Shown here one piece after another: positions 1 to 37,482 of a stretch of DNA of 37,482 nucleotides. Every line of letters starts with the position of its first letter. The first letter of the stretch is position 1. Below the pieces are notes generated by a model. It was not told the DNA's origin and searched no databases. It was given only the letters and a program-made list of their open reading frames with translations. Location of the stretch: positions 14,087-51,568 of the IMG/VR virus record IMGVR_UViG_3300030061_000094. The stretch is one strand, 5' to 3'. Source of the stretch: a virus. Position numbers and translations under genes: made by a program.

Positions 1-1
1 A

Positions 2-118
2 AAGCTGGATGACTTCTTTAAGAATAACTTTACTGCAGACAGTGGAATGTGGATACATAAGCATCCCGAAAAGACTAAGCTGAAATACTTGTATGACAAT
101 TATTATAAACCTCAATAA
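2..118 (+). CDS. C-terminal fragment of an unidentified phage protein
   Basis: An open frame enters from the left edge and stops at TAA 116-118, leaving 38 residues that end in DNYYKPQ. The fragment is rich in Lys, Asp and aromatic residues and reads like a soluble protein end. It has the same strand and tight spacing as the following gene, so it probably belongs to the same early operon. Too little is present to recognise a family. Confidence 0.55.
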   Translation, partial: KLDDFFKNNFTADSGMWIHKHPEKTKLKYLYDNYYKPQ

Positions 119-134
119 AAAGGACACCGTAAGG

Positions 135-338
135 ATGACTGTACAATCTGATTTTATCAAATGGGAAGAACAAGCAAAGCAATGCGATATTGCAGCATTG
201 CACTACATCATTAATGACTGCAGGGAAGCCCGTGACGCTATGCGTGGCTGGAACCCTGACAAAGAGGCATACTATACTGATCAGTACTGGACGTTCAGCG
301 ACGAACTAAGACGCCGCACAATGGCTGTGTGTGACTAA
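135..338 (+). CDS. Small hypothetical protein (67 aa)
   Basis: I do not recognise this gene. The frame is open from an upstream ATG at 93, but I chose the ATG at 135 because an AAAAAGGAC ribosome-binding site lies just before it at 117-124, and because 93 is inside the preceding gene. The product is small, soluble and rich in charged and aromatic residues (WEEQ, DQYWTF), with no membrane segment or metal-binding cysteines. It lies in the early + strand block, where such orphan genes often act on the host. Confidence 0.6.
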   Translation: MTVQSDFIKWEEQAKQCDIAALHYIINDCREARDAMRGWNPDKEAYYTDQYWTFSDELRRRTMAVCD

Positions 339-413
339 TATGCAACGCTATAGGATGGTTTGCAAAATGCTGTTGACTGTCCTAGCAATATCTGAAACAA
401 GACACTATAACTT

Positions 414-427
414 AAATTGATCAATTT
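414..427. promoter_or_regulatory. Perfect 14-bp palindrome before a small basic gene
   Basis: AAATTGA is followed directly by TCAATTT, a perfect inverted repeat with no spacer, ending one base before the ribosome-binding site of the gene at 442. Position and symmetry fit a dimeric repressor operator. The region 339-441 otherwise holds no gene. TATAAC at 406-411 could be a -10 element, but no good -35 lies at the right distance. Confidence 0.35.
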
Positions 428-441
428 GAAAGGATCACACC

Positions 442-669
442 ATGTTTATACTTTTTGCAACCAAGCCTCTTAATGATGGTACTAATGGTTTTCGCTTTAA
501 CTTTGCAGGTTTGAAAGGATTAACACGCAAGCGTAAGGTGGCGAGCCGTGGCTTTGCTATTACTAAAAAGGACTGCATGACAGCTATCCACTTAGGCAAG
601 CGTACCGTGTACATTGAACGCAAGCCTAATCGTCAGACTAAGCGTAAGCTTTGCCACTTTGCAGGTTAA
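442..669 (+). CDS. Small basic hypothetical protein (75 aa)
   Basis: The ATG is preceded by GAAAGGA (428-434), a good ribosome-binding site, and by a perfect 14-bp palindrome at 414-427. The protein is strongly basic, with Arg/Lys clusters such as TRKRKVASR and NRQTKRK, which suggests nucleic-acid binding. No known domain is visible. It is the first gene after a roughly 100-bp gap, so it may open a transcription unit. The overlapping minus-strand frame (435-623) is a shadow. Confidence 0.65.
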   Translation: MFILFATKPLNDGTNGFRFNFAGLKGLTRKRKVASRGFAITKKDCMTAIHLGKRTVYIERKPNRQTKRKLCHFAG

Positions 670-692
670 TGCGCTTTAAGACTTACTTTTAC

Positions 693-721
693 CCTAGCAT
701 AGTTTGGAGGGCTGTGCTAGG
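693..721 (+). promoter_or_regulatory. Hairpin carrying a Shine-Dalgarno sequence in its loop
   Basis: Bases 693-703 pair with 711-721 over 11 bp (a perfect CCTAGCA/TGCTAGG base plus four inner pairs, two of them G-U). The 7-nt loop is TTGGAGG, so the GGAGG ribosome-binding sequence is displayed in the loop. In-frame ATGs follow immediately at 722 and 725. The wobble pairs only work in + strand RNA. It may set access to the next gene, or be a processing site. Confidence 0.35.
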
Positions 722-766
722 ATGATGGTAAGTAATAAACGCAACACAAAACTGGAGACTGATACA

Positions 767-964
767 ATGCAAATAACTAATGAGCAATTCTTAGAACTAT
801 CCGCAGACATTGCAGGTGCATGGCTAGAAGATGCATACTTAGACGATATTTGGCAAGAAGATGACAACGGTGATGAGCGTTATACTGATGACGCACAAGA
901 CAGATTTAATGACATACTTGATACCGTACAAGATATGTTAAATGATTATGTGGAGGTACTATAA
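767..964 (+). CDS. Small acidic hypothetical protein (65 aa)
   Basis: The product is very acidic, with runs such as EDAYLDDIWQEDDNGDE, and has essentially no basic stretch. Small acidic phage proteins are sometimes DNA mimics or inhibitors of host enzymes, but nothing specific supports that here. I chose ATG 767 because GGAG (754-757) stands 9 nt before it. In-frame starts at 722 or 725, directly after the 693-721 hairpin, would add 15 or 14 residues and remain possible. The gene ends 1 bp before the next start. Confidence 0.6.
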   Translation: MQITNEQFLELSADIAGAWLEDAYLDDIWQEDDNGDERYTDDAQDRFNDILDTVQDMLNDYVEVL

Positions 965-965
965 G

Positions 966-1685
966 ATGACTAACCCTAATGTAGATAAGTATGTACTTAG
1001 CCTGTACGACTACACAGGTGAAGCCCTCAAGCCTTGGGCAGAGCAAGGCTATAGCTGCGTAGCGTTTGATATACAGCACGATGACAGCACCACTGACGTT
1101 TATCCTAGTGGTGGTAGCATCAAGTACGTACATGCTGACTTGCACGATTTCCAAACACACAGGCAAATCTTTATGAAGTACAATGGTAAGAATGTAGTGT
1201 TTGGCATGGCTTGGCCTGTGTGTACTGATATGGCTGTCAGTGGTGCGCCTCACTTTGCAGCCAAGCGTAAGGCTGACCCATTGTTTCAAGAAAAGGCTGC
1301 AAAACACGCTATGGATTGCTCTGACTTGTTTGATGATTTGGGTTGCCCATACATGATAGAAAACCCTGTGTCAGTTTTAGCTACACTGTGGCGCAAGCCT
1401 AACCACTCTTTCCATCCGTACCAGTACGGCAATTACATACACGATGATGAAGCTGACCACCCTGTTTGGCCTGACTACATTGCACCTAAAGATGCATACC
1501 CTAAGAAGACTTGCCTGTGGACAGGTAACGGCTTCCGTATGCCGTGGACTGATCCAGTAAAGCCAGAGCAAGGCCACAGTAGGCAACACCTCAAGCTTGG
1601 TGGCAAGTCTATGAAGACTAAAAACATTCGCAGTGCTACGCCTCGTGGCTTCGCTACAGCTATATATGAATTTAACGCAACATAA
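966..1685 (+). CDS. Diverged cytosine-C5 DNA methyltransferase-like protein
   Basis: This 239-residue protein has the layout of a C5-cytosine methyltransferase. A motif I-like glycine turn (YDYTG, residues 14-18) is followed by an acidic residue after strand 2 (AFDI, D35). A motif IV-like loop, WPVC (C86), lies where PC normally stands, and IENP (residues 131-134) matches the ENV motif. A KKTCLW segment near residue 182 is shared with a widespread family of phage proteins of this fold. Catalysis would need C86 and E132, but the Pro-Cys pair is replaced by Val-Cys, so activity is uncertain. GGAGG (952-956) supports ATG 966. Possible roles are self-methylation against restriction, or base modification. 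Confidence 0.6.
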   Translation: MTNPNVDKYVLSLYDYTGEALKPWAEQGYSCVAFDIQHDDSTTDVYPSGGSIKYVHADLHDFQTHRQIFMKYNGKNVVFGMAWPVCTDMAVSGAPHFAAKRKADPLFQEKAAKHAMDCSDLFDDLGCPYMIENPVSVLATLWRKPNHSFHPYQYGNYIHDDEADHPVWPDYIAPKDAYPKKTCLWTGNGFRMPWTDPVKPEQGHSRQHLKLGGKSMKTKNIRSATPRGFATAIYEFNAT

Positions 1686-1699
1686 GGAGACATACAGCA

Positions 1700-1834
1700 A
1701 TGGTACTGGATGAACAACAAAAGCTAGACATAGTACGTGAAGCTACGCCTAATGGTACGGCTTACTTTTACGAGGCAGCTATACTTGCCTTGCCTATGCC
1801 TGACGGTAAGCACTACATAACAAGGATGGACTAA
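1700..1834 (+). CDS. Small hypothetical protein (44 aa)
   Basis: A short frame starts at ATG 1700 behind AAGGAG (1684-1689) and ends at TAA 1832-1834, overlapping the next ATG by one base. The product is a small, mildly hydrophobic soluble protein (AILALPMPDGKH). I do not recognise a family. Gene-like spacing and ribosome-binding site on both sides are the reasons for calling it. Confidence 0.5.
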   Translation: MVLDEQQKLDIVREATPNGTAYFYEAAILALPMPDGKHYITRMD

Positions 1835-1983
1835 TGAGCATATGCGGTGAGATTGAGATTGCAGAGCACGAGATACACCAAGCGCAAGAGAAGATACGTG
1901 CTTTGCAAAAAGAGATTGATGAGCAAGCTAAGATAATTAGATTGGCCTATGAAAGAAAGACAATGCTAGAGGAGATAAAGTAA
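1834..1983 (+). CDS. Small coiled-coil protein (49 aa)
   Basis: The start ATG overlaps the preceding stop (TAATG), with AAGGA in front. The product is almost all predicted helix, with heptad-like spacing of hydrophobics and many Glu, Lys and Gln residues, ending in MLEEIK. It could form a helical hairpin or dimer. Its 3' end (1956-1983) lies inside the first copy of a 35-bp direct repeat that recurs at 2187-2221. Confidence 0.5.
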   Translation: MSICGEIEIAEHEIHQAQEKIRALQKEIDEQAKIIRLAYERKTMLEEIK

Positions 1984-1990
1984 AGTGCAA
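1956..1990 (+). repeat. Direct repeat, copy 1 (translation-start module)
   Basis: These 35 bp are identical to 2187-2221, and the likeness continues with mismatches for about 10 bp. The module contains the end of one reading frame (MLEEIK stop), the GAGGAG ribosome-binding sequence and the GTG start of the next gene. Confidence 0.85.
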
Positions 1991-2131
1991 GCAGGAACCA
2001 GAGAACAAACACTAGGCAACAAGTTAAAGTTTAAATTAGAGTTTATGATGACAATGCTTTTGTCCGATAGACGCGACGAAGCTGCGAAGATGTACGACCA
2101 ATTGATCGAAGAGTTCGACAAGCTTAAATAA
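1985..2131 (+). CDS. Small hypothetical protein (48 aa), GTG start
   Basis: The frame starts at GTG 1985, one base after the previous stop, behind GAGGAG (1970-1975), and ends at TAA 2131. The product is helical and charged, with a Met-rich hydrophobic middle (FMMTMLL) and a C-terminus reading YDQLIEEFDKLK. I do not recognise it. Its first residues (VQAGT) resemble those of the GTG-started gene at 2216 (VQPGT), because both starts lie in the duplicated module. Confidence 0.5.
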   Translation: MQAGTREQTLGNKLKFKLEFMMTMLLSDRRDEAAKMYDQLIEEFDKLK

Positions 2132-2140
2132 ATACTTGTT

Positions 2141-2169
2141 CTTTGGTTGTGGACAGTCTACAATCAAGG
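2141..2169 (+). promoter_or_regulatory. Strong 13-bp RNA hairpin in an intergenic region
   Basis: Bases 2141-2153 can pair with 2157-2169 over 13 bp with a 3-nt loop. Three of the pairs are G-U and therefore form only in + strand RNA. No T-run follows, so it does not look like a terminator. It could be an RNase III-type processing site or a translational control element ahead of the second copy of the start module. The same stretch also reads as a weak promoter (TTGTTC, 17 bp, TACAAT). Confidence 0.4.
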
Positions 2170-2186
2170 CACGTTAACCAGAAAGG

Positions 2187-2221
2187 AAAGACAATGCTAG
2201 AGGAGATAAAGTAAAGTGCAA
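2187..2221 (+). repeat. Direct repeat, copy 2 (translation-start module)
   Basis: Identical over 35 bp to 1956-1990. This copy leaves a seven-codon mini-frame (ATG 2193 to TAA) that repeats the C-terminal residues of the coiled-coil gene, followed by GAGGAG and the GTG start at 2216. It looks like a partial duplication that supplied a ready-made start to the downstream gene. Confidence 0.85.
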
Positions 2222-2338
2222 CCGGGAACCCAAGTAATTATACCGTTCTTAGTGGCCTACGTGTTAGGCTTCATATACTACATAGTAAAAGGCTTTCGTG
2301 ATGCAAAGGTACGCACTAAAGATACTGATAGCAATTAG
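2216..2338 (+). CDS. Small single-span membrane protein (40 aa), GTG start
   Basis: The frame starts at GTG 2216 inside the duplicated start module and ends at TAG 2338. Residues 7-24 (VIIPFLVAYVLGFIYYIV) form a clear membrane span, followed by a basic, charged tail. It overlaps the next gene by 38 bp in another frame. Such micro-proteins in phage early regions may act at the host membrane, but there is no specific evidence here. Confidence 0.55.
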   Translation: MQPGTQVIIPFLVAYVLGFIYYIVKGFRDAKVRTKDTDSN

Positions 2339-2510
2339 CGTACTGATTAACGTAGCACTGGGTGGCAGCAATAACCAAACGCTGTCAGCCAGAAACTACG
2401 AGTGGAAACGTAAAGGTAAACTTAACATAGTGCGTTTGATAGATGCACTAATAGGTGAGGATCATTGTAGAGTATGTTGGATTGCATGGAAAAGAAGAAG
2501 AAACTGGTGA
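2301..2510 (+). CDS. Conserved small phage protein with GGxxNQTxSAR-type motif
   Basis: This 69-residue product begins with a basic, hydrophobic helix (LKILIAISVLINVALGG), followed by SNNQTLSARNYEWKRKGK and a C-terminal CRVCWIAWKRRRNW segment. From memory, a Gly-Gly turn, Asn-Gln-Thr and Ser-Ala-Arg after a hydrophobic helix recur in small proteins of many tailed phages, with no known function. The first helix could be a signal anchor. An in-frame GTG at 2298 directly precedes the ATG. The 3' end overlaps the integrase gene by 37 bp. Confidence 0.6.
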   Translation: MQRYALKILIAISVLINVALGGSNNQTLSARNYEWKRKGKLNIVRLIDALIGEDHCRVCWIAWKRRRNW

Positions 2511-3394
2511 AGCCTAAGAACGTACAGCAATTAGTGTATCGATATCTAAAGTCAGATGCTTTCCGTAAGCTAGGTAGTGCCTCGCAGAGTGACTACTGTG
2601 ATTGCCTGAGTATAATTGAGGATGGCTCTGGGCATCTTAGTCTTAAAAGTTTGAGTGTACCTACTATGCAGATGCACTACGATTGTTGGATTAAACGTGG
2701 CATATTCAGAGCTAATAAGATAGCTGCGATTATGTCTATACTTTTAAATTGGGGTATCAAGAATGAGATATCAGTGTTTAACCCTATGCGATATATAGAT
2801 AAGACACCTAACCCAAAGCGTAAGGTTACATGGGAGCCAGAGCAAGTAAGCCAGTTTTTATCTACAGCGTACAGCGAGTGGAAGTGGCGTAGCATTGGCT
2901 TGATTGTACAGATGGCTTACGAGTGGGGCCAACGTGTAGGTGATATGCGTATGCTTACTTGGGCAGCTATAGACTTTGACAAAAAGAGATGCAACCTAGA
3001 GCAAAGCAAAAGAGGCGAGTCCGTACACCTACCTATCAATGATGGCTTTATGCATGTGCTCAAGCAACAGCACGACACTTTCGGCTTTCAAGTATTGGTG
3101 GCTCCACAGATGCAGCCTAGTGATGGTGCTTACAAGCCCTACAGTAAAGAGATGCTACACGTATACGTCAATGCTGTACTAGAGGAAGCAGGACTACCAA
3201 GCTACCTGACAGCTATGGATATGCGCCGTACTGCTATCACTGAGATGGTTGAGGCAGGTGTAGATATAACGCAGATCAAACAAGTGTCTGGTCACACTAA
3301 CATCAACAGCCTGACGCCTTACATCAAGCATACCTACACTGGTGCATCGGAAGCACTAGCCCAGCGCAGTGCATTTAAACAGGAGAAGGAGTGA
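2474..3394 (+). CDS. int: Tyrosine recombinase / phage integrase
   Basis: This 306-residue protein has an N-terminal SAM-like core-binding domain (about residues 15-115) and a C-terminal catalytic domain. Catalytic residues line up as R154 (GQRVGD), K179 (SKRG), R251 in MDMRRT, H274 (VSGHTN) and nucleophile Y283 (TPYIKH). The first position of the usual HxxR box is Met (M248) instead of His, a substitution seen in some active members. It should integrate the phage genome by site-specific recombination. A second in-frame ATG at 2486 is possible. No tRNA-like attachment sequence was recognised nearby. The stop overlaps the HNH start. Confidence 0.9.
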   Translation: MLDCMEKKKKLVKPKNVQQLVYRYLKSDAFRKLGSASQSDYCDCLSIIEDGSGHLSLKSLSVPTMQMHYDCWIKRGIFRANKIAAIMSILLNWGIKNEISVFNPMRYIDKTPNPKRKVTWEPEQVSQFLSTAYSEWKWRSIGLIVQMAYEWGQRVGDMRMLTWAAIDFDKKRCNLEQSKRGESVHLPINDGFMHVLKQQHDTFGFQVLVAPQMQPSDGAYKPYSKEMLHVYVNAVLEEAGLPSYLTAMDMRRTAITEMVEAGVDITQIKQVSGHTNINSLTPYIKHTYTGASEALAQRSAFKQEKE

Positions 3395-4026
3395 TGACAC
3401 GCAATTATAAGGAGCATGATAGAGCTTACAAAAAGGCTTACTATCAAGCTAACAAAGATAAGATAGCTGTTACACAGAAAGCTTACTATCAAGCTAACAA
3501 AGATAAGATAGCTGTTAAAAAGAAGGTTAAGAGTGCTGCTTACTATCAGGCTAACAAAGAGAAGATAGCTGTTAGACAGAAAGCCTACAGAGAGGCTAAC
3601 AAAGAGAAGTTACTAGCCTACAGAGAGGCTAACAAAGAGAGGATACTAGCTAACAAGAATGCTTGGGTAAAGGCTAACAAAGAGAGGGTAGTTGCTTACT
3701 ATCAAGATAACAAAGAGAAGTTTTTCGCACGTAATGCTAAACGCAGAGCAGCAAAACGAAAACAGATACCTATAAAAGTGCGTGATTGTCCTATAGAAAA
3801 GAATCGTGTAAACCAAATATATAAACTGAGTGACATGTTTACTAAAGCAACAGGTGTGCAGCATCACGTCGATCATATGTGGCCTCTTAGCAAGAAAGGC
3901 CCACATTGGAGTGGGAACTTACAAATAATTACTGCTACAGAAAACCAAAGAAAAAGTGCAAAGTTAAATAAAAATATTAAAGCAACAGTACGAGAGATGC
4001 TAAAGGATATAAAAGATGCTTATTGA
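3394..4026 (+). CDS. HNH endonuclease with expanded N-terminal repeats
   Basis: The C-terminal third carries an HNH fold: HHVDH (residues 157-161), N175 in GNLQ, and N184 two residues before a basic pair. Residues 15-111 are a chain of near-identical units of the type AYYQANKEKIAV, which should form a long basic helix. Units of this kind occur in many phage HNH proteins, often free-standing homing nucleases, and may contact DNA. The ATG overlaps the integrase stop (ATGA) behind AGGAG. It may be a mobile gene inserted between integrase and primase. It would cut double-stranded DNA, target unknown. Confidence 0.85.
   Translation: MTRNYKEHDRAYKKAYYQANKDKIAVTQKAYYQANKDKIAVKKKVKSAAYYQANKEKIAVRQKAYREANKEKLLAYREANKERILANKNAWVKANKERVVAYYQDNKEKFFARNAKRRAAKRKQIPIKVRDCPIEKNRVNQIYKLSDMFTKATGVQHHVDHMWPLSKKGPHWSGNLQIITATENQRKSAKLNKNIKATVREMLKDIKDAY
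3436..3726 (+). repeat. Tandem repeats inside the HNH gene
   Basis: Units of 45 bp, later 33-45 bp, begin at 3436, 3481, 3538, 3583 and 3616 and decay towards the 3' end. The first two share 37 identical bases (3436-3472 and 3481-3517). They encode the AYYQANK-type units. Near identity at the DNA level for the first copies points to recent expansion. Confidence 0.85.
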
Positions 4027-4906
4027 TATGGACAAACTAGACATAGCTGAAGGTGCTAACATCAGGAGCGACTGCCCTAGATGTGGCGGTAAGAATACTT
4101 TTACTGCTACCAAGCGTGACGGTAAGATAATCTACAACTGCTACAAACTATCTTGTGATGCCAAAGGTAAAGTTAGCTATGGCATGACAGCAGAAGAGAT
4201 GAGTAGCTACTTTGTTAAGCCTCTTATAGAAACTGGAAATGTTAACAAGAGGGCAGAACCTTTCGTTTATCCAGAACATATAGCTAACCCTGTAAACAAC
4301 AGATACATAAACAGATTTCGTATGAGATGGCAGGGTATATATGCAGAAACATTACGAGGTGTAGAGTTACTGTACGACATTAAAGATAAACGTGCAGTGT
4401 TTCCTATCTATCACAACGGTGTGCTCGTAGATGCAATAGGCCGTGAGCTAGATGGCGCTAAACCTAAATGGCTGCGCTATGGTAAGGCTGCTGAGTACGC
4501 TAGGTATTCCTACGGTACAGCTAATGGTGTATTCATATTAGTGGAGGATGTTATTAGTGCTATCACTGTGGCTAAAGTATGGCCCGGTGTAACAGGTTTC
4601 GCACTACTAGGCACTAACTTAACTGATGCACACAAAGAGTGCTTGAGTGACGATGCTAAGTATGTTATCGTTGGACTTGATCCTGATGCTATGCGTAAGA
4701 CTTTAGTTATGCGCAAAGAGATAGAGGCTTGGTGTGACATACCTACCAGAGCTATCAGGTTACGTGATGATATTAAGTATCAAGATGATGAAGATATAAA
4801 CTTCTTGGGGAGGTGGATTGATGAGGCAAAGAGGCACAACAAACAAGAGCAACCCAATGGCGAAGGATTTACGACAACCCAAGTACAAACCACAGGTGAT
4901 ACCTGA
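4016..4906 (+). CDS. DNA primase (zinc-binding and TOPRIM domains)
   Basis: This 296-residue protein matches the primase half of T7 gp4. A zinc ribbon at residues 20-47 has C20, C23, C42 and C47. The TOPRIM core contains VEDVISA (E177, D178) and GLDPDA (D222, D224), which bind the metal for primer synthesis. It lacks a helicase domain, which is encoded separately at 7058. It should make RNA primers for the lagging strand. AAAGGA (4000-4005) supports ATG 4016, which overlaps the HNH stop. Its last 86 bp also encode the start of the Lys-rich gene at 4821 in another frame. Confidence 0.9.
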   Translation: MLIDMDKLDIAEGANIRSDCPRCGGKNTFTATKRDGKIIYNCYKLSCDAKGKVSYGMTAEEMSSYFVKPLIETGNVNKRAEPFVYPEHIANPVNNRYINRFRMRWQGIYAETLRGVELLYDIKDKRAVFPIYHNGVLVDAIGRELDGAKPKWLRYGKAAEYARYSYGTANGVFILVEDVISAITVAKVWPGVTGFALLGTNLTDAHKECLSDDAKYVIVGLDPDAMRKTLVMRKEIEAWCDIPTRAIRLRDDIKYQDDEDINFLGRWIDEAKRHNKQEQPNGEGFTTTQVQTTGDT

Positions 4907-4967
4907 TAAGAAGAAACCTAAACCAGTGCGTAAGCACAAACATAAAAAGACTGAGATATGCAGTTAA
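4821..4967 (+). CDS. Lys-rich small protein overlapping primase and endonuclease VII genes
   Basis: This 48-residue frame starts at ATG 4821, 7 nt behind an excellent ribosome-binding site GGGGAGG (4807-4813). It runs through the last 86 bp of the primase gene and 10 bp into the endonuclease VII gene. The product is extremely basic (KKKPKPVRKHKHKK) and contains NPMAKDLRQPKY. Small basic phage proteins with an NP-x-AK, then LR-x-P-x-(Y/F) pattern are familiar, though of unknown function. Nucleic-acid binding is likely from charge alone. Confidence 0.65.
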   Translation: MRQRGTTNKSNPMAKDLRQPKYKPQVIPDKKKPKPVRKHKHKKTEICS

Positions 4968-5362
4968 ATCTTTTTCAGGAACTACCAGAACAGTGTGATA
5001 AAAGAGATGAAGATAATAGTAGAAAATGCAGGGTTTGTAATGCTACAAAACACATTACTAAGTTTCAAATATCGTCATATAAAAAAGGAGATAGACCAAC
5101 ATATAAGTATACTTGTCAGAGGTGTAGTTATAAACTTGCAAAAGAAAGAGATGAACTTAGAAAAAAACATGGACCACCTGCTGATTCATGTGCCTGTTGT
5201 GGAGAATACACCCAGACTAAACTAGATCATTGCCACAAAACTAAAAAGTTTAGAGGTTGGCTGTGTGATTTTTGCAACAGAGGCATAGGCTTACTAGGTG
5301 ACAACAAGGAAGGAGTAAAGATGGCTATTAAATATTTGGAGGGTACAGATGGACATTCGTGA
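4958..5362 (+). CDS. Recombination endonuclease VII family nuclease
   Basis: Residues 78-107 hold the endonuclease VII signature: zinc ligands C78/C81 and C103/C106, catalytic LDHCH (D90, H91, H93) and N107 in CDFCNRGIG. An extra Cys pair set (C24/C27 and C53/C56) forms a probable second zinc ribbon at the N-terminus. The T4 enzyme cuts Holliday junctions and branched DNA before packaging. At 134 residues this is slightly shorter than T4 gp49. It is the first of two junction-resolving nucleases in this genome. The start overlaps the Lys-rich gene and the end overlaps the next gene by 14 bp. Confidence 0.88.
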   Translation: MQLNLFQELPEQCDKRDEDNSRKCRVCNATKHITKFQISSYKKGDRPTYKYTCQRCSYKLAKERDELRKKHGPPADSCACCGEYTQTKLDHCHKTKKFRGWLCDFCNRGIGLLGDNKEGVKMAIKYLEGTDGHS

Positions 5363-5600
5363 GAAGCAACTCACTAAAGAAATATATCGCATGATAGGCT
5401 CACTGAAGAAGGTGTTCAGTGATAAGGGTAAGCGTAAGCAGCTAGAAGAGGAGGTTGCTTACAAGCAAAAGGAACTACAAGATCACATGGGTGTGAAGAC
5501 CTTTATCAGACCCATGAATAACATGGAACGTAAAGCAGCTAAGGAGAGGCGCAAGAAGAACAGTAAGTGGTCCGGTGATGGAGGGGAGTTGTATGAGTAG
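5349..5600 (+). CDS. Small basic coiled-coil protein (83 aa)
   Basis: ATG 5349 lies behind GGAGGG (5339-5344), inside the end of the endonuclease gene. The product is a long, charged helix (KQLEEEVAYKQKELQDH) followed by a basic tail (RKAAKERRKKNSK). I see no known family. Its overlap at both ends shows that it is translationally coupled in the replication operon. Confidence 0.6.
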   Translation: MDIREKQLTKEIYRMIGSLKKVFSDKGKRKQLEEEVAYKQKELQDHMGVKTFIRPMNNMERKAAKERRKKNSKWSGDGGELYE

Positions 5601-5736
5601 CGACAATCAATATCACATTAAGGGATGGTTCTCTGCTTTTCTAATCTGTACGTTTATGATACTAGGAGTGCCAGTAATTATTAATCTTATCTATTGGCCT
5701 GAGATAGGTGTATGGACTATTACCAATGACCCCTAG
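5593..5736 (+). CDS. Small single-span membrane protein (47 aa)
   Basis: ATG 5593 overlaps the end of the preceding gene and follows GGAGGGGAG (5580-5588), a very strong ribosome-binding site. Residues 12-34 form a membrane span, including FLICTFMILGVPVIINLIYW, with short polar ends. It is too short for standard gene callers. It is the first of three consecutive membrane or exported proteins (5593-6252). Confidence 0.6.
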   Translation: MSSDNQYHIKGWFSAFLICTFMILGVPVIINLIYWPEIGVWTITNDP

Positions 5737-5923
5737 AGAAGCAGCGCAGATAGAAGCAGAGGTTACGTACATAAAATTCTTACAGTGGTGTAAGAAAGCC
5801 ACGTATATAATCATAGGTACACTACTCCTTCTTGTGTCCTGTAACTTTGGGGTTGATGATAAGAAATACCCAAACTACAACGGTGAGGTCTATGCACCTA
5901 TGAATATAGGAGAAAAGAAATGA
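5726..5923 (+). CDS. Small membrane-anchored protein (65 aa)
   Basis: The product has a cytoplasmic helix of about 28 residues, then a hydrophobic span (YIIIGTLLLLVSC) and a polar tail (NFGVDDKKYPNYNGE). The LLVSC end resembles a lipobox, but the long polar N-terminus argues for an ordinary membrane anchor. The start is uncertain: an in-frame GTG at 5708 gives 71 residues, and neither start has a strong ribosome-binding site. The gene overlaps its neighbours on both sides by a few bases. Confidence 0.5.
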   Translation: MTPREAAQIEAEVTYIKFLQWCKKATYIIIGTLLLLVSCNFGVDDKKYPNYNGEVYAPMNIGEKK

Positions 5924-6252
5924 TTACTAGATTATTACTAACAGCATGTCTGTCTATTGGCGGCGGCGCTCTTGCCTATGCAGGAAAGATACAAACAAAA
6001 CCAGTGATATGTGGAGATCAAGATGAAACTTTTTCTACCTTACGTACTTTTAAACAACAAAAAATCTATCAGGCTACACAACTAACCACAGTCAAAGAAT
6101 CTGATGGATTCAGTGATACGCCTGTGCTATTGCCTATGGCAATCTTTATGAATCTTGATGAAGGTACATACACTGTAGTTGAGTACCATCCAGCCTATAA
6201 TCAGTACTGCCTAGTTAGCTTTGGAAGAGAAGGAGAGTTTGTAAATGAATAA
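5920..6252 (+). CDS. Exported small protein with signal peptide (110 aa)
   Basis: The N-terminus (MITRLLLTACLSIGGGALAYAG) is a good Sec signal peptide with a likely cut after AYA. The mature part is about 90 residues with two Cys (in VICGD and QYCLV) that could form a disulphide in the periplasm. No domain is recognised. ATG 5920 overlaps the preceding stop (ATGA) behind AGGAG. A periplasmic phage protein could be involved in lysis, superinfection exclusion or envelope modification; none is shown by sequence. Confidence 0.65.
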   Translation: MITRLLLTACLSIGGGALAYAGKIQTKPVICGDQDETFSTLRTFKQQKIYQATQLTTVKESDGFSDTPVLLPMAIFMNLDEGTYTVVEYHPAYNQYCLVSFGREGEFVNE

Positions 6253-6346
6253 AAATTATTATATTGATGAGCTAAATAAAAAAGTAGCCAGCCTTGAGAA
6301 AAGAATTAAGGTGTTAGAGAATCTTTTATTAGGAGATAGTAAGTGA
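6245..6346 (+). CDS. 33-residue coiled-coil micro-protein
   Basis: The frame runs from ATG 6245 to TGA 6346, behind AAGGAG (6230-6235), and overlaps its neighbours by 8 and 4 bp. The product is one amphipathic helix with leucines or other hydrophobics at heptad spacing (LNKKVASLEKRIKVLENLLL), fit for dimerisation. Similar tiny leucine-zipper-like genes are common in phages, and their roles are unknown. Confidence 0.5.
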   Translation: MNKNYYIDELNKKVASLEKRIKVLENLLLGDSK

Positions 6347-7056
6347 TTGAAGTAACATACATAGAACACATGGGAAGTGATGTGTCAGTAGTTAATGCAG
6401 CCAGAGTTAGCTTTGGTAAGAAGACTACCCTAACCTATACGCTGCCAGAGGATGATAAGCTTATTAAATACTTAGCCAAGCACAGGCACATGTCACCCTT
6501 TGGTCACTGCTTTGTGTCGTTCCATATCAAGGCTCCTATCTTTGTAGCTAGACAGTTAGTCAAGCACAAATTTCTACGATGGAATGAGATCAGCCGTAGG
6601 TATGTAGATGATGAGCCAGAGTTCTATACACCTGACAACTGGAGAGAAAAAGCAAATAATAAAAAACAAGGTAGTGGGGACGGTTTTGTAAATAAAATTA
6701 TGTGTAGTGATAAAGATATGTACCCACCTGATAAGACTTATTTAGCTGACTTTTGGGAGGTTGAAGTATCTGACATTGTAAATGATGAAGTATATGGCCC
6801 TTGTCACTCAAGGTATAACGAACTTATTAATATAGGAGTATGCCCAGAGCAAGCACGTATGGTACTACCACAGTCAACTATGACTGAGTGGTACTGGTCT
6901 GGTAGCCTTGATGCGTTCTCAGATATGTGCAAGCTACGAACTGCTAGTGACACACAGGGGGAGACTAGGGATGTAGCCCAGAAAATAAGCTATCGTATGG
7001 GTAAGCTTTTTCCGGTAAGTTGGAAAGCATTAATGGACACAATGGAAGAGATATAA
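6343..7056 (+). CDS. thyX: Flavin-dependent thymidylate synthase ThyX
   Basis: This 237-residue protein converts dUMP to dTMP with FAD and methylene-tetrahydrofolate. Family landmarks are HMSPFGH near residue 49, the signature block at 74-87 and the RxxxDTQGETRDVA end of the active site. The signature usually reads RHRxxSxNExSxRY; here it is KHKFLRWNEISRRY, with both first arginines replaced by lysine and the middle serine by arginine, while NExSxRY is intact (S84). The start is GTG 6343, overlapping the previous TGA, behind AGGAG (6331-6335). It works with the reductase at 13524 to supply thymidylate for phage DNA. Confidence 0.93.
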   Translation: MIEVTYIEHMGSDVSVVNAARVSFGKKTTLTYTLPEDDKLIKYLAKHRHMSPFGHCFVSFHIKAPIFVARQLVKHKFLRWNEISRRYVDDEPEFYTPDNWREKANNKKQGSGDGFVNKIMCSDKDMYPPDKTYLADFWEVEVSDIVNDEVYGPCHSRYNELINIGVCPEQARMVLPQSTMTEWYWSGSLDAFSDMCKLRTASDTQGETRDVAQKISYRMGKLFPVSWKALMDTMEEI

Positions 7057-7057
7057 G

Positions 7058-8287
7058 ATGGAACATGGAGAGTTGTCCCTTATACGGACACTAATGAACA
7101 AAGACTTTTATGATAACAACAAAGGAATACATACACCAGATAAACTATTTACGAAAGATGTACGCAGAATAAAACAAACTGTAGACTACGCTATGGGTCA
7201 GTTCGACAAGGACTTATCCTTTGCAGAGCTAGAGGGCCTGTTCTTTACTAGAGAGACGATGACTACAGCTAACAAGGAGTCGTACAAAAGAGTGTTCGAC
7301 AAGCTGCGTGATGAAGCACCCATGCGCTCAGAGGTAGCACAAGAAGTTATGTCTAGCTTGTTCAGGAATGTAGTAGGTGAAGAGGTAGCGAACTTAGGTT
7401 TCGACTACGTGAACGGTGAGAAGAATACGCTTGAGCCACTGCGTAATATACTGACTGACTACCAAGATAACTTCTTGCCTAACTTAAAAGTAGATTGGGG
7501 TGACATATCCATAGACAACCTACTCGTAGCTAACGAGATACAATCTAAGTGGCAGTTCAACATACCATCCCTACAAAGAAAGGTAGAGGGCGTATCAGGT
7601 GGGCATCTGGTTCTAGTAGGTGCTAGACCTAACACAGGTAAGACTAGCTTCCATGCCTCTCTGATAGCCTCTGAGGGTGGCTTTGCTAGGCAGGGTGCTA
7701 GGTGCATTGTACTGTGTAACGAGGAGAGTTACACTCGTGTGGGTGCTAGGTATCTTAGTGCTGCATCAAACATGCCTATGGAAGAGATCAAGGACAACTA
7801 TGCCCTAGCATCTACGAGGTACAAGCCAGTGTACGACAACATCAAGATAGTTGATAGCACAGGTAAAGACATGAACTGGGTTGAGGCTGTAGTAAAGAAC
7901 TACAAGCCTGACATAGTGGTGTTAGACATGGGAGATAAGTTCGCCAACAAGACAGGTGCTGACTCTCATGTGTACCTCAAGGATGCAGCCATCCACGCCC
8001 GGAACATAGCTAAACAGTACGAGTGTGCTGTGATCTGGATGTCTCAGCTATCAGCAGAGGCAGAGGGTAAGGTATATGTTGATCAGTCTATGCTAGAAGG
8101 AAGCAAGACAGGCAAGGCATCAGAGTGTGACTTGATGGTGTTGATATCTAAGAACCCAAATGTAGAAGGAGAGTATGAAGGAGATACAGAAAGACACTTA
8201 GTAATAGCTAAGAACAAACTAAAAGGTGGATGGCATGGCAGGGTAACTTGCAAGCTAGATGGAGAGAGGGCTAGGTATTCAGCATGA
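7058..8287 (+). CDS. Replicative DNA helicase (DnaB/T7 gp4 RecA-like domain)
   Basis: The 409-residue protein has a helical N-terminal region and a RecA-fold motor. Walker A is GARPNTGKT (residues 188-196, K195), Walker B is DIVVLD near residue 285-290, and a downstream IWMSQLS segment fits the sensor motif of DnaB-type helicases. It should unwind DNA as a hexamer at the fork, together with the separate primase at 4016. It starts 1 bp after the ThyX stop and overlaps the polymerase start by 4 bp, so the three are translationally coupled. Confidence 0.88.
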   Translation: MEHGELSLIRTLMNKDFYDNNKGIHTPDKLFTKDVRRIKQTVDYAMGQFDKDLSFAELEGLFFTRETMTTANKESYKRVFDKLRDEAPMRSEVAQEVMSSLFRNVVGEEVANLGFDYVNGEKNTLEPLRNILTDYQDNFLPNLKVDWGDISIDNLLVANEIQSKWQFNIPSLQRKVEGVSGGHLVLVGARPNTGKTSFHASLIASEGGFARQGARCIVLCNEESYTRVGARYLSAASNMPMEEIKDNYALASTRYKPVYDNIKIVDSTGKDMNWVEAVVKNYKPDIVVLDMGDKFANKTGADSHVYLKDAAIHARNIAKQYECAVIWMSQLSAEAEGKVYVDQSMLEGSKTGKASECDLMVLISKNPNVEGEYEGDTERHLVIAKNKLKGGWHGRVTCKLDGERARYSA

Positions 8288-10326
8288 GGAGGGTGCTTGA
8301 TGTAGAGAACTCCATAACACTACGTGATGGAAAGATATACAATGATCCTTACGAAGAGGCTAATACTCTGACTGAGGTAGGTGTCTTGTGTTTAGAAAGT
8401 GGCATGAAGAGACTGCTACCATTTGACCACAACGAGGCTACAGAAAAAGATAAGATGAACTCTTGTGTCTTACAAAGATTACTTGATAGCACCACGCTGC
8501 TGATAGGTCACAACTTACAATATGATCTACAGTGGCTGTGGGCTAACGGCTTTGAGTATGACGGTGAGATATATGATACCATGCTGGCAGAGTATCTGCT
8601 TATGCGTGGACAGAAGCAGCCCCTGAGCTTAGAGCAGTGTGCTATACGCAGAGGCTTGAAGTACCAAAAGGATGATACACTTAAAACTTATTACAAGAAA
8701 GGATACAACACAAATGAGATACCGTTGGATGAACTCAGCCATTATCTTGAGCTTGACCTGCTTACCACTGGCGAACTGTACTACGCCACAGATAGGGATT
8801 TCAAAACCCCTGCTTCAGCATCCCTTAAATCCGTTCAAGGAATCACCTTTAGAACCTGCAAAGCTCTCGCAAGAATGTCTAGATCAGGGATCAGGGTGGA
8901 TACAGCCGCCCTCAAACACGTCAGACATGACTATGAACGAGAGCGAAATGAAATCCTTGAGCGATTGCAGGGTAGAACTAGAGCACTCATGGGAGGAACA
9001 CCCATAAATTTAAACTCACCGGAGCAGTTGTCTTGGGTTATCTTTAGCCGTAAGCCAAACGATAAGAAGGAGTGGGCAGAGCTATTTGATTTTGTAGACC
9101 CGTCTGACTTTAAAGATGCAGTAAAAAAGAATAGCACACTTATGCTAAAGACAAACGTAAAGACTTGCCCTGACTGTAATGGTACAGGCAAGGTGTACAA
9201 GATAAGAAAGGATGGTACACGTTACGCTAAGCCTAACAAGTGTCCTAAGTGTGGTGGTAAAGGCTACCTTCTTATAAATACTAATGAGATGGCTGGACTT
9301 GGCTTCTTCCCACCAAGCAAGAAATGGATAAGTGCAAACGGGTTTGGTGTAGGTAAGAAAAACTTGGATACACTTATAGCTACAGCTAAGCACAACCACA
9401 TGGAGAAAGCGATTGGATTTTTACAGGATGTTAAGCGGCTTAGTGCTATTAGTAGCTACCTCAGTAGCTTTGTGGATGGCATTTACTCCAACACTAAACG
9501 AGACAGAGTTTTACATATTACCCTTACCCAAACAAACACCAATACGGGTAGATTTTCTGGACGAAAACCTAACATGCAAAACATGCCAAGAGGAGGAACC
9601 TTCCCCATAAAACGTGTGTTCATTTCGCGCTGGGATGGTGGTAAGATAATCGAAGCTGACTTTGCACAACTTGAGTTCAGGACTGCTGCTTTCCTCGCAC
9701 AGGACAGCACAGCCATGAGGGAGATAGATACAGGGTTTGATGTACACTCCTACACAGCAAAGGTTATCAGTGATGCAGGACAGCCTACAACACGTCAAGA
9801 AGCAAAAGAGCATACCTTCGCCCCTCTCTTTGGAGCTACCGGGTATGGCAGAAGTAAGGCAGAAGCTGCATACTACAAGCAATTTGTAGAGAAGTACAAG
9901 GGCATAGCTAAGTGGCACAAGAAGCTAGGTGATGAGGCTGTGAACGAAGGTAAGATAACTAACGTCAGTGGTAGGCAGTACGCTTTCCCTGATGTGGTAC
10001 GCAGGGAGAACGGCTCAGTCAGTCACTTCACTATGATCAAGAACTATCCAGTTCAGGGCTTTGCTACGGGTGACGTTGTGCCTGTAGTTTTGCTAGAGCT
10101 TGACCGTCTTTTGCAACCTATGCAGTCGTGCTTGGTAAACAGTGTGCATGATAGTGTGGTAATTGACGCACACCCTGAAGAAATAAATGATGTGTTAAGA
10201 ATTATAGATTTACTTAACGACAACCTTAATGATATAATTCAAAAAGAATACGATATAGAAATGAATGTACCACTACTATTAGAGTCCAAGATTGGTGACA
10301 ACTGGCTTGACATAAAAGACGTTTAG
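8284..10326 (+). CDS. Family-A DNA polymerase with DnaJ-type zinc-finger insert
   Basis: This 680-residue polymerase has an intact 3'-5' exonuclease: LDVEN (D6, E8), GHNLQYD (N77, D81) and YLELD (Y154, D158). The polymerase domain has TGRFSGRKPNMQNMP (421-435), motif A ADFAQLEFR (D459), motif B RQEAKEHTFAPLFG (R504, K508, F512) and motif C SVHDS (H622, D623). F512 is equivalent to E. coli Pol I F762. Residues 294-325 hold CPDCNGTG and CPKCGGKG, the paired CxxCxGxG units of DnaJ, placed between exonuclease and polymerase domains. This arrangement is described for HMO-2011-type marine phages. The gene replicates the phage genome and overlaps the helicase stop (ATGA). Confidence 0.95.
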   Translation: MRRVLDVENSITLRDGKIYNDPYEEANTLTEVGVLCLESGMKRLLPFDHNEATEKDKMNSCVLQRLLDSTTLLIGHNLQYDLQWLWANGFEYDGEIYDTMLAEYLLMRGQKQPLSLEQCAIRRGLKYQKDDTLKTYYKKGYNTNEIPLDELSHYLELDLLTTGELYYATDRDFKTPASASLKSVQGITFRTCKALARMSRSGIRVDTAALKHVRHDYERERNEILERLQGRTRALMGGTPINLNSPEQLSWVIFSRKPNDKKEWAELFDFVDPSDFKDAVKKNSTLMLKTNVKTCPDCNGTGKVYKIRKDGTRYAKPNKCPKCGGKGYLLINTNEMAGLGFFPPSKKWISANGFGVGKKNLDTLIATAKHNHMEKAIGFLQDVKRLSAISSYLSSFVDGIYSNTKRDRVLHITLTQTNTNTGRFSGRKPNMQNMPRGGTFPIKRVFISRWDGGKIIEADFAQLEFRTAAFLAQDSTAMREIDTGFDVHSYTAKVISDAGQPTTRQEAKEHTFAPLFGATGYGRSKAEAAYYKQFVEKYKGIAKWHKKLGDEAVNEGKITNVSGRQYAFPDVVRRENGSVSHFTMIKNYPVQGFATGDVVPVVLLELDRLLQPMQSCLVNSVHDSVVIDAHPEEINDVLRIIDLLNDNLNDIIQKEYDIEMNVPLLLESKIGDNWLDIKDV

Positions 10327-10335
10327 TGGTATAAC
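10307..10335 (+). promoter_or_regulatory. Near-consensus sigma-70 promoter
   Basis: TTGACA (10307-10312) is followed after exactly 17 bp by TATAAC (10330-10335), so 11 of 12 consensus bases match with ideal spacing. Transcription would begin near 10342, and the ribosome-binding site AAGGA of the next gene lies about 20 nt further on. It sits at the end of the polymerase gene and would drive the block from 10373 to 16014 with host RNA polymerase, consistent with no phage RNA polymerase being visible in this window. Confidence 0.6.
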
Positions 10336-10372
10336 TTGAGACTTAACTTAGTATGCATAGAAAGGATAAAAT

Positions 10373-11212
10373 ATGCAAGAGAACGCAGTAGCATTAAAGG
10401 TAGATAACATGAACCTAACTGACGCAATGGGCTTCTCTGCCCCTGCAGGACAGGCACAGTCTAGCCTAGCTAGGATTACAGGGGTAGTTATACAACAGGC
10501 AATCGATGGTAAGGTAGCAACTTCCCCTGTGTTTAAGATTGTGACTGAGGAAGACACAGTGTTCGCAAGGAAGGTAGAGGTACGCCTATTTGCTGAACGA
10601 CAGAAGTGGCAGCGCTGGGATAGTGAGAACAAAACCATGCAAAAGTCTGTCCTGTCTACTAATTTAAATCACGACATGAAAGACACGATTGGTACGTTTA
10701 ATCTTGGTAGACCATCAGGTTACATCAAAGACTTTGCTGCACTACCCAAAGATCAACAAGACCTAATCCGTAGTGTTAGTCGTGTTAAGGTTATCATGGG
10801 TATGGCTACACTAACAGATGCTTTCTATGAGGGCGGTGATCCTGCCGATGGATATGACCAAGAGTTCGCCTTTGTCATGGATGTAAAGAACCGTGACAGC
10901 TTAAAGTCTATTGATACTACAGTAGGTAAGCTAATCAAGAAGCGTATCAATCCTGCAGAGCAGAGTATAGCTTTGTTAGGAGAGACACGCAATCTACCAA
11001 ACGGTAATCCCTACATGGTAATCAACGCTTCACTTAGTAACTTTGTTGGTTTGCAAGAAGGTGATAACGATACTCTGCAAGATTTTCTAGACTACGTTGG
11101 TGCTAGCAATGACTACGTTACTACCAAGTGGGCAGAGAATAATGTAGAAACTATATCTGCCAGTGAGCAAAACATTGTATCTAACATAGTAGACGTAGAG
11201 GACTTTGAATAG
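10373..11212 (+). CDS. Putative single-stranded DNA-binding protein
   Basis: I infer the role from context and form. This 279-residue protein lies between the polymerase and a Cas4-like nuclease, the usual place of a phage SSB. It ends in an acidic tail closed by an aromatic and a Glu (VDVEDFE), like T7 gp2.5 and bacterial SSB tails that recruit partners. A mixed beta region with basic and aromatic residues (about 30-240) could be an OB fold. No family motif was recognised with certainty. It is the first gene after the promoter at 10307, behind AAGGA, which fits a protein needed in quantity. Confidence 0.5.
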   Translation: MQENAVALKVDNMNLTDAMGFSAPAGQAQSSLARITGVVIQQAIDGKVATSPVFKIVTEEDTVFARKVEVRLFAERQKWQRWDSENKTMQKSVLSTNLNHDMKDTIGTFNLGRPSGYIKDFAALPKDQQDLIRSVSRVKVIMGMATLTDAFYEGGDPADGYDQEFAFVMDVKNRDSLKSIDTTVGKLIKKRINPAEQSIALLGETRNLPNGNPYMVINASLSNFVGLQEGDNDTLQDFLDYVGASNDYVTTKWAENNVETISASEQNIVSNIVDVEDFE

Positions 11213-12075
11213 TGAATCATCCTGCTGAAATAGCACTGCACCAGTACCTAAGAAACTCTATTGATGGTAAGTCTAAGATGTCAAAGGCTATCATTGAAAA
11301 AGTAAAAGATGATATTGGTGTAGCTCTTGAGAAACAATTCAATGAGCCTGAAGGTAAGCGAGAGTTTAGGTTAAGGATGTCCAATGTCGGGCGTCCTAAG
11401 TGCCAGCTTTGGTTTGAAAAGAATGACCCAGTGCATCAAGACGTATTGCCTACATCATTTAAGATTAATATGATCTTTGGAGATATGATAGAGGCATTAC
11501 TGAAAGGTCTGTTACGAGCTTCTGGGGTAGAGTTTGGTGATAACAAGAAGGTATCACTTCCTTTGTCTGACACTGAGGAAATTGCTGGTGAGTATGACAT
11601 GCTACTGGATGATAAGATAGATGATGTCAAGTCAGCTAGCAACTGGTCATACGATAATAAGTTCTTAGACTTTTATACACTTGAGAAAGGTGATGGGTTT
11701 GGCTACGTGCCACAGCTTGTTGGCTATTCTGAGGCAGCTAACAAGAAGGTAGGTGGCTGGTGGGTTGTTAATAAGAACAATGGTAGCTTCAAGTATGTTT
11801 CAGCAGCAGAGGTAGATAAGGATAAAGTTATACAAAAGATAAAGGATGTCCATGAGTATCTCAAGAGTGATGCACCATTTGAGAGATGCTTTACGGATGA
11901 GCCAGAGTCTTACAGAGGTGTGAATAGTGGTAACTATAAGCTACCTATGGATTGTAACTTCTGTTCACATAAAGCTAAGTGCTGGCCTACGCTGAAGAGC
12001 TTACCATCTAAGGTGTACAAAGGTAAAAGAGAAGCACCTATCATACATTATACTCGACTAAAAGGAGAATACTAA
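11212..12075 (+). CDS. Cas4/RecB-like PD-(D/E)XK exonuclease with Fe-S cysteines
   Basis: The 287-residue protein has the nuclease core GEYDML (D129), DDVKS (D138, K140) and PQLVGY (Q168), typical of RecB-family PD-(D/E)XK enzymes. Four cysteines, C64 (RPKC) and C248, C251 and C257 (CNFCSHKAKC), are arranged like the iron-sulphur cluster of Cas4 and AddB. It probably resects DNA ends for recombination or degrades host DNA, the role played by gp6 in T7. The start is GTG 11212, overlapping the previous TAG, behind GAGG. The stop overlaps the next ATG. Confidence 0.75.
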   Translation: MNHPAEIALHQYLRNSIDGKSKMSKAIIEKVKDDIGVALEKQFNEPEGKREFRLRMSNVGRPKCQLWFEKNDPVHQDVLPTSFKINMIFGDMIEALLKGLLRASGVEFGDNKKVSLPLSDTEEIAGEYDMLLDDKIDDVKSASNWSYDNKFLDFYTLEKGDGFGYVPQLVGYSEAANKKVGGWWVVNKNNGSFKYVSAAEVDKDKVIQKIKDVHEYLKSDAPFERCFTDEPESYRGVNSGNYKLPMDCNFCSHKAKCWPTLKSLPSKVYKGKREAPIIHYTRLKGEY

Positions 12076-12275
12076 TGTCGGAAGTAAAGATAAACGACAG
12101 GCAATATGACACAGATGATATGACAGAGGAACAGCTAGACTTGCTAAATGTGCTACAACAAAACACAGTAATAGCTAATCAGCTAGATCATCAGATACAA
12201 TGTGTTCGTGCTATTGGTAAGGTAAAGCTAGAAGAACTAGTTAAGTTACTAGATGCCCCCAAGAAAAAGGCATAG
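12075..12275 (+). CDS. Small helical protein, DUF6447-like
   Basis: The 66-residue product opens with a short beta segment (VKINDRQYDTDDMTEEQ) and continues as a helix with regular hydrophobics. The pattern KI-x-(D/G)-x-x-YD-x-(D/E) followed by a coiled coil resembles the small DUF6447 proteins found in many marine phages, but the assignment is from memory. ATG 12075 follows AAAGGAG and overlaps the nuclease stop. It overlaps the endonuclease I gene by 23 bp. Confidence 0.6.
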   Translation: MSEVKINDRQYDTDDMTEEQLDLLNVLQQNTVIANQLDHQIQCVRAIGKVKLEELVKLLDAPKKKA

Positions 12276-12699
12276 CACTAGGAGGTATCGCAGTGGCTTA
12301 GAAGATAATGTTGCTGCGTATCTTAAAAAACATCAGAAGAAAGTCAGGTATGAGCGTTTAAAAATAGAGTGGGAAGACCTACGATACAGAACGTACACAC
12401 CTGACTTTATGTTAGACAATGGTATCATAATAGAAACCAAAGGCATCTTTGACGTAGAAGATAGACGCAAACACTTAGCTGTACGGAGACAACATCCAGA
12501 GCTAGACATTCGTTTCGTCTTTAGTAACTGCAAAGCAAAGTTGTACAAGGGATCAAAGACAAGGTACTGTGATTGGTGTGACAAGCATGAGTTCAAGTGG
12601 GAACACAGGGTCATACCTGAAACTTGGCTAAAAGAAAAAGGCAAACTTATAACGGTTAAAACAATACCGTTCAAAGGGAAAAAGAAAGTGACAGCATGA
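12253..12699 (+). CDS. Endonuclease I, T7 gp3-like Holliday junction resolvase
   Basis: The 148-residue length equals that of T7 endonuclease I (149). The active site is complete: E17 (SGLE), D51 (YTPDF), E61 and K63 (IETKG), equivalent to T7 E20, D55, E65 and K67. A basic N-terminus (PPRKRHSTRRYR) and the C-terminal GSKTRYCDWCDKH region fit the family. It resolves branched DNA and can break host DNA to provide nucleotides. The start lies within the previous gene, and the ribosome-binding site is weak. Together with the protein at 4958, the phage has two unrelated junction-resolving enzymes. Confidence 0.9.
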   Translation: MPPRKRHSTRRYRSGLEDNVAAYLKKHQKKVRYERLKIEWEDLRYRTYTPDFMLDNGIIIETKGIFDVEDRRKHLAVRRQHPELDIRFVFSNCKAKLYKGSKTRYCDWCDKHEFKWEHRVIPETWLKEKGKLITVKTIPFKGKKKVTA

Positions 12700-13049
12700 A
12701 ATATGAAATAGGAGATGATGAAGTAGCTTTAGTTTTGAAGCCTTGCTCTTTTGACAAAGGAGGTAAGTGGACAGGGGAGATGAACACTGGACTTGTAGTA
12801 GGACAAATAAAACTACTTACATCAGAAGATGTATCTTACGTTGTACATTTAGCTACATTGATGGGTGCTTTTTTAGAGCTTGCACAACATGATGATGAGT
12901 TGTATAATGCAGTAGAAGAACACAGAAATGATTTGATAGGCTTAGAACATCAACTACAAAAAGAAAGACCTCTATATGAAAAGGTAGAGGGTACGGATGG
13001 TAAGGTTCTAAAGCTAACGAGGTTTACTAAAACGCAAGGAAACGCATAA
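12696..13049 (+). CDS. Hypothetical protein (117 aa)
   Basis: I do not recognise this family. The product is acidic and soluble: an N-terminal beta segment (EVALVLKPCSFDKGGKWTGE), then a helical middle (VHLATLMGAFLELAQHDDELY) and a charged coiled-coil-like C-terminus. The start overlaps the endonuclease I stop (ATGA) and the stop overlaps the next start (TAATG), so it is part of the same coupled operon. Nucleotide or DNA metabolism is likely only from position. Confidence 0.65.
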   Translation: MKYEIGDDEVALVLKPCSFDKGGKWTGEMNTGLVVGQIKLLTSEDVSYVVHLATLMGAFLELAQHDDELYNAVEEHRNDLIGLEHQLQKERPLYEKVEGTDGKVLKLTRFTKTQGNA

Positions 13050-13351
13050 TGAGTGTAATAACTATGGCAGATCAAACTATTAATGTAGATGACATAATAA
13101 ATGGTGATACTACGTTTAACTACGACAGTGTAAAGAAGCCAGCACATTACAACCTGACTGATGGTATAGAATGTATAGACTATATTAAGCAAGTATTAGG
13201 ACCAAACGGTTTCGTAGCTTACTGTAGAGGTAACGTAATAAAATATAATCACAGGGCAGCATACAAGAACCCTACACCTGTAGAGGATTTAAAGAAAGCG
13301 CAACAGTATTTGACATGGGCAAATAAAACACTAAAGGAGATACACAAGTGA
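13049..13351 (+). CDS. DUF3310 family protein
   Basis: Residues 30-97 match the DUF3310 pattern: KKPAHYNLTDGIECIDYI, then GFVAYCRGNVIKYNHRA and EDLKKAQQYL. The family occurs widely in phages, and in T7 a related domain is found in gp1.7, a nucleotide kinase. Here only the DUF3310 domain is present. A role in nucleotide metabolism is plausible because the ribonucleotide reductase follows, but it is unproven. The start overlaps the previous stop, and a downstream ATG (MADQTIN, residue 6) is an alternative. Confidence 0.8.
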   Translation: MSVITMADQTINVDDIINGDTTFNYDSVKKPAHYNLTDGIECIDYIKQVLGPNGFVAYCRGNVIKYNHRAAYKNPTPVEDLKKAQQYLTWANKTLKEIHK

Positions 13352-13527
13352 ACGGTACAAATAAAAAGTTTAGCGTTACATTTCTATTGGAGGTAGATGA
13401 AGCGTGTAACGTACTATCGACTGTACAAGATGCACATGAGGAAGATGTTCGTGATCTGATACACAACACGTTTCACGACATAGATGATGTGAAGATAGAT
13501 AACTTAAATATTAAGGAGAGAACATGA
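13348..13527 (+). CDS. Small acidic hypothetical protein (59 aa), GTG start
   Basis: GTG 13348 overlaps the DUF3310 stop (GTGA) behind AAAGGAG, and the stop overlaps the reductase start (ATGA). The product has a beta segment (KKFSVTFLLEVDEA) followed by an acidic helix (DAHEEDVRDLI) and a further strand. The alternating pattern resembles a small alpha/beta fold. Because it is coupled to both neighbours, it should be made together with the reductase. No family recognised. Confidence 0.6.
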   Translation: MNGTNKKFSVTFLLEVDEACNVLSTVQDAHEEDVRDLIHNTFHDIDDVKIDNLNIKERT

Positions 13528-15473
13528 TTAACGCAAGCGGCATGGAAGCGTTTGAATATCATAACAACGTGGACAATGGTGAAGAATTGCCTACAGACTA
13601 CCAGACTTTTATACATCAGTCTAGGTATTCCAAGTGGATGCCAGAAGAAAAGAAAAGAGAGAACTGGAGTGAAACAGTACAACGCTACATAAGCAATGTG
13701 GTTGACGGTAAAGTATCCCCAGCAGAACAGCTAATGATAGAGGATGCTATACTAAAGCTAGAGGTAATGCCATCCATGAGAGCCATGATGACTGCAGGGC
13801 CAGCAGCAGACAGAGATAATACATGCATATACAACTGTAGTTACTTACCCGTAGATGACCCTAAGTCCTTTGATGAGGCTATGTTCATCCTTCTCTGTGG
13901 TACTGGTGTCGGGTTCAGTGTCGAGAGGCAATACATCAACAAGCTTCCTGAAATCCCTGTTCTCTATCATTCCGATACCACTATCATTGTTAAGGACAGT
14001 AAGGAGGGGTGGGCTAAGGCGTTTAGACAAGTGTTGGCACTCCTGTGGGCTGGTGAAATCCCTAAGTGGGACATGTCTCTTGTACGTCCAGCAGGTGCTA
14101 GGCTAAAGACATTTGGCGGTAGGGCTAGTGGCCCAGCGCCTTTGGTTGATCTATTTAGATTTACTACACAGACATTTAAAAATGCTGAAGGGCGTAAGCT
14201 TAGTGCTCTAGAGTGCCACGATATTATGTGCTTTGTAGGACAGATAGTTGTGTCTGGTGGTGTAAGACGCAGTGCTATGATCTCTTTGTCTAACCTCAGT
14301 GATGATCGTATGCGTCACGCTAAGTCAGGCCAGTGGTGGGAGACAGCAGGACATCGTGCTCTAGCTAATAACTCTGTGTGCTACACGGAGAAGCCAGATA
14401 TGGAATCATTCTTACGTGAGTGGACATCTCTGGTAGAAAGTAAGTCAGGAGAAAGAGGGATATTTAATCGTGAAGCATCTAAGGAACAAGCTGCAAAAAA
14501 CGGTAGGCGTGACAGTGAGTGGGAGTTTGGTACTAACCCATGCAGTGAAATCATACTTAGGCCATATCAGTTCTGTAATCTTACTGAGGTTGTGGTTAGG
14601 GCTACGGACTCTATTGACGATCTTGAAAGGAAAGTCAGAGTTGCAACTATACTTGGGACAATTCAATCAACCTACACAAAGTTTCCATATCTGCGAAAGG
14701 TGTGGCAGCGAAATACAGAAGAAGAGCGTCTGTTGGGTGTGTCACTCACAGGGATAATGGATAACCCATTAATGACTACAAAGAACAAAGGTCTAGAAAA
14801 AACATTGGAGTACTTAAAAGATGTCGCTGTTTCTACTAATACTGAACTTGCTAGCAATCTCAATATACCCACGGCTACTGCAATTAGCTGCGTTAAGCCA
14901 TCGGGAACAATATCCCAGTTGGTTGACAGTGCGTCTGGTATTCACCCTCGCCACAGTTCATTTTATATCCGTACTGTACGTGCTGATACCAACGACCCTC
15001 TAACTAAGTTCATGGCTGATCAAGGTATACCTAACGAGCCGTGTGTAATGAAGCCTGATAGCACAGTAGTGTTCAGCTTCCCCATCAAGTCACCAGACAA
15101 AGCAGTCCTGAGAGATGATCTAACAGCCATAGAGCAGCTAGAAACTTGGCTCATATATCAGCGACACTGGTGTGAGCACAAGCCATCAGTGACGATTACA
15201 GTGCGTGACGATGAGTGGCTTGAGGTAGGTGCATTTGTGTACAAACACTTTGATGAGATGAGCGGTATATCTTTCTTACCTCACTCAGATCATACGTACC
15301 AGCAAGCACCCTATCAAGAAGTAGGCAGGTCAGACTACAATATGTTAGCATCAATTATGCCAACTAGTATTGATTGGTCTAGACTATCTGACTATGAAGA
15401 AGACGATAACACAGCATCTATGCAAACACTAGCGTGTAGTGGCGATAGCTGTGAAATAGTAGACTTAACATAA
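13524..15473 (+). CDS. Adenosylcobalamin-dependent (class II) ribonucleotide reductase
   Basis: The 649-residue enzyme matches the monomeric class II ribonucleoside-triphosphate reductase of the Lactobacillus leichmannii type. Residues correspond as follows: NPCSE with radical Cys C340 and E342, C351 eleven residues on, and C105 as partner Cys (equivalents of C408, E410, C419 and C119). The C-terminal redox pair is C638/C643 (CSGDSC), equivalent to C731/C736. It reduces ribonucleotides to deoxyribonucleotides with a B12-derived radical, so the host must make or import cobalamin. ATGA overlap with the preceding gene. With ThyX it forms the dNTP supply of the phage. Confidence 0.94.
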   Translation: MINASGMEAFEYHNNVDNGEELPTDYQTFIHQSRYSKWMPEEKKRENWSETVQRYISNVVDGKVSPAEQLMIEDAILKLEVMPSMRAMMTAGPAADRDNTCIYNCSYLPVDDPKSFDEAMFILLCGTGVGFSVERQYINKLPEIPVLYHSDTTIIVKDSKEGWAKAFRQVLALLWAGEIPKWDMSLVRPAGARLKTFGGRASGPAPLVDLFRFTTQTFKNAEGRKLSALECHDIMCFVGQIVVSGGVRRSAMISLSNLSDDRMRHAKSGQWWETAGHRALANNSVCYTEKPDMESFLREWTSLVESKSGERGIFNREASKEQAAKNGRRDSEWEFGTNPCSEIILRPYQFCNLTEVVVRATDSIDDLERKVRVATILGTIQSTYTKFPYLRKVWQRNTEEERLLGVSLTGIMDNPLMTTKNKGLEKTLEYLKDVAVSTNTELASNLNIPTATAISCVKPSGTISQLVDSASGIHPRHSSFYIRTVRADTNDPLTKFMADQGIPNEPCVMKPDSTVVFSFPIKSPDKAVLRDDLTAIEQLETWLIYQRHWCEHKPSVTITVRDDEWLEVGAFVYKHFDEMSGISFLPHSDHTYQQAPYQEVGRSDYNMLASIMPTSIDWSRLSDYEEDDNTASMQTLACSGDSCEIVDLT

Positions 15474-15485
15474 AGGAGAAATAAG

Positions 15486-15626
15486 ATGGTTGAGTTTTTT
15501 GTAGTATCTATAATCGCCGTTGGCGTAGTAACAGAGGCAGTCTTTCCTGCCATTAGTAGTGGCATTGATATGGCTACACCCTATGTTAATCAAGGCATAG
15601 ATGCAGTAAAAGGTATCGTTAAATGA
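15486..15626 (+). CDS. Small hydrophobic protein (46 aa)
   Basis: ATG 15486 follows AAAGGAG after the reductase stop. Residues 4-22 (FFVVSIIAVGVVTEAVFPA) form a membrane span, followed by a soft, Gly- and Ser-containing tail. Small membrane proteins of this type accompany the late part of phage early operons. A pinholin-like or host-membrane role is conceivable but not supported further. The stop overlaps the next start (ATGA). Confidence 0.55.
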   Translation: MVEFFVVSIIAVGVVTEAVFPAISSGIDMATPYVNQGIDAVKGIVK

Positions 15627-15811
15627 AGTGGATACTAGTCCTTATCTTTTTTAATGATGGACTACACTACGCACAAACACAGCCTTACTTATATGAGAAC
15701 TACGATATATGTCAGGTTGCAGCAGATGAGGTAAAAGAAGTGTACGTAAAAAATATGCCACACAAAGATGCAGAAGTTATGGCATTCTGTGCAGCACTAC
15801 CCCGGCGATAA
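15623..15811 (+). CDS. Small exported protein (62 aa)
   Basis: The N-terminus (KWILVLIFFNDGLHYAQTQP) looks like a short signal peptide or membrane anchor. The rest contains two Cys (ICQVAAD and AFCAAL) spaced about 30 residues apart in two helices. Two helices with one Cys each after a signal sequence are seen in many short phage and bacterial periplasmic proteins. It overlaps both neighbours by one to four bases. Function unknown. Confidence 0.6.
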   Translation: MKWILVLIFFNDGLHYAQTQPYLYENYDICQVAADEVKEVYVKNMPHKDAEVMAFCAALPRR

Positions 15812-16014
15812 TGACCATAGAAAGTGAAGCAAAAGAGCACATGGAAAGAAAGCAAAGGCTTTTTTATGAGGGGCTATTGAGAAAGCTAGAGCCTATTAAG
15901 CAGCACATAAATGAACACTTGCCTAACAGCAAGAACAAAGAACGGGCTTTAGAAAGAGTAGATGATGTAGTTATGATAGCTAAATATACTGCAGAATTAC
16001 ATGGATTAAAGTAA
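15811..16014 (+). CDS. Acb2/Tad1-hairpin-like small protein (putative anti-defence sponge)
   Basis: The 67-residue product is two helices. Its C-terminal part, HLPNSKNKERALERVDD then VVMIAKYTAELHGLK, fits the pattern I remember for Acb2/Tad1 hairpin proteins: LP-x-S, a few charged residues, a repeated Ala-Leu, a Leu/Val-Glu/Asp-Glu/Asp turn and an Met-x-Ala-x-x helix. Members of that family bind cyclic nucleotides and blunt CBASS or Thoeris immunity. The match is from memory and covers about 35 residues, so the assignment is tentative. It is the last gene of the + strand unit, overlapping the previous stop by one base, and ends 2 bp from the convergent gene. Confidence 0.5.
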   Translation: MTIESEAKEHMERKQRLFYEGLLRKLEPIKQHINEHLPNSKNKERALERVDDVVMIAKYTAELHGLK

Positions 16015-16016
16015 GA

Positions 16017-16190
16017 CTAATCTAGTTTAGCACTAGGTGGACACTGTTGGCTTTCATCCCACAAGACTATGTGGTAAGGCCAGTAGTGATACCTAGTGCT
16101 AATCTTTTTTGGGCATCTGTATTCACAGACTGTGTACATCGTAGCTATTGGAGCCATGCCAAAGAATATACCAGTTAGAGCACATATCAC
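16017..16190 (-). CDS. Small membrane protein with cysteines (57 aa), GTG start
   Basis: This frame is the last of the leftward unit. GTG 16190 overlaps the TGA of the 1215-residue virion gene (GTGA), and the frame stops at TAG 16017. The N-terminus (ICALTGIFFGMAPIATMY) is hydrophobic. The polar remainder has cysteines in CEYRC and QQCPPS and an aromatic stretch (RYHYWPYHIVLWDE). A shorter start at ATG 16157 exists. The coding strand is antisense to the long hairpin 16027-16110, so the frame might be fortuitous, but overlap-coupling to the gene before it argues for translation. Confidence 0.5.
   Translation of the reverse strand: MICALTGIFFGMAPIATMYTVCEYRCPKKISTRYHYWPYHIVLWDESQQCPPSAKLD
16027..16110 (+). 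terminator. Long three-part hairpin with T-run at the convergent junction
   Basis: A perfect 12-bp inverted repeat (16027-16038 with 16091-16102) closes a structure that continues inward with 13 more pairs (16042-16054 with 16076-16088, three of them G-U) and a 5-bp tip (16059-16063 with 16070-16074). The total is about 30 pairs in 76 nt. TCTTTTTT follows at 16103-16110. The G-U pairs and the T-run both favour + strand RNA, so it should end the early transcript. It lies within the coding part of the - strand gene 16017-16190. Confidence 0.6.
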
Positions 16191-19100
16191 AAGCCAGTTT
16201 TGATTTTGAGGTTAAGATGATTTATAATAGATTCATATGTCTGCAACTCTCTATAGTTAAAATCTTTTAGCTCTGCATCTACGCCTCTTTCTTTCATCAT
16301 ACGTAAGGCTTTCTTTTGTTGTTCTTTTGTTCCCTTATTAGATGCATCATATCTTTTTTGTTCTAAAAAACCTTCACTTGTAGCTATTTTAAAATTATCT
16401 CTTACGTGTTTTCTAGCTCTCTTTAATTCTTCTTTTACCCTACCTCTCTTGTGTGCTAAATCGCCCTCTCTAAAGTTTTTACTCTTTAGCAATCGTGTCA
16501 TTCTTCTTTCTAATACAGGGGCTAATGTCTCATTAAATATTCTATCGTACATAGGTATTTGTGATCTTTGATCTGCTTTCCATGTTTGTAGTTCTGATAG
16601 AGTATAGGCTTTTTCTGTAGCAGTCTTGCCTCTCTTAATATTCAAACCTAGTATACGAGCTAGTGGGTTAGCGTCATAAATATCACCTTCCCTTGTAGCT
16701 ACACGCAAGTTCTCGCCTGTCAGTGCCTCAGACTCTCCTATCAAAACTTCTAATATATTGTCAAAGTATTTAGATGCAGACTGCGTAAACTTATTTACTC
16801 CCTCTGCCTGTCTCACATCTTTAGCTATATCGTTACCAGCAAGATACCCTACAGACCTGTTTACTGCATCAAGTGGACGTGTAGCACCTGCAGCTATATT
16901 GCCTAAAGACTTATACAAAGCATCTAATGTTTTACCTCTGTCGCTACCGTCACCAGTAAAATAATCAAACACATTAAATAGATCATTACCAAACTGTGCA
17001 TCTCTAGCTACCTGCCCTATGGCTAACTGATTTAATACTTCTTCTCGTAGCTCTGGTGGTACGGACTCTCCTTTTCTACGTAAGTTAGCGGCTCTACCTA
17101 TTGCTAAGAACAAAGAAAACGGAAACACATTTCTTACATCTACGATAGTCCCACTCATTTCTATTTCATTAACAGCCAAACCTTTTTTCTGTCTCTCATC
17201 ATCCATTTGCATTGCCATTACTAGCGCAGTAGTTCCTACCATAGAACGTGCCATAGCTTCATTAGCTTTTATGTCTTTGCCACTTGCCTTATATATCCTT
17301 GATGCTGCAGGTAACAAGCTAGCTGGCCCCCATTGATATGCAGTAGCCACAACATTATTCATAAATCTACCAAAGGGTATAACAGTACCAAGCAAAGGTG
17401 TGTTAGATGCTTGCTCTACAAACTTAGCTGCAAAACCTAGCATCTGATCATCCGTGGTGTAGTCTTTAGAGAACACTGATCGTAACGTAGTATCTACTGC
17501 ACCACCTATTACATCATCATCTATCTTAGCCATATCACCTGACTCTAACACACTAGCTAAAGTTATATTTGGGTTGTCCTTACCGTGCTTTAATCTAATA
17601 TATTTATCTAGCTCAGTCATAAACATTTGTGACTTAGTAAATACATCCTGCACACGTACTCCTGTTATCATCATGGCGGCATCAGCAAATATTTCAGTCT
17701 TCTCTAGTAATGGACTATCTATATCCATGTTATATCTTTTGGCTGTTCTTTCTATGCCCCCACCTATAGTTTCAAATAACAAACCTTTTACCTGCTTGTT
17801 GTTATCTATTGTTGTCATCAAGTCCATAAAACTTTCATACGTAGACATAGGATCAAGAAAGTTTTTCATCTTTTGTGCTTGTAAATCTTTATACACACGA
17901 GCCTGTCTAAACAATTCTTTACTAAGATTCTTGTCACCTTTAGTTGCAGATGCTACACCAGCTACACCTAACATACCAGTGCTAAAGAGATCAGCTACAC
18001 CTTGCCCACCATAAAACTGTGCAAAGCCAGCTACGTTAGCTGCAGTTGTAGCTGGAGATGAAACTAAAAGACGCTTCCATATGTTTTGCATATACGCTCC
18101 GTACTGTGCTTTTTTTCTTTTCTTACCAAACTCTTCTGCTAACTTATCCTGTACCTCTTTAGAGTTTATAGTTTCAACTAATAACTCATTGCCAGATACA
18201 ACACCTCCATCTACAGCCCTACGAACACTAGCCATAACACTCAGTGTACTACCTGCACCACTAACTGTAGCAGCTATAACATCTCCTAGTTCCACAGGTA
18301 AGCTGTGCAACGTGCCTAGTTCTATGTTAGTGTGTTTTCTAAATAACTGTGATATATCTTTTAAATCATCAGGGTCCATGTAGTGCAATAAGTTTGTCAT
18401 GATATCTGATACTTTTGTAGTCTTAGAAAATTTAATACCGTTGTCTTTAAATATCTTGGCTAACCCACCTACTTCTACTGGTCCTTTTATACCTAAAGCC
18501 TCTTTGCCATCAGGTGTGTAGCCTAACATAATTTTACTTAACAAACTTTCTGGCATTATTTGATTACCGTCTGAACCTTCAAAGGTTGCTTTACCAGTTT
18601 GTACTTTTGTGTTCCAATCTCGTATATCTTTCTTCATTTGATCTGCAGCTTGTTTAATTGATTTTTGCTTTAAAATAGGTGCAGCTACTGCCTCTCTAGC
18701 TAATTTGTTTACTAGGGTCTGTTGCTTTTTTATTTGTGCCTTTGGTGCTTTAGCTTTTTTAAGTTTACGTAATGCTTCTTTCTCTGCTTTAAATCTTTTT
18801 AGTGGAAACTCCTCTGCTCTGCTTGCAGCCTTTGCATTATCCATAGCCTCAGACAAACCAGACATACCATCAAACTTACCGAATGTGTAATGCAACCCAC
18901 CCCCTATACCACCCAACGCTAACGACATGGCAGTTTGTGCAGCACTAAACTTGTCCTGTGCTCCTATGTCATGGTATATATCTTGTGTGGCTACATCCTG
19001 TACACCAGACAAAAGAGCATCAATTGCTGTAGTTTGTATGACAGCCTTTTTAGCAGCCTTACCTTTTAGCTCTCCTGTCTCTTCTCTTATAGCTCTTTGT

Positions 19101-19834
19101 GCGGCCTGTAGCCTAACTTTAGCTCTAGCTTTCTTTGCTGCAGCGTTAGATGCTCTCTTCATAGATGCCTTAGTGTAGCTACTACCTGCTAACTTAGCAG
19201 TCATGGCATCTGCAGCCTCTTCTCCTGCCTTTTTAGCTGCCTCTTTAGTAGCTCCACTAGCAGACGCTCTCCTAGCTGCAGCAGCTACAGAGGCTTGTAT
19301 AGCTTTCTTACTAGCCTCACCTACGCCCAGCGCACTTGCTTTACCCAAGCCGCCTGTAGCTAGACCTATATAGTTTGTAGGGTCACTTGCTATAGATAAT
19401 ATATAATCTTTTACACCGTCCACTGCACCAAACAAACCATCATTGACAAACACGTTACCTAAACTATCGTACAACTCATATGCTTCTTTAGCTACATTCT
19501 TAGTTTTATCGTCTGCTTTACTAATAAATCTAGCCTCTCCTGCAGTAGCAACTATGTTAGTGTTAAACCTACGCATACTGTCAACAAAGTCTTCGACTAC
19601 AGTTTCTTTGTCGGCATCCATGTAGTCAGCGCCCTTCTTGCTAATCATGTATTCACGTATCTTGTTTAACCTGTCTCTTCTGTACAGGTCATCCTTCTTT
19701 AACTTCTCTCCTTTACGAGTGTCAGATTCAAACATATCGTTGAACTCAGTGTCAGCCGTAGACATAGCTACAGAAGTACTAGGTTCTACTTTTCCCTTCT
19801 TCCCATATAACTTATCAAATTCTTCTAAGGTCAT
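16187..19834 (-). CDS. Large internal virion (ejection) protein
   Basis: The 1215-residue product sits at the end of the late operon, where T7-like phages encode the internal core proteins ejected into the cell. The N-terminal 100 residues are charged. An Ala- and Lys-rich helical region follows (about 160-260, many AAKKA-type stretches), then a long helical body with Gly-rich hydrophobic patches (GGIGGG near 310, VIAATVSGAGSTLS near 530). The C-terminus is basic and helical (RKHVRDNF, KKALRMMKERG). I see no enzymatic motif. The role is an inference from size, composition and position. It starts directly after the lysozyme gene stop. Confidence 0.65.
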   Translation of the reverse strand: MTLEEFDKLYGKKGKVEPSTSVAMSTADTEFNDMFESDTRKGEKLKKDDLYRRDRLNKIREYMISKKGADYMDADKETVVEDFVDSMRRFNTNIVATAGEARFISKADDKTKNVAKEAYELYDSLGNVFVNDGLFGAVDGVKDYILSIASDPTNYIGLATGGLGKASALGVGEASKKAIQASVAAAARRASASGATKEAAKKAGEEAADAMTAKLAGSSYTKASMKRASNAAAKKARAKVRLQAAQRAIREETGELKGKAAKKAVIQTTAIDALLSGVQDVATQDIYHDIGAQDKFSAAQTAMSLALGGIGGGLHYTFGKFDGMSGLSEAMDNAKAASRAEEFPLKRFKAEKEALRKLKKAKAPKAQIKKQQTLVNKLAREAVAAPILKQKSIKQAADQMKKDIRDWNTKVQTGKATFEGSDGNQIMPESLLSKIMLGYTPDGKEALGIKGPVEVGGLAKIFKDNGIKFSKTTKVSDIMTNLLHYMDPDDLKDISQLFRKHTNIELGTLHSLPVELGDVIAATVSGAGSTLSVMASVRRAVDGGVVSGNELLVETINSKEVQDKLAEEFGKKRKKAQYGAYMQNIWKRLLVSSPATTAANVAGFAQFYGGQGVADLFSTGMLGVAGVASATKGDKNLSKELFRQARVYKDLQAQKMKNFLDPMSTYESFMDLMTTIDNNKQVKGLLFETIGGGIERTAKRYNMDIDSPLLEKTEIFADAAMMITGVRVQDVFTKSQMFMTELDKYIRLKHGKDNPNITLASVLESGDMAKIDDDVIGGAVDTTLRSVFSKDYTTDDQMLGFAAKFVEQASNTPLLGTVIPFGRFMNNVVATAYQWGPASLLPAASRIYKASGKDIKANEAMARSMVGTTALVMAMQMDDERQKKGLAVNEIEMSGTIVDVRNVFPFSLFLAIGRAANLRRKGESVPPELREEVLNQLAIGQVARDAQFGNDLFNVFDYFTGDGSDRGKTLDALYKSLGNIAAGATRPLDAVNRSVGYLAGNDIAKDVRQAEGVNKFTQSASKYFDNILEVLIGESEALTGENLRVATREGDIYDANPLARILGLNIKRGKTATEKAYTLSELQTWKADQRSQIPMYDRIFNETLAPVLERRMTRLLKSKNFREGDLAHKRGRVKEELKRARKHVRDNFKIATSEGFLEQKRYDASNKGTKEQQKKALRMMKERGVDAELKDFNYRELQTYESIINHLNLKIKTGL

Positions 19835-20653
19835 TTAGAGTAATCCTTGTATCTGCTTTGCTCTGTCGGCTCTTTTATTTACCAAGTTATTATATGCGCT
19901 GGGATTGGTCTTTCTTTTTACATACGCCCTCGGTCTTAGGTATCCTGCCATGACTATCTTAACTGCTTCTTCTAAATCATTTGTTCTTTTTAATTTTTTT
20001 ATCATGTTTTTACCCATGTTCTCTAAAGTTCCCGGCATCCTTTCAGATAATTCTTTCTTTAAGTATCCGTAGTTAGCATCATATGATGAGGTAGAGAGAT
20101 TATTGTTAATCGCAAACTCTTCAAACTTAGTTCTTCTATTATTCTTGCTTGATGTGTCAGTCCATTGCACATAACCTAAACCACCTTTGTGTCCCTTCTT
20201 CTTTCGTTCACCAGACAAGACCTCTTGCATAGTTTGAAAGTTAGTAGACTCATATGCTAAATTACCTGCTAAAGCAACAGCTTGTACTTTATTTAAATCA
20301 AAGTCTCTCATTAAGTCTGAAACTAATTTCTTAGATACATCCTCAAAGGAAGGTAGTTTTTCAGGAATAGGCTTTGATGCTGATGTTTGTTCGACACTTG
20401 GTGGCTCTATCTCAGCAGAGGTCTTCAGCTTTGAGGGTGAGGTTGAGTCAATACTTAGTGGCTCATCTTGAACAGGAGAGCCAAGAGCCTCTACGGTATT
20501 ATCTGCTTTACCAAATGTCTTTTCTATAGTATTAACAATACTTTCTTCCATAGAGGGAACAGGCTTCTCAAGCTCACCTAAAGGTGTGCCGGGAAAATTT
20601 AACTTGCCTACCTGTTCGTTTATGGGAGTGCCGGGAAAGTTTAAATCTGCCAT
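19835..20653 (-). CDS. Virion-associated lysozyme (phage tail lysozyme domain)
   Basis: The 272-residue product has a disordered N-terminus with the motif LNFPGTP twice (residues 4-10 and 18-24), a Ser/Pro-rich linker and a C-terminal domain (about 105-270) of the phage tail lysozyme type. In that domain GNLAYES (E135 is the likely catalytic acid) and GGLGYVQWTD (157-166) match the family, followed by YLKKELSE. It should cut peptidoglycan so that the genome can enter. I chose ATG 20653, 1 bp after the preceding stop; the frame stays open to 20782 but that part overlaps the neighbour. Confidence 0.8.
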   Translation of the reverse strand: MADLNFPGTPINEQVGKLNFPGTPLGELEKPVPSMEESIVNTIEKTFGKADNTVEALGSPVQDEPLSIDSTSPSKLKTSAEIEPPSVEQTSASKPIPEKLPSFEDVSKKLVSDLMRDFDLNKVQAVALAGNLAYESTNFQTMQEVLSGERKKKGHKGGLGYVQWTDTSSKNNRRTKFEEFAINNNLSTSSYDANYGYLKKELSERMPGTLENMGKNMIKKLKRTNDLEEAVKIVMAGYLRPRAYVKRKTNPSAYNNLVNKRADRAKQIQGLL

Positions 20654-20654
20654 G

Positions 20655-22283
20655 TTATTTAACCCGGATCTGTCCGTTTGCTGGATTCCTAAAAACAGTC
20701 CCAGCAGGAAGACTATCGAAAATAGCTTGAGCTTCTTCGTTGGATAAACCCTCCTCAAAAATATATGGATTGTCTTTGTCATACTCTACCTTTTCTTCTT
20801 CAGGTGTACCCTCTCTCTCTTCTTGTTCTCTTCTTTCCTCGACCTTACGCATTACTTCTTTACGCCTATCTCCACGACCTTCAAAAAATGATTTTATTTT
20901 ATCTATAGGTCTACCCTCTCTTTTTAAAGTGTATTCCTCATCTTCATCTTCTTTAGTGTCTACAAGAACGTCTTCATCTTCTTCTTCCTCCTCTAATGCT
21001 ACATTACTAACATCTGGCGGTACATCATCAGGTGTTCTATTAGAAGGAAACGGAGATGCAACCACTGCGCCTTTAATGCTAGACAAACCTCCTTGTGAAA
21101 CAATCTGCTGGAGCTTTCCTAATATTAAGTTGTCAGGTGTCACAATACCGTTCATTTTAATAGATATAACATCTCCTTTACTTACTACCGCTTCATAGTC
21201 ATCTATGCCACCTTTATTATTCTTTGCAGTAAACTTTATGCGTTGTCCTACATCTCTACTCTCTTTAGGAGCACTTTCTAATAGTTTATTTGCAATAGTT
21301 CTCTCCAGTTCTTGATCAGCCATAGCATTAAACTTTAATGCTTCTATCTGATTATCACCTAGCCCCCCTACACTCTTCAATATAGGCTCCATCTTCTCTA
21401 CGTACAAAGGATTATCTGATGCTAAAGCTTCAACAATCGTAATAGTCTTACTTCTTCTCTCTTGCTGTTGTAGAGCTAGAGATATCTGCTCTGGGGTCAT
21501 TAACTTGCCCTTTACAACATAGTTTTTTGCCCTATTCTCATCTGCTAATATTTCTTCTGCTTCATTAATAAACTCAAGGGCCTTTGCCCTCTCACTAATA
21601 TTATCGTCTATCCTACCTATCTCTATTTGTAATTGATTTAATGCAGTTCTTACATCAACAGCTTTGGTAGGAGCAAACGAGAAGTATGTACCCGGCGCGA
21701 CACTTTCGTATGCTTCCTGTTTAGATATCTCATTTATATCCATAACAGAATAGCCATCAAAGTATGCATCTTCATCAAGCCTAGCTCTTACTGCATCGTC
21801 TAAGTCTAAGCCAAGTAATGAACCAAACACACCACGTTTTTTATCTTTAGTGCTACCCAAAGAGGGCTTAGTTAGCGCCGTGTTCATTTCGTAGAACTCC
21901 ATAGCATCAACTTCCCCATACTTAAAGTCTTTATCCATATCTATTAAGGCTTCTACTTCAAACTCATCAAACTTTTGTCCGGGTTTAAAGTTACGCCTCG
22001 CTGCTTCTTCTTGAACAGCAGTGGATAAATCAAACAAACCTTTTGGTCCAGAGGCTATACCTGCATTAATGTACCTATCATCTACACCATACGCTCTTAA
22101 CCTAGCTATTTCAGACTTAGCTAAGTTACCTAGCTGTGCAAGTTTACTTATCTTACTCTTAGATGCTTCAGCATTTTCTTTTAACTCTCTTTTATACTCT
22201 CGTGCTTCTGCAACTCTTGTATTAATCTGACGTGCTTGATCCTCCATAAATCCTGCAGCAAATGCTTTATAATTAAACGCCAT
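20655..22283 (-). CDS. Putative internal virion protein (542 aa)
   Basis: The N-terminus (FNYKAFAAGFMEDQARQINTR) and first 80 residues are helical and charged. The middle is a mixed alpha/beta region. A strongly acidic stretch (EEEEEDEDVLVDTKEDEDEEY, about 425-445) precedes a charged helix and a short C-terminal module reading IFDSLPAGTVFRNPANGQIR. That last pattern, a helix followed by LPAGTxFxxPxGxxR, ends virion proteins in other marine phages. No enzyme motif is visible. It lies among internal virion and lysozyme genes, so it is probably packaged. It starts behind AGAGGG. Confidence 0.55.
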   Translation of the reverse strand: MAFNYKAFAAGFMEDQARQINTRVAEAREYKRELKENAEASKSKISKLAQLGNLAKSEIARLRAYGVDDRYINAGIASGPKGLFDLSTAVQEEAARRNFKPGQKFDEFEVEALIDMDKDFKYGEVDAMEFYEMNTALTKPSLGSTKDKKRGVFGSLLGLDLDDAVRARLDEDAYFDGYSVMDINEISKQEAYESVAPGTYFSFAPTKAVDVRTALNQLQIEIGRIDDNISERAKALEFINEAEEILADENRAKNYVVKGKLMTPEQISLALQQQERRSKTITIVEALASDNPLYVEKMEPILKSVGGLGDNQIEALKFNAMADQELERTIANKLLESAPKESRDVGQRIKFTAKNNKGGIDDYEAVVSKGDVISIKMNGIVTPDNLILGKLQQIVSQGGLSSIKGAVVASPFPSNRTPDDVPPDVSNVALEEEEEDEDVLVDTKEDEDEEYTLKREGRPIDKIKSFFEGRGDRRKEVMRKVEERREQEEREGTPEEEKVEYDKDNPYIFEEGLSNEEAQAIFDSLPAGTVFRNPANGQIRVK

Positions 22284-22289
22284 AATACT

Positions 22290-22934
22290 TTACCCTCTAG
22301 CCATTAGGCCCATCTCTTGTGGAGCCTGTTCTTGTTCTTGTAATTCTTCTGGTTCTGCACCCTCTTCAGGTGAGTCCATTACCTTGTCTATCTCTACAAC
22401 TTCAGGTGGTGGCATCTCTTGTGTAGCATCAGCAGCCCCTTCACGGCCTACATCCTGTGACAGAAAATCTGATATCTCACCTAGTAGCTCTGTGCCAGCA
22501 TCTTCAGTACCCTCTTCTTGAGCTTTACTTAGCTCGCCTATCAAGACTAGCTGCATACGATCTCTTTCTTTTTGATCTATCTGAGCTTGAGGGTCTTTGT
22601 TTGTAAACTTGTAATCTATATCATTGTTGTCAGCTACAGCAGCTAAGAACTCCATGATTACAGGCTTTACTAGTATTGCTACATCAAGGCTATGTCTGCC
22701 TCGCATAACTTGTGACAGAGTTAGTGCCTCTGCTATAGGATTGATAGCTATGCCTGATACTAAAGAAGCCATCAGATCATCTATAATCTCCTCTTTAGCT
22801 AACCTAGTTATATAGAAACGTGTCGCTTCTTCTACCGTGTTTAACTCTGATGGACGCTCCCACGGTCTTTCACCGGGTGAGTGTGTGAGCAATGAGTTGC
22901 CCGGTATGGGTGCTCCAAACTGTGTTACTGCCAT
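22290..22934 (-). CDS. Conserved phage virion-associated protein (214 aa)
   Basis: The product begins with AVTQFGAPIPGNSLLTHSPGE and WERPSE, a pattern common in proteins of unknown function next to tail genes in marine podoviruses and myoviruses. A helical domain follows (about 30-120, with INPIAEALTLSQVMRGRHSLD). The tail of about 90 residues is very acidic and rich in Glu, Gln and Pro, so probably disordered. I chose ATG 22934, 10 bp after the preceding stop and behind AGGAA; the ATG at 22967 would overlap the neighbour. It may be a chaperone or internal virion component. Confidence 0.6.
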   Translation of the reverse strand: MAVTQFGAPIPGNSLLTHSPGERPWERPSELNTVEEATRFYITRLAKEEIIDDLMASLVSGIAINPIAEALTLSQVMRGRHSLDVAILVKPVIMEFLAAVADNNDIDYKFTNKDPQAQIDQKERDRMQLVLIGELSKAQEEGTEDAGTELLGEISDFLSQDVGREGAADATQEMPPPEVVEIDKVMDSPEEGAEPEELQEQEQAPQEMGLMARG

Positions 22935-22944
22935 CTTATTTTTC

Positions 22945-23388
22945 CTACTTAGTAAACCCAGCGCCAAAGTATAAACCTACTATGGCTGATACAATATGTG
23001 TATCTAGAGGGGTGATTACAAATCCTTTTGCCATCTTCCATTGGATAGCTTCATCAGGGCCAAACAACCAGTTCATAAAGCCGCCCTGTACCTCTGTGTA
23101 TCCTACATATACACTGATATCAGGATACCACACTGCGACTAGCTTTGGCAAGACAATAATGCTAAATACTGCAGATAAAGCTATAAGTCTACGTGTCCAA
23201 GCAAAGTGTTTGTCGTTCTTACCTGCATCTCTAGCCCTGTTGACTTGCTTGGCTTCAAAGTTAACACGTTGCATAAGCATTTCATTTTGGGCTTGCCTAC
23301 CTTTTATGCTTTGCCCCCATATAGACATAACGCCACCAAGTATGGTAGAGAAGAGCATGGTGATTAGTTCTAAGGGTAAGCCAAACAT
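22945..23388 (-). CDS. Multi-span membrane protein, holin candidate
   Basis: The 147-residue product has membrane spans at about 4-24 (PLELITMLFSTILGGVMSIW), 67-88 (LIALSAVFSIIVLPKLVAVW) and a weaker one at 122-144. Between the first two is a charged helix (RQAQNEMLMQRVNFEAKQVNRARDAG). It lies in the late operon beside peptidoglycan-active proteins. The topology fits a class I holin, but the long loop is unusual, and it could equally be a virion-associated membrane protein. It starts 3 bp after the previous stop. Confidence 0.55.
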   Translation of the reverse strand: MFGLPLELITMLFSTILGGVMSIWGQSIKGRQAQNEMLMQRVNFEAKQVNRARDAGKNDKHFAWTRRLIALSAVFSIIVLPKLVAVWYPDISVYVGYTEVQGGFMNWLFGPDEAIQWKMAKGFVITPLDTHIVSAIVGLYFGAGFTK

Positions 23389-23391
23389 TAA

Positions 23392-25749
23392 TTAACTTCT
23401 CATTAGTGTTGCTATAACACTCTTACCAAATTCTAATTCACTACCAAATTCCTCAGAAACCTTACCAACATCTCCTTCTACCCCATGAGGCGCAACAATC
23501 CTAGCAGGTAAACTACCAAATGTATCTACGTAAATTTGAGAGAACTCTTTAAAATTATTTTTTACAGCAGCTACCATTTTTTTATCTTGAATGAAGAAAG
23601 GCTCTGCATGAATAGTATTATCCGCACCACCTCTTTCGCCACCTTTACGCGCTGCGTTCTGCGTTGTGGTAAAAATGCCTCTGTTTTTATAGCCTTTGAT
23701 ACCATGTTTTTTTGCAAAGGCTACCATAGCTTTATTAAATTTATCTGCTGCTTTTCGTGTTGCCTCATCAGCGTTATCGGGAATTATAACTTCAGTACCA
23801 CTGGCATAACTTGTATGGGAGTTATAATCAAGTGATATATTAAACATATTTTTAGTTCCACGGTAAGCTTTACCATCACCTCTTGTGGCGTTTACTATAG
23901 TTAGATTGTTTACTTTAAGTTCCTGCCCTTCTGGTATAGCTTTAGGCTGCGTAGTAGGAGACATTAATCCTGCTGTTGCCGCATCAGCATTATCAGTATC
24001 CCAAGTTTCAGGCTTACCAAGATTTATACGTATGGGTGTACCTTCATCTTTACTAGCATCTTTGTAATCTCTACTACCTAATAAGAACCCTAAATTATGT
24101 GCAGCAGACATGAAGCCTATCTTACCGTCAGTATATGCTTTTAATGTATCTTTTATACCCCTAGCCGTAGAGTATTTATCCTCAAATTCTTCTGTAGTTA
24201 ATCTAGGGTATTCTTGCTCACCATCTTTATTTGTAGTAGGCTCTGCAGTATAGTCTGTGTATATATTATAATCATATTGATCTTTTAATATTACCTCACC
24301 ATCTTCGTTTTGTGTTAGTGTAAAGTCTCCAACTGAATAATATGCTCTTACATCAGCAGGTAAGTCAAAGGGTGCTCTATCTTTTCCTGTTATGACATTC
24401 ATAACAGCATTTGCACTGTCTATTTGTTGTGCTTTTGTTACTTTTCCTGTACCATACTTAGTCCACATATTTCTAAAGTGTTGAAGTTCGTCTTCTTTAA
24501 ATGCTGCTTCGGTTATGGGTATAGGAATATTTTTCATTAAGTAATTTCTATCTAAACCTAATATATTTTTTATTAGTAGCTTTGCAGGAGTACCCGTTGC
24601 TAAATTTAAAAGTTTACTTTGAGGCATTTTAAAATTAAATATACCACTACTAACAGCACTAGGGGTTTCAGTATCTCCTCCCATCGTAACTCCACGAGCG
24701 TCATTTAATGCATTTACTGTATCTTTATCTATAGTTAAGGAATCTAATAAGTCATTATCCTTTTTAAACTTTTGTATTTGTTTTTTAGTTTTAGAGCCGA
24801 AAATACCATCAACTTTACCAACGTCATAGCCTAACTCATTTAAAGCTTCTTGTATTCTTTTACGACCTTCTTTTGTACTTTGATCAGTTTCTCCTATGAT
24901 CATAGGTATATCACCTACTTCATAAGCTTCTGCAGCCATAGGCAATCTTTTCATAAGACCTTGTTGGTCAGGTATTTCACCAACTTCTACTGCAGATTGA
25001 GGGATAACCCTACGAAAAGCTGCTTTAGTATTATCTCCAACTTTACCGTCAACCTTTAAGCCCTCCCTTTTTTGAAAAGCCCTTATTGCTTTTTTAGTAT
25101 TGTCTCCTTTAATACCATCCACTACGAGTTTTTTACCATTTACAGTAATACCTGCAGCGTTTAAATCTTGTTGTATTTCTTTTATTCTATCTTTTTCTGT
25201 AAAAGTATAGTCTGGTTCTTTAGCTTCCCCTACCTGATATGGCCTCGCTTTAGGACGTAGTGACACATTTAATGCTTCTCGTGCAAATGCCATAGCCGCA
25301 CTAGCCTTTCCTTCTTTTTCTTCTGCATATTTTAATAAAGAATCTAACTCTGCAGATTTAAACTTTTGCATTTTAACAGAAAAATTAGAATCTGCTTTTG
25401 CCATGCGAGTGTTGTACACCGAGTACAAAGTACTAGGATCAGATAATACATCTTGTGCATCCACACTATTTAAAGGTACACCAGCAGGTCTAGCTTTAGG
25501 TCTAAGACTAGTCTTAACTGTAGTGTCCTCCTCGTTAAACTCTGGGCTGTTAATATTATTTATAGTATTAGCTAAGTATTCATTGTTTTCATTCTGTTCA
25601 GTTTCAATAGGCTTTAGCCCAGCAGGTCTAGCTCTAGGTCTAAGGCTAGTAGACATTAAACCCTCTGTTTGCTTTTCTTCTTCTTGCGGTTGATCTTTAC
25701 CACCACTGAGTAAGTTCTGCAAACTGTTAAATAGATTTTCTAAACTCAT
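23392..25749 (-). CDS. Large peptidoglycan-binding virion protein with amidase-like end
   Basis: This 785-residue protein has three copies of SLRP(K/R)ARP at residues 35-42, 81-88 and 163-170. Two type-1 peptidoglycan-binding domains follow, about 188-246 (AIRAFQKREGLKVDGKVGDN) and 296-350 (LGYDVGKVDGIFGSKTKKQI). The middle (about 410-600) is unrecognised. The last 160 residues, with ISLDYNSHTSY and NTIHAEPFF, look like a diverged zinc amidase, but the metal ligands are not certain. It probably anchors to or cuts the cell wall during entry or lysis. It precedes the membrane protein by 3 bp. Confidence 0.72.
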   Translation of the reverse strand: MSLENLFNSLQNLLSGGKDQPQEEEKQTEGLMSTSLRPRARPAGLKPIETEQNENNEYLANTINNINSPEFNEEDTTVKTSLRPKARPAGVPLNSVDAQDVLSDPSTLYSVYNTRMAKADSNFSVKMQKFKSAELDSLLKYAEEKEGKASAAMAFAREALNVSLRPKARPYQVGEAKEPDYTFTEKDRIKEIQQDLNAAGITVNGKKLVVDGIKGDNTKKAIRAFQKREGLKVDGKVGDNTKAAFRRVIPQSAVEVGEIPDQQGLMKRLPMAAEAYEVGDIPMIIGETDQSTKEGRKRIQEALNELGYDVGKVDGIFGSKTKKQIQKFKKDNDLLDSLTIDKDTVNALNDARGVTMGGDTETPSAVSSGIFNFKMPQSKLLNLATGTPAKLLIKNILGLDRNYLMKNIPIPITEAAFKEDELQHFRNMWTKYGTGKVTKAQQIDSANAVMNVITGKDRAPFDLPADVRAYYSVGDFTLTQNEDGEVILKDQYDYNIYTDYTAEPTTNKDGEQEYPRLTTEEFEDKYSTARGIKDTLKAYTDGKIGFMSAAHNLGFLLGSRDYKDASKDEGTPIRINLGKPETWDTDNADAATAGLMSPTTQPKAIPEGQELKVNNLTIVNATRGDGKAYRGTKNMFNISLDYNSHTSYASGTEVIIPDNADEATRKAADKFNKAMVAFAKKHGIKGYKNRGIFTTTQNAARKGGERGGADNTIHAEPFFIQDKKMVAAVKNNFKEFSQIYVDTFGSLPARIVAPHGVEGDVGKVSEEFGSELEFGKSVIATLMRS

Positions 25750-25760
25750 ATTACTTTACC

Positions 25761-28700
25761 TTAACTAAAAAACTTACTTATGCCACCAGTTTCAGCTATA
25801 GCACCTATGGTAGCCGACAAGAACTTCCCTGCTGCCATTGAAAAGCCACTATCCTCTGCAGAGTCAGCTTGTATTTTATTTGTAACTAACTGGTGATCTC
25901 TGTCAGCTTGCTTTTCTGCAGTTGTCCAAGCGTAGTTCATTAAGTCACGCTCCTGTTGCCAAAGCTCTGCTATACCTTGTGTGGTCAAGTTGTTAGCAGC
26001 CATAGCGTCACGCATGTTTGCTTCATTGCTAGCAGCATTATTTATGGTGGCTATATTCTGTCTCCACTGAGTATTAGCTTGCGCTACAACCAGTTCATTA
26101 GATGCATTAAACATGTCACGCTGACTGCTGAGTTCTGAGTCAAACTTAGATAAAACATTCTCTTCACCTACGTTAAACTGCTCTATAGCGTTCTCTTGTG
26201 CGGTGCTAAACATATCAACCTGCGCATCTAAGTTAGCAAAGAACTGTTCAACCTGATTAGTGCTCTGAGCATTGAACTGTAGCTGTCCGTTCTCTGCAGC
26301 TTGATCACTAAGTATACTTTGTATTTCACTCTGTCCTTTGAATATTTCTATCTGCTGCTCATTAGACAGCCCTTCTAAATCAAATGACAAGAATGCTGCT
26401 GCTTTTTGTTGTGCAGCTTGTTGTCTGTTGTTTAAGTTAGTTACATCTACCTGAGACATAGCCGCAGCATCAGCTAGTATTTTAGCTTGAGTGTTGTTTA
26501 AATTAGCTAAGTCAACAGTTTGAGCTAACTCAGAGTTTCTTATTGCAGTCTGTTGATCTGCTGTGAACTGCATATTAGCTATTTCAGCTATTCTCTCTGT
26601 TCGTACAATGTTTACTTGCTGTCTGTTAGTAAGCTCTTGACCTTTCATGGCTGCTTCTATTTGTGCGGTAGCTAGAGCACTCTGCTGACGATTGGACAAG
26701 TTCTCAACATCTATAGTCATCTTGTTAGTCATGTTAAACATAGTGGCCTGTTGCTCATTGTTTAACTCTATGCCACGCTCTGCTACTTCGTTGCCTACAT
26801 TGAATAGAGATGTCTGCTGTCTATTGTCAAGCACTCTACCTTCCATTGCAGCCCTAGATGCAGCATCTTGTATAAACGCTTGTTGCTTACGTGTAGCGTT
26901 CTGCATTTCAATATCAAACGCCTGTGTCGTTTCTAATACAGCTACTTGCTGCTCATTAGTAAGCTCTTGTCCCATCATAGCAGCTTTGACTTGTAAGTTT
27001 GACAAGGCAGTTTGCTGTACATTTGATAGGTTAGTTAAGTCAACTTCTAAGGCTTGTGTAGACCTAAGTATAGATGTCTGCTGTGCGTTACTGAGGTTTA
27101 TGTCGTTTACTTGTGCAAAACGTGCAGCATTAGCTAGTGAGACATTAGAGCTAATACTCAACTCTTGACCTTGTAGTGCAGCTTTAAACTGTGCAGAAGC
27201 AAGCACAGCCTCTTGTGTATTAGACAAGTTTCTCAAAGACAGGTTGGCATTGTTCATAGAGTTCTGTATGTTTACAGCTTGTCTATTTGACAAGTTAGCT
27301 AACTCAAAGTTTTGTGCTGCAGCAGCATTAGCTAAAGCTACAGCTTGAGCATTACGCACGTTCTCCATATCCATAGCTTGAAAGATAGACGCATCAGCTT
27401 GTGCTATAGGTAGTGCCACCTCCATAGAAGCCTGTACCATAGCTGCAGCAGCCATAGAACTAGCGCCTAAACCACGAGCATTCATGGCTGCATTTACATT
27501 ACGTAAAGCCCCTGCAGCCCATGCAGGTGTACCATCGTTGAAGGACTCCATAAGCTTGCCTAGCTGAAAAGATATTGTAGACTGAGCGCTAACCTCACCT
27601 TTAACTGCTGTAGCCTCAAGTTGCTGTGAGAATGTTGCACTGGCTGCTTTAGCTGTGGATGCTTCGTTTAGTGCTTCTAAGGTTCTACCTGTAACAACTA
27701 CGGCTTCGTTGTTTAGTATTTTGTTAAGATCAACTAGCTCATCTGCTGTTACTGTGCCTGTCTCTGCTGTTATTGCAGGTATAAACTCTGATTTCTTTTC
27801 TTCTGCTGTAGCGTACTCCGCAAATGTAGCGGCCTGTTGTATCTTAGTTGCTTCAGCAGTAGCTATCTCAGTAGGCGTAAGGTTGTAGTTTACTTGTGCT
27901 CTTGCTTGAGGTGTATCAGAAGCAAACTTAGCACCATCAATCTCATCAACTTCTCCCTCAAATTGTTGGGCAATTGACCTTGTATATGAGTTAAATAATT
28001 CAGAAGTGGGTAATTCACGGTTGTCTAAATTCCTTTTTATTATTGGTATATCCCTAAGAAATTCCTGTGTAGCTGGGTCAAGGTTAAGCTGTGCAAGCTC
28101 CTCCGGTGTCATAGTTTCAGCTTTAGATAAAGCACCCTCTGATGGTGTACCTGTGGCTGCAGCTAGTTTCTCTAGTGCTGCTGTAACTTCGCTTTGAGAC
28201 ATGATAGCATTATATGTATTAACACTGTCAGCCTCTATATCTTTAGCTATCTTAGCTGTAGCTAGCTTAACTGCAGTTTCACTTACTTCACCTATCTGAC
28301 CTTTTTCTGTACCTATAAGTTGATCTGTTTCTTCAGTAATCTTTGATACGTCAGCCTTAGTTGTTAATCCTGTAGGGTCAGTTATAGCTTTACCTAATGC
28401 CTCTGCTGTGCTAGGTATCTCTGTAGTCTCAAAACGCTTTTGTGCTGCCGCTACTTCAGCTTCAGTTGTTGTTATTAACTCTTCAGCATCAGTAACATTC
28501 TGCATAAGCTGTTCGTAAGCTATCTGTTCTGGAGATCTGTTGTTCTTAAATAAGTCAGACTCTTTAAAGTCAGTAAGCATCTTAGCTAGGTTGTTAAAAG
28601 AAGCTATCGCATCTTCTTTATTATCACGGCGTATAACTACAGTTTGCCCATTATCAAACTTAAATGTCCAATTATCTGATGACCCTTTATTAAGTTCTGC

Positions 28701-29921
28701 TTCATCATACTTAGTTGGGTCAGATGGCATCTTACCACTCTCAAGTATCGCTTTAACATCAGCACTCATTACACCTGATTTACCTACACCATCTCTGTGA
28801 TACGTATCAAAATCTATGTTATATTTAACATTTGCGTCAGAGCTTAAATAAGTCGCTGTTATATTTTCTAAAGCAGTAGGATCAGTAAATGGATTAGCTT
28901 CCGGTTCTGTTGCATTGTTTAACGCTGTCTGTGCATCAGTTAATGTTTTCTGTGCATCAGCGTAAGCCTTTTGTGCAGCATCTAGTTCGCTCTGGCCTAT
29001 TATAGTTGGTGGTAATTGCTCTATAGGAATATCTGCTGCTGCTGTGTCTTTTTCTGCAACAGTAGTATCAGCAACAGTAGTATCAGTTGTCGCTTTTGCC
29101 CTAGCCTCTTTTTCTAATTGTATTCTCTCTGATTGTTCTACAGCTTTTTGCGCTGTATCTTTGTCTGCAATAGCCTGTGAAACTGTTGTATCAGGTGTGG
29201 CTTTTTCTTGAATAAACTTTGGTAAACCCTCTGGTAAAGCTACCCCTGTATTTCCACCAGCTAAAGCTACCTCACCTGTAACTTGGGGGACAGAGGTTGA
29301 TTTACCTTGAACATTATATTGTGAAGATTCCTGAATAAAGTCATCTCGTGATTTACCTTGTTTAGTGTTTCTATATTGTAAAGTACGATTGTTACCTTGA
29401 TTGTGTATTTGAGCTTCTGTACTATTAGGATTTTCTGTACCTGCAGATATTTTTTGAGACAGTGCGTTATAATCTGCTACAGTATTTAATTGTATATTTG
29501 TGTTTTTAGCGTGATTTAAATAAGCTTCGGCAAAACCTTTTTGAACGCTTACTGCAGTTCCATCAGGAAAATTAATTTGTGCCATATCATCTTGCGCCGT
29601 ATCATCTCGAAGGTAAGTATCAACTAAAGTAGGTTGACCAGATGTTTTAGCTTGTTTCTTTTGTGCTGCAAAGTTTTCCCAATAAAGATCAAGAGGAGTT
29701 TTAGGAAGCGCTCCACCAGCTTGCATACCTATAGGAGCCACAGGCCCACCCTCTACACGTTGTCTAGCCATCTCGTTATAACGCCCAAGCATAGATGCAA
29801 CAGTCGGAGTAGCCGCAACAAACTTATCCATGTCATCCTTTTGCGCTGGGCCTGTATAGCCTAGCTCAGTAAGTAATTGGTGCGTTTGTTGATTGTTAAA
29901 ACCTTTAAACTTGTTTGCCAT
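25761..29921 (-). CDS. Giant repeat-containing virion protein (1386 aa)
   Basis: The N-terminal part (1-240) is globular and Gln/Asn-rich. Residues 250-340 are Ala/Thr/Asp-rich with DTTVADTTVAEKD-type stretches, and 350-700 are mixed. Residues 855-1206 consist of sixteen consecutive 22-residue repeats of the type L(S/T/N)NxQQ, then about 16 helical residues. The rest is helical and ends in a small hydrophobic patch (FLSATIGAIAETG). The family is familiar from marine phages as a structural protein of unknown function. It may be a core or tape-like protein of the ejection apparatus, or a fibre. It is the largest gene in the window. Confidence 0.65.
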   Translation of the reverse strand: MANKFKGFNNQQTHQLLTELGYTGPAQKDDMDKFVAATPTVASMLGRYNEMARQRVEGGPVAPIGMQAGGALPKTPLDLYWENFAAQKKQAKTSGQPTLVDTYLRDDTAQDDMAQINFPDGTAVSVQKGFAEAYLNHAKNTNIQLNTVADYNALSQKISAGTENPNSTEAQIHNQGNNRTLQYRNTKQGKSRDDFIQESSQYNVQGKSTSVPQVTGEVALAGGNTGVALPEGLPKFIQEKATPDTTVSQAIADKDTAQKAVEQSERIQLEKEARAKATTDTTVADTTVAEKDTAAADIPIEQLPPTIIGQSELDAAQKAYADAQKTLTDAQTALNNATEPEANPFTDPTALENITATYLSSDANVKYNIDFDTYHRDGVGKSGVMSADVKAILESGKMPSDPTKYDEAELNKGSSDNWTFKFDNGQTVVIRRDNKEDAIASFNNLAKMLTDFKESDLFKNNRSPEQIAYEQLMQNVTDAEELITTTEAEVAAAQKRFETTEIPSTAEALGKAITDPTGLTTKADVSKITEETDQLIGTEKGQIGEVSETAVKLATAKIAKDIEADSVNTYNAIMSQSEVTAALEKLAAATGTPSEGALSKAETMTPEELAQLNLDPATQEFLRDIPIIKRNLDNRELPTSELFNSYTRSIAQQFEGEVDEIDGAKFASDTPQARAQVNYNLTPTEIATAEATKIQQAATFAEYATAEEKKSEFIPAITAETGTVTADELVDLNKILNNEAVVVTGRTLEALNEASTAKAASATFSQQLEATAVKGEVSAQSTISFQLGKLMESFNDGTPAWAAGALRNVNAAMNARGLGASSMAAAAMVQASMEVALPIAQADASIFQAMDMENVRNAQAVALANAAAAQNFELANLSNRQAVNIQNSMNNANLSLRNLSNTQEAVLASAQFKAALQGQELSISSNVSLANAARFAQVNDINLSNAQQTSILRSTQALEVDLTNLSNVQQTALSNLQVKAAMMGQELTNEQQVAVLETTQAFDIEMQNATRKQQAFIQDAASRAAMEGRVLDNRQQTSLFNVGNEVAERGIELNNEQQATMFNMTNKMTIDVENLSNRQQSALATAQIEAAMKGQELTNRQQVNIVRTERIAEIANMQFTADQQTAIRNSELAQTVDLANLNNTQAKILADAAAMSQVDVTNLNNRQQAAQQKAAAFLSFDLEGLSNEQQIEIFKGQSEIQSILSDQAAENGQLQFNAQSTNQVEQFFANLDAQVDMFSTAQENAIEQFNVGEENVLSKFDSELSSQRDMFNASNELVVAQANTQWRQNIATINNAASNEANMRDAMAANNLTTQGIAELWQQERDLMNYAWTTAEKQADRDHQLVTNKIQADSAEDSGFSMAAGKFLSATIGAIAETGGISKFFS
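26304..27359 (-). repeat. Sixteen exact-length 22-residue (66-bp) coding repeats
   Basis: Residues 855-1206 of the giant protein divide into 16 units of exactly 22 residues with no insertion or deletion. Most start L-(S/T/N)-N-x-Q-Q, for example LSNVQQTALSNLQ and LTNEQQVAVLETTQ. The period equals two hendecads (11 residues), a spacing typical of nearly straight or right-handed coiled coils. DNA copies have diverged, so the repeat is old and kept at the protein level. Confidence 0.85.
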
Positions 29922-29934
29922 AGTATTTTACCTA

Positions 29935-30402
29935 TTATCCATTTACAGCTTCGTTCAGTCCATATATCATAGCGACACAGCCACCTACAAATACTAGTAC
30001 ACCTATTACTACAGATATCCCCCAAAACATTTGATCTCTTTGTTTAGCTTGTAGTTCTAGTGCTTCCTTGTGTCTCTGCCTAGCTGCAGCTTGTTCTTTA
30101 ACTACTAAATCCCACATACCGGGTGGGCCAAATAGCTGACACGTTTCTCTTAACATATCCATAGCTTCTTTGTGTTTCATTTTAGCTGAAGCTATAGCAA
30201 AACCCTCTTCTTCACTACTCGTAAGTCTACCTAGTGGTCCTTTGTGTTTACCGCTTTCAGCAAGTTGTATCTCTGTGTCTAACTTAGCTAACTTTCCAAA
30301 GTGAGGTAATAAATCACTAACATCACGTCCTGCCTTTATAGCTGAACTAATACCACCCGATATTGTACTTACTGCAGACGCAAGTGCAAGAACCTCTATC
30401 AT
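29935..30402 (-). CDS. Virion or membrane-associated protein (155 aa) with C-terminal anchor
   Basis: The start (IEVLALASAVSTISGGISSAIKAG) is hydrophobic and Gly-rich. The middle has a conserved-looking block (GRDVSDLLPHFGKLAKLDTEI) and a charged helix with many Lys, Glu and Gln, and residues 126-148 form a membrane span (ISVVIGVLVFVGGCVAMIYG). Proteins with this layout lie between fibre and internal-protein genes in several marine phage groups; their role is unknown. It starts behind GAGAGGGA. A spanin- or holin-partner role is possible. Confidence 0.6.
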   Translation of the reverse strand: MIEVLALASAVSTISGGISSAIKAGRDVSDLLPHFGKLAKLDTEIQLAESGKHKGPLGRLTSSEEEGFAIASAKMKHKEAMDMLRETCQLFGPPGMWDLVVKEQAAARQRHKEALELQAKQRDQMFWGISVVIGVLVFVGGCVAMIYGLNEAVNG

Positions 30403-30420
30403 TGTGACAAATCCCTCTCA

Positions 30421-30681
30421 TTATTTGTCTGCCATCTTCTCTACAGACATACGAATAGCTTTTATGTTTTCATCTATCCTAGCCATAGATACAGCCTGTC
30501 CATGTACTGCATCCTCTACACGCCCTAGTCTTTGTTGTATTTCTACAATTTTAGATGCGTTAATTTCTATGTCAGAGGTCATTGTACTTACAGTCCAAAC
30601 AATAGCAGCACCCTGTACGAATAAACCAAAGATTAGTGTCAATGGTACAGACTTACTCAAGTGCCAGTTATCGTTTGCCAT
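30421..30681 (-). CDS. Small membrane protein with coiled coil (86 aa)
   Basis: The N-terminus (WHLSKSVPLTLIFGLFVQGAAIVWTV) contains one membrane span at about 11-31, followed by a coiled coil (about 40-86, with IVEIQQRLGRVEDAV and IDENIKAIRMSVEKM). Single-span proteins with a C-terminal coiled coil are common next to fibre and lysis genes in phages and are often suspected to be holin or spanin partners. It follows AGGATAA and is separated by 18 bp from the next gene. Confidence 0.6.
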   Translation of the reverse strand: MANDNWHLSKSVPLTLIFGLFVQGAAIVWTVSTMTSDIEINASKIVEIQQRLGRVEDAVHGQAVSMARIDENIKAIRMSVEKMADK

Positions 30682-30686
30682 AATGT

Positions 30687-30959
30687 TTATCCTGTAAATG
30701 TATCTGCAGCAGATATAGCCGCATCAATGTCAGTAAAACTCTCTGATGTCCAATCAGTAAATGTTTTTTGATGCTTGAGATAGCCCACGCTGCGTGACAC
30801 ACGAGCTTTCTTTTGGTCATGTGTCATGTCATACCCAAAGTCTGCGCTTGTTGCATCAGAGCCTTTGTTGTGTGTAGCAATCACACTGTTGATTGTGCTT
30901 GCACCATTTAAACAGGCCGCATGACCTTGTGCTATTTCGTCTGCTGTCCTACTCATCAT
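30687..30959 (-). CDS. Hypothetical protein (90 aa) after the tail fibre
   Basis: The start overlaps the end of the fibre gene; ATG 30959 follows GAAGGAAAAG. An in-frame ATG at 30971 would add four residues. The protein is soluble and rich in Ala, Ser, Thr and Asp (STINSVIATHNKGSDATSADFG). It has no Cys cluster or membrane span. Small genes directly after a fibre gene are often fibre assembly factors, but nothing in the sequence proves it. Confidence 0.55.
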   Translation of the reverse strand: MMSRTADEIAQGHAACLNGASTINSVIATHNKGSDATSADFGYDMTHDQKKARVSRSVGYLKHQKTFTDWTSESFTDIDAAISAADTFTG

Positions 30960-33900
30960 CTTTTCCTTCAAGTGTGGCTATGCGAGCTTCAAGCTCTTGA
31001 ATTGCTTTAACCATTATAGGCATTAAAGAAGCTTCGCCTATTCTTTGTCTACCATCCGTAGGATCAGCCGACCACATATCAAACCCATCTTTAATATCAG
31101 AATAACTGTCTATAACCTGTTTAACTTCTTGAGCTATAAATCCATGATTATATTTACCGTTCATCACCCTCTCATCAGAGTCAGGGTCGTGTGTTCTCAT
31201 TTCAGGATCAATGTCTTTTGCTTTCTTCCACCTAAATGTCACTGGCCTTAAATCTTTTATAAAATCTAAACCAATCTTTTCATCTTGGATGTCCTCTTTA
31301 AGTCTTACATCAGATGGCGCAGTGATGGACGTTGCACCAAATGCGATATTACTATCCGTAGCTCCGAAACCAAATGTGAAATTGTTTGCTGCTTGTGATG
31401 TAACTCCCGTCCCTAAAACAATAATTTGTGATGTGTCGCTGGCAGCGGTATCAGAGTTGTATCCCATAATTACATTGCTGTTACCTGTTGCAAAATTATC
31501 ACCAGCCAATCCGCCTACAAGAGTGTTTGAAACTCCAGTAGATATTGTGTAGCCAGCAGAGTGACCCACACATGTATTGTAAGCGTTGGTAGACGAGCCA
31601 TAATTTTGAGAGAAAAGACATTGCGCTCCAACAGCGGTACTACCGTGTCCTAGTGTATTACTCGTAAGTGACCTCCACCCTAATGCCACATTTCCATCAG
31701 CATCAGTCATTGCGTCACCTGCTTCACCACCCAACATGACATTATAAATACCAGTGGTCATTGCTGTACCTGCAAGGTAACCAACTGCCGTGTTTACACC
31801 AGACGCTCCTACGTTCTGTGCTTTCAATGCTTGATAACCGACAGCAACACTTTCACCATTGGCATCTTCAGTTTTAAGTGCTTCAAATCCAACAGCTACG
31901 TTTGCATCACCCGTGGTTAGTGCAGTGCCAGCCTCGTCACCCACAACTACGTTATAATTTCCTCCAGAGGCTATTGAGTTACCTGCGTTTACACCTGCAC
32001 GAAAGTTGGACGTACCTGCACTAGCAGTAATGATATCTGCACCATCTGCGAAAGTAACATCAGCAGCAAAGTTTACTGCACCATCTACATCCACTGCATC
32101 TAAGTTGGTTGTACCGTCTACATCAATATCACCAGAGATGTCTAGTGAGCCAAAAGAACCCACCCCTGTGGTAGTTATGTTACTAGAGCCTGTATCAATC
32201 GTACCAAAGCCACTTGTAATACTACCACTATCTAAAGCACCAACAGTTGTTGCAGCAGTAGTAACAAGATTAGGCATGGCTGTAATCTCATCATCAAAGT
32301 ATGCAGCAAGGTCTGTTACAGCTACTTGCACCATAGTGCCGTTGTCATTTAAAACAACACGATCAGCGTCAGCTACCGTTGTTGCTGTTGCAGAAGTATT
32401 ACCATCTACTATATTAAGCTCTGCTGCTGTACTGGTTACACCGTCAAGTATATTTAACTCTGCTGCTGTACTGGTTACACCGTCAAGTATATTAAGTTCT
32501 GCTGCAGTGCTAGTTACACCATCTAAGATATTAAGTTCTGCTCCTGTAGATGTAACTGCAGTACCACCGTAGTTTAAGTTACCTGCACCTATTACAATTT
32601 CACCTGTGCCTTTAGGTGTAAGTGCAATACCTATGTTAGTGTCTCCACCTGTAGCTGCTATTATTGGATTACTGCCAGTAGCATTGTTAGTAATCTCTAT
32701 TTCATTTACAGCAGAGCTTGTTGTTTGAAATACTACAAGTTCATTACCATTAGCATCAGCTATAAAACCACCATCAGCTATTTTAGGTGCAGTAAGTGTT
32801 TTGTTAGTTAGTGTAGCAGTTGAAGCTGTTGATACTAGGTCAACGTCACCACCTGTGCTTGGAAGTGTTAGGGAGTTAGAAGCAGCCTCAGAGTGTGGTG
32901 CTCCTTGAAGTGTTTGTGCATGAGCATTGCTAGACTCACAGTAAAATTTAATCTTTGATACTGCCCCTGCATTCTTTAAATCAATTAATCCTGACTCTAT
33001 TCCTACATTACCATCAATGACTACTTGACCAGAACCTTTAGGCAATAGTTTTAAATCAATATTAGTATCACCACCAGTAGAAGCAATTTGTACACCATTA
33101 CCAGTAGCAGCATTAGTAACTTCTATTTGATTGACTGCAGAGCTAGTAGTTTGGAAGACTATTTGTTCGTTGCCGTTTTCATCTCCTATAAAGTGTGCGT
33201 CATCAATTAATATATTACTAGAGTTAGTATCTAAGTTACCACCTAGCTGTGGAGTTGTATCATCTACTACGTTAGATATAGCACCAGAAGCAGCAAGACC
33301 TGCAACTACAGCACTACGTGTAATCTTTTTAAGACCGCCACCAGATGTGTCAACAGCTAAGAATACGTCATCATTAGCTACCGTACTAATCTCTGATAAA
33401 GCAGTTACTAGGGTAGGATTAAAGTTTGTACCATCAGCGATAAGTAAAGCACCAGAAGTATTGGTAGCCATTGTAAGGTCATCACCGCTAATAGTAAGAT
33501 CACCTGCTATTGTAGCATTAGCACCACTAAATGTCAAGGCTGTAGTTGTGCCTGACTTAATAACTAAGTTGCCAGAACTATTTGTTAGTGAACCATAGGT
33601 TGTACCTGCATCTTTTACAAATACATCTCCACCATCTGCGTCAAGTATAATGTCACCAGAGGAATCTAGCGTAATGTCTGTGCCATCATTGGTAATAGTA
33701 TCAAGGGCAATACTACCTACGTTAGTAATATCAGCATCACCAAACGAAGTAGCAGCAAGTGTAGTAGCACCAGACACAGTTAAAGCATCAATACTAGCAG
33801 TATCAATGTTAGCTGTACCGTCAATGTACAAGTCTTTAAATTCTAGTGAGCTAGAGCCTAAGTCTACGTCATTGTCTGTAGTAGGAAGTATAGACCCATT

Positions 33901-34533
33901 GTTAAATGTAATTTGTGTTTCACCACCAGTAGTAACTGTGATTACATCTGACCCACTAAACGCTATGCTTGTGTTTGTGTCACTGTCACCAGATATACTA
34001 TCTAGCTGTATGTCACCAGCATTAGTAAAGTTAGAATCACTAAGGTCAAACGTACCTGTTACATCTAAATTACCACCTACAGATAAATTACCTGATATAT
34101 CAACAAGACCATTTATGTCAATGGTTGTAGCTGCAATTTGTATTTCTGTATCAGCTACAAGATCAAGCTGACCATCTGCACTAGAGTTAATGTAAATACC
34201 AGTATCACGAAACTGTATCTTTTCTGTAGATGCAATAAGTAAATCATCTGAGAACTCAAAGTAATCCTCATCCTCCATCCACTTTAGTACACCGTCATTA
34301 GTCTCACCATCAAACGTAATAACAATATCTGTACCTGCAGTGCCTTGACCAAACGTTATACCGTGACCTAAGAGAGCACTAAGAGGCCCACCCTCTCCTG
34401 CTGTACCATCATGTGTGTGTCCTGTGCCAGCAGCAAAGGCAGCTAGTAATTGGTCAAACTCATCATTCGTGTCTGCAGCCTGTATAACGTCACCGTCTGT
34501 ATACGTAGACTGCCTTGTGTATGTAGCACCCAT
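30949..34533 (-). CDS. Tail fibre/spike with C-terminal S74 intramolecular chaperone
   Basis: This 1194-residue protein is rich in Gly, Thr, Ser and Asp, as expected of a trimeric beta fibre. The N-terminus (GATYTRQSTYTDGDVIQAADTN) is the virion-attachment type. The shaft has repeats, including four 13-residue units VTSTAAELNILDG. Near residues 870-1040, units such as NTAVGYLAGTAMTTG resemble a beta-roll adhesin head. Residues 1074-1194 are an S74 peptidase chaperone: SDVRLK supplies S1074 and K1079 of the self-cleavage dyad, and FIAQEVKQV is conserved. The chaperone folds the trimer and then cuts itself off. It would bind the host surface. ATG overlaps the nozzle stop. Confidence 0.88.
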   Translation of the reverse strand: MGATYTRQSTYTDGDVIQAADTNDEFDQLLAAFAAGTGHTHDGTAGEGGPLSALLGHGITFGQGTAGTDIVITFDGETNDGVLKWMEDEDYFEFSDDLLIASTEKIQFRDTGIYINSSADGQLDLVADTEIQIAATTIDINGLVDISGNLSVGGNLDVTGTFDLSDSNFTNAGDIQLDSISGDSDTNTSIAFSGSDVITVTTGGETQITFNNGSILPTTDNDVDLGSSSLEFKDLYIDGTANIDTASIDALTVSGATTLAATSFGDADITNVGSIALDTITNDGTDITLDSSGDIILDADGGDVFVKDAGTTYGSLTNSSGNLVIKSGTTTALTFSGANATIAGDLTISGDDLTMATNTSGALLIADGTNFNPTLVTALSEISTVANDDVFLAVDTSGGGLKKITRSAVVAGLAASGAISNVVDDTTPQLGGNLDTNSSNILIDDAHFIGDENGNEQIVFQTTSSAVNQIEVTNAATGNGVQIASTGGDTNIDLKLLPKGSGQVVIDGNVGIESGLIDLKNAGAVSKIKFYCESSNAHAQTLQGAPHSEAASNSLTLPSTGGDVDLVSTASTATLTNKTLTAPKIADGGFIADANGNELVVFQTTSSAVNEIEITNNATGSNPIIAATGGDTNIGIALTPKGTGEIVIGAGNLNYGGTAVTSTGAELNILDGVTSTAAELNILDGVTSTAAELNILDGVTSTAAELNIVDGNTSATATTVADADRVVLNDNGTMVQVAVTDLAAYFDDEITAMPNLVTTAATTVGALDSGSITSGFGTIDTGSSNITTTGVGSFGSLDISGDIDVDGTTNLDAVDVDGAVNFAADVTFADGADIITASAGTSNFRAGVNAGNSIASGGNYNVVVGDEAGTALTTGDANVAVGFEALKTEDANGESVAVGYQALKAQNVGASGVNTAVGYLAGTAMTTGIYNVMLGGEAGDAMTDADGNVALGWRSLTSNTLGHGSTAVGAQCLFSQNYGSSTNAYNTCVGHSAGYTISTGVSNTLVGGLAGDNFATGNSNVIMGYNSDTAASDTSQIIVLGTGVTSQAANNFTFGFGATDSNIAFGATSITAPSDVRLKEDIQDEKIGLDFIKDLRPVTFRWKKAKDIDPEMRTHDPDSDERVMNGKYNHGFIAQEVKQVIDSYSDIKDGFDMWSADPTDGRQRIGEASLMPIMVKAIQELEARIATLEGKDDE
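32401..32556 (-). repeat. Four tandem 39-bp repeats in the fibre gene
   Basis: Four consecutive 39-bp units encode VTSTGAELNILDG, VTSTAAELNILDG twice and VTSTAAELNIVDG. The two middle units are nearly identical at DNA level, so the array is prone to slipped-strand length change. The motif is common in phage fibre shafts. Confidence 0.85.
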
Positions 34534-36272
34534 TAGCGTCTTGCTCCTACTTGATACTCTAACTGAAATCCTTTTAGTGAATAAGGAGATGAAACACCAT
34601 TGTCATCAACTCTTAGGGCCACTGTAAACCCTGAACCTTCTACAGGTTGTCTGACTAGTGGTACTGTACCACCACCATAAACAAACTGTGTTTCACTTGA
34701 TGCTGTACTGTAAACAGCAGTGCCGTACTGAGAGCCTACCTTACCCGTTGTTAAAGTATAAGGTGCAGGTCTAGCTGCCCCAACATTCTCATTATCATAG
34801 CGTAATACTAAATCAGCACTTATTGCAGCTTCAGGTTCGTAGTTAAGTATTACCCTGTGCATGTGCTTTCGTAGGCCAGCATCACCAAAACTTATATCTG
34901 GCCCCCTATATCTACCAAGAACAGTTACACCATCAAATGTGTTACCTTTTTCTTGCCTGTGTACATAACCTTCAAAGTCACCATGAATTACTATTACATC
35001 ACCTGCAGTTATAAAAGAGTCAGTGCATGAAGGTTTTATTCCTAGTGTTTCAGAAAACTCAAAACCACTTTCTTTCATAACGCACACTACACCTCTAGTG
35101 CGTTTTTGTCCATTAGTTGCTTTTGTAAAGAATAATCTGTACTGTGTTTTATCAGGTATAGTTACACTTTCAAACAAAGATGCATCTACTATATTTTTAT
35201 CAAACAATCCTTGTACATTTTTAGATACTGTACCAAGCTCAACGTCACCAATCTTAGCTGTACCTGCAACTGTTCTTAAACCATCAGGCCCAAGAAACAT
35301 TAAGTCACCTGCAAATTCCTGTATTGTATCACCATTAATACAACCAATATTTCTTGTGACAGGCTGTACTGAAAAATCAGACAAACTAGAACCTGTAAGT
35401 TTAAATATCCTGTTCTCACAAAATATAAATAAACTATCACGAAAAGCTTTTAGTCCTACTATGGTGTCATCTACTTTGATGCTACCTGCACCGTCTGCTG
35501 CGTCAAAGTCATCCTCATCTAAAGGCTCACTAAATACAACCTCTTGTGGTGTGGTTGACTTACCAGCGTAAAACATGTGGTTTCTGTAAGCAGCTACAAA
35601 CTTTGATCCAGATACGGCACTTTCACTAACATCAGTTGCACTCATAGATGAATTAAATACTACAGGTGCGTTAGTACCGTCAACTAATACTAGTTTGTCG
35701 TTACCATCAAAGTTAAATCTCTCAAAGTTATACTTACCTGCATTAGTTCTACCTGTATCTCTTTGTGTCCAGCTTTCAGATACAGTATCATCTGTAGAGT
35801 GATTAGCTGCTGTAGTGCTAGAAGTTGCGCGAGTTACACCTGTGAATGCAAACGTAGAAACTCCTGTATAAGTAAATATCTCATCACTAATTTGTAATGT
35901 ACCACTTGTAGAAAAACCTGCAGTGGAGTCAACTGTAATTGTACCAGAGCCTGTCATACTTGTAGTTGACAATATCTTTAGGCTTAATTCAGTAGAACCT
36001 GCACTATATATTCTTTCGCCACGAGCAGCTACAACTCTTTCTGCAAATATACAAGACAATAAAACTTTTTCTGATGTATTATTAGTTTGTGGTACTTGGT
36101 GATTTACGTACTTACGAAAACCGTTTATTCTTCTGTAACCGCCCTTGATGTCAGGCTCAAAGTTTGTAAGCTCTAAAGCTTCACCAGGCTGCATCATAAA
36201 GGTAGACTTGTCTAAAACTAGACCACCTTCACAATTAAATGCTGTAGACTGTAACGTTGAAGTATCTGGCAT
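34533..36272 (-). CDS. Tail nozzle protein (T7 gp12 / tail tubular B type)
   Basis: The 579-residue product has the start typical of nozzle proteins of podoviruses (EGGLVLDKSTFMMQPGEALELTNFEP, then GGYRRINGFRKY). The body reads as a beta-propeller with repeated short strands (VAARGERIYSAG, VVVFSEPLDEDDF-like blocks and FCENRIFKLTG). Residues 103-165 are an inserted beta module that also occurs in the next gene upstream. The nozzle closes the tail tube and touches the cell envelope. The assignment rests on the N-terminal pattern, length and location between adaptor and fibre. It ends overlapping the fibre start. Confidence 0.75.
   Translation of the reverse strand: MPDTSTLQSTAFNCEGGLVLDKSTFMMQPGEALELTNFEPDIKGGYRRINGFRKYVNHQVPQTNNTSEKVLLSCIFAERVVAARGERIYSAGSTELSLKILSTTSMTGSGTITVDSTAGFSTSGTLQISDEIFTYTGVSTFAFTGVTRATSSTTAANHSTDDTVSESWTQRDTGRTNAGKYNFERFNFDGNDKLVLVDGTNAPVVFNSSMSATDVSESAVSGSKFVAAYRNHMFYAGKSTTPQEVVFSEPLDEDDFDAADGAGSIKVDDTIVGLKAFRDSLFIFCENRIFKLTGSSLSDFSVQPVTRNIGCINGDTIQEFAGDLMFLGPDGLRTVAGTAKIGDVELGTVSKNVQGLFDKNIVDASLFESVTIPDKTQYRLFFTKATNGQKRTRGVVCVMKESGFEFSETLGIKPSCTDSFITAGDVIVIHGDFEGYVHRQEKGNTFDGVTVLGRYRGPDISFGDAGLRKHMHRVILNYEPEAAISADLVLRYDNENVGAARPAPYTLTTGKVGSQYGTAVYSTASSETQFVYGGGTVPLVRQPVEGSGFTVALRVDDNGVSSPYSLKGFQLEYQVGARR
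35778..35966 (-). other. Inserted beta module, nozzle copy
   Basis: Residues 103-165 of the nozzle contain STAGFSTSGTLQISDE, then FTYTGV, TGVTRATSSTTAANH and a closing DDTV. The same order of motifs occurs at 36644-36829 in the adaptor. It reads as a compact Ig-like or beta-sandwich domain inserted in a loop. Confidence 0.75.
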
Positions 36273-36274
36273 TA

Positions 36275-37210
36275 TTATGACACTCTGAGCACAGGGTTAG
36301 ATGATCCATAAGGCGATTCTATCATGTATGACCTTACGTAGTCATACTTGTTTACAGATAGTGTTTGTATATTTTTTATACCTTGCTCAAACCGTTCAAA
36401 GTTTAGCTGGTACTGCTGTAGCTCACCACGGTACTGATACACAAAAGCAACTGCACCATCAACTACAACTGCAGCAAACCTGTCAGGTATAGTTGTTGTG
36501 TCACCGTGTGCAGATAAATCACTAGGAAATGTGTAGTAATCAAAAGCTAACGTATAAGCTTTATCAGGGTAAGGGTACAGTAAGTATTTGTTGTCAGGTG
36601 TACGCACTATAAACTTAGGTATACCACCATCCTCAAATTGTGTTACTGTAGTACCACTAGCGTGTAGAGCAGCCGTAGTACTGTTAGCACCTCTGGTACA
36701 ACCTGTAATGTCATTACCTGATACGCCAGTGTAAGTTACTTGTTCGCTGCCTATATGCACTGTACCACTAGTGTCAAAGCCTGTAGAGGATGTCAGTGTT
36801 AGTGTAGTGACTGAACTAGAGTGGGAGCCGTTTAAAGTAGTTGACTGAACATCGTCTTCTTGGTTTGCATAGTCCTTAGATACGTACTCATTGTAATTTA
36901 GTATGCTAAGATTATTACCTGATGAACCAAGTGTTTCATTCTTTTTAATTCTTGCAGTATTGTAATCTATATATTTTGTACTAGTAGGTAAAGCGTAGCG
37001 AGATACGCCAGCAGTTAGTGTAGATGAATTAGTTGCGTGATTAAATGGGTAGCCAAACTCTCTCTGGTTTATGTACCTGATAGCTTCATTGACTGCTGTT
37101 TGACTTTGTGACTGAATACCTCTAGGGCTAGAAAAGTTACTAGACGTAAGCTCTACTTCATTCATACGCACAAGCGTTTTATTAGTAAGCGTAAGAAATG
37201 TCTCAGCCAT
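36275..37210 (-). CDS. Tail adaptor protein (T7 gp11 / tail tubular A type)
   Basis: The 311-residue product starts with TFLTLTNKTLVRMNEVELTS and SRGIQ/AVNEAIRYINQREFGYPFN-type helices. This is the helical hub of T7 gp11- and P22 gp4-like adaptors that join portal and tail. The C-terminal half (TPDNKYLLYPYPDKAYTLAFDYY and IPDRFAAVVVDGAVAFVYQYRGE) also fits. Residues 128-189 are an extra beta module shared with the nozzle. It precedes the nozzle gene by 2 bp, as in other podoviruses. Confidence 0.78.
   Translation of the reverse strand: MAETFLTLTNKTLVRMNEVELTSSNFSSPRGIQSQSQTAVNEAIRYINQREFGYPFNHATNSSTLTAGVSRYALPTSTKYIDYNTARIKKNETLGSSGNNLSILNYNEYVSKDYANQEDDVQSTTLNGSHSSSVTTLTLTSSTGFDTSGTVHIGSEQVTYTGVSGNDITGCTRGANSTTAALHASGTTVTQFEDGGIPKFIVRTPDNKYLLYPYPDKAYTLAFDYYTFPSDLSAHGDTTTIPDRFAAVVVDGAVAFVYQYRGELQQYQLNFERFEQGIKNIQTLSVNKYDYVRSYMIESPYGSSNPVLRVS
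36644..36829 (-). other. Inserted beta module, adaptor copy
   Basis: Residues 128-189 of the adaptor read SSTGFDTSGTVHIGSEQVTY, TGVSG, ITGCTRGANSTTAALH and a final SGTTV, matching the nozzle copy motif by motif. The module interrupts a protein family that does not normally need it. Confidence 0.75.
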
Positions 37211-37266
37211 AGTGCAATCCCTATTTTACAAGTAAAGGGGAGCCAGTTGCCCAGCCCCCCAATAAG

Positions 37267-37482
37267 TTATGCGAGTAGATCACGGTCTACTTCATTCGCA
37301 GAACCTGACTGTGAGATGTCATCCATGATAATGCAAACTGCATACACACGTAGAATACCACCAGTAATAGTTCCACTAGATGCTTGAATCTCTACATCAA
37401 GTGTATCTGCTGCTGCAGTAAACACTGGTAGATTTCCACACACACCTGAAGATGTAATTGCTGGTGTATGATCACCAACAGA
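37267..37482 (-). CDS. C-terminal fragment of a virion protein (71 aa visible)
   Basis: A - strand frame enters from the right edge and stops at TAA 37267-37269. The visible part is a beta-rich, Thr/Ala/Gly-rich sequence (NLPVFTAAADTLDVEIQASS, GGILRVYAVCIIMDD) ending in NEVDRDLLA. This resembles the end of small beta structural proteins found next to capsid genes in marine phages, but the full gene is needed. It lies 56 bp before the adaptor start, consistent with a head or head-tail joining gene. Confidence 0.6.
   Translation of the reverse strand, partial: SVGDHTPAITSSGVCGNLPVFTAAADTLDVEIQASSGTITGGILRVYAVCIIMDDISQSGSANEVDRDLLA

Follow-up and report, generated by a model that had tools for sequence, protein, structure and literature searches.

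A short N-terminal slot tag and a putative divergent Acb2/Tad1-type hairpin in the last early protein of an HMO-2011-type phage

The helical hairpin of Acb2 and Tad1 is a phage device that soaks up bacterial alarm nucleotides, and both T4 Acb2 and Tad1 build nucleotide-binding oligomers from it. In the window analysed here, a stretch of 37,482 nucleotides from a viral record of 51,568 bases, the last gene of the early operon (P0001) encodes a protein of 67 residues in which two parts can be distinguished: an N-terminal segment that follows the genomic slot at the end of the early operon, and a helical hairpin related, at a distance, to those of Acb2 and Tad1. The favoured reading, held with middling confidence, is that P0001 joins a slot tag to a divergent sponge-type hairpin and acts as a nucleotide-binding counter-defence protein with a rebuilt pocket and a ligand other than that of Acb2. 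On sequence comparison, the hairpin homology and the modularity of the N-terminus are the best-supported steps of this account; the oligomer, the ligand and the counter-defence role are what we infer from the superfamily and from the early expression position. The features on which the analysis is based are as follows.

15811..16014, + strand: P0001, a 67-residue gene composed of an N-terminal slot tag and an Acb2/Tad1-type helical hairpin
15811..15858, + strand: N-terminal tag, residues 1-16, predicted first part of helix 1; matches the N-terminus of the slot MazG
15859..16011, + strand: hairpin module of residues 17-67, with helix 1 running to residue 36, a turn at 37-40 and helix 2 at 41-64
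15623..15811, + strand: 62-residue ORF directly upstream of P0001, overlapping its start codon, with a hydrophobic start
16024..16105, no strand: long stem-loop in the gap where the early and late genes converge
13524..15473, + strand: ribonucleotide reductase gene, anchor of the slot survey, with up to 77-78% identity to CRP-phage reductases

The gene and its surroundings

P0001 starts with ATG at 15811, within an overlap with the stop codon of the preceding ORF (15623-15811), and ends with a stop codon at 16012-16014. It is the final plus-strand gene ahead of a convergent late gene (16187-19834, 1215 residues). The position at the end of the early operon, already assigned to it in the preliminary description, is also held in the Roseobacter phages CRP-2, CRP-603 and CRP-207, where a relative of P0001 again closes the early genes, ahead of late genes that are convergent; the hosts stated in the records of these phages are the Rhodobacteraceae strains FZCC0023, FZCC0012 and FZCC0040, respectively. 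Relatives were collected from four viral-contig scans and from isolate phages, giving 74 matching ORFs that reduce to 39 distinct ones, three of them incomplete, and a pattern search of genome contigs returned 51 stretches, none of which was confirmed. The dN/dS ratio lies between 0.07 and 0.26 in 14 of 20 pairs within the family, the other six being saturated. On this evidence P0001 is a genuine gene, kept by purifying selection, and not an ORF that arose by chance.

Most of the sequence details first described for this protein are present, namely the LP-x-S turn (L37-P38-N39-S40), the acidic pair (D51-D52), the Met-x-Ala element (M55-I56-A57) and the HGLK end (H64-G65-L66-K67). The repeated Ala-Leu that had been reported is in fact a single pair (A46-L47). 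The LP element is no feature of the family, as proline occupies position 38 in only 6 of the 39 distinct relatives, tyrosine or histidine being found there in 31 and glutamine in 2.

The 62-residue ORF upstream has a weak match to phrog_3766 (E 0.0044), and an ORF resembling it precedes a tagged 50-residue ORF at the same place in locus L161. The stem-loop downstream has a predicted energy of -42.6 kcal/mol (z -4.92), with none of 200 shuffles equally stable, and it is kept in six aligned close relatives of the window. A simple terminator scan did not list it, and a search of Rfam gave no match. At its position, relatives of the CRP-2, L024 and L061 types show a short GC stem and, after it, a pyrimidine-rich stretch. 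The stem-loop probably terminates transcription on one strand or on both.

The polymerase of the window matches a DnaJ-type insert at E 5.5e-6, below the family cut-off, and a tyrosine integrase is encoded in the viral record. Both fit the HMO-2011-type group as portrayed in PMC9038755, where phages of this type are said to be dominant in the ocean and widely spread there. Isolated relatives of HMO-2011-type phages grow on pelagic Rhodobacteraceae. Eight loci retrieved with the reductase as query (L170-L177) are phage-like contigs carrying this reductase type, and they lie in bins labelled Flavobacteriaceae, Neomarinimicrobiota, Verrucomicrobiales, Euryarchaeota and Dehalococcoidia. These contigs are probably misbinned, and the labels of the metagenome-assembled genomes are no reliable guide to hosts.

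The hairpin and its distant homology to Acb2 and Tad1

Searched alone, P0001 gave no match to PF24729 (Acb2_Tad1_hairpin) in Pfam at E up to 10, its best matches there being Plasmid_RAQPRD (E 0.058) and AAA_assoc_C (E 0.091). It had no match in NCBIfam or PADLOC, and none below E 0.2 among PDB sequences. This shortage of significant matches favours a reading in which P0001 is an unrelated small helical hairpin whose likeness to Acb2 and Tad1 arose by convergence of amphipathic helices. Against that reading stands the match of P0001 to phrog_1454 at E 3.3e-6. T4 Vs.4/Acb2 reaches the same family at 7.1e-4, as do 8 of the 9 reference hairpins (best 5.1e-36) and, with E up to 0.01, 17 of 34 relatives.

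Among the relatives, PF24729 scored 17.2 bits (E 0.0058) for CRP-207 and 15.3 bits (E 0.024) for CRP-603, against a cut-off of 27 bits; the CRP-2 protein had no match, and the PF24729 search of the CRP-2 record was likewise negative (0 of 1). With the N-terminal tag kept, Plasmid_RAQPRD was matched by 4 of 21 members (best 0.027) and PF24729 by 3 of 21 (best 0.0058). With the tag removed, 8 of the 25 members reached PF24729 with E up to 1 (best 0.001), and every other Pfam family was matched by at most one member.

The family was then compared with nine reference hairpins, consisting of six actinophage proteins, the RyR-hairpin protein of phiCB2047-B, T4 Vs.4 and a Rhizobium phage protein. All nine match PF24729 at E up to 0.1, and a profile built from them recovers T4 Vs.4, Acb2 homolog 43, Tad1 and p26/Acb2 chains from the PDB. 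In hhalign, the family profile aligned with the references at 94.8% (E 5.2e-8) and, in a second version, at 95.9% (E 5.9e-9, residues 20-60), while the hairpin part alone reached 96.4% (E 1.1e-9 and 1.3e-9); seven of the nine references had been found by searching outward from the P0001 family, so the comparison favours a match. The real score of family against references was 41.5, compared with 17.2 for the best of 300 column shuffles and 7.2 for a reversed alignment, and the hairpin part scored 47.0 against 17.0 for the best of 200 shuffles. Scores so far above the shuffled controls argue against convergence, as do relatives in which the MWA signature of the references is present, although column shuffles lose the periodicity of helices and these controls therefore do not fully rule against it.

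When the reference profile was run over 3006 distinct ORFs, the proteins of CRP-207 (1.3e-6), CRP-603 (6.8e-5) and CRP-2 (4.9e-4) came directly below the references. The sequence of P0001 itself reached only E 0.24, and four relatives fell at E 1 or worse, amid ORFs outside the family. One unrelated-looking ORF, L047:611-835 (E 0.0049), was placed among the family. This ORF adjoins the hairpin protein (gp9) of Arthrobacter phage Jasmine and has weak matches to hairpin profiles (E 0.0049 and 0.013); the two are perhaps a tandem pair.

Profiles of the P0001 family found no sponge in the PDB (A6 gave one match, E 0.38; A9 gave six, best E 0.59). Vs.4 and Acb2 homolog 43 are recovered once the references are mixed into the profile, and this result was given no weight because the references drive it.

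Taken as sequence evidence, these comparisons support a real but distant homology between the hairpin of P0001 and those of Acb2 and Tad1. The earlier suggestion of an Acb2/Tad1-type hairpin thus stands with regard to ancestry, by way of the family profile and phrog_1454, and is not supported with regard to P0001 being Acb2 or Tad1 proper. The profile search proposed at that stage had a divided outcome, in that P0001 alone does not match PF24729 but the profile of its family matches references of that type. A lack of any profile similarity, named beforehand as speaking against the suggestion, was not observed.

The predicted structure agrees with the two-helix protein originally described. An AlphaFold2 model of the single chain, computed from 34 sequences, is a hairpin of two long antiparallel helices (residues 3-36 and 41-64; mean pLDDT 94.0, pTM 0.71). 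It is all-helical, with no strand, and the N-terminal beta-sheet domain of Tad1 is absent from it. A Foldseek search of the PDB with the model gave nothing better than E 1, and CbTad1 came at rank 13 with E 9; in VIA-align CbTad1 had a Z score of 4.2 compared with values of up to 7.3 for unrelated bundles. The matches from both programs are mixed helical bundles, and no Acb2 chain was listed. The missing structure match is in line with a convergent hairpin. Structure searches cannot discriminate among helical hairpins in this case, and with the profile evidence in view we regard convergence as improbable.

A canonical Acb2-type sponge, whose known pockets would take up dinucleotides of the 3'3'-cGAMP type and trinucleotides of the cA3 type, would account for the superfamily and for the early expression position. 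It can be confronted with the residues that contact the ligand in T4 Acb2. According to PMC12657218, the binding of cyclic dinucleotides is disrupted by the substitution Y8A, and F82 is stacked on the ligand; T68M is reported, in PMC12657230, to lower affinity. The alignment gives no counterpart of Y8 in the P0001 family, whose members have no N-terminal aromatic segment of that kind. T68 aligns to family position 48, which is Glu in 20, Lys in 15 and Asp in 3 of the 38 relatives with a residue there (one has a gap), compared with Thr in 8 of the 9 references. Position 62, opposite F82, is Phe in no family member; this weighs little, as F82 is not conserved in the actinophage references either, so that only Y8 and T68 carry weight. 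By alignment, the known contact residues of T4 Acb2 are lost in the P0001 family, which makes the canonical sponge quite improbable. Their loss also speaks for a difference from T4 Acb2 in any ligand or pocket.

In the favoured reading of a divergent sponge, residues 17-67 would descend from the same hairpin as T4 Acb2 and Tad1, and the hairpin would self-assemble. The assembly may bind a small nucleotide signal from the host immune system and hold it away from its effector. The pocket would be rebuilt relative to Acb2, pointing to a different ligand. Residues 1-16 would be a helical tag common to the proteins that occupy the slot. The fixed residues E4, E6 and A7 were at first read as pocket residues, and this was dropped because they belong to that tag.

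The N-terminal tag and the genomic slot

Residues 1-16 match the N-terminus of the slot MazG in hhalign at 95.4% (E 1.8e-8, 15 columns), with an alignment score of 35.4 against 15.9 for the best of 200 column shuffles; the same residues reach only 0.24% against the reference hairpins, and residues 17-67 only 0.13% against the slot MazG. No MazG family appeared in the Pfam scan of P0001. The tag has an [IL]-E-x-E-A-like motif, seen in the window (15811-15858) and in L084, L085, L086, L088, L089, L161 and L176. This pairing of a matching N-terminus with a dissimilar remainder favours a different reading, in which the tag is the working part and the hairpin only oligomerises or presents it; the protein would then dock on a partner from phage or host and bind no nucleotide. 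A common 5' end could, however, be a mere recombination junction.

The slot is occupied by different proteins in different phages. The last early gene encodes a MazG protein in HMO-2011 (gp21), CRP-345 (gp39) and CRP-1 (gp30), all with a tag-like N-terminus, and in CRP-13 it encodes a small protein with a tag-like N-terminal segment. The latter (gp34, L084:3175-3426) has a basic KKPRGRPPKKK stretch ahead of the tag, which we take to recall an AT-hook. The tag is absent from the last early gene of CRP-235 and from L175. The collection of MazG proteins comprised 86 distinct ORFs, eight of which were dropped for short flanks. A strict form of the motif was found in 9 of 74 distinct MazG ORFs, and a form widened after inspection of near-variants in 16 of 17 distinct slot MazGs as opposed to 0 of 61 MazGs elsewhere; the Fisher value for this contrast overstates the evidence, the sequences being related by descent. 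The lone slot MazG failing the widened motif, that of L171, has Asp in place of Glu, a variant also seen across L171-L174. MazG copies upstream of the reductase mostly have another N-terminus, MI-x-x-x-D-I/L-x-A-F-like. Among 80 loci with both the reductase and the convergent gene, the slot held a hairpin in 60, a tagged MazG in 12, a MazG without the motif in 4 and something else in 4; most of these loci were fetched by hairpin or MazG queries, so the classes do not reflect frequencies in nature.

As a module of its own, the tag goes with the slot and not with the domain that follows it. In a model of the MazG protein it is predicted, with modest confidence, to form a separate helix (residues 2-15, block pLDDT 68 and 63). 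Its residues E6 and A7 are kept in all 38 relatives with residues there, and weak matches to the tag profile head very short slot ORFs in L161 (50 residues) and L176 (42 residues). Chance-looking weak matches to the same profile lie inside endonuclease-like ORFs of L160 (E 0.089) and L112 (E 1.4).

That the tag follows the slot and not the enzyme, heads such short proteins and is so strictly kept is consistent with the tag being the working part, and the loss of the Acb2 contact residues from the hairpin points the same way. On the other side, the hairpin has fixed residues of its own (F18 and L37 in 39 of 39, G65 in 37 of 37), and MazG is an enzyme family, so that this cargo at least is more than a platform. 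In addition, the counts depend on a motif widened after inspection, and the short proteins match the tag profile weakly (E 0.014 to 2.5). A purely presenting hairpin is a possible reading, though not a likely one.

A broader proposal builds on the tethered form of the divergent sponge. In HMO-2011-type phages the early operon might close with a cassette in which one tag is combined with interchangeable cargo (MazG, the hairpin or other small domains). The tag would dock every cargo on one shared partner, of phage or host origin, such as a signal-producing enzyme or the replication site, and nucleotide signals would be captured or destroyed where they are made. P0001 would then be a tethered sponge for a new ligand. 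As a whole, this proposal is speculative and we consider it unlikely.

Should P0001 be a sponge, the range of the Acb2/Tad1 hairpin would take in HMO-2011-type phages, and its presence would point to nucleotide-signalling defence in the hosts of these phages. Even without a sponge role, a short N-terminal module tied to a slot and not to a domain is an unusual pattern.

Comparison with known systems

Literature searches in PMC found no paper pairing HMO-2011 with Acb2 among the matches listed, none joining CBASS with defense systems of marine Rhodobacteraceae, and none joining MazG, HMO-2011 and N-terminal. The comparison below is made with individual proteins.

Acb2 (T4 Vs.4; p26 of a Pseudomonas phage) resembles P0001 in being a small early phage protein with two long antiparallel helices, and the pattern of the turn and the second helix is aligned across residues 20-60 of P0001. 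It differs in its short N-terminal segment bearing the binding tyrosine, in place of which P0001 has the slot tag. The equivalents of T68 and F82 are not kept in the P0001 family, and the PF24729 scores of the relatives, where bits are shown, are below the cut-off (17.2 and 15.3 against 27).

Pfam places the C-terminal hairpin of Tad1 under the same family name, and Tad1 chains are within reach of the reference profile. An N-terminal antiparallel beta-sheet is ascribed to Tad1 in PMC12043709, in contrast to the all-helical model of the 67-residue P0001.

Acb2 homolog 43 (PDB 9ptq, an entry with six chains) is similarly short, with 76 residues, and the reference profile finds it at E 5.1e-10. 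Unlike the P0001 family, it retains the Thr of the TKLEEA pattern. A literature search found no paper on this homolog.

The slot MazG proteins (HMO-2011 gp21, CRP-345 gp39, CRP-1 gp30) share with P0001 the slot and the N-terminal tag. Beyond the tag, these proteins are MazG pyrophosphohydrolases and do not resemble the hairpin.

SUFG_00048 of the Sulfitobacter phage phiCB2047-B is, like P0001, a hairpin protein of a marine phage, in this case a roseophage. It matches PF24729 at 5.4e-8, above the cut-off, phrog_1454 at 3.1e-8 and the profile of the P0001 family at E 9.2e-7 (A2). In contrast to P0001, its hairpin is fused behind a RyR domain and the Thr is kept. In phiCB2047-B, L018:3575-4141 encodes a RyR domain and a hairpin, both above the Pfam cut-off, and the RyR-hairpin protein of this phage is possibly a two-part nucleotide binder.
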